From the NCBI RefSeq assembly GCF_018476525.1, contig NZ_JAHCST010000030.1, positions 1 to 64,000 on the forward strand: a stretch of 64,000 bases of DNA, read 5' to 3'. The stretch's first letter is position 1, and each line of letters opens with the position of its first letter. Below, piece after piece: positions 1 through 64,000 of this stretch. This DNA comes from Acrocarpospora catenulata. GTDB lineage: Bacteria; Actinomycetota; Actinomycetes; Streptosporangiales; Streptosporangiaceae. Position numbers and translations under genes: made by a program. The notes under the pieces are model-generated. The model saw only the letters and a program-made list of their open reading frames with translations. It was not told where the DNA came from and made no database searches.

Positions 1-7
1 TTCACGT

Positions 8-80
8 GAAAAGTGCCTTCTGAACTGGCGCGGATTGGACCCTAGACAAGCCCTATCCTCCCAGTTCAAAGGCACTTTTC
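8..80. repeat. Imperfect inverted repeat, MITE-like
   Basis: The arm at 8-28 reads GAAAAGTGCCTT, one extra C, then TGAACTGG. The arm at 61-80 is its exact reverse complement without that C. About 32 bases separate the arms. Twenty paired bases with a single bulge are too many for chance and too long for an ordinary operator. It could be the two ends of a miniature inverted-repeat element, the tip of an insertion sequence that lies mostly outside the window, or a strong terminator for a gene upstream. No transposase is visible. Bases 81-237 hold nothing else recognisable. Confidence 0.5.
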
Positions 81-237
81 TCATGTAGGCGATCAAGCTG
101 GCTCAAATTCACCGTGAAAGCCGCAGGTTAGCTTCGATCGTTCGCGGGAACCCCACCGCGGGCCTGTGCATGATCGCTTAGCAAGATCCCAGGGTGCGGT
201 GGGGAATGCGGGTGGAGCGAGCCCTGTTGAGGCGGGC

Positions 238-936
238 ATGACAACAGTTGGACTCATCGGTAGTGGCCACATCGGTGGCACGGTGGCCAGGCTGGCGGTC
301 GCCGCGGGCTATGACGTCGTGCTCAGCAACTCGCGCGGGCCGGAGACGCTGCGCGGGCTGGTCGAGGAGTTGGGGCCGCGCGCCCGTGCCGCGACGCCCG
401 CGGAGGCGGCCGAAGCCGGGGATCTCGTGGTCGTCACGATTCCGCTGGGGGCCTACCGCAGTGTTCCGGTCGAGCCGCTCGCCGGGAAGATCGTTATCGA
501 CACGAACAACTACTACCCCGAGCGCGACGGGCACATCGCCGAACTGGACGAGGAGTCGACGACCACCAGCGAACTCCTTCAGGCGCATCTGCCCAAGTCG
601 CAGGTGGTCAAGGGATTCAACAACATCTTCTTCAAGCACCTGCTGTCGCTGGCCAGGCCGGCCGGGTCGCCGGACCGCAGTGCCCTGCCGATCGCCGGTG
701 ACGACGCGGGGGCGAAGCAGGCGGTGACCACCTTCCTGGACGCACTCGGGTACGACACCGTCGACGCCGGCCCGCTGGCGGAAGGGTGGCGGTTCCAGCG
801 CGACACCACCGCCTATGCCTCGCTCTACGCCGGGCCGGGCGCGGACGGCTGGGACAACCCGGTACCCAGCGCGGCGGACACCCTACGGGCGGCTCTGGCC
901 TCGGCCCGTCGGTACGCCGAGATGGGTGACGACTGA
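238..936 (+). CDS. NADPH-dependent F420 reductase-like oxidoreductase
   Basis: The 232-residue protein has a Rossmann dinucleotide site at its very N-terminus (GLIGSGHIGG, residues 5-14). This is followed by the NSRGPE loop near residue 31, which usually selects NADP phosphate in the F420-dependent NADP reductase and YadH-like family. Family members move hydride between NADP(H) and F420 or act on small carbonyls; the actual substrate cannot be told. An in-frame upstream ATG at 166 exists, but the nucleotide-binding strand starts at residue 4 when translation begins at 238, so 238 is preferred. A rho-independent-type hairpin follows at 958, so the gene is probably monocistronic. Confidence 0.8.
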   Translation: MTTVGLIGSGHIGGTVARLAVAAGYDVVLSNSRGPETLRGLVEELGPRARAATPAEAAEAGDLVVVTIPLGAYRSVPVEPLAGKIVIDTNNYYPERDGHIAELDEESTTTSELLQAHLPKSQVVKGFNNIFFKHLLSLARPAGSPDRSALPIAGDDAGAKQAVTTFLDALGYDTVDAGPLAEGWRFQRDTTAYASLYAGPGADGWDNPVPSAADTLRAALASARRYAEMGDD

Positions 937-957
937 TCCACCGGCCCGCGAACGGCT

Positions 958-998
958 GACCCTGGGTGCTGGGAAGTGAAGCTTCCTTGCCCAGGGTC
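958..998 (+). terminator. Terminator after the F420 reductase-like gene
   Basis: GACCCTGGG (958-966) pairs with CCCAGGGTC (990-998). A second inner stem GGAAG/CTTCC sits in the loop, and TCTTTCG follows. It lies 22 bases after the stop codon. Confidence 0.7.
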
Positions 999-1116
999 TT
1001 TCGTTGTCCGCGTGGGAAGGACGAACTCCCGGATCAATTGCGACGCATAACCGTTTGTGACGGCTCCCGTCGGATCGCTACTGTCGCCGGCAGGGGAATT
1101 CACCGGGGAGCGGATT

Positions 1117-2067
1117 ATGGGGCCGGTCAGGCATCCGGAGCGGTTGGCGCAGGGGCATCCGTTCCGGCAGTGGAAGACGTGGCGGATACCCGGGGCGGAG
1201 GTCACGCTCATGGGATATTCCCGCGCCAACGACAAGACCATTTTTCTGGTGCCCGAACTCCGCTGCTCCCTCGACGCGGGCATCTGCGAGGGACGCCTGG
1301 TGGACACCGTCTTCCTCACGCACAACCACCACGACCACGCCAAGGACGTCGACTACCTGGCCTCGCATGGCGCGGACGTGTACTCGCCGGCCGCCTCGGT
1401 CTCTTATCTGGAGGCGTTCATGACGGCCTCCGGACGGCTGGATCACGGCGCGGACTTCGATCCGGAACTGGCCGGCGGGCACCGGCTGCACGGCGTACGG
1501 CAGGACGACGAGTTCACCTTCGGGCGGCGGGGCCACCACGTCCGGGTGGTCGAGTGCGAGCACAAGATTCCCTGCGTCGGATACGCCTTCTCGGAGACCA
1601 GGAAGACGCTCCTCCCGGAGTACCTGGAACTCCGGGAGAACCTCGCCAGGGAGAACCGGTCCGGCGAGTTCGGCAAGCTGATGGCGGCGCTCCGCAAGGA
1701 GGGACGGACGGTGGAGCAGGAGGTCCGCCGACCGCTGTTCGTCTACATGGGTGACACCAACGTCGGGGTTTACGAGCGGAATCCCTGGCTGTTCGACTAC
1801 CCGGTCATCATCACCGAGTGCACGTTCCTCCACGACTCCGAGCTGGAACGCGCGAACCGGGTCGGCCACACGGTCTGGAGCCGGCTGGAACCCATCGTTC
1901 TGGCCCACCCGGGCACCCAGTTCGTGCTCACCCATTTCAGTCTCCGCCACTCCGACCGGGAGATCCTCGAGTTCTTCGAGCGGCGGAACCTGCCCAATGT
2001 CCTGCCGTGGGCCCACCCGCGGACCCTTCTTCCCGAGCAGCACCAGCCGCATGTGATCAGTGGTTGA
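1117..2067 (+). CDS. MBL-fold metallo-hydrolase
   Basis: The protein is 316 residues long. The metallo-beta-lactamase metal site is clear: THNHHDHAKD near residue 70 is the HxHxDH signature that binds two zinc ions. Later single histidines and aspartates (MGDTNVG near 210, LTHFSLRH near 275) fit the remaining ligands. The layout resembles ribonuclease Z-like or phosphodiesterase-like hydrolases more than antibiotic beta-lactamases. No signal peptide is present, so it should be cytoplasmic. The start at 1117 is chosen over 1057 because GGGGAG sits six bases before it. It is separated from the xylanase downstream by about 140 bases carrying operator-like boxes. The substrate is unknown. Confidence 0.75.
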   Translation: MGPVRHPERLAQGHPFRQWKTWRIPGAEVTLMGYSRANDKTIFLVPELRCSLDAGICEGRLVDTVFLTHNHHDHAKDVDYLASHGADVYSPAASVSYLEAFMTASGRLDHGADFDPELAGGHRLHGVRQDDEFTFGRRGHHVRVVECEHKIPCVGYAFSETRKTLLPEYLELRENLARENRSGEFGKLMAALRKEGRTVEQEVRRPLFVYMGDTNVGVYERNPWLFDYPVIITECTFLHDSELERANRVGHTVWSRLEPIVLAHPGTQFVLTHFSLRHSDREILEFFERRNLPNVLPWAHPRTLLPEQHQPHVISG

Positions 2068-2090
2068 CGGGCCATCGGCCGTAACTTAAA

Positions 2091-2128
2091 GTTTCGGGGC
2101 AGAAACGAAAAGTTTCGGCCGTTTTTCG
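2091..2128. promoter_or_regulatory. CGAAA/TTTCG operator cluster upstream of xylanase
   Basis: Three TTTCG boxes (2092-2096, 2113-2117, 2124-2128) and one CGAAA box (2106-2110) lie 80-120 bases before the xylanase start. Two inverted arrangements are visible: GTTTC-N6-GAAAC (2091-2106) and CGAAA-AG-TTTCG (2106-2117). Repeated CGAAA boxes in inverted pairs are known in front of Streptomyces xylanase genes, where they mediate repression. Use for the same purpose here is inference. Confidence 0.6.
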
Positions 2129-2208
2129 GCTGCCGGTCCCCGCCGGTCAGCGAGACCACGCTCCCACGGTCTTCATCCTGCGTAGGCATGCCCTCGGAAG
2201 GAAGTTCC

Positions 2209-3390
2209 ATGAGGTTGAGGCGTCTCCTGTTGGTCAGCGCCGCCGCGGTGGCGCTGGGCGGCACTCTCAACGTGGTGCCGGTATCCGCCGGAAGCTCCCC
2301 ACCGGATCCGTCGAACCAGAGCCTGAAGGCCCTGGGCCAGCGGCACAACCTGTACATCGGCACCGCGGTGGACATGGCCGCCCTGGACGACCCCGCCGAT
2401 CCGAAGTATCGCGAGCTGGTCAAGTCCGAGTTCTCCTCGGTCACGGCGGAGAACGTGATGAAGTGGGAGAGCCTGGAGCCCACCCGGGGGACCTACAACT
2501 GGGGTCCGGCGGACAAGCTCATCGAGTTCGCCCGGAAGAACAACCAGAAGGTACGCGGACACGTCCTGGTCTGGCAGAACCAGCTGCCGACCTGGCTCAC
2601 CGAGGGCGTCGCCAACGGCACGATCAGCACCACCGAGCTCCGCGACCTGCTGAAGAAGCACATCACCAACGTGGCCAAGCACTTCAAGGGCAAGATCTGG
2701 CAGTGGGACGTGGTCAACGAGGCCGCCAGCGACCCGTGGGACAGCCCCTCCAGCATCCACCTGAAGGGCTTCTGGGCCCAGCACCTCGGCCCGAACTACA
2801 TCGCGGACGCGTTCCGCTGGGCCCGCGCGGCCGACCCGAGCGCGCTGCTGTTCTACAACGACTACAACCTTGAGGCGTTCGGCGACAAGGGCCCGTCGGA
2901 CAAGACGTACTACGTCTACAACATGGTCAAGCAGCTCAAGCAGAGCGGCGTGCCGATCGACGGGGTCGGCAGCCAGGGCCACCTGGGCACGCAGTACGGC
3001 AACTACAACGCCTTCCAGGTCAAGGAGGCGCTGGACGCCTTCTCCGGCCTGGGCCTGTCCACCGCGTTCACCGAGGTGGACGTGCGGAGCCAGATGACCG
3101 CGGGCGTGCAGGGCGGGGACTCCAACGAGATCAACCCCCGGCTGCAGGCCTCCTCGGACAACTTCAGCGTGCTGATGCAGGCCTGCCTGGCCAACCGCCA
3201 CTGCCTGTCGTTCACGTTCTGGGGCTTCACCGACAAGCACTCCTGGGTGCCCACCTGGTTCACCGACCCGCTGGAGGGCCTGGCCACCCTCTACGACGAG
3301 AGCTACCAGCCCAAGCGCGCCTACTACGCGATCAAGTCCGACCTGATCTTCGCCGGCCCGCCGTACGTGCTGCCGCGCGGAAAGAAGTAG
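2209..3390 (+). CDS. Secreted endo-1,4-beta-xylanase, GH10
   Basis: The 393-residue protein starts with a signal peptide (MRLRR, a hydrophobic stretch, then VSAGS near residue 28), so it is exported to cut xylan chains outside the cell. The rest is one GH10 barrel: ENVMKWE near residue 83, GHVLVWQNQLP near 120, the acid/base glutamate in WDVVNEA (about residue 171) and the nucleophile in FTEVDVR (about 289). There is no carbohydrate-binding module, unlike many actinomycete xylanases. GGAAGGA lies just upstream of ATG 2209, which also opens the signal peptide; the in-frame ATG at 2188 is less likely. The CGAAA boxes upstream suggest xylan-responsive control. Confidence 0.95.
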   Translation: MRLRRLLLVSAAAVALGGTLNVVPVSAGSSPPDPSNQSLKALGQRHNLYIGTAVDMAALDDPADPKYRELVKSEFSSVTAENVMKWESLEPTRGTYNWGPADKLIEFARKNNQKVRGHVLVWQNQLPTWLTEGVANGTISTTELRDLLKKHITNVAKHFKGKIWQWDVVNEAASDPWDSPSSIHLKGFWAQHLGPNYIADAFRWARAADPSALLFYNDYNLEAFGDKGPSDKTYYVYNMVKQLKQSGVPIDGVGSQGHLGTQYGNYNAFQVKEALDAFSGLGLSTAFTEVDVRSQMTAGVQGGDSNEINPRLQASSDNFSVLMQACLANRHCLSFTFWGFTDKHSWVPTWFTDPLEGLATLYDESYQPKRAYYAIKSDLIFAGPPYVLPRGKK

Positions 3391-3402
3391 GGCTCACTAC
3401 CT

Positions 3403-3439
3403 GAAATCGGGATCACGGCCCGGCCGTGGTCCCGATTTC
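3403..3439. terminator. Bidirectional terminator between xylanase and STAS gene
   Basis: A 16-base stem with one G-T wobble: GAAATCGGGATCACGG (3403-3418), loop CCCGG, then the complementary arm at 3424-3439. It lies between the converging stops at 3390 and 3465, so it can serve both genes. Confidence 0.8.
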
Positions 3440-3464
3440 GCATGAACGGCCCTCTCCGGGGCAC

Positions 3465-3800
3465 TCACCCGGCCAGGGCTTCGGCGAGGGAGGCGTGCAC
3501 GGGAATGTGGGCGGTCAGTCCCACCAGCTCCATGACCTTCTTCGGCGAGGGCCGGGGCGAGCAGATCGCGACGCTCCCGGCGTGCGCCCGGGCGTGGTTG
3601 TACGCGTCGAGCAGCACCCGGATGCCCGCGCTGTCCATGAAGGTCATGCCCGCCAGGTCGAAGAGCAGGTGCGGGGAGATCTGCCGGGCCTGCGCCACCT
3701 CGGCCTGCAGCTGGGCGACCGTGGTGGTGTCCACGTCGCCGAGCACGGTGATCACCACATATGGATCGTTCCGGTCGCTGACCACCCGCAGAGCTGGCAT
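3465..3800 (-). CDS. STAS-domain anti-anti-sigma factor
   Basis: The 111-residue protein is a single STAS domain. It shows the beta strand VVITVLGDVD at residues 11-20 and the phosphorylation loop MTFMDSAGIRVLLDAYN near residue 55; the serine of DSAG is the residue usually phosphorylated by an anti-sigma kinase. In its dephospho form such a protein binds the kinase and frees a sigma factor. The gene is divergent from a SpoIIE-type phosphatase (start 3867), which is the class of enzyme that would reactivate it. The two share a 66-base promoter region. GAGGAC precedes the start. The matching anti-sigma kinase is not in the window. Confidence 0.88.
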   Translation of the reverse strand: MPALRVVSDRNDPYVVITVLGDVDTTTVAQLQAEVAQARQISPHLLFDLAGMTFMDSAGIRVLLDAYNHARAHAGSVAICSPRPSPKKVMELVGLTAHIPVHASLAEALAG

Positions 3801-3866
3801 CGCCGTCCTCAGCCGTCCTCGGTTGTATCGGCCCAAACCCCAACGATAAGAGATGAAGAGGTGGTG

Positions 3867-5417
3867 ATGGTGGAATGCATTCTCATCGCCGACGGGGTTC
3901 CCGCCGACCGTCGCGCGATCGCCGCCTGGCTGGAGCACGCCGGATACCGGGTGGTCGAGGCGGGCACCGGCGCCGCCGCCCTCGCGGCCGTCCGGCAGCG
4001 GCCGCCCGACCTGGTCCTGCTCGACGTACGTCTGCCGGACATGGATGGCTTCGCGGTCTGTGAGCGCATCAAGGCGGAGAACACCGCGCTCCCGGTGATC
4101 CACCTGGCCGCCTCCGCGTCCCCGCTCGGGGAGCGTACCCAGGGCCTGACCAGGGGCGCCGACGGCTACCTGCTGGAGCCGATCGAGCCGGAGGTGCTGC
4201 TGGCCACCGTGCACGCCATGCTCCGCTACGCCCGCGCCCGTCGCCGCGCCGAACGCCTGGCCGCGCGGCTGGCCGGTCTGAGCGACGCCACCCTCGCCGT
4301 CAACGCCGCCACCAACCTGGATGATCTGCTCACCGCCGCCGCCGGTGGCGCCACCGCCATCTTCGGCCGCCCGGCCGCCGTCCTCGCCGCCGTCCCGCAC
4401 GGCGACCAGGTGCGGTATGCGCGGGATGACGGAGAGGCCCGCACCGCACCCGCGCCCCTCGGCGAGGTAGCCCGGGGGGTTACGGTCACCACCCGCCCCG
4501 CCGGCGACTGGGCCCACCTGCTGCCCTCCGCCCAAGGACAGGTACGGCTGGCCGTGGCCCGGGTGCAGTCCCGCCCGCCGGCCGCCATCCTGATCGACGC
4601 CGACGCCATGGCCGAGGACGAGGACCTGCATGTGCTCAGCCAGCTCGCCCAGTCCGTGGCCCTGGCGGTCGAGGGCCTGCGCTCCCTCGACGAGGAGCGC
4701 CGCATCGCCCTCACCCTCCAGCGCAGCCTGCTGCCCCGCTCGTTACCGGCGGTCCCCGGCCTGGAACTGGCCGCCAGGTACGTGCCCGCCAGTGCCGAGG
4801 CCGAGATCGGCGGCGACTTCTACGAGCTCATCGAGCTGGACGGCCGCCTGCTGGTGGCGGTGGGCGACGTGCTGGGCCATTCGCTGCACGCCGCCACCGT
4901 GATGGCGGAGATCCGTCACGCGGTCCGCGCGTACGCGGCGGAGGGCCATTCCCCGGGCGAGGTGTTGCGTCAGGTCAACCGCCTGATGCTCCGGTTCCTG
5001 CCGCGTGAGCTCGCCACCGTGACGCTGCTGCTGCTCGACCCGGCCACCGGCGAGACCGTGCTCGGCAACGCCGGTCACCTGCCGCCGCTGCTGATCGCGG
5101 AAGGCCGCGCCGAGTACCTGACGCTGCCGGGACCGTTGCTGGGCGCGGACCTGCCCCGGCCCGCGGAGTCCCGCCTCACGCTGCCTCCGGGCGGCGTGCT
5201 GCTGCTGGTCACCGACGGCCTGGTGGAGCGGCGCGACCTGAGCCTGCCGGACGGTCTGGCCCGGCTGCGCACCCTGGCCGCCGACCCGGAACCGGACCTG
5301 GACGCCTTCTGCGACCGGCTGCTGGCGGACCTGATGTGGCCGGGCCACGAGGACGACATCGCGCTGGTGGCGCTCAGGAGATCCCGCTCGCGGCCCGGAA
5401 CGTCTGCCGGTAGCTGA
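3867..5417 (+). CDS. REC-GAF-SpoIIE (PP2C) serine phosphatase
   Basis: The 516-residue protein has three parts. A receiver domain covers about residues 1-125 with the phosphorylatable aspartate in LLDVRLPDMDG. A GAF-like linker domain covers about 140-275. A C-terminal SpoIIE/PP2C phosphatase has the metal-binding motifs IGGDFYE, VGDVLGHS, NAGHLPP, VTDGLVERR and DDIALVAL. It should dephosphorylate an anti-anti-sigma STAS protein, very plausibly the divergent neighbour. Oddity: the receiver lacks the usual switch Thr/Ser (HLAAS) and the invariant Lys is Glu (LLEPIEP), so classical phosphotransfer may be lost. ATG 3867 follows GAAGAGG; GTG 3864 is an alternative. The 3' end overlaps the convergent AraC-type gene by 44 bases. 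Confidence 0.9.
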   Translation: MVECILIADGVPADRRAIAAWLEHAGYRVVEAGTGAAALAAVRQRPPDLVLLDVRLPDMDGFAVCERIKAENTALPVIHLAASASPLGERTQGLTRGADGYLLEPIEPEVLLATVHAMLRYARARRRAERLAARLAGLSDATLAVNAATNLDDLLTAAAGGATAIFGRPAAVLAAVPHGDQVRYARDDGEARTAPAPLGEVARGVTVTTRPAGDWAHLLPSAQGQVRLAVARVQSRPPAAILIDADAMAEDEDLHVLSQLAQSVALAVEGLRSLDEERRIALTLQRSLLPRSLPAVPGLELAARYVPASAEAEIGGDFYELIELDGRLLVAVGDVLGHSLHAATVMAEIRHAVRAYAAEGHSPGEVLRQVNRLMLRFLPRELATVTLLLLDPATGETVLGNAGHLPPLLIAEGRAEYLTLPGPLLGADLPRPAESRLTLPPGGVLLLVTDGLVERRDLSLPDGLARLRTLAADPEPDLDAFCDRLLADLMWPGHEDDIALVALRRSRSRPGTSAGS

Positions 5418-6342
5418 GCGGCGCCACCCCCACGGCCGCGTGCAGGTGCTGCCGGAGCGAGACCGTGGTGCCGAAGCCCGCCAGCCTGGCCACCTCGTCC
5501 ACCGGCAGGTCGGTGGTCTCCAGCAGGTGGCGGGCGTGCTCGACGCGCTGCCCGGTCACCCAGCGGGCCGGGCTGAGCCCGGTCTCCTCCCGGAACCTGC
5601 GGGTGAAGGTGCGCACGCTCATCCGGGCGTGCGCGGCCATCGCCGCCAGGTCGAGCGGCTCGTGCAGCCGGGTCAGCGTCCAGGATCGGGTGGCCGCGGT
5701 GGACATCCCGGCCGGATCGGGCAGTGGGCGCTCGATGAACTGGGACTGCCCGCCCTCCCGGAACGGCGGGGCGACACACCGCCTGGCCGTGCTGTTGGCC
5801 ACCTCGCTGCCGTGGTCGCGCCGGACCAGGTGCAGGCAGAGGTCGATGCCGGCCGCACTCCCCGCCGAGGTGAGCACGTCCCCGTCGTCGATGAACAGCA
5901 CATCGGGGTTGAGCAGGACCCGGGGATAGAAGGCGCGGAAGCGGTCCACGTGCCGCCAGTGGGTGGTGGCCGGGCGGTCGTCCAGCAGCCCGGCGGCGGC
6001 CAGCACGAACGCGCCGGTGCAGATCGACACGATCCGGGCGTGCCCGGCAGCCCGGCGGAGCGCCTCGGCCACCTCCTTGTCCAGGGTTCCCTCGGTGAAG
6101 GGCGGCCCGCCGTGGATGCCCGGCACGATCACCGTGTCGGCCGTGTCCAGCACGTCCAGATCGTGGTCGGGCAGGATCCGGTACCCCGCTGAGCACCAGA
6201 CCGGCCGTCCGCCCGGCGTGCAGGTCACCGCCTCGTACCGGCCGGTCCCCGCCGAGGAGAACACCTGCCCGGGAATCCCGAAGTCCAGCGTGGCGAAGTC
6301 ATCGAAACCCACCACGACGATGCGATGTGGCTCGTACGGCAT
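5374..6342 (-). CDS. GlxA-family transcriptional regulator (DJ-1/PfpI + AraC HTH)
   Basis: The 322-residue protein has an N-terminal DJ-1/PfpI-like domain (residues about 8-180) with the nucleophile-elbow-like SICTGAFVLAAAG segment. Two AraC-type helix-turn-helix units make up the C-terminus (MAAHARMSVRTFTRRFREETG, then a second unit with VDEVARLAGFGTTVSLRQHL). Proteins of this architecture sense small metabolites and activate nearby genes. It is divergent from an MFS transporter across 72 bases, so control of that transporter is the simplest guess. The ligand is unknown. Start ATG 6342 is preceded by a weak GAAAG. Confidence 0.88.
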   Translation of the reverse strand: MPYEPHRIVVVGFDDFATLDFGIPGQVFSSAGTGRYEAVTCTPGGRPVWCSAGYRILPDHDLDVLDTADTVIVPGIHGGPPFTEGTLDKEVAEALRRAAGHARIVSICTGAFVLAAAGLLDDRPATTHWRHVDRFRAFYPRVLLNPDVLFIDDGDVLTSAGSAAGIDLCLHLVRRDHGSEVANSTARRCVAPPFREGGQSQFIERPLPDPAGMSTAATRSWTLTRLHEPLDLAAMAAHARMSVRTFTRRFREETGLSPARWVTGQRVEHARHLLETTDLPVDEVARLAGFGTTVSLRQHLHAAVGVAPLSYRQTFRAASGIS

Positions 6343-6414
6343 GGCCCGATTCTTTCACATATTGGCTATCAGGCCACTCGCCAGGCGATATTTCGTGACG
6401 AGAGGATGCTTGGC

Positions 6415-7725
6415 ATGACGATCGTTGGCAAAGAGGATGAAACGGAGGGTCCGGTAGCCGGGCCTGCGAACCGGGCGTTCCGGGTTCACCGGGCCTGGAT
6501 CGTGGCCGGGGTGGCCCTGGTGGCGATCATCGGCGCCGCCGGGTTCCGGGCCACGCCGGGCGTCTTCATCACCCCCTTGGAGCGCGAGTTCGGCTGGTCC
6601 CGGGGCACCATCGGCTTCGCCGTCTCGGTCAACCTGATGTTCTTCGGCCTGACCGCCCCCTTCGCCGCCGCCCTGATGGACCGCTTCGGCATGCGCCGGG
6701 TGGTCACCGCCGCGCTCGCCCTGGTCGCGGCGGGCAGCGGGGTCACCGTCTTCATGACGGCCAGCTGGCAGCTGGTGCTCTGCTGGGGCGTGCTGGTCGG
6801 TCTCGGCACCGGCTCGATGGCGCTGGTCTTCGCCGCCACGCTGGCCGACCGCTGGTTCGTCCGCCACCGTGGCCTGGTCGTCGGCGTGCTCACCGCCGGG
6901 GGCGCCACCGGCCAGCTGATCTTCCTGCCGGTGCTGGCCCTGCTGGTCGAGTCGTCCGGCTGGCGGGTCGCCGCCGTCACCGTGGCCGCCGCCGCGCTGA
7001 CCGTGGTCCCGCTGATCTGGTTCCTGCTCCGCGACCGGCCAGAGGAGATCGGGCTGCGGCCGTACGGGGCGACGGCAGACACCCCCGTCAGCGCGCCTCC
7101 GGCGGGCGGCGCGGCGGTCCGGGCGGTGCGGGTGCTCCGGGATGCGGCCAGGACCCGGCCGTTCTGGTACCTGGCGGGCGGATTCGCCATCTGCGGCGCC
7201 AGCACCAACGGCCTGGTCGGCACCCACTTCATCCCGGCCGCGCACGACCACGGCATGGCCGAGACCACCGCCGCCGGGCTGCTCGCCGTGATCGGGATCT
7301 TCGACATCGTCGGCACCGTGCTGTCCGGCTGGCTGAGCGACCGGGTGGACCCCCGGGTGCTGCTCGGCGTCTACTACGCGCTGCGCGGGGCCTCCCTGCT
7401 GGTGCTGCCGCAGCTGTTCGCGGCCACCACCGAGCCCAGCATGCTGGTCTTCATCATCTTCTACGGTCTGGACTGGGTGGCCACCGTGCCGCCGACGGTC
7501 GCGCTCTGCCGCCGTATCTACGGCCAGGACGGGGGCGTGGTGTTCGGCTGGGTGTTCGCCTCCCACCAGATCGGCGCCGCCTTCGCGGCCACCCTGGCGG
7601 GGCTCACCCGCGACCACCTCGGCCACTACGACCTGGCCTGGTACACCGCCGGGGCGCTCTGCGCGCTGGCCGCGATCATGTCCCTGCTGATCACCCGCCC
7701 CCGTGCGGCATCCTTGACCGCATGA
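6415..7725 (+). CDS. MFS transporter
   Basis: The 436-residue integral membrane protein has about twelve hydrophobic helices in two halves, separated by a charged loop near residues 205-235 (FLLRDRPEEIGLRPYG). The MFS loop signature is seen in DRFGMRR after helix 2, and a related motif (SDRVDPR) occurs in the second half. Family resemblance is to the monocarboxylate/oxalate-type carriers; the substrate is not determinable. ATG 6415 is preceded by GAGAGG at a normal distance. The stop overlaps the start of the next gene (ATGA), so the two are translationally coupled. It is divergent from the GlxA-type regulator, which may control it. Confidence 0.85.
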   Translation: MTIVGKEDETEGPVAGPANRAFRVHRAWIVAGVALVAIIGAAGFRATPGVFITPLEREFGWSRGTIGFAVSVNLMFFGLTAPFAAALMDRFGMRRVVTAALALVAAGSGVTVFMTASWQLVLCWGVLVGLGTGSMALVFAATLADRWFVRHRGLVVGVLTAGGATGQLIFLPVLALLVESSGWRVAAVTVAAAALTVVPLIWFLLRDRPEEIGLRPYGATADTPVSAPPAGGAAVRAVRVLRDAARTRPFWYLAGGFAICGASTNGLVGTHFIPAAHDHGMAETTAAGLLAVIGIFDIVGTVLSGWLSDRVDPRVLLGVYYALRGASLLVLPQLFAATTEPSMLVFIIFYGLDWVATVPPTVALCRRIYGQDGGVVFGWVFASHQIGAAFAATLAGLTRDHLGHYDLAWYTAGALCALAAIMSLLITRPRAASLTA

Positions 7726-8411
7726 CTCAGCGAGTGCTGCCCCTCGTCGTACGGATCGAGCGGGCCACCCCTCCGGAGCGGACCGACGCGTTGCGGGCGG
7801 CCGCGGCGGCCGTGCTGGCCCTGCTGGACGATCCCCGGTCGGCGGGGGAGGGGGAGTGGGCGTCGGCTGTACAGGAGTGGGAGCGGATCGGGATCAGGAA
7901 GGTGGTCAGGCGGGCCCGGGGGTCGGAGTGGCGGCGGGTGCTGGAGCTGCCGGGGCTGACCGCCGAGGTGGGGACCGCCGAGGTGCGGGCGCATCCGCCG
8001 ATCCCGCTGGACGGCTGGCCGAAGGAGCTGTCCCGGCTCCAGGTCTCCGGCACCGAACTGTCCGACAGCGCGGAACCCGGGCCGCCAGGGGAGGTCGTGC
8101 TCTGGGTCAACCCCGGGCTGGAGATGTCGGCGGGCAAGGCCATGGCGCAGTGCGGCCACGCCGCGCAGCTGGCCTGGTGGGGGAGCGGCCCGGCCGAGCG
8201 CGCGGCCTGGCGGGAGGCCGGATACGCCACCTCGGTGCGTACGGCGGACCCGGAGACCTGGGCGGAGCTGTCGGGCAGCGGGCTGCCCGAGGTGCGGGAC
8301 GCGGGGTTCACCGAGATCGAGCCCGGTTCGGTGACCGTGATCGCCGACACGCCCTGGCTGCGCGAAGGGGGCTTCCGCCCGGCCGGGTGGGGGCCGCTGC
8401 GTCACACCTGA
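7722..8411 (+). CDS. Peptidyl-tRNA hydrolase, Pth2-like
   Basis: The 229-residue protein carries a C-terminal domain of the archaeal/eukaryotic Pth2 type: MSAGKAMAQCGHAAQLAW (residues about 134-151) matches the core with the catalytic His and Lys, and IEPGSVTVIADT matches the late strand. Family members release tRNA from dropped-off peptidyl-tRNA. The first 110 residues are a basic, actinobacteria-type extension without a recognised domain. Its start overlaps the stop of the MFS gene by four bases, and its 3' end overlaps the convergent DUF3616 gene by ten. Most bacteria rely on a different enzyme (Pth1), so this is probably accessory. Confidence 0.75.
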   Translation: MTQRVLPLVVRIERATPPERTDALRAAAAAVLALLDDPRSAGEGEWASAVQEWERIGIRKVVRRARGSEWRRVLELPGLTAEVGTAEVRAHPPIPLDGWPKELSRLQVSGTELSDSAEPGPPGEVVLWVNPGLEMSAGKAMAQCGHAAQLAWWGSGPAERAAWREAGYATSVRTADPETWAELSGSGLPEVRDAGFTEIEPGSVTVIADTPWLREGGFRPAGWGPLRHT

Positions 8412-9388
8412 ACGATGTCGGCGTACACGCCCTCCGGGGTCAGCCGCGCCGGGGAGGGCGTGTCGTAGACGACCAGCAGGCGGCCGTCCGACAGCCGGGC
8501 GATGCCCTCCGGGCGGTCCGCGCCCCGGTGCGCGGGCAGTTCGGCGACCAGCGGCGGCGGTGGCCCGAAGTCGTCGCCGGGGCGCCAGCGCAGCACCCGG
8601 AAGGGCCCGTCCGGAACCATCGTCGGACCGGCCAGCACGAGTAACTCGTCGCCGATCGGGCAGAGGTCGCGGATGCCCAGGCCGTCCAGGTCGAGGAAGT
8701 AGGTCCGGTACCGGTGTTCGCCGAGCCGGCCCAAACGCATCCGGGTGGGGTCGCGCGGGTCGGGTTCCGGGCGGATCTCCAGGATCACCGCCCAGCCCCG
8801 CAGCACCGGCCCGCGCAGGCCCACCAGCACCCGCGAGCCGAGCACCGCGATGCCCTCGACGTCGAAGCCGTTGTCCTTGCCCGGCATGTCCAGGAAGGGC
8901 GCCAGATGGGGGTCGTCCGCCACCAGGTCGGTGAGGGTGCGGCCGGGGCCGGACAGGATGGCGGCGGTCCGGTCGCCGTCCCGGCGTACGGGTTCCGGCA
9001 GGCCGTCCCGTTCCACCAGGGGGAGTCGTACCAGGGTGAAACGGTTCTCCTCGCGGAGCACGGTGGCCAGGCGGCGGCGGGCCTTCTCGCCGCTCTGGCC
9101 GGGTTTGACGCGTCTGCGCTTGAGGCTGTGCGAGCCGACCGCCCAGAGCCAGCCGTCGGCCCTGGCCAGGCCCTCGATGTCGGCCTCCTCGTCCGGGCCC
9201 GCGGGCAGGTCCACCAAATCGGCCAGCCGAAACGAGCGGTGGTCCTGGTATGCGCCGTCCCGCCAGGTCAAACGTTCCACTGCCGCGGACTCGTCTCCGG
9301 CGACCCAGAGACATCCGCCGTCCTGGCGTACCGCCGACAGATCGTGATGAACGCCGGTGCCGGGGGTAAAGCGCAGTTCAACATGCAC
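8402..9388 (-). CDS. DUF3616 domain protein
   Basis: The 328-residue protein resembles DUF3616, a predicted beta-propeller family. Recognisable blocks are LSAVRQDGGCLWVAGDES near the start, then DEEADIEGL and DGWLWAVGSHSLKRRR. The function is not known. No signal peptide or membrane helix is seen. The reading frame is open to 9481, but similarity begins at the GTG 9388 (VHVELRF). There is no clear Shine-Dalgarno there; GATAAT lies six bases upstream on the coding strand, so leaderless initiation is possible. The gene is divergent from the membrane-anchored protein starting at 9475. Confidence 0.75.
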   Translation of the reverse strand: MHVELRFTPGTGVHHDLSAVRQDGGCLWVAGDESAAVERLTWRDGAYQDHRSFRLADLVDLPAGPDEEADIEGLARADGWLWAVGSHSLKRRRVKPGQSGEKARRRLATVLREENRFTLVRLPLVERDGLPEPVRRDGDRTAAILSGPGRTLTDLVADDPHLAPFLDMPGKDNGFDVEGIAVLGSRVLVGLRGPVLRGWAVILEIRPEPDPRDPTRMRLGRLGEHRYRTYFLDLDGLGIRDLCPIGDELLVLAGPTMVPDGPFRVLRWRPGDDFGPPPPLVAELPAHRGADRPEGIARLSDGRLLVVYDTPSPARLTPEGVYADIVQV

Positions 9389-9461
9389 GTCCCCATTATC
9401 GGGTAGAGACCTGTTCCCGAAGTGTGATGGTGATCGCACCCGAAAATCACGCGAGTTGCCG

Positions 9462-9467
9462 TACGCT
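9462..9467 (+). promoter_or_regulatory. -10 element for a possible leaderless transcript
   Basis: TACGCT (TANNNT type) sits seven bases before GTG 9475. That spacing puts the transcription start at or next to the start codon. No Shine-Dalgarno sequence and no convincing -35 box are visible. Confidence 0.35.
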
Positions 9468-9474
9468 CCCGTTC

Positions 9475-10437
9475 GTGTCACCTGGGGACTATGGGACTAA
9501 GGCTGTTCCGACGTACGTCGCGGCAGAGGCGGAGACCACGCCACTTCCAAAGATCACGATCCCGGAGCTTCCGCCGCCCCCGCCGTCCAGCAAGAACCTT
9601 GGTGACCTGCCCATGCGGCTGGTTTACCGGACGGTGGCCGGGGTCGTGGTGGTCGCCGCCGTGGCCGTGCTCGCCGCCGCCGTCGTGGTCACCAGAGACG
9701 AGCCGCCCACCCGCCAGGTCGCCGCGCCCAGCATCGTGCCGAGCACGGTGCCGACCACGGTGGCGACCACCGCGGCGGCCCCCGTGCTGACCACCCTCGC
9801 CCCGCCGTCCCCGTCGGCCGCCGCCACCTTGTCGCCGTCCCCCACCGTGGTGGCCAGCGCCAGCCCGGGTTCCACCGCGCTGGCGGCCGGGCTCGCCGAC
9901 CCCCGGGTGCCCGCGTTACCCGTGGTCGAGGAGAAGTTCGGAAAGCTCGCGGGCAGGTCCGCGCCCACCCGCGGGGCGATCAAGGACGAGCGCTCCGGCG
10001 TCAGCATCCCCCGGTTCAGCAAGGAATGGCAGCTGGCCAAGGCGTCCCCGTTCGCCTCCCGGCAGCTGCTCGCCAAGGTCAAGGGCTCGGCCTACCGCGG
10101 CATGCTGGTCTCCTGCCCGGTGCCGATCGAGGTCCAGGAGAGCCTGCGGGACACCGCCTTCCTGGCCGCCCGCTGGACGCTCAACCACCACCCCGCCGGG
10201 GCCACCATCGAGTGGACCGCCTCCCAGGCGATCACCGTGGACGAGCGGCCGGGCTGGCTCCTCGGGTACGAGGTCACCTACACCCTGCGCGGGGACAAGC
10301 GCCGCTCGATGGCGGCCATCGCGCTGGTGGACGTGCCGGAGGCCAAGCCCGCCCTGGTCTTCGTCACGGTGCCGGACACCCAGAAGAAGCGCTGGCGCGA
10401 CATCAACACGGTGATGTCCGGAATTAAGGTGCTTTAG
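9475..10437 (+). CDS. Membrane-anchored protein with Thr/Pro/Ala-rich linker
   Basis: The 320-residue protein has a short cytoplasmic Pro-rich N-terminus (PELPPPPPSS). One transmembrane helix follows at about residues 53-73, then a low-complexity Thr/Ser/Pro/Ala linker to about 140, and a folded extracytoplasmic domain to the end. The C-terminal segment (ALVFVTVPDTQKKRWRDINT near residues 296-315) closely resembles the end of the protein encoded at 43903-45636, so the two are paralogues. No enzymatic motif is seen and the family is not recognised. GTG 9475 is chosen because of the -10-like TACGCT just upstream; ATG 9424 would overlap the divergent gene's promoter. Confidence 0.65.
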   Translation: MSPGDYGTKAVPTYVAAEAETTPLPKITIPELPPPPPSSKNLGDLPMRLVYRTVAGVVVVAAVAVLAAAVVVTRDEPPTRQVAAPSIVPSTVPTTVATTAAAPVLTTLAPPSPSAAATLSPSPTVVASASPGSTALAAGLADPRVPALPVVEEKFGKLAGRSAPTRGAIKDERSGVSIPRFSKEWQLAKASPFASRQLLAKVKGSAYRGMLVSCPVPIEVQESLRDTAFLAARWTLNHHPAGATIEWTASQAITVDERPGWLLGYEVTYTLRGDKRRSMAAIALVDVPEAKPALVFVTVPDTQKKRWRDINTVMSGIKVL

Positions 10438-10489
10438 ACCGCTCTCAGCTGGGGAGATATAGCGCCATCTGGATATCGGGGGGATTCCA

Positions 10490-10981
10490 ATGGCTAATTT
10501 GATCGCTGTCGCGTACGACAACGTGGCCACCGCGATCGCGGTACGGGACAAGGTGCTGCAGCTCCAGCGGGAGCAGCTGATCAACATTCGGGACGCGGCG
10601 ATCGTCGAGCGCACCAAGGACGGCAAGATCAAGCTCAAGCAGACCACGCCCACCACCGCCGCCGGGGCGGCCGGGGGCGCCCTCTGGGGCGGGCTGATCG
10701 GCCTCATCTTCTTCATGCCGTTCATCGGCATGGCGGTCGGCGCGGCGACCGGAGCGGCGATGGGCGCCCTGGCCGACACCGGCGTCGACGACAAGTTCAT
10801 GAAGGACCTCGCGGCCGGCCTCAAGCCGGGCGCCGCCGCCCTGTTCCTGCTCATCGACCAGAGCACCCCGGACAAGGTGATCCCGCAGCTGGCCCCGTAC
10901 GGCGGGCAGATCATCCACACCTCCCTCAGCAAGGAGGCGGAGGAACAGCTCAGGAACGCCGCGGCCGCCGCCCGGGGCTGA
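10490..10981 (+). CDS. DUF1269 glycine-zipper membrane protein
   Basis: The 163-residue protein begins with a small alpha/beta domain (NLIAVAYDNVATAIAVRDKV). A central glycine-rich membrane segment follows (GAAGGALWGGLIGLIFFMPF, then VGAATGAAMGALADTGVDD), and a C-terminal part has VIPQLAPYGGQIIHTSLSKE. This is the DUF1269 family, of unknown function and often linked to stress responses. A strong GGGGGGA lies just before ATG 10490. FtsH follows after 24 bases in the same direction, so the pair is probably one operon and the small protein might be a partner or substrate of the protease (inference). Confidence 0.8.
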   Translation: MANLIAVAYDNVATAIAVRDKVLQLQREQLINIRDAAIVERTKDGKIKLKQTTPTTAAGAAGGALWGGLIGLIFFMPFIGMAVGAATGAAMGALADTGVDDKFMKDLAAGLKPGAAALFLLIDQSTPDKVIPQLAPYGGQIIHTSLSKEAEEQLRNAAAAARG

Positions 10982-11005
10982 ACCCGGGGGACAGGTGGGA
11001 GACCG

Positions 11006-12946
<1,941 letters not shown>

Positions 12947-12951
12947 CCGGG

Positions 12952-14811
12952 TCAGCGTTCGGCCAGCACGATCACCGAGTCGGCGCCACCCAAGGTGACC
13001 GTAGCCGACTTGTCTGGATTTAGTACGACACCGAAGTGGGGTGGCTGGTTGACCCCGGCCGCCAGCCGGTAGCCGATCGCGGTCTCGCCGCGCCGCCGCG
13101 CCGACTCGATCACGGTCGCGAAGTTCACCGGGCCGCCGGTCCGCACGTAGTCGCCCGCCGGGCGCGGGTAGATCTCCGAGCCGTAGGAGTCGAAGAGGTA
13201 GCCGAAGACGTCCGCCAGATGGCGGTTCTCGGCCAGCTGGGCCAGCAGCAGGCCGATCACCGTGTCGCTGATCACGATGTCGTCGGCCTCGGTCACCTCG
13301 GCCAGCGCCCGGTTGTTCTCGTCGTGCATCTCGCTGACGATCGAGTACCGCTCGCCCAGCGCGGCCTGCATGTCGCGGAGCTGGAGCAGCGTCATCAGGG
13401 TCCTGGTGTCGGCGTGGGGGGCCGGGTACCGGTCGTCGGAGAGCACGATCACGTGCTGGTAGAGGCCGACGCCCAGGGACTCCAGCGCGTACCGGTCGGT
13501 GGTGTCGCAGTCCTTGGTGTTCACGGTGAGGTGGCGCAGGCCGGTCAGGCCGGTGCCCGCCTCCGGGTGGTCGGCGGCGATGTCCAGGACCGAGCCGGGG
13601 GCCACGTACCCGTCCAGGTAGCGGACGATCTTGCGGGCCCGGGGGTTCCAGCCCAGCAACAACGTGCGTTCGGCGGTCGTACCGGCCCGTTCCGCGGTGG
13701 TGATGGCCTCCTCGTCGACCGGCGCGCTCCCGGCCGCCAGGCGGATCATCGAGTCGTCGTGGGCGATCACGATGACCTCGTCCGCGGTGCCGATGGGGGT
13801 GTCCGCCGGCGGGTTCAGCACCACCTTGCCCTGCTTGCGTAGGCCGATCACGGTCGCGCCCTTGAAGGCGGTCAGCGCCCGGCCGTACGTGCGACCGGCC
13901 AGGGAGGGGTCGGCGCGCAGGTAGATCTCGCCGTTGTCGAAGTTGAGCAGGTCCATGCAGACGACCGACATGCCGGACTGGCGGGACGACTGCACGATCA
14001 ATCGGGCGGCCGTGTCGTCGGAGTCGACCAGGTGCACGCCGGGGCCGCCCGCCAGCCGGGCCGCCGCCATGTTGCCGGAGCTGGCGATCGCCGCCACCGC
14101 GGGCGGGTGCTCGCCCGCGCGTTTGGCCAGGGCCAGCAGGGTCTTGATGACATGGGCGTCCGGGTCGTCGCCGTGCGGCGAGAGCACCACGACCGAGCGG
14201 GCGCCCTCCAGGTTCATCAGGGCCAGGTCGGCGGGTTCGGTCGGGCGGCCGGTACGGCACACCAGCCGGGTCCGGCCGGTGTCGCCCAGCCGTTGCCTGA
14301 TCTCGTCCTCCATCTGGAGCTTGTCGCGGTCGGCGAGGATCGCGACGACGGAGCCGCGCTGGCTGGCGTGGGCCTGGACCAGCTCGCCGACGATCGTGAA
14401 GATCTGGTCGGACCAGCCGAGGATGACGGTGTGGCCGGTCTCGATGATCCTCGACCTGCCCTTGCGGAGGTCCTCGACCTTGCTCTTCAGGCCGGTCGTG
14501 AGCAGGCTGACCAGCAGGCTCACGATGAAGATGCCGCCCAGCGAGGCGAGCAGCATCAGCGTCAGGTAGGGCATCGTGCCGGAGTCGCTGGCGATCTTCC
14601 CCGGGCTGAGCGTGCGCACCAGCACCGCCCAGGCCGCACCTGGCGCGCCGTCCTTCACCTCCGACGGCGTCAACCAGAGGGTCAGCCCGCCGACCGCCCC
14701 GATCAACACCCCGGACACCAGCGCCAGCCACCCGATCAGCGCCCCGGTGCCCTTGGCCATGGTGTTGTCGAACCAGTACCGCACCCGCTCCCGAACCGAA
14801 GCCCGCGCCAC
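12952..14811 (-). CDS. CASTOR/POLLUX-like ion channel with RCK-type domains
   Basis: The 619-residue protein has two membrane helices (about residues 20-45 and 80-105). The N-terminal part ends in TTGLKSKVEDLRKGRSRIIE, typical of bacterial relatives of the plant CASTOR/POLLUX channels. Two Rossmann-like regulatory domains follow: GHTVILGWSDQIFTIVGEL near 125, and TLLLGWNPRARKIVRYLDGY near 385. It probably forms a tetrameric cation channel gated by a ligand on the cytoplasmic ring. Start GTG 14811 is preceded by AGAGGAGG, far better than upstream alternatives. Its stop lies five bases from the convergent ftsH stop. A 14-base palindrome and a TnpB element lie upstream. Confidence 0.85.
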   Translation of the reverse strand: MARASVRERVRYWFDNTMAKGTGALIGWLALVSGVLIGAVGGLTLWLTPSEVKDGAPGAAWAVLVRTLSPGKIASDSGTMPYLTLMLLASLGGIFIVSLLVSLLTTGLKSKVEDLRKGRSRIIETGHTVILGWSDQIFTIVGELVQAHASQRGSVVAILADRDKLQMEDEIRQRLGDTGRTRLVCRTGRPTEPADLALMNLEGARSVVVLSPHGDDPDAHVIKTLLALAKRAGEHPPAVAAIASSGNMAAARLAGGPGVHLVDSDDTAARLIVQSSRQSGMSVVCMDLLNFDNGEIYLRADPSLAGRTYGRALTAFKGATVIGLRKQGKVVLNPPADTPIGTADEVIVIAHDDSMIRLAAGSAPVDEEAITTAERAGTTAERTLLLGWNPRARKIVRYLDGYVAPGSVLDIAADHPEAGTGLTGLRHLTVNTKDCDTTDRYALESLGVGLYQHVIVLSDDRYPAPHADTRTLMTLLQLRDMQAALGERYSIVSEMHDENNRALAEVTEADDIVISDTVIGLLLAQLAENRHLADVFGYLFDSYGSEIYPRPAGDYVRTGGPVNFATVIESARRRGETAIGYRLAAGVNQPPHFGVVLNPDKSATVTLGGADSVIVLAER

Positions 14812-14897
14812 CCAACCTCCTCTGACGATCACCCAACGGCCCAAGCTACCTCCCACCCCACCCCCTTCCACCCCAAACCAACCAACTACCGAAATAT

Positions 14898-14911
14898 CCG
14901 GTACGTACCGG
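14898..14911. promoter_or_regulatory. Perfect palindrome upstream of the ion channel gene
   Basis: CCGGTACGTACCGG is a 14-base perfect palindrome, 87 bases upstream of GTG 14811. It is placed like an operator. No regulator gene is adjacent, and the TnpB element begins about 50 bases further away. Confidence 0.35.
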
Positions 14912-14965
14912 GCCTCGCGGCCATGGCGCGTGGGAGCCGGCCGGGACGTCCTAAGCTTTGGTGGC

Positions 14966-15130
14966 TTGACATCCTCCCCTGCTTGAAAGCGGGGGATTCC
15001 AACTCATCTCACACGGAAAGGAGGACAAGTTGAGGTTCGCGGTTCACAGGCCCGGCATCCCGGTCGCCTCCCCGCGCCTTCACCGCATGCCCTGCGGCGA
15101 TATCCCGGATGTTCCTGGCCGCGTTCACGT
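14966..15130 (-). ncRNA. Predicted omega/reRNA at the tnpB 3' end
   Basis: In characterised IS200/IS605 elements the guide RNA is made from the 3' end of tnpB through the right-end hairpin. Its guide is the host sequence immediately beyond the right end. Here the hairpin at 14976-14995 lies 13 bases past the tnpB stop, as expected. If the element ends around 14966, the guide on the minus strand would begin with GCCACCAAAGCTTAGG, read leftward from 14965. The 5' limit at about 15130 is a guess from typical lengths. Everything except the hairpin is inference. Confidence 0.4.
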
Positions 15131-16202
15131 CGGCGTTGGCGGCGTATCCGCAGGACCGGCACCGGAAGACGGCTTGGCTCTCGCGCGCCTCCCGATCCAC
15201 GATCCCGCACACCGAACAACACTGCGAGGTGTAAGCGGGGCTGACCTTGACGACCCTGCCGGGCGCTTTCTGCTCCAGCCGGGTGACGAGCAGGCCCCAG
15301 CCGGCGGCGAGAATGCCGCGGTTCAGGCCCGCTTTGGCGCGGACGTTCCTGCCCGGTGCTTCGATGGTGCCTCTGGCCGAACGTGTCATGTTTCTGACCT
15401 TGAGGTCTTCGACCGCGATGACGTCGAAACGGCGGGCCAGGCCGGTAGAGGTCTTCTCGGCCCAGTCCTTGCGCCGGTCCCTCTCGCGGGCCTTCAGCTT
15501 GGCGATCGCGGCCTTGACCCTGCCGCGCCGGCTGGAGCCGCGCCCGGCCCGCGCGAGTCGGCGCAGCAACCGCAACAGGCGCGCCTTCTCAGAATCCCGC
15601 AGGGTGGGCGCGTTCAGCAGCTCCCCGGTCGAAACCGCCGCACTGACGGCCACGCCACGATCAACGCCGGCCACCTCACCGGTTCCCGGCGCCGGGATGG
15701 GCTCGGGGATCGCCGCGAACGCGACGAACCAGCGGCCCGCCCGGTCGCGGGTGACGCGGAAGGACTTGGCCCCTTCGGGGACGGCCCGGGACCAGCGGAA
15801 GCGGACCCAGCCGACCTTGGGCACCTTGACCTCGCCGACGTTGCGGGAAAGGCGGCGCACGTCACCGGCCTTTACGGCGACGATCCGGAAGCCTTCACCC
15901 TGGCCGCGTTTCCGCCATGCCGGCCGCTTGTGGGTTCTGGCGAAGAAGTTCGCCATCGCCTGGGCGAAGTCCTTCAGTGCCTGCTGCTGGACGATGATCG
16001 AACCGGCGCGCAGCCAGTCGAATTCGGCGCGCGCTTCGGTCAGCTGCCTGCACTGTTCGGCGAACCCGGGAGCGGATTTACGGCCCGGCTTCCAGAAAGA
16101 GTGCTGTTCAACGGCCAAATTCCACACGAACCGCGCATGCCCGCAATGCTCCGACAGTGCCGCCTCCTGGGCAGGCGTCGGAGAAAGCCGGTAGCGGGAC
16201 AT
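15009..16202 (-). CDS. tnpB: RNA-guided endonuclease TnpB
   Basis: The 397-residue protein has the N-terminal helix-turn-helix/WED-type region (RYRLSPTPAQEAALSEHCGH) and a split RuvC nuclease. The three catalytic acids are present: D181 (GVDRG), E265 (VEDLKV) and D358 (NADVNAARN). The zinc ribbon cysteines C329/C332 and C348/C351 are also present, so it looks active. TnpB cuts DNA matching its omega RNA guide next to a short TAM, which helps keep the element at its donor site. ATG 16202 gives the family's usual N-terminus; upstream codons read into the left-end hairpin. No clear Shine-Dalgarno was seen. Confidence 0.92.
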   Translation of the reverse strand: MSRYRLSPTPAQEAALSEHCGHARFVWNLAVEQHSFWKPGRKSAPGFAEQCRQLTEARAEFDWLRAGSIIVQQQALKDFAQAMANFFARTHKRPAWRKRGQGEGFRIVAVKAGDVRRLSRNVGEVKVPKVGWVRFRWSRAVPEGAKSFRVTRDRAGRWFVAFAAIPEPIPAPGTGEVAGVDRGVAVSAAVSTGELLNAPTLRDSEKARLLRLLRRLARAGRGSSRRGRVKAAIAKLKARERDRRKDWAEKTSTGLARRFDVIAVEDLKVRNMTRSARGTIEAPGRNVRAKAGLNRGILAAGWGLLVTRLEQKAPGRVVKVSPAYTSQCCSVCGIVDREARESQAVFRCRSCGYAANADVNAARNIRDIAAGHAVKARGGDRDAGPVNREPQLVLLSV

Positions 16203-16271
16203 GGCCAGGAGTTTACCGAGACCCACCGACAGAAAACGGAGCCGGAAGTGCCGCGCTGTTCCGCATTTCCT

Positions 16272-16291
16272 CCCCGCCTTGAAGGACGGGG
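16272..16291 (-). repeat. Left-end hairpin of the TnpB element
   Basis: CCCCG-CCT with loop TGA, then AGG, a bulged A, and CGGGG. It matches the right-end hairpin at 14976-14995 in length, in the CTTGAA core and in orientation, as expected for subterminal palindromes recognised by an HUH transposase. Confidence 0.65.
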
Positions 16292-16312
16292 CATCCACGC
16301 TGGAGGCATCCG

Positions 16313-16915
16313 GTGACGAAGGTCGTGTTGGCTTCAGCTTCGCCGGCTCGGCTCGGGGTGCTCCGGGACGCGGGGCTGGAGCCGAAAGTAATTGTCAGCG
16401 GGGTGGACGAGGAGGCGATCGCCGCCGCCACTCCCGGGGAGCTGTGCCTGGCGCTGGCCGAGGCCAAGGCGCGGGTGGTGGCGGGCGGGCTCAGCGGCGA
16501 CGTGCTCGTTGTCGGATGTGATTCCGTGCTCGAATTCGAAGGCGTCGCGTACGGGAAACCGCGTTCTCCAGAGGAGGCCGTCGCGCGGTGGACGGCGATG
16601 CGCGGGCGGACCGGTCAGCTGCTCACCGGGCATTGCGTGATCGATGTGGCCACTGGCCGTGCCGCGTCGGAGGTCGGTTCTTCGGAGATTCGGTTCGGCA
16701 GTCCCAGCGACGCCGAGATCGCCGCCTATGTGGCCAGCGGTGAGCCGCTCCGCGTGGCGGGCGCCTTCACCCTGGATGGGCTGGGCGGCTGGTTCATCGA
16801 CGGGATCTCGGGCGATCACGGCAACGTTCTGGGGATTTCGCTGCCGCTGCTGCGGCGCCTTTTCGGGCGGCTGGGTTATCCGGTGACCGCGCTCTGGCGG
16901 GAGAACGTCAGTTGA
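16313..16915 (+). CDS. maf: Maf-like nucleoside triphosphate pyrophosphatase
   Basis: The 200-residue protein opens with [19 protein letters not shown], the Maf signature with the phosphate-binding Ser and Arg. It continues with [10 protein letters not shown] and KPRSPEEA, and ends with [15 protein letters not shown]. Maf enzymes hydrolyse non-canonical or modified dNTP/UTP/CTP to monophosphates, in house-cleaning or division control. GTG 16313 has GGAGG seven bases upstream. The TnpB element ends about a dozen bases before it, so any original upstream partner has been separated. The last eight bases overlap the convergent phosphotransferase gene. Confidence 0.9.
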
Positions 16916-17870
16916 AGTAGCTGTTCAGGTAGGTCCAGGACGCGGTGATGTCCTCGGTGGCGTGGTGCGGACGGCGGAGTTCCTCGACGAAAATGGCGAT
17001 GTCGTTGGCCTCCCACCACAACCGGAACAAGTCCAGACCTTCCCGGGTGACCTGGTGTCCGGTGGCCTGGGTGTATTCGGTGAGGATGCCGTCGTCGGCC
17101 AGCATCCACAGATCGCGTTCCGGCGGGGCGATCCGCACGGTCTCCCAGTCGATGAGGTGGAGGCCGTTCGCATTCCGGAGGAGATTGCCGGGGTGGGGTT
17201 CGCCGTGGGTGATCACCCAGGTTGGGACGGTGTTCCGTACCTGCTCGGCCAGCCGGTCGAACTCGCCGAGCAACTGAGTGACATACCCGGCCTTCTTCGT
17301 CAGCAGTTCCCGCGCCGGTTCGGCGAACGGTCCTCCCGTCCAGGGCTTCTCCAGGTCGTTCAACGCGGCTTCGAGTGCGTCTCTGCCGGGAAGACGCAAC
17401 TCAATGCGCGAAGCCGGGACCGTCGTCGTCCGTTTGGCCCGATGCAGCTCGATCAGCAGTTTGAGCACTTCCGCCTTGTCTTCCGCCCGGTGCTCGCCGA
17501 ATGCCCCGGCCACACCGTCAACCACCGGAAACAACGAAACGGCGTACCGGCCGTCGAGCCGCACCACCGGGAACCCGTTCCGATCCGGAACCGGCGCAAC
17601 CACGAATTCGAGCCCGGCATCCCGCCGAAGCGCCACCGCCGTCCCGAAAGCCTGCCCCAGACCCTCGAAACGCCTCGCGCGCCCGTTTTTCGCGACCCCA
17701 AGATCGTCAACTGTCACGAACCACGCCTGCCCACCGGAATCCACCCCCGACCAGTGGTAGCTCCCGGCCCCCATCGGAAGATACGCCAGCGCCGGCACAT
17801 CAATTTCCCACGCCTCGGCCAGCTTCGCAGTCAGCGCGCTCTCTTCCACACCTTCCGGTCTGTCTTTCAT
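16908..17870 (-). CDS. APH-family phosphotransferase
   Basis: The 320-residue protein has the aminoglycoside-phosphotransferase/choline-kinase fold. The catalytic loop reads [11 protein letters not shown] (about residue 220) and the metal-binding motif reads LIDWETV. Oddity: the usual catalytic Asp of the HxDxxxxN motif is Glu here, a variant I believe recurs in some actinobacterial members, so activity is not excluded. The substrate is unknown; these genes are often called aminoglycoside or spectinomycin phosphotransferases without proof. The C-terminal [15 protein letters not shown] extension overlaps the 3' end of maf. Confidence 0.75.
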
Positions 17871-17984
17871 GGGGCGTGATTATGCCCCTGTCCGTGGCGC
17901 CGCTTCGACCGGTTAACCAGCGGGATTCGTAGTGGCGAGGCGGGTCGATCGCGGGTAGGCGGGGGAAGCGCTAGCCTGCCGGGC

Positions 17985-18755
17985 ATGAGTGGGATTGGGC
18001 GGCCGGTTCGGCAGGGTGTGGGCGGATTCTTCGAGGGGGTGGGGTTTTTCTTCAAAGGGCTGGGGTGGACGGCCCGTTATCCCCGGTGGTGGCTGTTCGG
18101 GCTGATCCCGGCGTTGATCGCGTTCGTGCTCTATGTGGTGGCCTTAATCTGGCTCGGCACCAACGCGGGCGACATCGCCGCCTGGATGACGCCGTTCGCC
18201 GACGACTGGAGCTGGCAGGGGCTCTTCCGCACCCTGATCGGCATCGTCATCTTCGTCGCGGGGCTGGTGCTTTCCGTCGTCACCTTCGCCGCCGTCACCC
18301 TCGCCATCGGCGGGCCGTTCTACGACAAACTCTCGGAGAAGGTCGAAGAGTCGATGGGCGGCGTGCCCAACGACGACACCCCGTTCTGGCAGGCCCTGTT
18401 CCGGTCCATCCGGGACAGCATCGTCACCCTCATTCTGGTGCTGATGTTCACGATCCCCCTCTTCATCCTGGGTTTCGTCCCCGTCATCGGCCAGACCGTC
18501 GTCCCCGTGCTCGGCGCCGCGGTCTCCGGCTTCTTCCTCACCGTCGAACTGACCGCCCTCGCCATGGAACGCCGCCGCATTCAGCGCAAGGCCCGCTTCG
18601 CCATCCTCCGCGCCAACAAGGGCCTGGCCCTCGGCTTCGGGGTGGCCGTTTTCCTCACCTTCCTCATCCCCTTCGCCGCCGTTCTCACCATGCCCGGCGC
18701 GGTGGCCGGCGCGGCCCTTCTGGTTCGGGTACGGCTGACGCCTGAGGTGCGGTAG
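17985..18755 (+). CDS. EI24 domain membrane protein
   Basis: The 256-residue membrane protein belongs to the EI24/CysZ family: VRQGVGGFFEGVGFFFKGLGW at the N-terminus, PRWWLFGLIPALIAFVLYVV as first helix, AIGGPFYDKLSEKVEE in the middle and about six helices overall. CysZ is a sulfate permease, but actinobacterial EI24 proteins are uncharacterised. It stands alone: divergent from the phosphotransferase (114 bases) and convergent with the next gene (20 bases). ATG 17985 directly precedes the conserved N-terminus. Confidence 0.85.
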   Translation: MSGIGRPVRQGVGGFFEGVGFFFKGLGWTARYPRWWLFGLIPALIAFVLYVVALIWLGTNAGDIAAWMTPFADDWSWQGLFRTLIGIVIFVAGLVLSVVTFAAVTLAIGGPFYDKLSEKVEESMGGVPNDDTPFWQALFRSIRDSIVTLILVLMFTIPLFILGFVPVIGQTVVPVLGAAVSGFFLTVELTALAMERRRIQRKARFAILRANKGLALGFGVAVFLTFLIPFAAVLTMPGAVAGAALLVRVRLTPEVR

Positions 18756-18775
18756 CCCGTATCGGGGGTCCTGCC

Positions 18776-19813
18776 TCAGCCGTGGGTGTCCAGGAAGGCG
18801 CCGAGCTTTCTCTGGAGTTTCTGGAGTTCGTGGATGCCCCGTGCCAGTTGCTGGGACCAGAGGCGGGCCTGCTGCGGGGTGGTTTCCTTTTCGAAGCCGG
18901 TGGTCGCGGTTATCAGGGCTGGGTAGTCGGCGAAGGTGGCCAGGAGGTTGTCGATTATCCGGCTGGGGGAGACGGGGTTACCGGGGGTTGGGGCGGGGAC
19001 CGTTGGTGACGGCGGTTTGGGGGGTGCGGGCGGGCGGAATTCGGTGGGGTGATCTTCTGGTCGGTTCGTGGGGTTGGGGGCGCGCAGGCCGCTCAGTTCG
19101 CCCAGGCGGTTGGATTCCTGCGGGGGAGTGGGCGCGGGCGGATTCGTCGGATGGGGATGCTGGCGGGGGATGTGGGTGATGGCCAGGGTGCCCATCACGC
19201 GGGCGGCGTCGATCTGGCGGTTGACGTGGTTCTTGGTGAAGCCCCAGCGGTCGCGGCAATAGTCCTCGAAACGGGCGTGGGTGCCCCGGTAGAGGCGCTC
19301 GGAACGGATCCTGGAAAGCGCGTGACCAACATCCACGAACGTGGTGAGCCCGCGCTCGATGGCGCTTTCGGCTTCGGCCAGGGCGGTTTTCTCTTCCGCG
19401 GTGAGGTCGTTGGGGACCGCCGCAGGGGTCGGGGGCGTGGGGCCGTCGGCGAGGAGTTTGAGAATCTGGCCGTGGCAGGGGCCGTGGGTGCACCAGCAGC
19501 CAAGGGCCATACCGCGGAGTTCACCGACCTGGGCCAGCAGGCCGGGATTGGCGTGCAGGTGTGCTTCATAGCGCCGGAGCTGCTCGCCGCGCAGTACGTC
19601 GTCCTTCTCGTGAGGATTGCCCCAAATGCTCCGCGAGTCGATCCGGGCATAGAGGTTCTCTGACTTGGCCCAGGCGATCAGACGCGGATGCCCTCTCCGC
19701 TGGTTCATGCTCACCAGGACGGTTTCGCCGTCGAGCAGAGCGACCAACCTGGATCGCTCGTGATCGGACCACCCCTCGGTGGACGGAGGATTCACGGATC
19801 GCCTGTCGCGCAT
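18776..19813 (-). CDS. DUF4326 protein fused to a DUF3102/ParB-like segment
   Basis: The 345-residue protein has an N-terminal DUF4326 domain (ENLYARIDSRSIWGNPHEKD, then GCWCTHGPCHGQIL near residue 105, with conserved Cys and His). A helical segment follows with RFEDYCRDRWGFTKNHVNRQ near 190, resembling helix-turn-helix segments of plasmid and phage proteins. A Pro-rich linker leads to a helical C-terminus. DUF4326 genes are common in phages and mobile elements, so a foreign origin is plausible, but no other phage gene is near. The function is unknown. ATG 19813 is chosen; a TTG-started extension to 19855 is possible. Confidence 0.65.
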   Translation of the reverse strand: MRDRRSVNPPSTEGWSDHERSRLVALLDGETVLVSMNQRRGHPRLIAWAKSENLYARIDSRSIWGNPHEKDDVLRGEQLRRYEAHLHANPGLLAQVGELRGMALGCWCTHGPCHGQILKLLADGPTPPTPAAVPNDLTAEEKTALAEAESAIERGLTTFVDVGHALSRIRSERLYRGTHARFEDYCRDRWGFTKNHVNRQIDAARVMGTLAITHIPRQHPHPTNPPAPTPPQESNRLGELSGLRAPNPTNRPEDHPTEFRPPAPPKPPSPTVPAPTPGNPVSPSRIIDNLLATFADYPALITATTGFEKETTPQQARLWSQQLARGIHELQKLQRKLGAFLDTHG

Positions 19814-20081
19814 GCCCACAAAGGGTCCTCTGCCCACTAGCGCCGGTCTCTCCAACGCGCGGCACGCTTTACCAGATCATGATCTTCGCCCTGCGCGAAC
19901 AGCGCTCGATCCATCCCAGCCTTCCTGGCGGGGTTTCTCCACAGGGCGCTCCTGGGCGGCGGGCGGAATGGCTCCCTGAGCTGCGGATCTGTGATTCACA
20001 AAGGGCCGAACTCGGCTCGCGGTTTCCACAGAATCGTGTTCGGAATTTGAGGGCTGATCGAGGATGGGCACAGTGCGGGCC

Positions 20082-21140
20082 ATGAGTTCTGCAAGCCCGA
20101 GACTGCGACTGTCGTCGGCTACCGACATTCTGGCCGCGGTGCCGTTCCTGCTCGGTTTCCACCCGGAGCGGAGTCTGGTGGTGATCGGATTCGTCGAGTC
20201 CTGGGTCCGGGTGAGCACCCGCTGGGATCTTCCGCCGGAACCGGGCATCTTCGCCGGCCTTGTGCCATTGCTCCGCCGGGAGAAGGTCACCATGACGGTT
20301 CTGATCGGGTACGGTCCCGGCCCGCTGGTCACCGCCGCGGCCGACGAGGTCACCCGCCTGCTGCGCGAGGAGGGCATCCAGGTCCAGGAATCCCTCCGAG
20401 CCGACAACGGCAGATACTGGTCATACCTCTGCACGCGCCCAAGTTGCTGCCCGCCGGACGGCACCCCCTACGACCCCGTCGCCAGCCCTGTCGCAGCGCA
20501 GGCGATCGTCCACGGCATGGTCGCGCTACCCGACCGGCAGGCCCTCGAACGTTCCGTCATCCCCCGCTCCGGCTCAGCCCGCGAAGCCATGGACCAGGCC
20601 ACCGAGCGCGCCGCGGCGACCCTCCGAACCACCCTCTCCGCCGGAAAGCACGCGAACATCGCCTCCCAGCTGATAGCCGAAGGCATCACCCGCGTCAGGT
20701 CCACCATCGACCTCTACACCTCAGGAGGCCGCCTTGACGACGACGAAGCCGCCCGGCTCGGATTCGACCTCGCCCTCATCCGCGTCCGCGACGAAGCCTG
20801 GACCCTGATCGACGACCGGGAAGTCCACCGGACCCTTTGGCAGGACCTCACCCGCCGCCTGACCCCTCACCACGTCGCCCCGGCCGCGTCCCTCCTGGCC
20901 GCCACTGCCTGGCGCCAAGGCGACTGCGCCCTGGCCTCCATCGCCCTGCACCGGGCCCTCGCCGCCGACCCGGCCTACTCCATGGCCACTCTTCTCACCC
21001 AGGCCATCCACCACCTTCTCCCCCCGGAACTCCTCCGCGACAACATGCCCACCCCCGAAGCCCTGACCGAAGAAATGGGCACCCCCAACCCCTCCTGGCT
21101 GGTCCCCCTGCTCAAGCTGCTCTCCACGCCATCGAGGTGA
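20082..21140 (+). CDS. DUF4192 domain protein
   Basis: The 352-residue protein matches DUF4192, an actinobacterial family of unknown function. The N-terminus PRLRLSSATDILAAVPFLLG and the following RSLVVIGF are characteristic. A helical repeat-like C-terminus (LLAATAWRQGDCALASIALH) follows. The region 19814-20081 upstream holds the divergent promoters and nothing else recognised. The start is ambiguous: GAGG at 20060 fits GTG 20073 best, ATG 20082 starts directly at the conserved segment, and ATG 20064 overlaps the ribosome-binding site. Confidence 0.8.
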   Translation: MSSASPRLRLSSATDILAAVPFLLGFHPERSLVVIGFVESWVRVSTRWDLPPEPGIFAGLVPLLRREKVTMTVLIGYGPGPLVTAAADEVTRLLREEGIQVQESLRADNGRYWSYLCTRPSCCPPDGTPYDPVASPVAAQAIVHGMVALPDRQALERSVIPRSGSAREAMDQATERAAATLRTTLSAGKHANIASQLIAEGITRVRSTIDLYTSGGRLDDDEAARLGFDLALIRVRDEAWTLIDDREVHRTLWQDLTRRLTPHHVAPAASLLAATAWRQGDCALASIALHRALAADPAYSMATLLTQAIHHLLPPELLRDNMPTPEALTEEMGTPNPSWLVPLLKLLSTPSR

Positions 21141-21161
21141 ACCGCCGTCACTGTCAGAGGG

Positions 21162-21632
21162 TCAGCTGGTGGAGGAGACGATGCCCTCACCCGACTCCGC
21201 GGCCTCCCGCCAGAACCTGATGATCGTTTCGAGGTGGCTCAGGGTGTAGTCCAGCAGGTACTCGATCGGATCGCCGTCGTAGTCGGTCAGTTCGCGCTCC
21301 AGGGCCAGCGCGCGGATCTCCGCCAACCGTAGGGCGCTCAGCGCGGTCGCGCCGGTCCGCACCAGGTCGGGTGGGTAGCGGCGGATCTCCACCCCCGCGT
21401 ACGGGCCTTCGCCGAATTCCACGTCCACGTCGAGGACGGTGTAGGCGGCGTCCTGCCCGGTGCCGTCGAGGACGCGGAGGATGTCCTCCCATGCCTTGTC
21501 GATATCCGCCCAGGGTGGCTCAGGGTTCCCCGGAGGGTTTTCGGCGTAACCGAGTACCCAGGACAGCGACTCCGGCGTCAATGTTGCGAACGTCTCCGAG
21601 GGCAACCTTCGGAAACTGGTCAGAACCCCCAC
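21162..21632 (-). CDS. DUF1877-like protein
   Basis: The 156-residue cytoplasmic protein begins GVLTSFRRLPSETFATL and contains DIDKAWEDILRVLDG near residue 45, the signature of YfbM-like DUF1877 proteins. The C-terminus LLDYTLSHLETIIRFWREAAE also fits. The function is unknown. GTG 21632 has GGAGG four bases before it. The stop is 21 bases from the convergent DUF4192 stop. Confidence 0.7.
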   Translation of the reverse strand: MGVLTSFRRLPSETFATLTPESLSWVLGYAENPPGNPEPPWADIDKAWEDILRVLDGTGQDAAYTVLDVDVEFGEGPYAGVEIRRYPPDLVRTGATALSALRLAEIRALALERELTDYDGDPIEYLLDYTLSHLETIIRFWREAAESGEGIVSSTS

Positions 21633-21725
21633 ACATCCTCCGTGCTCGTCAGGACAGCGTCGGTATCTGTCGGAGTTGTGTTTACGGTTGGTTCACCCGG
21701 AGATTTCCGACAGGAACAATGGTGG

Positions 21726-22073
21726 TCAATCGGGGTTGGATTCCTCGCGGCGGCGGGCGTTGTAGGCGCGCATGCGGGCCGGGTAGCCGGTCAGCTGGAC
21801 GTCGTAGACCGGGAGGGCGAGGTCGCGGGCCACCTTCTTGATGACGGCGGGGGAGCCTACGCGGCGGCGGGTCCATTCGCCGTCGTGGGCAATGGCTACG
21901 GCGGTGGTGTCGGTGGCGAAGGTTTCAGGTTCGACGTAGAACTCCACGCCTCTGCGTGACTTGGCGAACTCGATTAGGGCCTCGATGTCCTGATCGGTTG
22001 CCTCTCGGTCGAACTTGGCGACCTTTGGGCCGCGGTTGCGTCTAAGGCCATAGCGGTCACGCCACCATCTCAT
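21726..22073 (-). CDS. Small conserved actinobacterial protein
   Basis: The 115-residue protein starts MRWWRDRYGLRRN and contains DIEALIEFAKSRRGVEFYVE and ending segments YDVQLTGYPARMRAYNARR. I associate this with a widespread small actinobacterial family that often lacks a function in annotations. No known catalytic motif or membrane segment is seen. ATG 22073 is preferred over ATG 22079 because TATATA (22081-22086) lies seven bases upstream, which suggests a leaderless message; there is no Shine-Dalgarno for either. Confidence 0.65.
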   Translation of the reverse strand: MRWWRDRYGLRRNRGPKVAKFDREATDQDIEALIEFAKSRRGVEFYVEPETFATDTTAVAIAHDGEWTRRRVGSPAVIKKVARDLALPVYDVQLTGYPARMRAYNARRREESNPD

Positions 22074-22080
22074 ACCCATT

Positions 22081-22086
22081 TATATA
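22081..22086 (-). promoter_or_regulatory. -10 element for a leaderless transcript
   Basis: TATATA on the minus strand, seven bases before ATG 22073. It stands out in a very GC-rich background. No -35 box is obvious. Confidence 0.4.
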
Positions 22087-22290
22087 CCGGTCTTTTGGGC
22101 AACGCGTTGAACTGCGGGACGGCCCGGGGTTGGGTGGGGGACATCCCGGATGGACCCGGGGGCGCCACCGATCGACTATGGATGGACAGGAGTGACGCGC
22201 CATCGCGATGGCGAGGGCAGACTCGAAGAGGGAAGCGGTCGCGTGTGGCACGTGCGGCGGCCGCTCGGAGTGAGGGAAGGTTAGGCATTG

Positions 22291-22899
22291 ATGCCGGCGG
22301 CAGCGACACCACCATGGCCGGGCCGGGCGCCCGGGCCGCACCCTCAGCTGAGGGTGACCAACGAGGACAGGGACCAGGTGGTCGAGCACGTCAAGGCCGC
22401 CTACGCGGAGGGGCGTCTCGACAAGTTCGAGATGGACGAGCGGCTGCATCTGGCGATGACCGCCCGCACGCACGCCGACCTCATGCCGATCATGACCGAT
22501 CTGTACGGGTCCCGCTATCCGCAGGTCCCGGCTCCACCCCCTCTCGCGGCGATGAAGCCGGGAGACCTGCCCGTCCCCCGGGCGTACGACGCGGCCGACC
22601 GGGTTCTGGGTGCGGCGGCCCATCTGATCACCCTGACCGGACTGTTCGTCATCGGGCCGCTGATCATGCTGCTCGCGGCCGGGAAGAGCTCTCCCTACGT
22701 GCGCAAGCACGCTCTGGAGGCGCTCAACATGCACCTCACCGTGCTCGGCGCCACGATCCTGCTGCCGATTACGGTGATCGGGATCGTGCTGGTGCCGATC
22801 GCCTGGGTACTGGGCATCGTGCTGTCGATCATCGGCGGGGTCTCCGCGCTGGCGGACGGGGATTTCCGTTACCCGCTCACGGTCCGTCTCATCAAGTGA
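22291..22899 (+). CDS. DUF1707-DUF4870 membrane protein
   Basis: The 202-residue protein has an N-terminal DUF1707 segment (LRVTNEDRDQVVEHVKAAYA, then GRLDKFEMDERLHLAMTART), a short domain common in actinobacterial membrane proteins and sometimes fused to regulators. A DUF4870-type membrane domain with three helices follows (AAHLITLTGLFVIGPLIMLL, HALEALNMHLTV, IAWVLGIVLSIIGGVSALADG). The function is unknown. GGAAGG lies upstream of ATG 22291. The HxlR remnant follows directly. Confidence 0.78.
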   Translation: MPAAATPPWPGRAPGPHPQLRVTNEDRDQVVEHVKAAYAEGRLDKFEMDERLHLAMTARTHADLMPIMTDLYGSRYPQVPAPPPLAAMKPGDLPVPRAYDAADRVLGAAAHLITLTGLFVIGPLIMLLAAGKSSPYVRKHALEALNMHLTVLGATILLPITVIGIVLVPIAWVLGIVLSIIGGVSALADGDFRYPLTVRLIK

Positions 22900-22960
22900 C
22901 CCTTGCTCGGCTGAAGCCGATCGCGGTGCGGAGCAGGATGACCGTGCCGCGGTCCGGGTA

Positions 22961-23191
22961 GGCCTCACGTTCCATCTCCGGGGGCTGGAGGAGAACGGGC
23001 TGGTCGAGCGGAGGATTCACCCCGTGGTGCCGCCACGGGTGGACTACTCGCTTGGTCGTACGCTGCTGGATACGGTGCAGCAGTTGATGGAGTGGGCCGT
23101 CGTGCATCTCGACGACATCGAGGCGGCGCGCCGGGTTTACGCGGAGCGGCAGGCCGCGCTCAAGGAGGCTCAGCCCGCGAGGACCTCGTAG
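22961..23191 (+). pseudogene. HxlR-family regulator remnant
   Basis: In the frame ending at TAG 23189-23191 the DNA reads LTFHLRGLEENGLVERRIHP, then VVPPRVDYSLGRTLLDTVQQ and LMEWAVVHLDDIEAARRVY. This is the C-terminal two thirds of an HxlR winged-helix regulator, including the wing (VPPRVDYSL). The N-terminal recognition helices and any start codon are missing, and three residues usually found in YSLTELGR are deleted. The frame runs open into the preceding gene's 3' end without regulator similarity. It is a decayed gene truncated at its 5' side. Its last 22 bases overlap the end of the RlpA-like gene on the other strand. Confidence 0.75.
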
Positions 23192-23865
23192 CGGACCTGC
23201 ATCATGCCCGCCTTCAGGTTGCCGATCTTGCCGAAGGCGGCGCGGGACATGTCCAGGCAGAGGCCGTCCACGAAAGGGCCCCGGTCGTTGATGCGGACGA
23301 CGACCGATTGGCCGGTCTGGGGGTTGCTGACCCTGACCTTGCTGTGCATCGGGAGGGTGCGGTGTGCCGCTGTCAGCGCGTTGGGGTCGAAGCGTTCGCC
23401 GCTGGCGGTGTCCTGGGTTTCCTCGTAGTACGCCGCGCGGCAGGTTCCTGCGGAGACGACGCTGGGGGCTTTCGACGGTGAGGGCGATGGCTGCGGTGCC
23501 GACGTCGAGGGCGTAGGTGATGTCGGTGGCTGCTCGGTGGGTGGGGCCGATTCGGTTTCGGTGGAGAGTGGGGTGTTCTCCGGGGGAGCCGAGGTGGTCG
23601 TGCTCGTCTTGGGTGACTTGTGGAGTCGCTTGGCTGCCGCCTTGGTGGCTTCCTTCTCGCGCGCCATGTTCGCCGCGTCGAGACGTGCCGCCCCTGCGCT
23701 GACCAGGAACCAGAAGCCGAAAGCGAACCCAACCGTGGTCGCCGCCGCCAACACGGCAACACACAAGCGGCGAACCAGGACACGTTCAGGTGGGGCGGAA
23801 TGCAAACCCAAGGGAAACCACAGTCCTTCATTCGGGTACGAATCGGAACATACGCGACAAACCAC
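23170..23865 (-). CDS. RlpA-like double-psi beta-barrel protein
   Basis: The 231-residue protein has a membrane helix or uncleaved signal near residues 33-55, a Lys/Thr/Ser/Pro-rich linker, and a C-terminal RlpA-like barrel (about 140-231). In the barrel, SGERFDPNALTAAHRTLPM, SVVVRINDRGPFVDG and LDMSRAAFGKIG are recognisable, including the catalytic-type Asp of INDRGPF. RlpA proteins cleave peptidoglycan glycans at septa; activity in actinomycete relatives is unproven. The start is uncertain: GTG 23865 lacks a good Shine-Dalgarno and gives an odd Cys-containing leader, while a TTG near 23821 would place the membrane helix closer to the start. Confidence 0.72.
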   Translation of the reverse strand: MVCRVCSDSYPNEGLWFPLGLHSAPPERVLVRRLCVAVLAAATTVGFAFGFWFLVSAGAARLDAANMAREKEATKAAAKRLHKSPKTSTTTSAPPENTPLSTETESAPPTEQPPTSPTPSTSAPQPSPSPSKAPSVVSAGTCRAAYYEETQDTASGERFDPNALTAAHRTLPMHSKVRVSNPQTGQSVVVRINDRGPFVDGLCLDMSRAAFGKIGNLKAGMMQVRYEVLAG

Positions 23866-23967
23866 CCAAACCTACAAATCCTGTGACGTATCTCACACCT
23901 CGCGCGCCGGCCCTCGATTCGCCGAAGCCGTGGTTCTCCCACCCGCCCGGTTGCGGTTGTTGTCCCA

Positions 23968-24192
23968 CCCACCCACCCTTGCGACCCTCCGGGTCCGGGC
24001 CCGGCTTCCGTCGGGACGGATGGTCGCCGTGAAGCTCCCACCCATCCTGGCGACCCTCCCGGTGCGGGCCTGGCTTCCGTTGGGACGACTGATTGCCGTC
24101 TTTCGCATGGGCCATTGATTGCCGTGCGTGCCCCACCCACCCTTTGTGATCCCTTCGGGTCCGGACCCGGCTCCGCCGGGAGGGCCGACAGT
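23968..24192. repeat. Degenerate intergenic repeat, three copies
   Basis: Three related units of about 60-65 bases start at 23968, 24037 and 24132. Each begins with CCCACCCA(C/T)CCT, continues through a GACCCTCC/GATCCCTTC block and a GGGTCCGGGCCCGG-like palindrome, then TGGCTTCCGT and GATGGTCGCCGT-like sequence. The third contains the perfect palindrome CGGGTCCGGACCCG (24156-24169). There is no coding signal across 23866-24218. They may be a repeated extragenic palindromic family or serial terminators. Confidence 0.55.
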
Positions 24193-24218
24193 GAGGCCTA
24201 TCCTTGATATATACACAA

Positions 24219-24238
24219 ATTTCAGTTCATACTGAAAT
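24219..24238. promoter_or_regulatory. Perfect dyad operator upstream of the GbsR/MarR gene
   Basis: ATTTCAGT-TCAT-ACTGAAAT is a perfect inverted repeat with eight-base arms, ending 22 bases before the regulator's start. It sits just downstream of an AT-rich promoter-like stretch (TTGATATATACA, 24204-24215). Position and symmetry fit autorepression by the downstream MarR-type dimer. Confidence 0.65.
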
Positions 24239-24260
24239 AACTGTAAGAGGTGGAGGGCGG

Positions 24261-24854
24261 ATGACGAGCGAGCTGGATCGGCAGCTGGAATGGGTCGAGC
24301 GGGTCGCCATGTACCTGGCGCGCGATGGGGTACCGCCGATCGCCGGGCGGGTGCTGGGCTGGCTGATGATCTGCGATCCACCCGAGCAGTCCGCCGGGCA
24401 GATCAGCGACGCCATCGGCGCCAGTCGCGCGTCGCTGACCTCGAACCTGCGGTTGCTGACCGGAATGGGCTTCCTGGCCTGGCGGACCCGGCCAGGCAGG
24501 CGAACCGTCTACTACCGGATGGCCGAGGACGCCTGGGCGGTCGTGGTACGCCGTCAGATCGCCGGGATCGGCGCGTTCCTGGACATCGCCCGCGACGGCG
24601 TGGACCTGGTGGGCGCGGACGAAGAACGTGCCGCGAGGGTCCGCCAGGCTCACGCCACCTTCGAGTGGATGGCCAAGGTCTTCGACGACGCGCCGCCCCC
24701 GCAGGCCGATGGCCCCGACGGTCCCGATGGCCCCGACGGTCCCGATGGCCCCGATGGCCCCGAATGGGCGCCTTCAGCGTACGGCCGAGCACGCCCCGGT
24801 CCCGATGGCCCCGATGGCCCCGATGGTCCTGGCAGCTCAGCACCCCGACGATGA
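24261..24854 (+). CDS. GbsR/MarR-type transcriptional regulator with Gly-Pro-Asp tail
   Basis: The 197-residue protein has a winged helix domain (PPIAGRVLGWLMICDPPEQS, ISDAIGASRASLTSNLRLL, wing GRRTVYYRM), followed by a helical dimerisation region to about residue 145. The last 50 residues are unusual: two blocks of repeated Gly-Pro-Asp triplets separated by EWAPSAYGRARP. GGTGGAGG precedes ATG 24261. A perfect dyad lies upstream and an FAD monooxygenase follows after nine bases, so it most likely controls itself and that enzyme as a two-gene operon. The role of the tail is unknown. Confidence 0.82.
   Translation: MTSELDRQLEWVERVAMYLARDGVPPIAGRVLGWLMICDPPEQSAGQISDAIGASRASLTSNLRLLTGMGFLAWRTRPGRRTVYYRMAEDAWAVVVRRQIAGIGAFLDIARDGVDLVGADEERAARVRQAHATFEWMAKVFDDAPPPQADGPDGPDGPDGPDGPDGPEWAPSAYGRARPGPDGPDGPDGPGSSAPRR
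24708..24830 (+). repeat. Nine-base repeats encoding Gly-Pro-Asp triplets
   Basis: Tandem GATGGCCCC/GACGGTCCC units run from 24708 to about 24764 and again from about 24796 to 24830, inside the regulator's 3' end. The alternation of synonymous codons shows an older tract, not only fresh slippage. Confidence 0.8.
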
Positions 24855-24863
24855 GGAGACACC

Positions 24864-26018
24864 ATGAGCAGACACGCCATCGTGGTAGGCGGCGGCATCG
24901 GCGGACTGTCCGCGGCGCTGGCATTACACCGGATCGGCTGGCAGGCCACGGTGCTGGAACGAGCGAGCGAGCTGGGCGAGATTGGTGCCGGCATGTCCCA
25001 GGCACCCAACGCCCTGCGTGCGCTGGCCGAACTCGGCGTGGAGGAGCAGGCCCGGGCGGTCGGGATGCCCACCCACGCCTCCGGTAACCTGCGCACCCCG
25101 GACGGCCGCTACCTGCAACGAGCGCGACCCGGGGATGCGACCGCGCTACTCGCCTTCCACCGCGCCGACCTGCACCGGGTGCTGCTGGAGGCGGTGCCCG
25201 CCGGCTGGGTGCGCACGGACGCGGAGGTCACCGCCATCCGGCAGAACGCCGGCGGCGTGAGCGTCGGATTCGGCGGCGGCGAGCTGACCGCCGACCTGGT
25301 CATCGCCGCTGATGGCATCCGCAGCACTGTCCGCCGGCTGCTGTGGCCGGACGCGCCGCCGGTGCGCTTCCTGGGCCGGACAGCCTGGCTGGGCATCGCC
25401 CCGGTGCCGGGCTTGCCCGGCAGCTTCACGCTCGGCCCGGGTGGCTACTTCCTTATTCACCCCATCGCGCGTGATCGGGCGTACTGGGCTTACGTCACCA
25501 CGGCCGACGCGCCGGGCATCCGCTACGACCAGGAGAAGATCGAGGTCGCCGACCGCATCGGCGCCTGGCACGATCCGATCCCGGCACTGGTCGAGGCCAC
25601 CCCTGCCGAGGCAGTGATCCATATCGACATCCGTGAACTGGCGGCGCTGCCGACCTACGTGCGCGGCCGGGTGGTGCTGCTCGGCGACGCCGCACACGCG
25701 ATGAGCCCTGACCGCGGGCAAGGCGCCGGACAGTCGATCGAGGACTCCGTCGTGCTCGCCGCCGCCCTCGCCGGCGAGCCCACAATCGAGGCCGCGCTGC
25801 GCCGCTACGACGCCGCCCGCCGCCCGCGCACCCAGGCCACCGCCCGAGGAGCTCGCAAGGACGGCGACCGGACCACCTCCGCGGCTGCCCATCGGGCGAT
25901 GGTGACGATGATCCGGCTGACGCCCGCGCCGTTGTGGCGCAAGGGCATCGCCGCCGACAGCAACGCCACTTGGCGATGGCGGCCGCCGCACCTGCCGTCG
26001 CCGACGCCGCGCCCCTGA
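24864..26018 (+). CDS. FAD-dependent monooxygenase (PHBH-like)
   Basis: The 384-residue protein has the FAD-binding GGGIGGLSAALALHRIGW at the N-terminus, VIAADGIRSTVRRLL in the middle (the DG motif) and GDAAHAMSPDRGQGAGQSIE near residue 275 (FAD ribityl/pyrophosphate binding). These three motifs define class A flavoprotein hydroxylases, which use NAD(P)H and O2 to hydroxylate aromatic or related compounds. The substrate is unknown. AGGAGACACC precedes ATG 24864. It is the second gene of the operon with the GbsR-like regulator. About 110 bases after its stop hold no recognisable gene. Confidence 0.85.
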   Translation: MSRHAIVVGGGIGGLSAALALHRIGWQATVLERASELGEIGAGMSQAPNALRALAELGVEEQARAVGMPTHASGNLRTPDGRYLQRARPGDATALLAFHRADLHRVLLEAVPAGWVRTDAEVTAIRQNAGGVSVGFGGGELTADLVIAADGIRSTVRRLLWPDAPPVRFLGRTAWLGIAPVPGLPGSFTLGPGGYFLIHPIARDRAYWAYVTTADAPGIRYDQEKIEVADRIGAWHDPIPALVEATPAEAVIHIDIRELAALPTYVRGRVVLLGDAAHAMSPDRGQGAGQSIEDSVVLAAALAGEPTIEAALRRYDAARRPRTQATARGARKDGDRTTSAAAHRAMVTMIRLTPAPLWRKGIAADSNATWRWRPPHLPSPTPRP

Positions 26019-26131
26019 GACTGGCCGAAGTACTCGAACGACTCACGCTGTCGCGGCTGATGATCAGCGCCGCCCGCGGTCGAGGGCGGCGACCTCGTGT
26101 ACGGGGTGCAGAAGGAGGGGGCGAGGGACGG

Positions 26132-27649
26132 TCAGGGGAGTAGGGCGCGGACTGATGCCGCTGTGTCGGCTTCCTCGGCGCGTTTGTCCGGGCGGTAGCG
26201 GAGGACGCGGGCGAACCTCAGGGCCATTCCGCCGGGGTAGCGGCTGGAGCGCTGTACGCCGTCGAAAGCGATCTCTACCACCATGACGGGCTTGACGTGG
26301 ACCGTCCAGCCGTCGGTGGGGCCGTCGGCCAGGCGGAGGAACTGTTCGGTCTGCCAGGCGAGCAACTCGTCGGTGAGGCCTTTGAAGGTCTTGCCGAGCA
26401 TCACGAAGTCGCCGGTCTCGGGGTCGAACGCGCCGAGGTGCAGGTTGGAGAGTTTGCCTTCGCGCCGTCCGTGTCCCCATTCGACGGCCAGCACCACGAG
26501 ATCCAGGGTGTGCCGGGGCTTCACCTTGATCCAACCGGCTCCCCGGCGCCCGGCCGCGTAGGGGGTTGAAGGTGACTTGACGACCACGCCTTCGTGGCCC
26601 CGTCGTATCGCCTCGCCGAAGAAGGCCTCACCTTCCTCGGCATCCCCGGTCACCAGCCGGGGCGTGATCAGTTCAGCGGGTACGGCCCCCACCAGCGCCG
26701 CATGCCGCTCCGCATCCGGCAGATCAAGCAGATCCACCCCGTTCACCCGAAGCGCATCGAAGAAGAAAACACTCAACGGCACCGAATCCCGTGACCCGAT
26801 CTTGGTCGCCACCCGCGCGGAGGTGACCTGGAACGGCTCCGGCCGCCCGTCCGCCTGGAGCGCGATCACCTCCCCGTCCAGCACCAGATCGTCGATCTCC
26901 AGCCGCGACATGGCCTCGACCAGCTCCGGCACCTGCGCGGTGATGTCGTCCAGCGTCCGGGTGAACACCCCGACCTGATCTCCCGACCGGTGCGCCTGCA
27001 CCCGTACCCCGTCGAGCTTCCATTCGATGGCCGCCGGACCCCCGATCTTCTCCAGCGCGGCGGTCACGGTGGGGGCGCTCTGCGCCAGCATGGGCGCGAC
27101 CGGCCGCCCCACCTCCAGGTGGAAGGCCCGCAGCGCCTCCACCCCGCCGGCGAGCGCGGCGGCCCCGACGGCGGGAAGCCAGCCGCGCAGGGTGAGGGCC
27201 CGGCGCACCTCGGCCGCGGGCACCGAAGCCGCTTTGGCGATCGCCTCGATCATCACCCCGTTGAGCGCGCCCTGCCGGAGCTCCCCGGTGAGCAGCCGCC
27301 CCAGGAAAGCCTGCTCCTGCCGGGTGACGGCGCCGAACAACTCGTTGACCAGCGCCCGCCGGGCGCCCTGCGAACCGGGCCCGGACTGCGCCTTGATCTG
27401 CTCCAGCAGCGAGTCGATACGGGTCAGCGTGGCGGTGGCCACCAGCCGGGGCTCAGGCAGGTCGGACAGAGACCGCCAGCCGACCCCGATCTGCCGCTGC
27501 GGCAGTTCCCCCGACAGGTACGCGATGGCGATCTCGGCTTCGTCGGGCCCCACCCGGCCGAGCAGTTCCGCCAGATGGCGGATCTTGGCCAGCCGTGCCG
27601 AGTCGGCCGCCACGGCGGCGGAGGTCCGGGCGAGATCGATCAGCAACAC
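26132..27649 (-). CDS. ligB: ATP-dependent DNA ligase
   Basis: The 505-residue protein matches the mycobacterial LigB type. An N-terminal all-helical DNA-binding domain covers about residues 1-190. The adenylation domain carries the nucleotidyl lysine in [12 protein letters not shown] (about residue 210), LDGEVIAL and [10 protein letters not shown]. An OB-fold C-terminus has [20 protein letters not shown] and the late motif [14 protein letters not shown]. It seals nicks with ATP and probably serves repair alongside the essential NAD-dependent ligase. It is not fused to polymerase or nuclease domains and has no Ku gene next to it, so it is not a LigD system. Confidence 0.9.
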
Positions 27650-27686
27650 ATGGTAATCCTGCCCTAGTCAAGCCGTGACATGGAAC

Positions 27687-27710
27687 AGCCCCGGCACCAA
27701 GGCCGGGGCT
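27687..27710 (-). terminator. Terminator downstream of the FKBP gene
   Basis: AGCCCCGGC-ACCAAG-GCCGGGGCT is a perfect nine-base stem lying 87 bases beyond the FKBP stop on the minus strand. It could also protect the ligase promoter. There is no U tract. Confidence 0.55.
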
Positions 27711-27796
27711 GAAGCCACACCAAGAAGCCGTAGGCCGGCGGAGTCGGCAGGGCGGTCAATCGGTAAATGAAGGTTTGGCGGGCGACGTCTTGGCCG

Positions 27797-28171
27797 TCAG
27801 TTGACGCCGAGCAGGTCGACCACGAAGATCAGCGTCTCGCCCGGCTTGATGGCGCGCCCGGCGCCGCGGTTGCCGTACCCGAGGTGGGGCGGGATGGTGA
27901 GGCGGCGGCGGCCGCCGACCTTCATGCCGGCCACGCCGCGGTCCCAGCCGGCGATGACCTGGCCGCCGCCCAGCGGGAACTGGAAGGCCTGGCCCCGGTT
28001 CCAGGACGCGTCGAACTCCTCGCCGGTGGAGAACGCGACGCCGACGTAGTGCACGCTGACCGTGTGCCCGGGCTTGGCCTCCGCGCCGGTGCCCTCGATC
28101 AGATCGACGATCTCCAGGTCGGCGGGCGGCTTGCCCTCGGGGAAATCGATCTCGGGCTTCTCCAGTGCCAC
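27797..28171 (-). CDS. FKBP-type peptidyl-prolyl cis-trans isomerase
   Basis: The 124-residue cytoplasmic protein is one FKBP domain: TVSVHYVGVAFSTGEEFDAS, then FQFPLGGGQVIAGWDRGVAG, RRLTIPPHLGYGNRGAG and LIFVVDLLGV. The Tyr, Phe, Asp and Trp residues that line the FK506/proline pocket are present. It accelerates prolyl isomerisation during folding. The start is GTG 28171 with AGGAGACC upstream. No signal peptide is present. Monocistronic: the stress-protein gene upstream ends 101 bases before. Confidence 0.93.
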   Translation of the reverse strand: MALEKPEIDFPEGKPPADLEIVDLIEGTGAEAKPGHTVSVHYVGVAFSTGEEFDASWNRGQAFQFPLGGGQVIAGWDRGVAGMKVGGRRRLTIPPHLGYGNRGAGRAIKPGETLIFVVDLLGVN

Positions 28172-28272
28172 GATGGGTCTCCTTGTTTCGGCGCGCCGGG
28201 CTCACGCAGTCCGGCTGGGGTGGCGCGCCCCCGATGCCGGCGGTCGGCAGACTACCGGCCGACCGACCGACT

Positions 28273-29007
28273 CTACCGGGCGTCCCCCGGCCCCCGGCGG
28301 CTTCCCGCCCCGCTTCGGGGCTGATCCATAAGATCGTCCACGAGCGACCGCTCCTCGGCGGAGGTCCGCCCGCCGGACGCCGACGACGGCAGATCGCTCC
28401 CGGACGGCGGCAGATCGCCGCCGGCTGACTGCGGCCGGTGGCCACCAGGCGGCCGGGGGAGATCGTCACCGGCCGAGGGCGGCGGGCCGCCGGACGGAGG
28501 ACGGTCCACGACCACGGTGTCGGCGGGGGCCAGGCCGCCCTGCAGGATCGCCTGGGCCTCGGCGAACAACGCCGTGGCCACCTGCACGTCGTACCGCCCC
28601 GCCACGATCTGGCTGCGCGAGGAGAAGTCGCGGGTGCCGCCCTGGAAGGCGTGGCCCGCGTAGCCGAAGGCGGCGCCGGCGACGGCGCCCCACAGGACCG
28701 ACCAGAGGACCAGGGCCACGAACGAGGTGGTGGTGGTCGTGAACAGGCCGAGGAAGAGCCCGACCACCAGGCCGAACGCGGCGCCGCTGCCCGAGCCGAG
28801 GAGCGCCGCCCGGCCGTTGGTGAGCCGGCCGGTGACCCGCTCCTCCAGCCGCAGGTCGCGTCCGACGATCGAGACGTTCTCGACCGCGAACCCGGCGTCG
28901 GAAAGCGCGTCCACGGCACGCTGGGCCGCGGCGTAGTTGTCGTAACTGACCAGTAGCCGGGGCTGCGCCGCGGCCGTGCCCTCCTCGACGGGCCGAGGGT
29001 GATACAT
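28273..29007 (-). CDS. General stress protein, YflT-like (GSP17M) domain
   Basis: The 244-residue protein starts with a small alpha/beta domain (LLVSYDNYAAAQRAVDALSD, FAVENVSIVGRDLR) of the general-stress 17M type. Two hydrophobic, glycine-rich membrane segments follow (about residues 70-125; AAFGLVVGLFLGLF, FVALVLWSVLWGAVAGAAFG). The C-terminal 80 residues are Pro/Gly/Ser-rich and disordered. The function is unknown; the name comes from Bacillus stress regulon members. ATG 29007 is preceded by GGAGGCGATC. Three spaced CGCGAAA repeats upstream may bind its regulator. Confidence 0.8.
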   Translation of the reverse strand: MYHPRPVEEGTAAAQPRLLVSYDNYAAAQRAVDALSDAGFAVENVSIVGRDLRLEERVTGRLTNGRAALLGSGSGAAFGLVVGLFLGLFTTTTTSFVALVLWSVLWGAVAGAAFGYAGHAFQGGTRDFSSRSQIVAGRYDVQVATALFAEAQAILQGGLAPADTVVVDRPPSGGPPPSAGDDLPRPPGGHRPQSAGGDLPPSGSDLPSSASGGRTSAEERSLVDDLMDQPRSGAGSRRGPGDAR

Positions 29008-29063
29008 GATCGCCTCCGCGAAGTGCGAGTGTCAGGGGCCAGTCCCTCTACCCGCTGCGACAG

Positions 29064-29105
29064 CGCGAAACGTCCACCAGCCGCGAAACGGTACCAACCG
29101 CGAAA
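29064..29105. repeat. Three CGCGAAA direct repeats upstream of the stress gene
   Basis: CGCGAAA occurs at 29064-29070, 29082-29088 and 29099-29105, spaced 18 and 17 bases. They lie 57-98 bases before the stress-protein start, between it and the guaB1 stop. The regular spacing is close to 1.7 helical turns. They may be an operator array. Confidence 0.4.
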
Positions 29106-29142
29106 TGGCACACCCCGTGTGGTGGCACCACCTGTGAGGCGG

Positions 29143-30600
<1,458 letters not shown>

Positions 30601-30665
30601 CTACCAGCACCGTATGTGTGTCCGTAGGATGACGGCGATCAGTTCAGTTCGAAGGGGGACGATCT

Positions 30666-31148
30666 GTGGTCATTGTTGACCGGCCCGAGCTGCTCGTCGT
30701 CGGCCACGCCGTTCGTACCACGAACGCGGCGGAGGCCGATCCGGCTCGGGCGCAGCTGCCGGGACTCTGGTCCCGGGCGGGTGTGCCGGGCGCGTTCGCA
30801 CACGTCCCCGGCCGCGTCGACGAGAATCTGTACGCCGTGCTGACCGACTACGAGAGCGACCACAACGGCGCCTACACCCAGGTGGTGGGGGTGGCCGTGC
30901 ACACCGCCACCCGGCTGCCCGAGGGCATGGTCGCGGTCCGGGTGCCCGGCGTGCCGGCCATGCACCTGGAGGTGCGCGGGCCGATGCCGCAGACGCTGGT
31001 CGAGGCCTGGCAGTACCTGGTCAAGCACACCGAGTCCGGGGCGGCCCCGGCCCGCGCGTTCACCACCGACGTGGAGGTCCACCACCCGGCGGGGGCGGAT
31101 CTGTTCATCGCCATCCTGCCGAACTACTCCCCGGAGGCCGCCGAGTAG
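30666..31148 (+). CDS. GyrI-like effector-binding domain protein
   Basis: The 160-residue protein is a stand-alone GyrI/AraC-effector-binding fold: LYAVLTDYESDHNGAYTQVV, GMVAVRVPGVPAMHLEV, VEAWQYL and a late Glu/Asp (TTDVEVH). Such proteins bind small hydrophobic or cationic molecules, and some hydrolyse or sequester drugs. There is no DNA-binding domain. GTG 30666 is preceded by GGGGGACGATCT. Its stop is seven bases from the convergent CoA-transferase stop. Confidence 0.75.
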   Translation: MVIVDRPELLVVGHAVRTTNAAEADPARAQLPGLWSRAGVPGAFAHVPGRVDENLYAVLTDYESDHNGAYTQVVGVAVHTATRLPEGMVAVRVPGVPAMHLEVRGPMPQTLVEAWQYLVKHTESGAAPARAFTTDVEVHHPAGADLFIAILPNYSPEAAE

Positions 31149-31155
31149 CGACCCG

Positions 31156-32259
31156 TCAGGCCAGCACGCCCTGCTCGCGGAGCGCCTTGGCGGCGCTCTC
31201 GTCCAGACCCCAGGAGGTCAGGTCGTCCAGGCGGGCGGGCGGGGCCAGGTCGCTCTGCCCGGCCCCGAGCAGCCGGGGCGCGGGCCGTGGCTGGATCATG
31301 CCGCCGACCTCGGTGAAGGTGCCTCGGGCCTGGTTGTGCGGGTGCCGCGGGGCCTCGGTCATCTCCAGCACCGGGGTCACGCAGGCGTCGGAGCCCTCGA
31401 AGACCTCCTCCCATTCGGCCCGGGTCCGGGTCAGGAAGGCGGCGGTGAGGCGGTCGCGGATCTCCGGCCAGTTGGCGGTGTCGTCCCGGCTGGGCAGGCC
31501 GGTCAGGTCCAGGCGGGTCAGCAGTTCCGCCCAGAACTGGTCCTCCAGCGCGCCCACGGCCAGGTACTTGCCGTCCTTGGTGGCGTACGTGTCGTACATG
31601 GGCGCACCCGTGTCCAGCAGGTTGGTGCCCCGTTCGGTCCAGAAGCCGTGCTGCACGGCCGGGTAGAACATGGCGAAGAGCAGCGCGGCACCGTCCACCA
31701 TGGCGGCGTCGATCACCCGCCCCCGGCCGGTGGTGGCGCGTTCGAGAAGGGCCAGCAGCACGCCGTACGCGAGCAGGAGGCCGCCGCCGGCGAAGTCGCC
31801 GAGCACGTTGATGGGCGGGGTGGGCTTCTCCCCGGCCCGGCCGAGGGTGGACAGGGCGCCGGAGAGCGCGATGTAGTCCAGGTCGTGCCCGGCGGTGCGG
31901 GCGAGCGGGCCGTCCTGGCCCCAGCCGGTGAGGCGGCCGTAGATCAGGCGCTCGTTGACCGCGAGCAGGTCCTCGGGGCCGATGCCGAGGCGTTCTGCCA
32001 CGCCCGGGCGGAACACCTCGATGACGACGTCCGCGTGCCGGGCCAGTTCCTTGAAGGCGGCCACGCCCGCGGGGGACTTCAGGTCCAGGCCGATGGTGTG
32101 CTTGCCCCGGTCCAGGGTCTGCGCGCCGGGGCCCTGGCCGCCGATCCGCTCCACCCGGAGCACCTCGGCGCCGTGGTCGGCCAGCATCATCCCGGCGAAG
32201 GGCCCGGGGGCCAGTCCGGCCAGTTCAAGCACGCGTATCCCGGTCAGCGGTCCGTTCAT
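31156..32259 (-). CDS. CaiB/BaiF CoA-transferase, alpha-methylacyl-CoA racemase-like
   Basis: The 367-residue protein belongs to family III CoA-transferases. It starts GPLTGIRVLELAGLAPGPFA, has RIGGQGP and LDLKSPAG, then LTGWGQDGPLARTAGHDLDY around residue 118-137, and ILGDFAGGGLLLAYG-like sequence. The His and Asp in that block match the acid/base pair of alpha-methylacyl-CoA racemase, which inverts the 2-methyl centre of branched acyl-CoAs before beta-oxidation. A CoA-transferase role cannot be excluded. GGAGGGAGG precedes ATG 32259. It is divergent from the protein kinase. The branched-lipid genes a few kilobases away make the racemase reading attractive. Confidence 0.82.
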   Translation of the reverse strand: MNGPLTGIRVLELAGLAPGPFAGMMLADHGAEVLRVERIGGQGPGAQTLDRGKHTIGLDLKSPAGVAAFKELARHADVVIEVFRPGVAERLGIGPEDLLAVNERLIYGRLTGWGQDGPLARTAGHDLDYIALSGALSTLGRAGEKPTPPINVLGDFAGGGLLLAYGVLLALLERATTGRGRVIDAAMVDGAALLFAMFYPAVQHGFWTERGTNLLDTGAPMYDTYATKDGKYLAVGALEDQFWAELLTRLDLTGLPSRDDTANWPEIRDRLTAAFLTRTRAEWEEVFEGSDACVTPVLEMTEAPRHPHNQARGTFTEVGGMIQPRPAPRLLGAGQSDLAPPARLDDLTSWGLDESAAKALREQGVLA

Positions 32260-32370
32260 GCGGCCTCCCTCCAACAGCGCCAATAGAACAAGATTCGGAA
32301 TGTCCTCGCAACAGGCCCCTGCGTGTTATGGGAGACTTGCCGCCTGTTCACGGTGCTGATGGGGGCAGGG

Positions 32371-33882
32371 ATGGCAGGGGACGGGGAGCGGCTGGTCGCC
32401 CGGCGCTACCGGCTGTTGCGCAGGCTCGGTCAGGGTGCCATGGGCGTGGTGTGGGAGGGGCACGACACGCTGCTGGATCGGCCGGTCGCGATCAAGGAGG
32501 TGCTGCTGCCCCGCGGGCTGCCTCCGGCCGACCTGGAACGCCAGCTTCTGCGTACCGGGCGGGAGGCGCGCACCGCCGCGCGGCTCAACCACCGGGGCAT
32601 CGTCGCCGTCTACGACGTGGCCGAGGAGGACGGGCGGCCCTGGATCGTGATGGAGCTGGTCCCCGCGCCCTCGCTGGAGCAGCTGGTCCGGCAGCGGGGC
32701 TCGCTGGCGGTGCGCGAGGTGGCCGTCATCGGGCGGCAGCTGCTCGCCGCGCTGGCCACCGCGCACGCCGCCGGGGTGCTGCACCGGGACGTCAAGCCCG
32801 CCAACATCCTGGTCAGCCCGGACGGCCGGGCGGTGCTGACCGACTTCGGCATCGCCACCGCCGAGGGCGACGCCTCGATCACCCAGACCGGGATGATCAC
32901 CGGCTCGCCCGCCTTCCTGGCCCCGGAACGCGCGAGTGACGGGCAGATCGGCCCGCCCTCCGACCTGTGGTCGCTCGGCGCCACCCTGTACGCCGCCGTG
33001 CTCGGCCGCTCGCCCTTCGACCGGGGCGAGACGATGGCCACGCTGGCGGCGCTGCTCACCGAGGAGCCCGACTTCGGGCGGGTCCACCCCGCCCTGCGCC
33101 CGGCCCTGGCCGCCCTGCTGATCCGCGACCCGCAGCGCCGGGCCACCGCCGCCGAGGCCGACCGGCTGCTGGCCCAGATCGACGCGGCGCCCGTGCCCGG
33201 ATCCCCCAGGCCGCGCGGCCGCCGTACCGGTCTGATCGCGGGTGTCGCGGCGGTGGCGGTGGTGGCCGGCGCGGCCGCGGTCTGGGCGCTGGCCCCCACC
33301 GACCGGCCCGCGCCGTCACCGGTGGCCGCGGCCTCACCCAGCCCGTCGGCCGCGCCGGTGGTGGCCAGGCAGACGCCCGAGCAGACGCCGCAGCCCAGCC
33401 CCACGCCGACCCCGGTGTCGCTCTTCAAGCGGTACCTCTCCCCGGCGGGCTGGACGATCGGCTACCCGCGCGCCTGGACCGGCTCCCGGGCCGAGGCGCT
33501 CACCGAGTGGCTGAGCCGCGACGGTGGCAGCCACCTGGGCGTGGAGGAGGTCAGCGCGTACGGCGGGCAGCTGGAAATGCTCGGCGACATGGAGGCCGCC
33601 CTCACCCGGAACGTGCGCGACTACCAGCAGCTCCGCCTGGACCGGATCTCCTGGTCCTACGGCTCGGCCGCGGAATGGGAGTCGGTCTACACCGCCACCG
33701 AGGACAACCGTGGCGACCGCCCCTGGCTCACCCCCGGGATCGCCTACCACGAGGTCACCCGCCTGCTCACGGTCGGCGACACGGCGTTCGCCCTCACTTG
33801 GACCACCGAAAAGGATGCCTGGGACGGGCAATCGGGCATGATGGGGAAAGTGCTGAACAGTTTCCGTCCGAGGGCCGGATGA
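32371..33882 (+). CDS. Membrane Ser/Thr protein kinase (PknB-like)
   Basis: The 503-residue protein has an N-terminal Hanks-type kinase: [13 protein letters not shown] (Gly loop), VAIKEV (Lys), [10 protein letters not shown] (catalytic loop), LTDFGIA (Mg-binding) and [11 protein letters not shown]. One membrane helix lies near residue 292-312, followed by a Pro/Ser/Thr linker and an extracytoplasmic domain ([20 protein letters not shown] to the end) of about 150 residues. It should phosphorylate cytoplasmic proteins in response to an outside cue. There are no PASTA domains, so it is not the PknB cell-wall kinase. ATG 32371 has GGGGGCAGGG upstream; earlier in-frame starts exist. Confidence 0.9.
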
Positions 33883-34028
33883 TGGCCCAGGTCAGCGGGA
33901 TTCCCGGGACGCCGGGTGGGGAACATCCCTCATCACCCGCCAAAAGAACGGACAGTTTTCTCGGGTTTAACGTGTCGAGTCTGGTCTGCGGTGTTTTAGG
34001 GGGATACCGTGCCCCTAGAGACGATCTC

Positions 34029-34034
34029 TACAAT
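34029..34034 (+). promoter_or_regulatory. -10 box of the branched fatty acid genes
   Basis: TACAAT lies 14 bases before ATG 34049, followed by GGGGGTGG as ribosome-binding site. It is close to the consensus TATAAT. The -35 region is not convincing. Confidence 0.5.
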
Positions 34035-34048
34035 CTGGGGGTGGTGTC

Positions 34049-35419
34049 ATGCCCGAGCGCACGACCAGTATGACCACCCATAGGAGAGCGGTCGAGCAGA
34101 TCCGCGAATCCTACGCCGCGATGCCCGCCGACGCGGCGCCCCGGCTGGCCAAGGCCACCACCAACCTGTTCCGCTTCCGCGAGCCGACCAGAACGGCCAA
34201 GCTCTCCGCGCGCGACCTCGACCAGGTCATCCAGGTGGACCCGGAGGCCATGACCGCCGAGGTCCAGGGCATGACCACCTACGAGAACCTGGTCGACGCC
34301 ACGCTGCCGCACGGGCTCATGCCGTACGTGGTGCCGCAGCTGAAGACGATCACGCTGGGTGGCGCGGTGACCGGGCTCGGCATCGAGTCGACCAGCTTCA
34401 AGGACGGGCTGCCGCACGAGTCGGTGGAGGAACTGGAGATCCTCACCGGCGACGGCCGGGTGGTGGTCGCCCGCGCCGACAACGAGTACCGGGACCTGTT
34501 CCACGCCTTCCCCAACTCCTACGGCACGCTGGGCTACGCGCTCCGCATCAAGATCAAGCTGGCCCGGGTCCGGCCGTACGTGCGCCTCACCCACGTGCGG
34601 TTCACCGACGCCGACAAGTGCATGCTGGCCATGCAGGAGATCTGCGAGACCAGGGAGCACGACGGCGAGCCCGTGGACTTCGTGGACGGCACCTTCTTCG
34701 GGCCGGACGAGATGTACATCACCCTGGGCCGTTTCGCCGACCGGGCGCCGTACGTGTCGGACTACACCGGGATGCGCATCTACTACCAGTCCATGCGGAG
34801 CCGTACCCGGGACTGGCTGACCGTTCGGGACTACCTCTGGCGCTGGGACACCGACTGGTTCTGGTGCTCGCGGGCGTTCGGCGTGCAGCAGCCGCTGGTG
34901 CGCTCGATCACCCCGCGCCGCTGGCTCCGCTCCGACGTCTACCGCAAGCTGGTCGGCCTGGACCAGCGGTACGGGGTGACCGCCCGGATCGACCGCTGGC
35001 GGGACAACCCCGTGCAGGAGTCGGTCATCCAGGACGTGGAGGTGCCGATCGAGCGCGGCGCCGAGTTCCTGGAGTTCTTCCACCGTCAGGTGGGCATGAC
35101 CCCGCTCTGGATGTGCCCGCTCAAGGCCACCAGGGACTGGTCGCTCTACCCGCTGGAGCCGGGGCAGCTCTACGTCAACTTCGGATTCTGGGGCATGGTC
35201 CCCCTGCCGCGGGGGCGGCAGGACGGGTACCACAACCGGCTGATCGAGCGCGCCGTGCACGAACTGGAGGGCCACAAGTCCCTCTATTCGACCTCGTTCT
35301 ACGATCGAGAGGAGTTTTGGCGGTTCTACAACGGAGACGCCTACTGGGCGGTCAAGCGCGCTTACGACCCCGGTGGCCGGTTGCTTGACCTGTATGAGAA
35401 ATGTGTACGGGGAAGGTGA
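34049..35419 (+). CDS. bfaA: FAD-linked reductase for 10-methyl fatty acids (BfaA/TmsA-like)
   Basis: The 456-residue protein has an FAD-binding type 4 domain of the DHCR24 kind (VQGMTTYENLVDATLPHGLM, then TITLGGAVTGLGIESTSFKD near residue 105). A C-terminal half with PLWMCPLKATRDWSLYPLEP and YVNFGFWG follows. In mycobacteria and relatives the orthologous enzyme reduces the 10-methylene intermediate to 10-methyl stearate (tuberculostearic acid). The next gene, seven bases downstream, is the methyltransferase that makes that intermediate, which supports the assignment strongly. 10-methyl fatty acids are typical of Streptosporangiales-type actinomycetes. ATG 34049 follows GGGGGTGGTGTC. Confidence 0.85.
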   Translation: MPERTTSMTTHRRAVEQIRESYAAMPADAAPRLAKATTNLFRFREPTRTAKLSARDLDQVIQVDPEAMTAEVQGMTTYENLVDATLPHGLMPYVVPQLKTITLGGAVTGLGIESTSFKDGLPHESVEELEILTGDGRVVVARADNEYRDLFHAFPNSYGTLGYALRIKIKLARVRPYVRLTHVRFTDADKCMLAMQEICETREHDGEPVDFVDGTFFGPDEMYITLGRFADRAPYVSDYTGMRIYYQSMRSRTRDWLTVRDYLWRWDTDWFWCSRAFGVQQPLVRSITPRRWLRSDVYRKLVGLDQRYGVTARIDRWRDNPVQESVIQDVEVPIERGAEFLEFFHRQVGMTPLWMCPLKATRDWSLYPLEPGQLYVNFGFWGMVPLPRGRQDGYHNRLIERAVHELEGHKSLYSTSFYDREEFWRFYNGDAYWAVKRAYDPGGRLLDLYEKCVRGR

Positions 35420-35425
35420 TGAGGG

Positions 35426-36685
35426 ATGAATCTCGCCGCGATCTTTGAGAAGGTCGTGGGGCCGGAGGCCGGCCTCGAATTCGTCGCCTACGACGGCAGC
35501 AAGTCAGGCCCATCCGGCGCGGACCTCCGACTCGAGGTGAAATCGCCGATCGCGGTGGCCTACCTGGCCCAGGCGCCTGGAGAACTGGGCCTGGCCCGGG
35601 CCTATATCTCCGGCCATCTGGATGTGCACGGAGACATGTACGCACTGCTGGACCGCATGTGGTCCATCACCATCAACGACATCCCGCTGTCGGAGAAAGT
35701 GGCCGCCGTGCGGGCGCTCGGGGTGAAACCGCTGCTCACCCGGGTGCCGTTGCCGGCGCAGGAGGTGCGCCGCTCGGCCATGGCCCGGCTGGGCAGCCGG
35801 CACGCCAAGCAGCGCGACGCCGAGGCCATCCACCACCACTACGACGTCTCCAACACCTTCTACGAGTGGGTGCTTGGGCCGTCGATGGCCTACACCTGCG
35901 CGGTCTACCCCTCCGCGGACGCCACCCTGGAGGAGGCGCAGCACACCAAGTTCGACCTGGTCGCCAAGAAGCTCGACCTCAAGCCCGGGATGCGGCTGCT
36001 GGACGTCGGCTGCGGCTGGGGCAGCATGGTGCGGCACGCCGCCCGGGAGTACGGGGTCAAGGCGCTCGGCGTCACGCTCAGCCGCCAGCAGGCCGAGTGG
36101 GCGCAGAAGGCGATCGCCGAGGAGGGCCTGGAAGGGCTCGCCGAGGTGCGTTTTCTAGACTACCGGGACGTCACCGAGACCGACTTCGACGCGATCAGCT
36201 CCATCGGCCTCACCGAACACATCGGCAAGGACCAGCTGGCCTCCTACTTCTCCTTCCTCTACAACAAGCTCAAGCCCGGCGGACGGTTGCTCAACCACTG
36301 CATCACCCGGCCGACCGGCAAGGAGAAGACCCTCAACAAGGGCGGCTTCATCAACCGCTATGTCTTCCCCGACGGCGAACTGGAATCGGTCGGCCACCTC
36401 ATCCGGGTCATGGAGGACACCGAGTTCGAGATCCGCCACGAGGAGAACCTCCGCGAGCACTACGCCCTCACCCTCCGGGACTGGTGCCACAACCTGGACG
36501 ACCACTGGGACGAGGCCGTCCGCGAGGTCGGCCAGGGCACCGCCCGGGTCTGGCGCCTCTACATGGCGGGCTGCGTGGTCGGCTTCGAACGCAACAAGAT
36601 CCAGCTCCACCAGGTCCTGGGCGTGAAACTCAACGAGAAGCGCTCGGCCGAAATCGCCCTGCGCCCGTCCCTCGACTGGCCCTGA
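35426..36685 (+). CDS. bfaB: SAM-dependent fatty acid C10-methyltransferase (BfaB/TmsB-like)
   Basis: The 419-residue protein belongs to the cyclopropane fatty acid synthase family. It shows the substrate-loop segment EAIHHHYDVSNTFYEWVLGP, MAYTCAVYP, the SAM site LLDVGCGWGSMVRHA near residue 190, and GLTEHIGKDQLASYF. It transfers a methyl group to the double bond of oleoyl phospholipid to give the 10-methylene product. Pairing with the FAD reductase, with which it is almost fused (seven-base gap), separates it from true cyclopropane synthases. GATGAGGG precedes ATG 35426. A strong terminator follows. Confidence 0.87.
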   Translation: MNLAAIFEKVVGPEAGLEFVAYDGSKSGPSGADLRLEVKSPIAVAYLAQAPGELGLARAYISGHLDVHGDMYALLDRMWSITINDIPLSEKVAAVRALGVKPLLTRVPLPAQEVRRSAMARLGSRHAKQRDAEAIHHHYDVSNTFYEWVLGPSMAYTCAVYPSADATLEEAQHTKFDLVAKKLDLKPGMRLLDVGCGWGSMVRHAAREYGVKALGVTLSRQQAEWAQKAIAEEGLEGLAEVRFLDYRDVTETDFDAISSIGLTEHIGKDQLASYFSFLYNKLKPGGRLLNHCITRPTGKEKTLNKGGFINRYVFPDGELESVGHLIRVMEDTEFEIRHEENLREHYALTLRDWCHNLDDHWDEAVREVGQGTARVWRLYMAGCVVGFERNKIQLHQVLGVKLNEKRSAEIALRPSLDWP

Positions 36686-36695
36686 TCATCCGGTA

Positions 36696-36730
36696 CGGCT
36701 CCCGCGCGTGTTTGTCGCGCGCGGGAGCCG
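36696..36730. terminator. Bidirectional terminator after the bfaAB pair
   Basis: CGGCTCCCGCGCG (36696-36708) and CGCGCGGGAGCCG (36718-36730) form a perfect 13-base stem with a nine-base loop, followed by TTTCCTG. It lies between convergent stops at 36685 and 36741. Confidence 0.85.
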
Positions 36731-36740
36731 TTTCCTGTGT

Positions 36741-38090
36741 CTACGAGCCTTCCGCCAAGGTGGCGCACTCGACTGCCGGGCTGCTCGCGGAGAAGTTTCC
36801 GGCGGCGTCCCTGGCGACGACGGTGAGACTGTAGTCGGTGGCCGGGGGCAGGCCGACGATCCGCACCGGGGGCGCCTCCACGCTGGCGATCAGCGTGCCG
36901 TCGTGGAAGATGTCGTACGCCACGGCGCCGATGTTGTCGGTGGACACGGGCCAGTCCAGGGTGAGCTCGGTGGAGCCGATGTCGGAACACACGGGCTGAC
37001 CTGGGGTCGTGGGCGGCTCGGTGTCATCGGAGGGCGGGGGACACGTGGGGGGTGTCTCCGCTGGGGGAGTCTCCACGGGCGGGGTTTCCACGGGTGGCGT
37101 GACCGTGGGGGATTCGACTGGCGGGGTCGCGGTCGCGCTGTCGGCCGGAGGCGTGGCGCCGGGGGACGGCGTCCCGCCTAGGCCCAGCGGGGACGCCGAT
37201 TCGGCAGGGGGCGTCTCCACGGGCGGTGTCGCCGTCGGCGTCTCGGTCGGCGCGCTGGTCGGGGTCTCCACCGGTGGCGTTTCGACCGGAGGGGTCTCGA
37301 CGACACACGGCGGTTCGACGCACGGCGTCTCGGCGGGCGGTGTTTCGACCGGAGGCGTTACGGTCGGCGTGTCCACAGGCGGTGTCACGGTGGGGGTATC
37401 GACCGGCGGTGTCACGGTTGGGGTGTCGACCGGTGGCGTCACGGTGGGTGTGTCAACCGGCGGTGTCTCAACCGGCGGTGTGACACTCGGGGTGGCCGTG
37501 GGAGTGGTCGGCGTTTCGGCGGGGGGTGTCTCGGTGGGCGGGGCGGTCGTTGGTGGGCATTCCCCTGGCGGGGTCGGTGTGGGTGTCGGGGATTCCGTCG
37601 GTGGGGCCGGGAGGTCGCGTACTTCGAGGTGGTCGAGGTGCGGATTTCCCCGGCGGGTGGTCGCGGTGATCCGGATCGTGTTGGCGCCCGCGACCAGCGG
37701 CGTACGGAACGACAACGTCCGCCAGAACCGCCACCACCGGGTTCCCCGGAACCGCTGGTCCTCGGCCACCGTCTGCCCGTTGACGGAGATGTCGGCCCAG
37801 GTCCCCCGCCGGCCCGGGTTCGCGTACCGGATGAGTATTTTGGCTTCCCCGGCGGTCTCGGCGCTGACCGTCCATTCGACGTAGCTACCGCTCCGGTTGG
37901 ACCCGTTGACGTAACCTTCCCCGCTGTATCCCCGGCGGGAACGTTCGACCCTCCCTTGGACGATGGTGGCGCTCTCGGCCTCGTATCTGGTGCCTCGCTC
38001 GAACGGTGTCGCGGCGCCGGCTGCGGAGGATCCACTGACCAGGATCCCCGCGACCAGCAGTAACGCACCGGTGATCGCATGGCCTCGCAT
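36741..38090 (-). CDS. Secreted CBM35-linker-FN3 protein
   Basis: The 449-residue protein has a signal peptide (MRGHAITGALLLVAGILVSG, cleavage near AAGAA). A carbohydrate-binding module of the CBM6/35 type covers about residues 30-160 (RYEAESATIVQGRV, GYSGEGYVNGSN, LDHLEVRDL). About 200 residues of Pro/Thr/Val/Glu repeats follow, then a C-terminal FN3-like domain (ELTLDWPVSTDNIGAVAYDI). No catalytic domain is present. It may anchor to polysaccharide or help other hydrolases bind; the linker repeats are unusually regular. It is convergent with the bfaAB genes and has its own promoter near the fadD terminus. Confidence 0.85.
   Translation of the reverse strand: MRGHAITGALLLVAGILVSGSSAAGAATPFERGTRYEAESATIVQGRVERSRRGYSGEGYVNGSNRSGSYVEWTVSAETAGEAKILIRYANPGRRGTWADISVNGQTVAEDQRFRGTRWWRFWRTLSFRTPLVAGANTIRITATTRRGNPHLDHLEVRDLPAPPTESPTPTPTPPGECPPTTAPPTETPPAETPTTPTATPSVTPPVETPPVDTPTVTPPVDTPTVTPPVDTPTVTPPVDTPTVTPPVETPPAETPCVEPPCVVETPPVETPPVETPTSAPTETPTATPPVETPPAESASPLGLGGTPSPGATPPADSATATPPVESPTVTPPVETPPVETPPAETPPTCPPPSDDTEPPTTPGQPVCSDIGSTELTLDWPVSTDNIGAVAYDIFHDGTLIASVEAPPVRIVGLPPATDYSLTVVARDAAGNFSASSPAVECATLAEGS
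37365..37480 (-). repeat. 27-base repeats encoding TPPVDTPTV
   Basis: Four consecutive TPPVDTPTV units (27 bases each) are flanked by degenerate TPPVETPP copies, all inside the linker of the CBM35 protein. Codons vary between copies. Tracts like this change length readily by slippage. Confidence 0.75.
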
Positions 38091-38172
38091 GGGTTTGTCT
38101 CCCCGGAGTCTTCGACGACGTCCTGACCGTACGGGCGCCCACTACCCGCGAAGCCTCCGGGGAACCTCCGAG

Positions 38173-39684
38173 CTACCGAAGTTCGCGTTTGAGGATCTTG
38201 CCGGTGGCGGTCATCGGCAGCGCCTCCCTGAACTCGACGATCCGGGGGTACTTGTAGGCCGCCATCGTCTCCCGGGACCATTCGACGATTTCCTGCTCGG
38301 TGACCGTGGCCTCCGGCCGGCGGATCACGTACGCCTTGATCTCCTCGCCCAGCTTCTCGTCCGTCACCCCGACCACGGCGGCCAGCGAGACCGCCTCGTG
38401 GGTCATCAGCACCTCTTCGATCTCCCGGGGGTACACGTTGAACCCGCCCCGAATGATCATGTCCTTGGCCCGGTCGACGATGAAGTAGAAGCCGTCCTCG
38501 TCCCGCCGCGCGACGTCCCCGGTACGGAACCAGCCGTCCCGCATCACCTCGGCGGTGGCCTCCGGCCGGTTGTAGTACCCCTTCATGACGTTGTGGCCCC
38601 GGATGGCGATCTCTCCCAGCTCCGGCACGGTGTCCCAGTCGCCGTCGATCAGCTTCATCTCCACCCCCCAGACCGGCGTGCCGATGGAGCCGGGCTTGAA
38701 CGGGCGGCCGAACTGGTTGAAGGAGGCGACGGGCGAGGTCTCCGACAGGCCGTACCCTTCCATGATCGGGATGCCGAAGCTCTTCTCGAAGTCCTTCAGC
38801 ACCTCGACCGGCAGCGACGCCCCGCCCGAGATGGCGGTGGCCAGCGACGGCGGGGGATCGCCCGCGGCGCCGAGCAGCGCCCAGTACATGGTGGGCACCC
38901 CGGCGAAGAGGGTGACGCCCTCCCGGTGCATCAGCCGGAGCGCCTCGCCCGGCTCGAAGCGCGGCAGCAGGACCACCGTGGCCCGGCGCCGGAAGCCGGC
39001 GTTCATGATCACGGTCTGCCCGAAGGAGTGGAAGAGCGGCAGCGTGGCCAGGAACACGTTCTCCGGCAGGCGCGGGTGGATCTCGTCGCCGACCATCGCG
39101 TTGATCAGCATGTTCTGGTGGCTCAGCTCGGCGCCCTTGGGCTGTCCGGTGGTGCCGCTGGTGTAGAGGATGACCGCGGTGTCCTCGGCCGAGGTCTGGA
39201 CCGTCTCGAAGGTGGTGGCCATGCCCTCCAGTGCCGCCCAGAACGACTCCCCGTACGGGGTCTCGGTGGCCAGCGGGGTCGCGGGCAGCACGATCAGGTG
39301 CTCCGCCCCCGACTCCTCGAACCCGGCCCGGCCCCGCTCGCCGAGCGGCAGCTCGGGGGTGCCCTCGAAGCAGAAGAACGCCTTGGCCTGCGAGTCGTCC
39401 AGGTGGTAGGCGATCTCCCGCGCCTGGAGCAGCACGTTGAGCGGCACGACCGTGGCCCCGGCCTTCAGGATGCCGAAGTAGACCATCGGGAAGTACGGCA
39501 GGTTCGGGCAGGCCAGCGCGACCTTGTCCCCTCGCCCCACACCCCGCGCGGTCAGCAGGTTGGCGACCTGGTTGGCCACGGAGTCCACGTACGCGTACGG
39601 CAGGCGGAGGTCACCGAAGACCAGCGCGGTCTTGTCGGGAACCTCGCGGGCACTGTCCTCTAACACGATGGCGAGATTAAGCAT
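38173..39684 (-). CDS. fadD: Fatty acyl-CoA ligase (FadD-like)
   Basis: The 503-residue protein is an ANL-superfamily adenylating enzyme: VILYTSGTTGQPKGAELSH (P-loop, about residue 165-183), MEGYGLSETSPVASFN, WFRTGDVARRDEDGFYFIVD, KDMIIRGGFNVYPREIEEVL and the C-terminal lysine in MTATGKILKREL. It activates carboxylic acids, probably medium or long chain or aromatic, to CoA thioesters. It is divergent from a GMC oxidoreductase and two P450s across a perfect operator, so it may take up the acids those enzymes produce. ATG 39684 is preferred; GTG 39690 is two codons upstream, and neither has a strong Shine-Dalgarno. Confidence 0.88.
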   Translation of the reverse strand: MLNLAIVLEDSAREVPDKTALVFGDLRLPYAYVDSVANQVANLLTARGVGRGDKVALACPNLPYFPMVYFGILKAGATVVPLNVLLQAREIAYHLDDSQAKAFFCFEGTPELPLGERGRAGFEESGAEHLIVLPATPLATETPYGESFWAALEGMATTFETVQTSAEDTAVILYTSGTTGQPKGAELSHQNMLINAMVGDEIHPRLPENVFLATLPLFHSFGQTVIMNAGFRRRATVVLLPRFEPGEALRLMHREGVTLFAGVPTMYWALLGAAGDPPPSLATAISGGASLPVEVLKDFEKSFGIPIMEGYGLSETSPVASFNQFGRPFKPGSIGTPVWGVEMKLIDGDWDTVPELGEIAIRGHNVMKGYYNRPEATAEVMRDGWFRTGDVARRDEDGFYFIVDRAKDMIIRGGFNVYPREIEEVLMTHEAVSLAAVVGVTDEKLGEEIKAYVIRRPEATVTEQEIVEWSRETMAAYKYPRIVEFREALPMTATGKILKRELR

Positions 39685-39706
39685 GGCCACATGCTTGCAG
39701 CCGTCC

Positions 39707-39735
39707 TTACCTACTGGTAGGTAACCGAAGGTTAC
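39707..39735. promoter_or_regulatory. Perfect TetR-like operator between fadD and GMC/P450 genes
   Basis: TTACCTAC-TG-GTAGGTAA (39707-39724) is a perfect 18-base dyad. It overlaps a second one, GTAACC-GAA-GGTTAC (39721-39735). They lie in the 85-base divergent region. This form is typical of TetR-family sites controlling lipid-degradation genes. No TetR gene is adjacent. Confidence 0.75.
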
Positions 39736-39769
39736 AAACTGGACGCATTCCCCGATCGGGAGTAAGCAC

Positions 39770-41323
39770 GTGGCTATGGACTTCCACTATGTAATCGTTG
39801 GTGCCGGTTCAGCCGGATGTGTGCTGGCCGCCCGGCTGAGTGAGGACCCCGAGGTGCGGGTGGCCCTGATCGAGGCCGGCGGCAGCGACCGGAAGCTGGA
39901 AGTCCGCATGCCGGCCGGGTTCTCCAAGCTCTTCAAGACCGCCTACGACTGGGACTACACCACCGTGGCGCAGACCGGGCTGACCGGGCGTGAACTCTAC
40001 TGGCCGCGCGGGCGCATGCTCGGCGGCTCCTCCTCGCTGAACGCCCAGATGTGGGTACGGGGGACCGCCCTCGACTACGACCAGTGGGACCTCCCCGGCT
40101 GGACTTACGACGAGGTGCTGCCCTACTTCCAGCGCGCGGAGCGGCGGGTCGGCTCCAACCGGGGCGGGGTGTACGGAACCACGGGCCCACTCTACATCTC
40201 CGAGTTACGCAGCCCCAACCCCATCACGGCCGCCTTCCTGGAAGCCTGCGCGCAGACCGGCCTGACCCGCCTGCCGGAGCTGAACGGCCGGACCAACGAG
40301 GGCTACGGCCCCACCCCCGTCAACCAGAACCGCGGCCACCGCTGGAGCGCCGCCGACGCCTACCTGCGCCCGGCCATGGGCCGGGAGAACCTCACCGTGC
40401 TGACCGCCGCCCAGGCCCGGCGCGTACTGATCGAGAACGGGCGCGCGACCGGCGTCGAGTACGGCGAGGGCCTGACCGTCCGGGCCTCCCGCGAGGTCAT
40501 CCTGGCGGCCGGGACGATCGGTTCGCCGCAGTTGCTGATGCGCTCAGGGGTGGGCGATCCGGAGGTGCTGGCCGCCGACGGCATCGAGGTGGTGCACCCG
40601 TCCAAGCAGGTGGGCGCCAACCTGATGGACCACCTGACCAGCGGGGTGTTCCTGAACTGCCCGGAACCGATCACGCTGACCGGGGCCGAGACACTGGCCA
40701 ACCTGCTCCGCTACCTGCTGCTGCGGCGCGGGATGCTGACCACCAACGTGGGGGAGGCGGTGGCGTTCATCCGCACCACCCCCGAGGAGCCCGCCCCGGA
40801 CATCGAGCTGATCTTCGCGCCGGGCCCGTTCATCGACCACGGTCTCACTCCGAAGCCGGGACACGGCATCACCATCGGGGTCATCCTGCTCCAGCCGGAG
40901 AGCCGGGGCCGGATCACGCTGCGCGGCGGCGAACCGGTCATCGACCCCGGCTACCTCACCGCCGAGGCCGACCTGCGCAGGTTGGTGGCCGGGCTCCGGG
41001 TGGCGCAGAAGATCGCCGAAGCCCCCGCGCTCCAGCCGTTCACCGCCGGGCCGATGGCGCCGTACCAGGGCGGCGAGAGCGACGAGGAACTGGCCGCCTG
41101 GGTCAGGGAGCGGGCCGAGACGCTCTACCACCCGGCCGGGACCTGCCGGATGGGCGCCGACCCGGACTCGGTCGTCGATCCAGAACTCCGGGTGCGCGGG
41201 ATCGACGGGCTGCGGGTGGTCGACGCCTCGGTGCTGCCGACCCTCAACCGCGGCCACACCCACGCCCCCGTCGTCATGGTCGCCGAAAAGGCGGCGGAGC
41301 TTCTCGCCAAGGCGGCAGGATGA
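39770..41323 (+). CDS. GMC-family oxidoreductase (choline dehydrogenase-like)
   Basis: The 517-residue protein has the FAD-binding DFHYVIVGAGSAGCVLAARL, the GMC signature WPRGRMLGGSSSLNAQMW (about residue 80-97), the second signature GTIGSPQLLMRSGVG and the C-terminal HPAGTCRMG/NRGHTHAPVVMVAEKA with the catalytic His pair region. GMC enzymes oxidise primary alcohols to aldehydes, sometimes acids. The stop overlaps the start of a P450 by four bases (ATGA), so the two are coupled. A P450 hydroxylation followed by GMC oxidation is chemically sensible. GTG 39770 follows GGGAG; ATG 39776 is an alternative. Confidence 0.9.
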   Translation: MAMDFHYVIVGAGSAGCVLAARLSEDPEVRVALIEAGGSDRKLEVRMPAGFSKLFKTAYDWDYTTVAQTGLTGRELYWPRGRMLGGSSSLNAQMWVRGTALDYDQWDLPGWTYDEVLPYFQRAERRVGSNRGGVYGTTGPLYISELRSPNPITAAFLEACAQTGLTRLPELNGRTNEGYGPTPVNQNRGHRWSAADAYLRPAMGRENLTVLTAAQARRVLIENGRATGVEYGEGLTVRASREVILAAGTIGSPQLLMRSGVGDPEVLAADGIEVVHPSKQVGANLMDHLTSGVFLNCPEPITLTGAETLANLLRYLLLRRGMLTTNVGEAVAFIRTTPEEPAPDIELIFAPGPFIDHGLTPKPGHGITIGVILLQPESRGRITLRGGEPVIDPGYLTAEADLRRLVAGLRVAQKIAEAPALQPFTAGPMAPYQGGESDEELAAWVRERAETLYHPAGTCRMGADPDSVVDPELRVRGIDGLRVVDASVLPTLNRGHTHAPVVMVAEKAAELLAKAAG

Positions 41324-42579
41324 GCGTCACCGACATCGATCTTTCCCACATCCCGTTCTGGGGCCGTCCCCGGGAAGAGCGGCTGGAGGCGTTCCGCCGC
41401 CTGCGCGAGCTCGACCGCCCGGTCTTCGCCCGCGAGAACAGGGTTCCTTTCATCAAGGAAGGCGCCGGCTACTACGCCCTGGTCCGGCACGCCGACGTCA
41501 TCGAGGCCAGCCGCAACGCCGGGGTGTTCAGCAGCGAGCCCACCACCAACAGCATCCCGGACATGCCCCGCTGGCTGGCCGTCTACTTCGGCTCAATGAT
41601 CAACATGGACGACCCCCGGCACGCCAGGTTACGCAGGATCGTCTCCCGTGCCTTTACCCCGCGCATCCTGGCCAAGATGGAGGAGGACCTACAGCAGGCC
41701 GCCGGAGAGATCATCTCCCGGGCCTCCGGCCGGGGCGACTTCGTGACCGAGATCGCCGCCCGGTTACCCGTACAGGTCATCTGCGACATGATGGGCATCC
41801 CGCCGGACCGCCACGACGAGGTGCTCCGCCACACCAACGTGATCCTGGCCAACGCCGACCCCGAGTACTCCGGCATCACCGTCGACTTCACCGACGGCGT
41901 CTTCCACCGCTGGCCGGTGGCCCGCGGTCTGGCCAGGCTGATCGGCGCGGGGCGCGGCCTGAGCGCGATGGCCCAGCGGCTCGGCCGGGCCCGCCGCCGC
42001 AACCCCACGGGCGACCTGACCTCGCTGCTGGTCAACGGCGAGGAGCGGCTGACCGCCCAGGAACTCGGTTCGTTCTTCATCCTGCTGGTCACCGCCGGGG
42101 CCGAGACCACCAGGAACGCCATCTCGCACGGCCTGAAGCTGCTCACCGACCACCCCGACCAGCGCGAGCTGCTGCTGAGCGACTTCGACAAGCACATCCC
42201 CGGCACGGTCGAGGAGATCATCCGGTACGCCACCCCGGTCATCCAGTTCCGCCGCACCCTGACCAGGGACCACCACATGAACGGCCAGGACTACCGCGCC
42301 GGTGACAAGGTGCTGCTCTTCTACAACTCCGCCAACCGCGACGAAGCGGTCTTCACCGACCCCGACCGCTTCGACATCACCCGCAACCCCAACCCGCACG
42401 TCGGCTTCGGCGGTCCAGGACCGCACTACTGCCTGGGCGCCCACCTGGCCCGGCGCGAGATCACCGTGATGTTCCGCGAGCTGTTCACCCGCCACCCCGG
42501 CATCCGGACCACCGGCGAGCCGGACTATCTGCTCTCGAACTTCATCAACGGGATCAAACATGTGACCTACGCATGGTGA
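41320..42579 (+). CDS. Cytochrome P450 (CYP124/125/142-like), first copy
   Basis: The 419-residue soluble P450 has MDDPRHARLRRIVSRAFTPR near residue 87, the I-helix TAGAETTRNAISHG, the ExxR motif in VEEIIRYA and the haem loop FGGPGPHYCLGAHLARRE with the axial Cys. The RNAISHG I-helix and the DPRH region resemble the CYP124/125/142 group, which oxidises terminal methyls of sterols or methyl-branched lipids. No ferredoxin gene is nearby. It overlaps the GMC gene by four bases, and a second P450 follows after 52 bases. The substrate is not proven. Confidence 0.9.
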   Translation: MSVTDIDLSHIPFWGRPREERLEAFRRLRELDRPVFARENRVPFIKEGAGYYALVRHADVIEASRNAGVFSSEPTTNSIPDMPRWLAVYFGSMINMDDPRHARLRRIVSRAFTPRILAKMEEDLQQAAGEIISRASGRGDFVTEIAARLPVQVICDMMGIPPDRHDEVLRHTNVILANADPEYSGITVDFTDGVFHRWPVARGLARLIGAGRGLSAMAQRLGRARRRNPTGDLTSLLVNGEERLTAQELGSFFILLVTAGAETTRNAISHGLKLLTDHPDQRELLLSDFDKHIPGTVEEIIRYATPVIQFRRTLTRDHHMNGQDYRAGDKVLLFYNSANRDEAVFTDPDRFDITRNPNPHVGFGGPGPHYCLGAHLARREITVMFRELFTRHPGIRTTGEPDYLLSNFINGIKHVTYAW

Positions 42580-42631
42580 ACGGGCGCTTGTGGCACGATG
42601 GGGACCGAATGTCGTTCTAGTGGGGGTATCG

Positions 42632-43906
42632 ATGACGACTCAGCCCGCCGGGTACGCGCCGATCCGGACCACCGCGGACATCAACCTGTCCGACTGGGAC
42701 TTCTGGGCCCGCCCCATGCCCGAGCGGGAGCACGCCTTCCAGCTCCTTCGCGACCAGGACATCCCTGCCTTCTTTCCCGAGCCGGAAGTCTCCTTCGCCC
42801 CGCCGGGACCCGGCTACCACGCGCTGGTCCGGCACGCCGACATCCTGGAGGCCAGCCGGAACCCGGAGATCTTCTGCTCCGGCTCCGGCGGCGCCACCAA
42901 CATCGTCGACATGCCCGCCGAGTTCGTCGAGTACTTCGGCTCCATGATCAGCATGGACGACCCCCGCCACGCGCGGCTGCGCCGGATCGTCTCCCGGGCC
43001 TTCACCCCCCGGATGATCCGCCAGTTCGAGGCCGACGTGGAGGAGGCCGCCACCCGCATCGTGGACGACCTGCTCCAGACCGGCCCCGGCTGCGACTTCG
43101 TCACCGAGGTGGCCGCCCGGTTCCCGTTAAAGATCATCTGCGACATGATGGGCATCCCCGAGCGCGACTACACCTTCGTCTTCGACCGCTCGAACGTGAT
43201 CCTCGGCGCCTCCGACACCGAGTACGTCAGCGACCCCGGCTCCATCGCCACCGCGCTGCTCACCGCCGGCATGGAACTCCAGCAACTGGTCCAGGACCTC
43301 GCCGCCCACCGCCTCGGCAACCCCACCGACGACCTGATCTCCACCCTGATCAACGCCAACATCGACGGCGAGCAGCTCACCGCCCAGGAACTCGGCTCCT
43401 TCTTCATCCTGCTCGTGGTGGCCGGCAACGAGACCACCAGGAACGCCATCTCGCACGGCCTGCGCCTGCTCACCCTCAACCCCGACCAGAAGGCCCACTG
43501 GCTGGCCGACCTGGACGGCAGGGCCCCCGGCGCGGTGGAGGAGATCGTGCGGCTGGCGGCCCCCGTCAACTACATGCGGCGCAAACTCACCCGCGACCAC
43601 GTGATGAGCAACGGCGCCCAGATGCGCGCGGGCGAGAAGGTGGTCCTCTACTACTGGTCGGCCAACCGGGACGAGCGGGTCTTCGAGGATCCGTACCGGT
43701 TCGACATCACCCGCAACCCCAACCCCCACGTGGGCTTCGGCGGGCCGGGGCCGCACTTCTGCCTGGGCGCCCACCTGGCCCGCCGCGAGATCAGCGTGAT
43801 GTTCCGCGAACTCCTGCGCCGGGTCCCGACGATCGAGGCGGGTACGCCGGAACGGCTCTTCTCCAGCTTCATCAACGGCACGAAGCACATGGAGTGCAGG
43901 TTCTAG
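42632..43906 (+). CDS. Cytochrome P450 (CYP124/125/142-like), second copy
   Basis: The 424-residue P450 is a close paralogue of its upstream neighbour: MDDPRHARLRRIVSRAFTPR, VVAGNETTRNAISHGLRLLT (I-helix with the AGNETTRN form seen in CYP125-type enzymes), VEEIVRLAAPVNYMRRKLTR and the haem loop FGGPGPHFCLGAHLARREIS. Tandem duplication with divergence suggests two substrates or two steps of the same side-chain oxidation. ATG 42632 follows GTGGGGGTATCG. Its 3' end overlaps the convergent membrane-protein gene by four bases. Confidence 0.9.
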   Translation: MTTQPAGYAPIRTTADINLSDWDFWARPMPEREHAFQLLRDQDIPAFFPEPEVSFAPPGPGYHALVRHADILEASRNPEIFCSGSGGATNIVDMPAEFVEYFGSMISMDDPRHARLRRIVSRAFTPRMIRQFEADVEEAATRIVDDLLQTGPGCDFVTEVAARFPLKIICDMMGIPERDYTFVFDRSNVILGASDTEYVSDPGSIATALLTAGMELQQLVQDLAAHRLGNPTDDLISTLINANIDGEQLTAQELGSFFILLVVAGNETTRNAISHGLRLLTLNPDQKAHWLADLDGRAPGAVEEIVRLAAPVNYMRRKLTRDHVMSNGAQMRAGEKVVLYYWSANRDERVFEDPYRFDITRNPNPHVGFGGPGPHFCLGAHLARREISVMFRELLRRVPTIEAGTPERLFSSFINGTKHMECRF

Positions 43907-45636
43907 TCGGCTACCTTGATCGACTTGAAGATGGTGTTCACGTCGGGCAGCAGGTCGTCCTTGATGTCCGGCACCTGCATGTAGACGATCGACGGCAGCG
44001 GCTGGCCGGTGTTCACCGCGGCCACCACCACCAGGGTGGACCCGCCGTCGTCGGTCACCTTGTACGCGCCGAGCTGGCCGTTCGCGCCACGCAGCTTCTG
44101 CGCGCCGACCTTGCTCACCTTGTTGCCCTTGGGGAAGATGCTCTGCCGGGCCTTCACCACCACCGCGTTGATCACCGGCCGCAGGTCGTCGGCCGTGGTG
44201 AACTTGGCGGCCAGCTCCTGGCTGAGGGGGCCGCTCATCACCTGGGCGTACTGCGGCTTGCCCTTGGTGGTCATGCCGGCGTTCACGAACTGGCGGGTCA
44301 CGTAGCCGTAGGTGGTCTGGATGCCCTGCTGGTCCAGGTCGGTCCGCCACGGGCCGCCGAGCTGGGGGAGCGAGACGTGCCCCTCGCTGTCGGTGAGGGT
44401 GCCCTTGACCGGGGAGGCCGTGCCCTCGTAGACGGGCAGGCCGCCCTGGGCCTGGGGCGCGGTGGAGCTCTTGGAAGCCGACGGCTTGGCCGAGGGGGAC
44501 GGGTTGGCCGAGTCCTCGCCGGTGCCGGCCAGCGGGCCCGCCAGGAACGCCCAGAGCAGCGCGGCGATCAGCGCCACCAGGACCGAGCCGACCAGCGCGA
44601 ACAGCCAGATCGGGCGGCCGCGCTCCTCTTCCTCGTCGTACTCGTCGATGGCCTGGTAGTTCTCGCCGAAGACGGTGTTCCAGAGCTCCTGCTGGCGGTG
44701 CGCGGGGGGCGTCTTGGGGCCGCTGATCTGCCCGGCCGTCACGAACGGCTTGTACGGGTCGGCGGGTTGCTGCGGCTGCTGGTGCGGAGGTTGTTGAGGT
44801 TGGGGCTGTGGCTGGTACTGGGGCTGCTGGTGTTGCGGCTGCGGCTGCGGAGGAGCCTGCGGCTGGAATTGGGGCTGCGGGGGAGCCTGGGTCTGCGGCT
44901 GGGCGGCCATCATGCCCGTCATCGGGAACTGGGGCACACCGTGCTCGCCCGTGTGCGGGCCGGAGAACGCCTGCTGCGGCGGGGCCTGCTGGTCCATGGG
45001 GGCGCGGTAGAGGGGGGTCTCCCCGGTGCCGAACTGGCGGGGGCTCTGCTGGCCCAGCGCGCCGAAGGGCTGAGGGTCAGCGCCGAAGGGCTGAGGGTCA
45101 CGGGGGCCGAGCCGTACCGTGCTGTCGGCCTGGCGGGGGTCCTGCTGGATGCCGGGGGGAACACCGAACGGGCCGGTCGAGAAGGGCTCGTGCGCCGGAG
45201 GTGGGAGCACCGGGTGGTCGGGTTCGCGGTACTGCGGGCGGCCGAAGGGGTCGGTGCCGCCTCGGGGCGGGTCGTTCAGCGGGGGCGGGAGCACGGGGTG
45301 GTCGCCGGTGCGGTAGGAGCGCTGGCCGTACGGGTCGGGCTCGGGGTAGCCGGGCGGGGGGCCCGCGGTGGGGGAGGAGGCCGCGGGGACCTCGGGCCAG
45401 GCGGGCGGAACCTCTGGCCAGGCCGGGGTTCGCTGCGACTCGCTGTGCTCCGAGGGCATGTGACCTCCCGAGATCATGCCCGAATTGGACGTGCCTGGCA
45501 TGATCTCATGCGACCCGGGGGGCGGGGCACCTAAACCAGAGAATGCGCCGCGGAACTGCTCACCGGTGGGATCGGTCGGGGGATCCTGCATCGGAAGGAA
45601 ATCCGGGCCCGATCCCGGGTCGAGTGAGTTCGCCAC
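43903..45636 (-). CDS. Membrane-anchored Pro/Gln-rich protein
   Basis: The 577-residue protein has about 310 cytoplasmic residues very rich in Pro, Gln and Gly, including PQPQ/PPQQ tracts. A short acidic segment follows (EYDEEEERGRP), then one membrane helix (WLFALVGSVLVALIAALLWA, about residue 335-355), a Ser/Pro linker and an extracytoplasmic C-terminal domain of about 170 residues. The end (VYMQVPDIKDDLLPDVNTIF) matches the product at 9475-10437, so they are paralogues. The function is unknown. GTG 45636 is preferred because TACCCT lies six bases upstream (leaderless type); the frame is open to 45735. Confidence 0.72.
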   Translation of the reverse strand: MANSLDPGSGPDFLPMQDPPTDPTGEQFRGAFSGLGAPPPGSHEIMPGTSNSGMISGGHMPSEHSESQRTPAWPEVPPAWPEVPAASSPTAGPPPGYPEPDPYGQRSYRTGDHPVLPPPLNDPPRGGTDPFGRPQYREPDHPVLPPPAHEPFSTGPFGVPPGIQQDPRQADSTVRLGPRDPQPFGADPQPFGALGQQSPRQFGTGETPLYRAPMDQQAPPQQAFSGPHTGEHGVPQFPMTGMMAAQPQTQAPPQPQFQPQAPPQPQPQHQQPQYQPQPQPQQPPHQQPQQPADPYKPFVTAGQISGPKTPPAHRQQELWNTVFGENYQAIDEYDEEEERGRPIWLFALVGSVLVALIAALLWAFLAGPLAGTGEDSANPSPSAKPSASKSSTAPQAQGGLPVYEGTASPVKGTLTDSEGHVSLPQLGGPWRTDLDQQGIQTTYGYVTRQFVNAGMTTKGKPQYAQVMSGPLSQELAAKFTTADDLRPVINAVVVKARQSIFPKGNKVSKVGAQKLRGANGQLGAYKVTDDGGSTLVVVAAVNTGQPLPSIVYMQVPDIKDDLLPDVNTIFKSIKVAD

Positions 45637-45642
45637 GAGATG

Positions 45643-45648
45643 AGGGTA
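45643..45648 (-). promoter_or_regulatory. -10 element of the Pro/Gln-rich protein gene
   Basis: TACCCT on the minus strand lies six bases before GTG 45636, with a TGACCA-like -35 at 17 bases spacing. It implies a leaderless transcript. The same arrangement is seen at the paralogue (TACGCT at 9462-9467). Confidence 0.4.
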
Positions 45649-45767
45649 GAGGAACCCGACACCAGTGGTCACAACGGATCTATCACCATCGCGTATCGGC
45701 GTCTGACTGGGCGTGTAAGATCGTCGGCCCCGCACGATATCGTCAGCGTCGCACTTGAAGTCTGCGC

Positions 45768-45773
45768 TAGGCT
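45768..45773 (+). promoter_or_regulatory. -10 element of the leuS leader
   Basis: TAGGCT (TANNNT) lies six bases before ATG 45780. Transcription would then start at or next to the leader peptide's ATG, making it leaderless. No clear -35 box is seen. Confidence 0.45.
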
Positions 45774-45779
45774 TGCGCT

Positions 45780-45827
45780 ATGCGTGCCGAGACCCTGCTT
45801 CTTATTGGGCCGCATCGAGCAGACTGA
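45780..45827 (+). CDS. leuS leader peptide with three leucine codons
   Basis: ATG 45780 opens a 15-codon frame, MRAETLLLIGPHRAD, ending at TGA 45825-45827. CTG CTT CTT at codons 6-8 give three leucines in a row; CTT is a rare codon in such GC-rich genomes. The frame ends inside the loop of a 12-base-pair hairpin and precedes a U-tract terminator and leuS. This is the classic layout of ribosome-mediated attenuation, where slow leucine decoding lets transcription continue into leucyl-tRNA synthetase. There is no Shine-Dalgarno; the message is probably leaderless. Confidence 0.8.
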   Translation: MRAETLLLIGPHRAD

Positions 45828-45878
45828 TTGCAGCCTCGATGCGGCCGCCCCTCGTGCATGGTGCCGGGGGGTTTTCTT
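45808..45878 (+). terminator. leuS transcription attenuator
   Basis: Stem 1 is perfect: GGCCGCATCGAG (45808-45819) with CTCGATGCGGCC (45835-45846). It is followed by a second GC-rich hairpin with CCCC (45848-45851) and a run of six G (45866-45871), then TTTTCTT (45872-45878). A ribosome paused on the Leu codons at 45795-45803 would cover the 5' arm of stem 1 and change the downstream fold. The exact antiterminator pairing was not resolved by eye. Confidence 0.72.
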
Positions 45879-45911
45879 ATGGGCGGGTGTCGATAAATCA
45901 GGAGATGGACC

Positions 45912-50762
<4,851 letters not shown>

Positions 50763-50816
50763 CGACGCGGGTCGCTGGACGTCCTGGGTTGTCCAGCGCC
50801 CCGTTTCACGGTGATA

Positions 50817-50851
50817 GCGGCCCTCGCTCTCCCGTCGAGAGCGAGGGCCGC
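50817..50851. terminator. Bidirectional terminator after the cellulase gene
   Basis: GCGGCCCTCGCTCTC (50817-50831), loop CCGTC, then the perfect complement (50837-50851). The 15-base-pair stem sits between convergent stops at 50762 and 50858. Confidence 0.85.
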
Positions 50852-50857
50852 TCGCCT

Positions 50858-51976
50858 TCAGTCGAGCACTCCCCTGATCCTGGTGAGAATCTCGTCCAGG
50901 ATCGGGCCCGAGGTGCCGAAGTTCAGGCGTGCGAAGGTGTCCGGGGCGCCGAAGAGCGGGCCAGGATTCAGGCGGACCTTCGCCTCCCGCTCCAGGAAGG
51001 TCGTCACGTCCGGGATGCCGAAATCCAGCCAGCCCAGGTAGGTGGCCTCCGGTATCAGGTACGTGACCTCGGGCGGCATGCGCGCCGCGATCATTTTGCG
51101 GTTGCGGTCCAGGACGGCCAGGACTTCGGCCAGCCAGTCGCCCCCGTGTCGCCAGGCCGCCACCGTGGCCTCCACCCCCAGGACCCCGGCGGCGCCGAAC
51201 AGGTGCGCGGGGTACGCGGCCAGCGCCGCACGCACCCCGGCGTGCCCCAGATGTGCGACGGCGCAGTGCACCCCGCCCATGTTGAACGCCTTGCTGGCCG
51301 AGGTCAGCGTGACCGTGCGCTCCGGCAGCAACGTCCCGAACGGGATATGCACGTTCCCGTCGAAGGCGAGATCGGCGTGGACCTCATCCGAGATCACGAT
51401 CAGATCATGCCGCTCCGCGAGCTCCGCCAGCCTTTCCAGCTCATCCCGGGTAAAACAATGCCCAGTCGGATTATGCGGATTAACCAGCAAAAGCACCTTG
51501 GCATTCTCCGTGCCCTCCGGCTCCGCGAACTCCCAACTCTCCCCGTTCGCGATCAAGGGCAACGGCACGGGAACCCGGTCCATCGTCCGGAGCGTATCCA
51601 GAAACGCGTTATATGCCGGTGTGTGTACCACCACCCCGTCCCCCGGCTCGGTCATCAGATGCAACACGATCTGAAGCGCCTGATTCAAATCGGTAAACGA
51701 CCGAACCAGCCCTGGATCCGCCCGGAACCCGTACCTTCCCTCCATCCTCTCCGCGAATGCCTCAGCCAGTGGCCCCACCGAAAAGTCATCCAGCCAGGAT
51801 GGATACCCCAAGTCCGTGTCGATCCGCCGCAACACCGCCTCTCTCACGGCGTCCGGCGGCGGAAAATCCATATCCGCCACCCAGGCGGGAATGACCCCCG
51901 GCCCGATCAGGGTCCACTTGAGCCCGTCCCGCCTCCGAGCCTCCTCCAACGACAACCCACCAAGCTCCACGCGCAT
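50858..51976 (-). CDS. MalY/PatB-type aminotransferase, cystathionine beta-lyase-like
   Basis: The 372-residue PLP enzyme is class I/II aminotransferase fold of the MalY/PatB branch: IPAWVADMDFPPPDAVREAV, VHTPAYNAFL, LLVNPHNPTGHCFTRDELER, VISDEVHADL (PLP-contacting Asp), the Schiff-base Lys in LTSASKAFNMGG and a late Arg (FARLNFGT). Members cleave cystathionine or cysteine S-conjugates to pyruvate, ammonia and a thiol. The exact substrate is unknown. It lies leftward, convergent with the cellulase, and 78 bases after the cupin gene's stop; it may or may not belong to that operon. Confidence 0.88.
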   Translation of the reverse strand: MRVELGGLSLEEARRRDGLKWTLIGPGVIPAWVADMDFPPPDAVREAVLRRIDTDLGYPSWLDDFSVGPLAEAFAERMEGRYGFRADPGLVRSFTDLNQALQIVLHLMTEPGDGVVVHTPAYNAFLDTLRTMDRVPVPLPLIANGESWEFAEPEGTENAKVLLLVNPHNPTGHCFTRDELERLAELAERHDLIVISDEVHADLAFDGNVHIPFGTLLPERTVTLTSASKAFNMGGVHCAVAHLGHAGVRAALAAYPAHLFGAAGVLGVEATVAAWRHGGDWLAEVLAVLDRNRKMIAARMPPEVTYLIPEATYLGWLDFGIPDVTTFLEREAKVRLNPGPLFGAPDTFARLNFGTSGPILDEILTRIRGVLD

Positions 51977-52054
51977 GCCATCACCCTATTTCCCCCCAAA
52001 CCCCCCACCGCGAGGGACCCCGAAGGGCACCGCCTGACCTTGGGAATCGGTCGT

Positions 52055-52459
52055 CTAGTCGCCGGAGAGATGCTCGACCGTCAGGAACTCGATCGGCCCG
52101 TCACCGACGTTGCACAGATCGTGCAGCAGGTATTCACCCGCTCCGAACGAGAAATGCCGCGTCTGGCCCGCGGTGTAGGCGACCTTCCGGGTGCCGCCGT
52201 CGTCGGTGTGCTGGATGGAGAGGCCGTCCCTGAGCGCCGTCCAGAAGTAGTCGTTGACGTGGCGGTGGGCGGGCAGCCGCTCACCAGGTGCCAGCTTGAT
52301 GTACCACACACGGACCCGGTCGGTGCTGGACAGCAGCATGCTGCCGACGGTGAGGTTGTGGGCGTTGTCGGCGAACTCCCGCCGCAGTTCCGCGCTCCAC
52401 CCCGCGAAGTTCTCAGCGATGATCTCGCCGGCCAGTTGCTCGTCCACAGGCACTGTCAC
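52055..52459 (-). CDS. Small cupin-domain protein
   Basis: The 134-residue protein is a single cupin barrel: YIKLAPGERLPAHRHVNDYF near residue 53-72 (metal-type His residues in AHRHVND) and YLLHDLCNVGDGPIEFLTVE in the second motif. Such small cupins are isomerases, dioxygenases or metabolite binders. The function is unknown. It lies 98 bases downstream of the LysR gene and in the same direction, so it may be the last gene of the catabolic unit that begins with the FAD monooxygenase at 58341. Confidence 0.72.
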   Translation of the reverse strand: MTVPVDEQLAGEIIAENFAGWSAELRREFADNAHNLTVGSMLLSSTDRVRVWYIKLAPGERLPAHRHVNDYFWTALRDGLSIQHTDDGGTRKVAYTAGQTRHFSFGAGEYLLHDLCNVGDGPIEFLTVEHLSGD

Positions 52460-52557
52460 CGGAAAACCCTCCGTTCAATTCCTTACACACAAGAAACTAG
52501 TACGACCCGATTCATGGGCACCATGACGAATAACCGCGATACGGCGATAGATTCCGC

Positions 52558-53439
52558 CTATCGCCCGGCGAGGACGTCCTTGAAACACTGGATGAACCCG
52601 TCCGCGAGTGACGTCTTCGGATTCATCGAGTAAACGAAAAGCTCACGCATGTACGGCTTCTCGAACGACCGGCAGAACCCTGACAGGTGTTCGGGCACAA
52701 CGTTGCTCGGCACGATCGTCGGTCCGAGCCCGGCGATCGCGAGATTGACCGCGACATCGGTCTGGCTGGTGAACACTGCGCCGCTCGGGTGGATGCCGTG
52801 CAGGGCGAAGATGGTGTCCATCACGATCGACAGGCCGTGCTCCTTGCGGAAGAGCACCCAGGGACGGCGGGCCAGCTCCGCCAGGTTCACGACCGGGGAC
52901 GCGAGCGCCTCGTCCCCGCCGGGCAGCACGATGACGAACTCCTCGGCGCCCAGCGGTTCGAGGTGGGCGAAGTCGGCGTCCGGCAGCGGGCCGATCGCGA
53001 AGTCGTGCAGGCCCATCGCGGTGGAGCGTTCAAGTTCGGTCGCGCTGCGGAACTCCTGCATCGTGGCCAGCGCGCCCGGTCGGTCGCTCCGCCATGCCGT
53101 GAGCGCCCGGGGCACCAGACCGGCCGCGATCGAGTGCACGGTCGCGAAGTGGATCTCGCCCGCGCTGCCCTCCAGGGCGAGCCGTGAGTGACGGACCGCC
53201 CGGTCGACGGACGCCAGGGTGGTCTTCGCCTCCCGCAGGAAGATGCGGCCCGCCGGGGTCAGCGACACCCCCCGCGCGTGGCGGTTGAGCAGGGCGCCGC
53301 CGATCTCGTGCTCCAGCATGCCGATCTGGGAGGACAGCGAGGGTTGCGCAACGTACAGCACCTCCGCCGCACGGCGGAAGGAGCCGATCTCGGCGACCGC
53401 GACGAAGTACTCCAGTTGCCGCAGGCTTACCCGGGCCAT
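52558..53439 (-). CDS. LysR-family transcriptional regulator
   Basis: The 293-residue protein has the LysR N-terminal winged helix (SLRQLEYFVAVAEIGSFRRA, VAQPSLSSQIGMLEHEIGGA). The two-lobed effector domain (about 90-293) has FVIVLPGGDEALASPVV and IAGLGPTIVPSNVVPEH. GGAGGGAGC precedes ATG 53439. Unlike most LysR genes it is co-directional with, and at the end of, the ABC-transporter and monooxygenase genes (52 bases after the permease stop). AT-rich dyads before the monooxygenase (58409-58447) are its likely binding sites. Confidence 0.9.
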   Translation of the reverse strand: MARVSLRQLEYFVAVAEIGSFRRAAEVLYVAQPSLSSQIGMLEHEIGGALLNRHARGVSLTPAGRIFLREAKTTLASVDRAVRHSRLALEGSAGEIHFATVHSIAAGLVPRALTAWRSDRPGALATMQEFRSATELERSTAMGLHDFAIGPLPDADFAHLEPLGAEEFVIVLPGGDEALASPVVNLAELARRPWVLFRKEHGLSIVMDTIFALHGIHPSGAVFTSQTDVAVNLAIAGLGPTIVPSNVVPEHLSGFCRSFEKPYMRELFVYSMNPKTSLADGFIQCFKDVLAGR

Positions 53440-53491
53440 CTCCGAGCTCCCTCCTTCCGCTGGCTCCCCATTACGCCTCCGACACCCGACA

Positions 53492-54574
53492 CTAGTCCGG
53501 CCGCCGCGGGCCGATCCGCCCGCGCCGCGCCAGGCGGGCGAGCTGCCCCGACGCGCCGACCGCGACGATGAGGGCGGCGCCGTTGAAGACGTCCTGAACC
53601 CAGGCGCTGACGCCGAGCTGCTGGAGCCCGGCGACGCACACGCCGACCAGGTAGACGCCGACGAAGGTGCCCCACGCGTTCACCCGTCCCGGCCGGATCG
53701 TGGTCGCTCCCAGGTACGCCCCGGCGTACGCGGGCAGCAGGAACGATGCCGCGATGTTGGTCTGGCCGCTGCCGAGCTGCGCGGTCACGATCACCCCGGC
53801 GAGCGCCGCGACGACACCCCCGGCCACGAAACTGCCGAAGGTGGCCCGATCGGTGTCGACCCCGCTGAGCCGGGCCGCCGTGACGTTCCCACCCGTGGCG
53901 ACCAGTCGCCGGCCGGTGGCCGTACGGTCGAGCACGAACCACATCAGTACGACGGCGGCCAGCGCGATCAGGAAGGGCGTGCCGACGCCCAGCACCCGGC
54001 CCTGCCCGAGGGACAGGAACCAGTCGGGGAACCCGAAGGTCACCCGCTGGCCGTCGACGAGCTGTTCCCGGGCGACGATCGTGCCGCTGGCGGCGATGCC
54101 GTTGGCACACCCGGCCAGGATGGTCCCGGTGCCGAGTGTGGCGATGAGCGAGTTGACCCCGAACCGCACCACCGCGAGCCCGTTCACGATTCCGATCAGC
54201 GCGCCGGCCGCCGACGCGACCACGATCGCGAGGTAGACCGACGCGCCCTGCACCAGCACGAGGTACGCCACGATCGCGTTGGCCACGCCGAAGGTGCCGG
54301 TCACCGAGAAGTCGAACTGGCCGACCAGGAGCGCGGGCAGCACCGCCAGGGCCAGGATCAGCGTGATCGCGTGGGTGCTCGCGATGGAGCCGACGTTCCC
54401 CGCGGTCAGGAACGTCGACGGGCTGAGCGTCCCGAACACCAGGACGGACAGCAGCAGGATCAGGACGAGCCCGTACCGCGATGCGATGTTCATCGCGACG
54501 CCGGCCGCCCGGTCGGGCTCCCGGCGGGTCGAGCGTCCCGGCCGCACGTTCGGTGCGGCGTTCGTGCCGGTCAT
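53492..54574 (-). CDS. CUT2-type (RbsC-like) ABC transporter permease
   Basis: The 360-residue membrane protein has about nine helices. It shows the family hallmark TFGVANAIVAYLVLVQGASV and LGTGTILAGCANGIAASGTI, plus SGVDTDRATFGSFVAGGVVA, the EAA-like coupling region. RbsC-type permeases form homodimers that import pentoses, galactofuranose, autoinducer-2 or other small polar compounds. The start ATG overlaps the stop of the ATPase gene (ATGA), so the two are coupled. The solute is unknown, but its partner genes suggest the substrate of an FAD hydroxylase. Confidence 0.9.
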   Translation of the reverse strand: MTGTNAAPNVRPGRSTRREPDRAAGVAMNIASRYGLVLILLLSVLVFGTLSPSTFLTAGNVGSIASTHAITLILALAVLPALLVGQFDFSVTGTFGVANAIVAYLVLVQGASVYLAIVVASAAGALIGIVNGLAVVRFGVNSLIATLGTGTILAGCANGIAASGTIVAREQLVDGQRVTFGFPDWFLSLGQGRVLGVGTPFLIALAAVVLMWFVLDRTATGRRLVATGGNVTAARLSGVDTDRATFGSFVAGGVVAALAGVIVTAQLGSGQTNIAASFLLPAYAGAYLGATTIRPGRVNAWGTFVGVYLVGVCVAGLQQLGVSAWVQDVFNGAALIVAVGASGQLARLARRGRIGPRRPD

Positions 54575-56055
54575 CGCCGCACGCCCATGGCCGCCCCGGC
54601 GACGGCGCTCTCGGTGATGTCACTTCCGGCGATCGTCTGGACGACACGTCCGTCGGCGAACACGAGCACCCGGTCCGCGAGCATCTCCACCTCCTCGTAG
54701 TCGGAGCTGACCAGCAGCACCGCCATGCCGCCCGCGCAGCGGGCCCTGACGACGTCGTAGAACTCGGCGCGCGCGCCGACGTCGACACCCGACGTCGGCT
54801 CGTGCAGCACGAGGATCCGGGGGTCGGCCTGCTCAGCCCGCGCGATGACCACCTTCTGCGCGTTCCCGCCGCTGAGCGACCCCACGGGTGCGGTCTCGTC
54901 CGGCGGTGAGATCGCGAACCTCGTGACGGCCGCCCTGGCGACCGCCTGCTCCCGCGCGCGGCGGGTGATCCAGCTACGCGCGTGCGTGAACCGGGGGTTG
55001 AGCAGCACGTTCTCTGTGATCGACAACCCCCGGGCGAGGGTCTGGCCGCGGTCGCCCGAGATGTGGGCGATCCCTGCCGCGAGCGCCTCGGCGGGGGAGC
55101 GCAGCGGGACGGGCCGCCCCGCCACCGTGATCTCGCCGGCCCCGGCGACCAGGCCGAACAGCCGCTCGGCGACCTCGTCCTGGCCAGTACCGCGCAGGCC
55201 GGTGAGTGCCAGGATCTCGCCGGGGCGAACCTCGAACGTAACGTCCCGGACGAGAGCCGTGGTCAGGCCGGTGACCTGGAGCACGGGTTCGGCGGCGGCG
55301 ACCGGCGAACCCCGCCCGGCCGGGGCCGCCGCTGCCCGGGTCCCGGTGACCAGCTGCGCGAGCTCGCGCTCGTCGAGGGAAGCCGGGTCGAGCTGCGCGC
55401 GGGTGACGCCGTCCCGGACCACGGTTACCCGGTCGCAGTACTGGAAGACCTCCTTGAGGCGGTGGGTCACGTACACGATCCCGACGCCACGCGCCGCGAA
55501 GGCCCGGACGATCTCCCAGAGGCGGGCCACGTCACTGGCGGGCAGGTTGGCCGTCGGCTCGTCGAGCACGAGCACCCGGGCGGGAGTGCGCACCGCCCGC
55601 GCGATGGCGACCATCGCGCGGTCCGCCGTGGACAGGGTCGAGACCACCGCTGACGGATCGATGGCCACGCCGAGCTCCTCCAACGCGGAGCGTGCGGTGG
55701 CCCGCAACGCGCGGTCGTTCACCACGCCGAACCGGCCGGGGAAACCAGCGATGAGGCCGAAATTCTCCGCGACCGTCATCGTCGGCACCAGGCCCGCGTC
55801 CTGGTGGATGAAGGACAGGAGCGAGCGCGCGGCCCCGTCGAGGGGCCGGCCCGCGATGATGATGCTGCCGCCGTCGGCGTCGTGGATCCCGGCGAGGATT
55901 TTGATGAACGTGGACTTACCCGCGCCGTTCCCGCCGATCAAAGCGTGGATCTCGCCGGCCTTCAGCCGGAAGTCCAGGCCTTTGAGCGCGCGGGTCGCCC
56001 CGAACGCCTTCTCCACCCCCGCCGCCTCAAGCAGCGCCGTGCCGTCGGTCACCAT
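54571..56055 (-). CDS. CUT2-type (RbsA-like) ABC transporter ATPase
   Basis: The 494-residue protein has two ABC domains in tandem. The first has Walker A GGNGAGKST near residue 41 (FRLKAGEIHALIGG), the signature region LSTADRAMVAIARAV and Walker B VLVLDEPTANLP. The second has a degenerate Walker A (LTGLRGTGQDEVAE), the signature SLSGGNAQKVVIARA and ILVLHEPTSGVDV. Such asymmetry, with only the first site fully catalytic, is normal for the RbsA/MglA family. ATG 56055 lies three bases after the substrate-binding protein's stop (TGACCATGG). Confidence 0.92.
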   Translation of the reverse strand: MVTDGTALLEAAGVEKAFGATRALKGLDFRLKAGEIHALIGGNGAGKSTFIKILAGIHDADGGSIIIAGRPLDGAARSLLSFIHQDAGLVPTMTVAENFGLIAGFPGRFGVVNDRALRATARSALEELGVAIDPSAVVSTLSTADRAMVAIARAVRTPARVLVLDEPTANLPASDVARLWEIVRAFAARGVGIVYVTHRLKEVFQYCDRVTVVRDGVTRAQLDPASLDERELAQLVTGTRAAAAPAGRGSPVAAAEPVLQVTGLTTALVRDVTFEVRPGEILALTGLRGTGQDEVAERLFGLVAGAGEITVAGRPVPLRSPAEALAAGIAHISGDRGQTLARGLSITENVLLNPRFTHARSWITRRAREQAVARAAVTRFAISPPDETAPVGSLSGGNAQKVVIARAEQADPRILVLHEPTSGVDVGARAEFYDVVRARCAGGMAVLLVSSDYEEVEMLADRVLVFADGRVVQTIAGSDITESAVAGAAMGVRR

Positions 56056-56057
56056 GG

Positions 56058-57170
56058 TCAGCCGACGCCCCACAGCCGCTTGTACTCCGCCGCGAAGTCG
56101 AGCTTCACCAGGCTGCTCGCGTCCACGACGTCCCCGCAGTTCTGCTGCGACATCAGGAACGCCGGGATCCGCACGTCGTCGAGCGCCGCCCCGCCGGAGA
56201 ACACCCGGTTGAGCTGGTCGACCGCCGCCCAGCCGAGCCAGGGCAGGTTGAACGCGGCGACCGCGTGCACCTGGCCCTTCTTGCATCCCTCGGTCAGCAG
56301 CGCGTCACCGTCGTAGGCGGCGACCTTGAGGTCACTGCGGTTGAGCGCCCGGATCGCCGGTCCGGCCTGGCCCCACGCGCCGCCGTAGGGGAGCACGAGG
56401 TACTGCATCCGGTTGCCGTACCGCTGGTTGAGCGCGCCGATCAGCGAGCCCATCTTCGGGGAGAGTGAGTCGGCGAAGGAGATCTCGGCGACCTCCAGGA
56501 CCGTGCATCCCTGACACTTGGCCAGCTCTTCCGCGAGGGTGTGCTGGGTGAGCGTGAGCTCGGGCATGTTCGGCGTGTCGACGATGACGACGTTGGCCGT
56601 GCCGCCGCTGTCCTTGACGATCCAGTCGGCGAGGAGCTTGCCGTACCCGACCATCGGGTAGGCGGCGTACCCCGCGATGAGCGGGGTGTCCTCGATCGAC
56701 GACGACGCGCTGATGACCGGAACCCCGGCCTTCTTCGCCGCCTGGAGGGCGGTGGGCACGGAGGACGGCTCGATGCACATGGTGATGATGCCGTCGGTGC
56801 CCGAGTTCACCGCGCCCTCGATCGCCGACACCTGGACCGTGGGGGAGGACTTCCCGTCGATGATCGAGGTGGTCCAGCCGAGGGCCTTGGCCGCCTGGGA
56901 GACCCCCTCGGCCATGTCCTGTACGGCGGGCGAGGCGCTCGTGCAGTTCACGACCGTGATGTTCTTGCCGCGTACGCTGGCCGGAGCGGAGTCCGGGCCG
57001 GACCACCTGGCCGGGGGGTCCCAGGTCAGCGCGGAATCCGCGGCGCCCGTCCGGACGGGCCGGCTGGGCTCGGCGGCGACCATCCGGGTCGTGTCCGAGC
57101 AGCCGGCCAGGAGTGCGGTGACGGCGAGCGCCGCCACAATGGATGAGACACCGCGTATTCCTGAAGGCAT
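56058..57170 (-). CDS. Substrate-binding lipoprotein of the CUT2-type transporter
   Basis: The 370-residue protein has a lipoprotein signal (AVTALLAGC, lipobox LAGC) and a periplasmic-binding-protein type I fold. KNITVVNCTSASPAVQDMAE opens the first lobe, TDGIITMCIEPSSVPTALQA shows the recurring Ile/Val strand, and VAAYDGDALLTEGCKKGQVH is in the hinge/second lobe. It captures the solute outside the membrane and hands it to the permease. Four to five cysteines in the mature part are more than usual. ATG 57170 has AAGGAGGGCCAG upstream, a better site than the in-frame start at 57218. Confidence 0.9.
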   Translation of the reverse strand: MPSGIRGVSSIVAALAVTALLAGCSDTTRMVAAEPSRPVRTGAADSALTWDPPARWSGPDSAPASVRGKNITVVNCTSASPAVQDMAEGVSQAAKALGWTTSIIDGKSSPTVQVSAIEGAVNSGTDGIITMCIEPSSVPTALQAAKKAGVPVISASSSIEDTPLIAGYAAYPMVGYGKLLADWIVKDSGGTANVVIVDTPNMPELTLTQHTLAEELAKCQGCTVLEVAEISFADSLSPKMGSLIGALNQRYGNRMQYLVLPYGGAWGQAGPAIRALNRSDLKVAAYDGDALLTEGCKKGQVHAVAAFNLPWLGWAAVDQLNRVFSGGAALDDVRIPAFLMSQQNCGDVVDASSLVKLDFAAEYKRLWGVG

Positions 57171-57207
57171 CTGGCCCTCCTTTGTTGCATTTCTTGCAGA
57201 TGTCCGG

Positions 57208-58341
57208 CTAGGCGGCACGCGCGAGCCAGTCGAAGGCGTCGACGTAGATCTGGGACTGTCCCGACCAGATGTCGAGACTCGGCCCCTGGCAGTACACGGT
57301 CCACGAGTCGTTGACCACCCGCTCGACCCGTGGCAGGCGGCGGTGCGTGTAGGCGCCCAGGAGTTCTGGCAAATCCTCGGTGGTGGCGTGGGCGAGCATC
57401 TCGGTCAGCACCGCGGCGTCCTCGATCGCCATACCTCCGCCACCCGAGAGGTTCGGCGGCATCGCGTGCGCGGCGTCACCGACCAGCAGCAGCCGGCCCC
57501 GGTGGGGGTTGGCGACCACGTAGCACTGGACCTCGCGGTAGTTCATCGGCACGGCCGGATCGGCGACCAGCGCGCGCATGTGCTCCGTCTGCGGCGCGGA
57601 GTACCGGCCGAGGACGGCCACGGCCTCCTCGCGCGCCGCCGTGGTCTCCAACCGGCCGCGCGATTTGCCGACGTAGATTCCGGCGTAGACGTAGCCGCTG
57701 CCCGCCGGGTACATGTAGACGATCCCGTCATCGCCCCGGAACGCGTAGCCGTGCCCGATGAGTTCGGAGGCCGGCAACAGCGTCCGGAAGAAGCCACCGT
57801 CGGCGGTCTCCCCGCGCAGGTGCGGATCGATGTACTGGCGGCGCACCGCCGAGTTCGTGCCGTCGGCGCCCACGACGAAGTCGAATCGGCCGTACGACCC
57901 GTCGGTGAAGTTGACCTCCACGGCGTCATCCGACTGGACCATGTCGACGAAGGTGAGGTTGTAGCGCACCTCCACGCCCCTGGCGGCGGCCTCCTCGCGC
58001 AGCACGCGGGCGAGCGCCGGTCGGGCCATGATGAATTCGGCCGGCAGGTCGGCCGCCTGGATGTGGAGGTTCTTCGTGATGTCCACGACGGTGCCGTCCG
58101 ACTCGCACAGGTGCACGACCTTGTTGTCGAAGCCGATGCGCGCCACCTGCTCGCGCAGGCCGAGCGTCTCGAGGGCGCGGAACGCGTAGGGCCAGAAGCC
58201 CAGACCGGACCCTCCGGGGGAGCCGTTGCCGATCTCGACCACCCGGACGGACCATCCCGTCGAGGCCAGCCCACAGGCGAGACTCAGACCGGCGATTCCG
58301 CCACCCACGACCAGCACGCGCCCGCGTCCCGTTCGATCCAC
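57208..58341 (-). CDS. FAD-dependent monooxygenase, first gene of the ABC operon
   Basis: The 377-residue protein has the FAD site GRVLVVGGGIAGLSLACGLA at the N-terminus, GSGLGFWPYAFRALETLGL (a substrate-side segment typical of class A hydroxylases), VVGADGTNSAVRRQYI, and LLVGDAAHAMPPNLSGGGGM near residue 285. It would use NAD(P)H and O2 to hydroxylate a small, possibly cyclic compound imported by the ABC transporter 37 bases downstream. GAGAGGAGCGGATAC precedes GTG 58341. This order (enzyme, transporter, LysR, cupin) reads as a catabolic operon. The substrate cannot be named. Confidence 0.87.
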   Translation of the reverse strand: MDRTGRGRVLVVGGGIAGLSLACGLASTGWSVRVVEIGNGSPGGSGLGFWPYAFRALETLGLREQVARIGFDNKVVHLCESDGTVVDITKNLHIQAADLPAEFIMARPALARVLREEAAARGVEVRYNLTFVDMVQSDDAVEVNFTDGSYGRFDFVVGADGTNSAVRRQYIDPHLRGETADGGFFRTLLPASELIGHGYAFRGDDGIVYMYPAGSGYVYAGIYVGKSRGRLETTAAREEAVAVLGRYSAPQTEHMRALVADPAVPMNYREVQCYVVANPHRGRLLLVGDAAHAMPPNLSGGGGMAIEDAAVLTEMLAHATTEDLPELLGAYTHRRLPRVERVVNDSWTVYCQGPSLDIWSGQSQIYVDAFDWLARAA

Positions 58342-58408
58342 GTATCCGCTCCTCTCACCCGGGTGACTTGGTGCGGCTACGAAACCAGACCCACAGGCGA
58401 TCGGACAA

Positions 58409-58447
58409 ATATGCATATATGCCATATAGCGATAGAAAGAAGCTATA
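58409..58447. promoter_or_regulatory. AT-rich dyads upstream of the ABC/monooxygenase operon
   Basis: Three nested symmetric elements stand out from the GC-rich background: ATATGCATAT (58409-58418), ATATG-C-CATAT (58417-58427) and TATAGC-N11-GCTATA (58425-58447). The last has LysR-like T-N11-A spacing. They lie 68-106 bases before GTG 58341 and are the probable promoter/operator of the operon. Confidence 0.6.
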
Positions 58448-58487
58448 CGTCACTCAACGTCAGACGGCGCCGACCACGGATACGAAA

Positions 58488-58513
58488 AAGCCCCGGCTGG
58501 GGGGCCGGGGCTT
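58488..58513 (-). terminator. lexA terminator
   Basis: On the minus strand AAGCCCCGGC pairs with GCCGGGGCTT across a six-base loop and is followed by a run of five T. It lies 25 bases beyond the lexA stop: a textbook intrinsic terminator. Confidence 0.88.
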
Positions 58514-58537
58514 GCAGCGGATTTGTCGCTGTCGCTG

Positions 58538-59257
58538 CTAGAGCTTGCGGAGGACGGCCGTTACCTTGCCCAGGACGGTGGCCTCGTCGCCGGGGATGGG
58601 CTCGTAGTTGGGGTTGTGGGGGACGAGCCAGACGTGGTTGTCCTTGCGCTTGAAGGTCTTGACGGTGGCTTCGCCGTCGATCATGGCGGCCACGATGTCG
58701 CCGTTGTCGGCCACGGGCTGCTGGCGGACGACGACCCAGTCGCCGTCGGCGATGGCCGCGTCGATCATGGAGTCGCCGGAGACCTGGAGGAGGAAGAGGG
58801 TGCCCTCGCCGACCAGTTGCTTGGGCAGGGCGAAGACGTCTTCGATGCTCTGCTCGGCCAGGATGGGCCCACCGGCGGCGATGCGGCCGACCAGGGGGAC
58901 GTAGGCCGCCGTGGGGCGGTTGAAGCCGGAGTCTTCCTCGTTGGCGTCGGGGTCCACCCAGAGGACGGGCTCGCCGGGCAGCCGGACCTCGAGGGCGCGC
59001 GGGCGGTGCGGGTCGCGGCGCAGGTAGCCCTTGCGCTGCAGGGCGGTGAGCTGGTGGGACACGCTTGAGGTGCTGGTCAGCTGAACCGCCTCGCCGATCT
59101 CGCGCATGGACGGCGGATAGCCGCGCTGCTGCACCGAGTCGCGGATCACCTCAAGGATCTTTCGCTGCCGTGGGGTGAGGCCCAGCGAGTCGCGCCGACG
59201 AACCGCCAGGTCGCTCACGCTCTCGTCGTGCTGGTTCACCAGACCATCGCTGTTCAC
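58538..59257 (-). CDS. lexA: SOS repressor LexA
   Basis: The 239-residue protein has an N-terminal winged helix ([20 protein letters not shown], with [14 protein letters not shown]), the scissile Ala128-Gly129 in [10 protein letters not shown], the catalytic Ser163 ([11 protein letters not shown]) and Lys200 (ATVKTF). RecA-stimulated self-cleavage derepresses DNA repair genes. The start is GTG 59257 with GGGAGGTGCCCGG upstream. A near-consensus SOS box at 59325 lies 68 bases before it and is shared with the divergent LysM gene, so LexA should autoregulate. Confidence 0.96.
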
Positions 59258-59324
59258 CCGGGCACCTCCCAATCCGTGTTCCCAAAGTCGCTCAGAGCGA
59301 CCGTACCGCGATTCAAGATCAATA

Positions 59325-59340
59325 TCAAACAATTGTTCGA
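59325..59340. promoter_or_regulatory. SOS (LexA) box
   Basis: TCAAAC-AATT-GTTCGA matches the Gram-positive/actinobacterial SOS box TCGAAC-N4-GTTCGA with a single mismatch. It lies in the lexA/LysM divergent region. Confidence 0.85.
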
Positions 59341-59460
59341 TAGCCCTCGAAACTGCGGCCCTCGTGGTGTACAACATCGTACGGGAGTTCGATCGACACC
59401 GTGTTCGATTCGGCGATCTTTCTTCCAGGATTTGGATCTTCCCCGGTGCTGGAGGTGGCG

Positions 59461-60066
59461 ATGCGAGCCACGGAAACGTCCCCAGAGCCTGCCAACCTGA
59501 TACCCCTCCCGACGCCGCACCCGGCGCCGGTTCCCACCTCGGCTTCGTCCGAGGTCGCGACCCCGTTCGCGTCATCGGTTTCCCCGCCGACTCCGATCTC
59601 CGCCGCGATCTCCTTCCCGATCGCGGCTGTCTTTTCGACCCCGCAGGGCTCCGCCGACGCGGAGCCTTCGGTTCGGCCGGCCGCCGCTCGGTCCGCCGGT
59701 TCCTCGCGTAAGGGGGAGCGGGAAGGGCCGAGGCCCGATGTCCGGCACCCGCGTCCGGGCGTACGGCTCACGCGCAGAGGTCGCGTGGTGCTGGTCGCGA
59801 TCGTGGCCGGGTTGGCGCTGACCGTGCTCTGGCTGGGCACCCGCGCCGCCGTCACCGCCTCGACCTCGCCGGTCGGTCCTGATCGCTCGGGCCTGCCGTG
59901 GGTGACCGTGCAGGACGGTGACACCCTCTGGGAGATCGCGGTGGCGGTCGGCGAGGACGAGAATCCGGCCGAGTTGATCCGTCAGATCAAGAACATCAAC
60001 GGCCTCTCGGACTCGCTGATCCGCCCTGGAACCAAGCTTTACTTACCCAGCGGCCACGCCGGCTGA
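59461..60066 (+). CDS. LysM-domain membrane protein, SOS-linked (ChiZ/Rv2719c-like)
   Basis: The 201-residue protein has a Pro/Ser/Ala-rich cytoplasmic part (about residues 1-95), one membrane helix ([20 protein letters not shown], about 108-128) and a C-terminal LysM domain ([20 protein letters not shown], then [11 protein letters not shown]). Genes of this type are divergent from lexA in many actinobacteria; the mycobacterial Rv2719c/ChiZ product is an SOS-induced cell-division inhibitor. A division-arrest role is therefore likely. GGAGGTGGCG precedes ATG 59461; an upstream in-frame start at 59401 is weaker. A terminator follows at 60092. Confidence 0.8.
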
Positions 60067-60091
60067 AGGTCGTCTACCGTTCTCTGCTGGC

Positions 60092-60124
60092 GGCGACGGA
60101 CGGTGCTCATCACCGACCGTCGCC
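60092..60124 (+). terminator. Terminator of the LysM gene
   Basis: GGCGACGGACGGTG (60092-60105) pairs with the arm at 60111-60124 with one mismatch. It lies 26 bases after the stop. The rest of the 363-base gap before nrdR holds the candidate NrdR boxes and no recognised gene. Confidence 0.7.
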
Positions 60125-60269
60125 GTGCGGTCGGCATGGGGTCAACGAGGCCGGTGGGGTCTGTGGGGCCGACACGCCCGAGCGGCGTGGGCGCGGTCTC
60201 GTTGAGCTGGAACTTCACCTGGATCGTCGTAGCCGACTTGCGATCAACGGTGGGTGCTTCTAGGTTGGA

Positions 60270-60301
60270 CCACAACATCTAGTGGTCACAACCGTGTAGT
60301 T
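60270..60301. promoter_or_regulatory. Candidate NrdR boxes
   Basis: CCACAACATCTAGTGG (60270-60285) fits the NrdR consensus ACACWATATATWGTGT at most core positions. It is followed directly by a weaker TCACAACCGTGTAGTT (60286-60301). They lie about 130-160 bases before nrdR, as expected for autorepression of nrdR-nrdJ. Confidence 0.55.
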
Positions 60302-60429
60302 CACCCACCTCTTGTGTTTCTCTAGGCGCACCGTACCAGTTTGCGGGGCGTGCGGAAGCCTTCCCTGAAGAGGGCTGAAATGGGAAGTAGGGGTGGCGCG
60401 GGGTAGTTGAACCGGAAGGGGGCGAAGGC

Positions 60430-60903
60430 GTGCACTGTCCGTTCTGTCGCCACCCGGACACGCGGGTGGTCGACAGCCGCTCGACGGATGACGGCAGCGC
60501 CATTCGCCGCCGCCGCACGTGCCCGGAGTGCGGTCGCCGGTTCACGACCCAGGAGACGGTGCTGCTGATGGTGAGCAAACGCAGTGGAGTCACCGAGGCG
60601 TTCTCCCGCGACAAGGTGGTCGCCGGGGTGCGCCGGGCCTGTCAGGGCCGCCCGGTGAGCGAGGACGCTCTCGCCCAGCTGGGACAGCGGGTGGAGGAGG
60701 CGATCAGGGCCACCGGAACGGCGGAGATCCCCTCCCACGAGATCGGCCTGGCGATCCTCGGCCCGCTCGGCGACCTGGACGAGGTGGCCTACCTGCGCTT
60801 CGCCTCGGTCTACCGGAGCTTCGAGACCCTGGCCGACTTCGAGGCCGAGATCGAACGCCTCCGCACGGCCGCCGTCAGGAACGCCGAGCACCGAACAACC
60901 TGA
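60430..60903 (+). CDS. nrdR: Transcriptional repressor NrdR
   Basis: The 157-residue protein has the zinc ribbon with C3, C6, C31 and C34 ([21 protein letters not shown]). An ATP-cone follows ([20 protein letters not shown] through [15 protein letters not shown]). NrdR represses ribonucleotide reductase genes when dATP is high. The reductase nrdJ follows after 162 bases, the usual actinobacterial order. GTG 60430 has GGAAGGGGGCGAAGGC upstream. Confidence 0.96.
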
Positions 60904-60920
60904 CATAGATGCATTAAGCG

Positions 60921-60999
60921 GACATTGAGTTGAACAATGTCAGTTAGAGCATCAAAGCAGAACAACTGAGCTTCCGTGGCACCGGGGACCCATCCCCGG
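60921..60999. promoter_or_regulatory. Inverted repeats in the nrdR-nrdJ gap
   Basis: GACATTG-N7-CAATGTC (60921-60941) is a perfect seven-base dyad in an AT-rich patch directly after nrdR. CCGGGG-N6-CCCCGG (60982-60999) follows. They may be an internal promoter operator and a leader hairpin for nrdJ. No cobalamin riboswitch motif was recognised. Confidence 0.4.
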
Positions 61000-61065
61000 C
61001 TCCAGCCATCGGACACGACCGGTTTGGTACACGAGGGGCGCGAAAGAGCCCCGGAAGGGGGAGTC

Positions 61066-63900
61066 ATGACGGAGACCGTCAACGGCACATCCGCACGTGG
61101 GGGCAAGCGGGGCCGCGCCAAGGGGCTGAAGATGAAGCGCATCTTCACCACCGCCGGCGTGCACCCGTACGACCAGATCCAGTGGGAGCGCCGTGACGTC
61201 GTCATGACGAACTGGCGGGATGGCTCGGTCAACTTCGAGCAGCGCGGAGTCGAGTTTCCCGACTTCTGGTCCGTGAACGCCGCCAACATCGTCACGACCA
61301 AGTACTTCCGCGGCGCGGTCGGCACCCCCCAGCGGGAGTGGAGCCTGAAGGCCCTGGTTGACCGCGTGGTCGGCGTCTACACCCGGACGGGCATCGAGAA
61401 CGGCTACTTCGCCACCGACGAGGACGCCGAAATCTTCGACCACGAGCTCAAGCACGCCTTGGTCCACCAGCTGTTCAGCTTCAACTCCCCGGTCTGGTTC
61501 AACGTCGGCACGGCCTCTCCGCAGCAGGTCAGCGCGTGCTTCATCCTGGCCGTGGACGACCAGATGGAGTCCATCCTCGACTGGTACAAGGAAGAGGGTG
61601 TGATCTTCAAGGGTGGCTCCGGCTCCGGGGTCAACCTGTCCCGGATCCGTTCCTCCAAGGAACTGCTCTCCAGCGGCGGCACCGCCAGCGGCCCGGTCTC
61701 GTTCATGCGCGGCGCCGACGCCTCGGCCGGCACCATCAAGTCCGGCGGCGCCACCCGCCGGGCCGCCAAGATGGTGGTCCTCGACGTCGATCACCCGGAC
61801 ATCGAGGAGTTCATCGAGACCAAGGCCCGTGAGGAGGACAAGATCCGCGCCCTCCGGGACGCCGGTTTCGACATGGACCTGGGCGGCAAGGACATCGTCT
61901 CCGTGCAGTACCAGAACGCCAACAACTCGGTCCGGGTCTCCGACGAGTTCATGCGCGCGGTCGAGAACGGCGAGCAGTTCGGCCTGCGGGCCCGGCTCAC
62001 CGGCGAGATCATCGAGAAGGTCGAGGCCCGCGACCTGTTCCGGAAGATGGCCCAGGCCGCCTGGGAGTGCGCCGACCCCGGCGTGCAGTACGACGACACC
62101 ATCAACGACTGGCACACCTGCCCGGAGACCGGGCGGATCACCGCGTCCAACCCGTGCTCCGAGTACGTGCACCTGGACAACTCCTCGTGCAACCTGGCCT
62201 CGATCAACCTGCTGAAGTTCCTGAAGGACGATGACACCTTCGACATCGCCGCCTTCGTCCGGCTGACCGAGCTGATCATCACGGCGATGGACATCTCCAT
62301 CACCTTCGCCGACTTCCCGACCGAGAAGATCGCCGAAACCACCCGGGCGTACCGGCAGCTCGGCATCGGCTACGCCAACCTGGGCGCCCTGCTGATGGCC
62401 ACCGGCCACGCCTATGACTCCGACGGCGGCCGGGCCATCGCTGGAGCGATCACCTCGCTGATGACCGGCACCTCCTACCGCCGCTCCGCCGAACTGGCCG
62501 GCATCGTCGGGCCGTACGACGGGTACCAGCGCAACGCCGAGCCGCACAAGCGGGTCATGCGCAAGCACGCCGCCGCCAACGACGACCTGCGCACGCTCGG
62601 CGGCATGGACCTGGCCATCCACGCCGAGGCCGGCAAGCAGTGGCAGGAGTGCCTGAAGCTGGGCGAGAAGCACGGCTACCGGAACGCGCAGGCCTCCCTG
62701 CTGGCCCCGACCGGCACCATCGGCCTGATGATGGACTGCGACACCACCGGCATCGAGCCCGACCTGGCCCTGGTCAAGTTCAAGAAGCTGGTCGGCGGCG
62801 GCTCCATGCAGATCGTCAACCAGACCATCCCGCGCGCGCTGCGCCAGCTCGGCTACCCGGAGGAGCAGGTCGAGGCGATCGTCGCCTACATCGCCGAGCA
62901 CGGCCACGTGGTGGACGCGCCCGGGCTGCGGCCGGAGCACTACGAGGTGTTCGACTGCGCGATGGGCGAGCGGGCCATCGCCCCGATGGGCCACGTGCGG
63001 ATGATGGCGGCCACCCAGCCGTTCCTGTCCGGCGCGATCTCCAAGACGGTCAACCTGCCCGAGTCGGCCTCCGTCGACGACATCGAGCAGGTCTACCTGG
63101 AGGGCTGGAAGCTCGGCCTGAAGGCGCTGGCCGTCTACCGGGACAACTGCAAGGTGGGCCAGCCGCTCTCGGCGACCAAGAAGACCGAGAAGGCCGAGGA
63201 GACGGTCGTCGCCGAGCCGGAGGTCAAGGTCATCGAGGTGGCCCGGCCGACCCGGCGGCGCATGCCCAACCAGCGCCCCAGCATCACCACCCGGTTCACG
63301 GTGGGCGGCGCCAAGGGCTACATGACCGCCTCCTCCTACCCGGAGGACGGTCTGGGCGAGGTCTTCCTGAAGATGTCCAAGCAGGGCTCCACCCTCGCGG
63401 GCGTCATGGACGCCTTCTCCGTCGCCATCTCCATCGGCCTCCAGTACGGCGTGCCGCTGGACACCTACGTGCAGAAGTTCGTCAACATGCGCTTCGAGCC
63501 GGCCGGCATGACCGACGACCCGGACGTGCGCATGGCCCAGTCGGTGATGGACTACATCTTCCGCCGGCTGGCCCTGGACTACCTGCCGTACGAGGACCGC
63601 GCGGCGCTGGGCATCTTCTCGGCCGCCGAGCGCTCCGCCCAGCAGCGTGGGGAGGACCCGGCGGCCCTGGTCGACACCGCGACCCTGGCCCAGTCGGCCC
63701 CCATCGAGGAACACCCGGCCCCCCGCCCCGCCCCCACCTCGCTGCCCGCCCCGACCACCCGCACCGTGGCCGGCTCCCTGGAAAGCCACCAGGGCCGCAC
63801 CGCGGACGCCCCCCTCTGCCTGACCTGCGGCACCAAGATGCGCCCAGCCGGCAGCTGCTACGTCTGCGAGGGCTGCGGCAGCACCAGCGGCTGCAGCTGA
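61066..63900 (+). CDS. nrdJ: Adenosylcobalamin-dependent (class II) ribonucleotide reductase
   Basis: The 944-residue enzyme reduces ribonucleotides to deoxyribonucleotides using B12. Visible blocks are GGSGSGVNLSRIRSSKELLS, the active-site region NPCSEYVHLDNSSCNLASIN with catalytic cysteines, LLAPTGTIGLMMDCDTTGIE, and GYMTASSYPEDGLGE in the C-terminal TSCPD-type domain. The tail has CLTCGTKMRPAGSCYVCEG, a zinc- and redox-active Cys cluster. ATG 61066 is preceded by GGAAGGGGGAGTC; the upstream in-frame start is unlikely. Position after nrdR and the boxes at 60270 indicate NrdR control. A 12-base-pair terminator follows. Confidence 0.96.
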   Translation: MTETVNGTSARGGKRGRAKGLKMKRIFTTAGVHPYDQIQWERRDVVMTNWRDGSVNFEQRGVEFPDFWSVNAANIVTTKYFRGAVGTPQREWSLKALVDRVVGVYTRTGIENGYFATDEDAEIFDHELKHALVHQLFSFNSPVWFNVGTASPQQVSACFILAVDDQMESILDWYKEEGVIFKGGSGSGVNLSRIRSSKELLSSGGTASGPVSFMRGADASAGTIKSGGATRRAAKMVVLDVDHPDIEEFIETKAREEDKIRALRDAGFDMDLGGKDIVSVQYQNANNSVRVSDEFMRAVENGEQFGLRARLTGEIIEKVEARDLFRKMAQAAWECADPGVQYDDTINDWHTCPETGRITASNPCSEYVHLDNSSCNLASINLLKFLKDDDTFDIAAFVRLTELIITAMDISITFADFPTEKIAETTRAYRQLGIGYANLGALLMATGHAYDSDGGRAIAGAITSLMTGTSYRRSAELAGIVGPYDGYQRNAEPHKRVMRKHAAANDDLRTLGGMDLAIHAEAGKQWQECLKLGEKHGYRNAQASLLAPTGTIGLMMDCDTTGIEPDLALVKFKKLVGGGSMQIVNQTIPRALRQLGYPEEQVEAIVAYIAEHGHVVDAPGLRPEHYEVFDCAMGERAIAPMGHVRMMAATQPFLSGAISKTVNLPESASVDDIEQVYLEGWKLGLKALAVYRDNCKVGQPLSATKKTEKAEETVVAEPEVKVIEVARPTRRRMPNQRPSITTRFTVGGAKGYMTASSYPEDGLGEVFLKMSKQGSTLAGVMDAFSVAISIGLQYGVPLDTYVQKFVNMRFEPAGMTDDPDVRMAQSVMDYIFRRLALDYLPYEDRAALGIFSAAERSAQQRGEDPAALVDTATLAQSAPIEEHPAPRPAPTSLPAPTTRTVAGSLESHQGRTADAPLCLTCGTKMRPAGSCYVCEGCGSTSGCS

Positions 63901-63912
63901 TCATGTCGCCTC

Positions 63913-63942
63913 CCGGGGCCGAGGGGATTTCCTCGGCCCCGG
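63913..63942 (+). terminator. nrdJ terminator
   Basis: CCGGGGCCGAGG, loop GGATTT, CCTCGGCCCCGG: a perfect 12-base-pair stem starting 12 bases after the nrdJ stop. Confidence 0.85.
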
Positions 63943-63962
63943 TGGGACGGGAGGGGGACGGT

Positions 63963-64000
63963 GTGGACGCGGCCCGGTGGGTGCAGGTCGGGGACGGGGT
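63963..64000 (+). CDS. Start of a further gene, possibly MBL-fold hydrolase (partial)
   Basis: GTG 63963 follows GGGAGGGGGACGGT and opens a frame MDAARWVQVGDGV that runs off the window. The WVQVGDGV pattern resembles the first strand of actinobacterial MBL-fold metallo-hydrolases, but 12 residues are too few to be sure. GTG 63961 is an alternative start in another frame. Confidence 0.4.
   Translation, partial: MDAARWVQVGDG

Follow-up and report, generated by a model that had tools for sequence, protein, structure and literature searches.

A leucine-codon leader and terminator upstream of leuS in Acrocarpospora catenulata: a probable transcription attenuator with relatives in other actinobacteria

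Candidate attenuators upstream of leuS were predicted in Streptomyces coelicolor and S. avermitilis by Seliverstov et al. in 2005 (PMC1262725), and in the available text of a 2021 paper the leader peptide LeuL2 (MRAVRLLLSEPR) is reported as leaderless from RNA-seq of S. lividans TK24 and the ilvL leader MRTRILVLGKRVG precedes ilvB in S. lividans (PMC8079986). The available text of the 2005 paper also relates that changes of candidate codons in the ilvB leader of S. coelicolor had no effect (PMC1262725), a report that weighs against codon sensing in that relative. The original prediction for the locus described here implied that a leaderless peptide attenuator of leuS would be new; as far as the accessible parts of these two papers extend, a leuS attenuator was already in print for Streptomyces (PMC1262725, PMC8079986).

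The leader upstream of leuS and its conservation

The window is a stretch of 64,000 nucleotides of A. catenulata in which the leuS product matches TIGR00396 (leuS_bact) with 939.6 bits (cut-off 548.4). Direct reading confirms the arrangement first proposed for its upstream region (Table 1): a -10 box is separated by the six-base spacer TGCGCT from a 15-codon frame (ATG CGT GCC GAG ACC CTG CTT CTT ATT GGG CCG CAT CGA GCA GAC TGA) that contains CTG-CTT-CTT and ends inside a 12-bp hairpin, with its stop codon in the loop of this hairpin (P1), and a GC hairpin that begins one base past the end of P1 is followed by TTTTCTT before the GTG of leuS. Between the U-tract and the leuS start lie 33 nt with a clear Shine-Dalgarno sequence (AGGAG), the start is unpaired in the predicted fold, and the upstream neighbour of the leader is a divergent, minus-strand open reading frame. 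Two of the three codons of the Leu run had been called rare, and the counts bear this out: CTT is none of the 66 Leu codons of leuS in the window, 10 of 1956 (0.5%) in the first 2.4 kb of the leuS genes counted from Streptosporangiaceae and 4.8% in leuS of Arthrobacter and relatives. The single sequence gives weak results. Its fold differs only slightly from those of shuffled sequences (z -1.91, with 9 of 200 doing as well), and simple scans for promoters and terminators list neither this terminator nor any nearby sigma-70 consensus promoter; the case is carried by conservation, covariation and linkage.

Table 1. Features of the leuS upstream region, with positions in the window.
Feature	Position	Strand	Basis
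-10 box TAGGCT of leuS leader promoter	45768-45773	+	direct reading
Leader ORF MRAETLLLIGPHRAD and stop, 15 sense codons, presumed leaderless, ATG at 45780	45780-45827	+	sequence and conserved leaders
Regulatory codon run CTG CTT CTT (Leu-Leu-Leu)	45795-45803	+	sequence and comparison
Hairpin P1, perfect 12 bp, arms GGCCGCATCGAG (45808-45819) and CTCGATGCGGCC (45835-45846)	45808-45846	+	sequence, fold, covariation
Intrinsic terminator, 7-bp GC stem with arms CCCCTCG (45848-45854) and CGGGGGG (45865-45871), then TTTTCTT (45872-45878)	45848-45878	+	sequence, covariation
leuS, leucyl-tRNA synthetase, 817 aa, GTG start	45912-48365	+	ORF, TIGR00396

Alignment of orthologous regions, the check proposed at the outset, found an ATG or GTG start, the Leu run, both hairpins and compensatory changes retained. 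Among 79 usable leuS loci (80 were taken, and L029 has no upstream DNA), 60 have a -10 box closely followed by a leader in which two or more Leu codons stand side by side, such as MRSATLLLSGPRRP (Nonomuraea), MSARLLLERPR (Actinomadura) and MRAILLLS (Arthrobacter). The remaining 19 comprise five decayed loci (L002, L003, L006, L033, L054), five with single or scattered Leu codons, and nine in which neither a leader nor a model match was found (L032, L034, L035, L037, L038, L042, L046, L053, L055). The short frames with single or scattered Leu codons (L056, L064, L070, L075, L079) were seen by eye and rejected by the ORF scan; those of L056 and L070, upstream of leuS, have one CTA each, and all five loci resemble the leaders in their arrangement of hairpin and terminator and match the model weakly to moderately.

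In an alignment of 27 leaders (30 rows minus L024, L028 and L030), 97.4% of cells in the two helices are paired, compared to 91.3% in shuffles, and seven pairs have changed on both sides. The covariation score is 0.243 versus 0.136 in shuffles, none of 500 of which scored as high, and sliding the partner by 1-3 columns lowers pairing to 40-55%. P1 has four of 12 pairs changed on both sides and 96.9% of cells paired; the terminator has three of eight alignment pairs changed on both sides and 98.1% of cells paired. The base of P1 (GCCGC/GCGGC, columns 30-34 with 68-72) is invariant, and the U-tract and GC stem are retained.

The -10 spacing extends to a larger set of 120 distinct leuS leaders (99 starting with ATG, 21 with GTG), in every one of which a TANNNT box ends 6 nt (100 leaders) or 7 nt (20 leaders) before the start codon. 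This is the spacing that leaderless transcripts would have, and leaderless transcription therefore looks general among leuS leaders, judging from sequence. Of the 115 leaders that have three or more successive Leu codons, 109 end the run with CTT. In the two Leu codons before the last, variation falls mostly on the third base (CTG/CTC/CTT, with few TTG). This set was partly chosen for Leu runs, so that the -10 spacing is independent evidence there and the run is not. The counts for the 120 leaders and for the spacings given below leave out five of the 73 loci assigned to leuS by tblastn (L083, L097, L163, L177 and L182), for which the read-out was off the leader start; leuS is close downstream in all five, and L163, L177 and L182 have Leu-bearing leaders after a -10 box.

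The spacings were counted in 117 of the 120 leaders (excluded were one row containing N and, for want of a placement, L170 and L201), taking P1 as the outermost helix of the minimum-energy fold between the Leu run and the terminator. The gap between the Leu run and P1 is 0-5 nt in 116 of the 117, and the terminator starts -3 to +2 nt from the end of P1, likewise in 116 of 117; the stop codon lies anywhere from 3 to 27 nt past the Leu run. Since the first two distances hardly change and the third varies widely, the feature that is kept seems to be the position of a ribosome waiting for leucine relative to P1, not the end of translation. What sequence comparison establishes is the open reading frame with its Leu run, the two hairpins, the distances between these parts and the linkage of the element to leuS.

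Two other observations were made in the window. A 21-base block (CACAACGGATCTATCACCATC, 45670-45690) upstream of the leader is conserved with at most five substitutions in 20 of 30 relatives tested, and in 12 of those 20 its distance to the leader start is exactly 110 nt, the same as in the window; it may be part of the divergent gene's promoter or the site of a regulator. Positions 8-120 match the actinobacterial sRNA Ms_IGR-7 (Rfam RF02469) with 52.4 bits (gathering threshold 45).

Distribution, second copy and loss

A covariance model built from the 27 leuS leaders only (R1) matches at least 137 of 296 genomes of the class, in 67 of 115 genera, whatever gene follows, and 19 of 198 genomes in an even draw from the phylum; the matches of this draw include leuS leaders outside the class (L224, L225). 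Among the 150 class-wide matches listed, at least 101 precede leuS, in 100 genomes (the window's directly, 27 by coordinate comparison by eye and 73 by tblastn), 27 precede a gene resembling citramalate synthase (cimA-like), 20 precede ilvB, one (L204) precedes leuA and one (L125) precedes a small protein with a weak ACT-domain match. Both figures are lower bounds: genome G018 was matched in the phylum draw and not in the class search, and the leuS leader L231 (G215) was missed. By eye, L231 has a P1 loop about 75 nt larger, with the P1 stem and terminator kept. R1 also recovers sequences on which it was not trained, for instance leaders of the Streptomyces type (about 43-63 bits); the family f18, presumably Streptomyces, mostly carries the published peptide MRAVRLLLSEPR, and two of the ilvB matches encode MRTRILVLGRRVG and MRTRILVLGKRVG, the latter being IlvL as given in the available text of PMC8079986. 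The element is found in Streptosporangiaceae, Thermomonosporaceae, Arthrobacter and relatives, Propionibacteriaceae and other families. The codon runs match the pathway of the downstream gene: LLL for leuS, ILV for ilvB, and LLII, LIII or III for nearly all cimA-like genes, the exception being one cimA-like leader with LLL (L113). The leader at L125 (G102:C6, minus strand) has an Ile run (MFTPRIII), a hairpin and a terminator, and the protein behind it matches PF13291 with E 0.0037, below the cut-off.

The genome of the window contains a second copy of the element (G000:C160:185778-185871, minus strand, R1 37.7 bits), in which a leader (MSYCLLIIGRRAG), a hairpin and a terminator precede a citramalate synthase-like protein. 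This leader is L112, placed at about 1782-1872 on the minus strand. The first 285 residues of the downstream protein have TIGR00977 citramalate synthase as their best match, at 364.9 bits; the cut-off of 450 is for the whole protein, and the fragment stays below it. An alignment of 23 leaders of this type (22 before cimA-like genes, plus L125) covaries, with six of 13 pairs changed on both sides, and a model built from these 23 (R2) matches 28 of 28 sampled genomes of the window's family, each match having been checked to lie before a cimA-like gene, with Leu-Leu-Ile-Ile or Ile-rich codon runs in all 28. R2 matches 188 of 296 genomes of the class, and some of these matches are leaders of ilvB or leuS. 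A literature search on citramalate synthase or cimA with a leader peptide, judged by title, found no such attenuator.

The leader has decayed in close relatives of the window. At nine of nine loci of the Microbispora/Planotetraspora group (five from Microbispora and Planotetraspora, four with nearly identical sequence from one further genus of the family), the ATG is replaced by ACG, CCG or TCG. These loci retain the -10 box and the core of the leader; by eye, one or two codons are left of the Leu run, and nothing of the U-tract. A terminator-like stem remains in the three Planotetraspora loci, and much less of it in Microbispora and the four other loci. On the leuS protein tree, which holds the five named loci and not the other four, one change suffices for the five (support 81/74, 84% of bootstrap trees). 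Joint decay is the expected behaviour of a functional unit. Since the element is absent before leuS in nine of 79 loci and decayed in five, control of leuS by it is, on the evidence of these sequences, dispensable.

Proposed mechanism and alternatives

The reading that best accounts for these results, with a probability of about 0.77, is that leuS is controlled by ribosome-mediated transcription attenuation, with charged tRNA-Leu as the signal. The prediction of a leaderless leader-peptide attenuator with Leu codons draws support from the conservation of the element, from pathway-matched codons elsewhere and from its joint decay in one clade. The leader very probably lets the cell raise leucyl-tRNA synthetase when charged leucine tRNA runs short. 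Transcription would begin at or beside the leader ATG, as the spacing of the -10 box implies, and a ribosome would initiate on the 5' AUG and make the 15-codon peptide. When Leu-tRNA is sufficient, the ribosome would clear CTG-CTT-CTT, finish the peptide and depart; P1 and then the adjoining terminator would form, and RNA polymerase would presumably halt near 45878. When Leu-tRNA is short, the ribosome would wait on the Leu run, chiefly at the rare CTT beside P1. Its leading edge would cover the base of P1, the terminator would be less likely to form in time, and leuS would be transcribed. Assuming that the ribosome covers 12 nt ahead of the first base of the A-site codon, one standing at the last Leu codon would extend over roughly the opening bases of P1 (GCCGC). 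In the favoured model the waiting ribosome would open the base of P1, and the strand freed in this way would delay the terminator. The leaderless start, the waiting of the ribosome and premature termination are the putative steps of this scheme.

The antitermination step of classical attenuation was sought by folding 54 leaders from three clades in four ribosome states (L024, L028, L030, L040, L057, L067 and L072 were left out of 61). The terminator is predicted in every ribosome state, with mean probabilities of 0.92-1.00 in the three clades; for single sequences in the free and stop states, values go down to 0.10. Hiding of the terminator's 5' arm shows no consistent increase in these leaders when the ribosome is at the last Leu codon compared to free RNA (0.35/0.37, 0.33/0.47 and 0.33/0.28), and is lower (0.17, 0.25 and 0.14) with P1 intact and the upstream leader masked. 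RNAalifold found no significant conserved 2:3 helix in the leuS leaders, for which 19 and 14 of 200 column shuffles were as good, or in the cimA-type leaders (36 of 200). The helix tested in Thermomonosporaceae, with 52 of 200 shuffles as good, is not clean, for it includes part of the terminator's 3' arm. Pairings proposed by eye, among them one in Nonomuraea between the terminator loop and the base of P1, lack conservation between species and were rejected. In these folding models the antitermination step is not supported, nor is any pairing that would prevent the terminator; a short-lived antiterminator would be compatible with them.

This outcome bears on the strongest rival, which we consider unlikely: the leader and terminator would be conserved, and the Leu codons would not be the sensor, read-through being set by an RNA-binding protein, by a ppGpp- or iNTP-dependent start or by pausing of the polymerase at P1, with the peptide serving only to keep ribosomes on the nascent RNA. 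That no antiterminator was found in the leuS or cimA-type leaders agrees with it, as does the invariance of the P1 base in 27 sequences, which goes beyond what pairing alone demands. In the available text of PMC1262725, so do the S. coelicolor ilvB codon mutations without effect and the protein proposed for the leuA LEU element. However, the codon run shifts with the downstream gene (LLL, LLII/LIII/III or ILV) while the RNA architecture stays constant, which stands against the ilvB mutant report on codon sensing, and loss of the start codon was accompanied by decay of the rest. A much less probable alternative has the ribosome act on translation of leuS or on RNA stability, with the hairpin and U-tract as a weak terminator or processing site. 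In its favour, the decayed group presumably still transcribes leuS from its -10 box despite a degraded terminator, and the terminator is a predicted one; but the aligned leaders keep the U-tract and GC stem, 33 nt with a clear Shine-Dalgarno sequence lie between the U-tract and the start of leuS, and this start is unpaired in the predicted fold. That a chance small ORF stands beside the terminator of an upstream transcript is hardly credible: the unremarkable single-sequence fold (z -1.91) and the failure of simple scans to list the terminator and promoter would fit, but the upstream gene is divergent, so that there is no upstream transcript to end, and conservation, covariation and class-wide linkage rule out a chance ORF. 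A T-box or other Rfam RNA was also rejected, as the leuS region has no match at the gathering threshold, and at E up to 5 gives only a chance match to a miRNA model (E 3.4).

One two-hairpin architecture might serve in actinobacteria as an interchangeable cassette that works without a classical antiterminator, by opening of the P1 base, with its codon run matched to the gene; this is a tentative proposal to which we give somewhat less than an even chance. The cassette would consist of a leaderless leader, a codon run, P1 within about 5 nt of it, a terminator abutting P1 and a stop codon free in position, with Leu runs for leuS, Ile/Leu runs for citramalate synthase and Ile-Leu-Val for ilvB. 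If the proposal is true, the citramalate synthase version is a new regulated target and is evidence that CimA-like genes serve isoleucine synthesis.

Comparison with known attenuators

Enterobacterial trp, leu and his attenuators contain a competing antiterminator. They have in common with the element described here a codon run, a terminator and a gene matched to the amino acid, and as in classical attenuation the regulatory codons here correspond to the amino acid of the downstream gene; the leader here differs in being presumed leaderless and in having only two hairpins, with no antiterminator found. The leuA LEU element likewise places a Leu run in a leader peptide ahead of a leucine gene, but it is described, in the available text of PMC1262725, as a pseudoknot in which the Leu run and the leuA Shine-Dalgarno sequence form the base stem, whereas here a terminator intervenes between leader and gene. 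The ilvB leader (ilvL) has the same order of leader, hairpin and terminator and is found by the leuS model, and differs by its ILV codons. Since the three leader types share an architecture and differ in codons, the question raised by the S. coelicolor ilvB mutants can be put directly to the test by swapping codon runs among the ilvB, leuS and cimA-like leaders.

The closest system is the Streptomyces leuS attenuator, in which, according to the accessible parts of its descriptions, leuS is preceded by a leader frame containing Leu codons (three of them in LeuL2), by hairpins and by a terminator rich in U. The window likewise has a short ORF with consecutive Leu codons and a predicted terminator between leader and leuS, and R1 recovers the exact published peptide. 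The peptide of the window is longer and runs into P1, with 15 codons and a stop codon in the P1 loop. An antiterminator is indicated in a figure of the 2005 paper (PMC1262725), and no conserved one was found here. The published attenuators are named for Streptomyces in the text available, and the element described here occurs in other actinobacterial families as well. Thus leuS attenuation, described for Streptomyces only in the papers found, is widespread in actinobacteria and probably old, and a covarying alignment and a searchable model are now given where Rfam had no match at the locus. Attenuation of leuS is not new in kind, and the copy in the window is a new, well-supported example of it; the cassette shared by leuS, ilvB and cimA-like genes is more interesting than the leader of the window itself.
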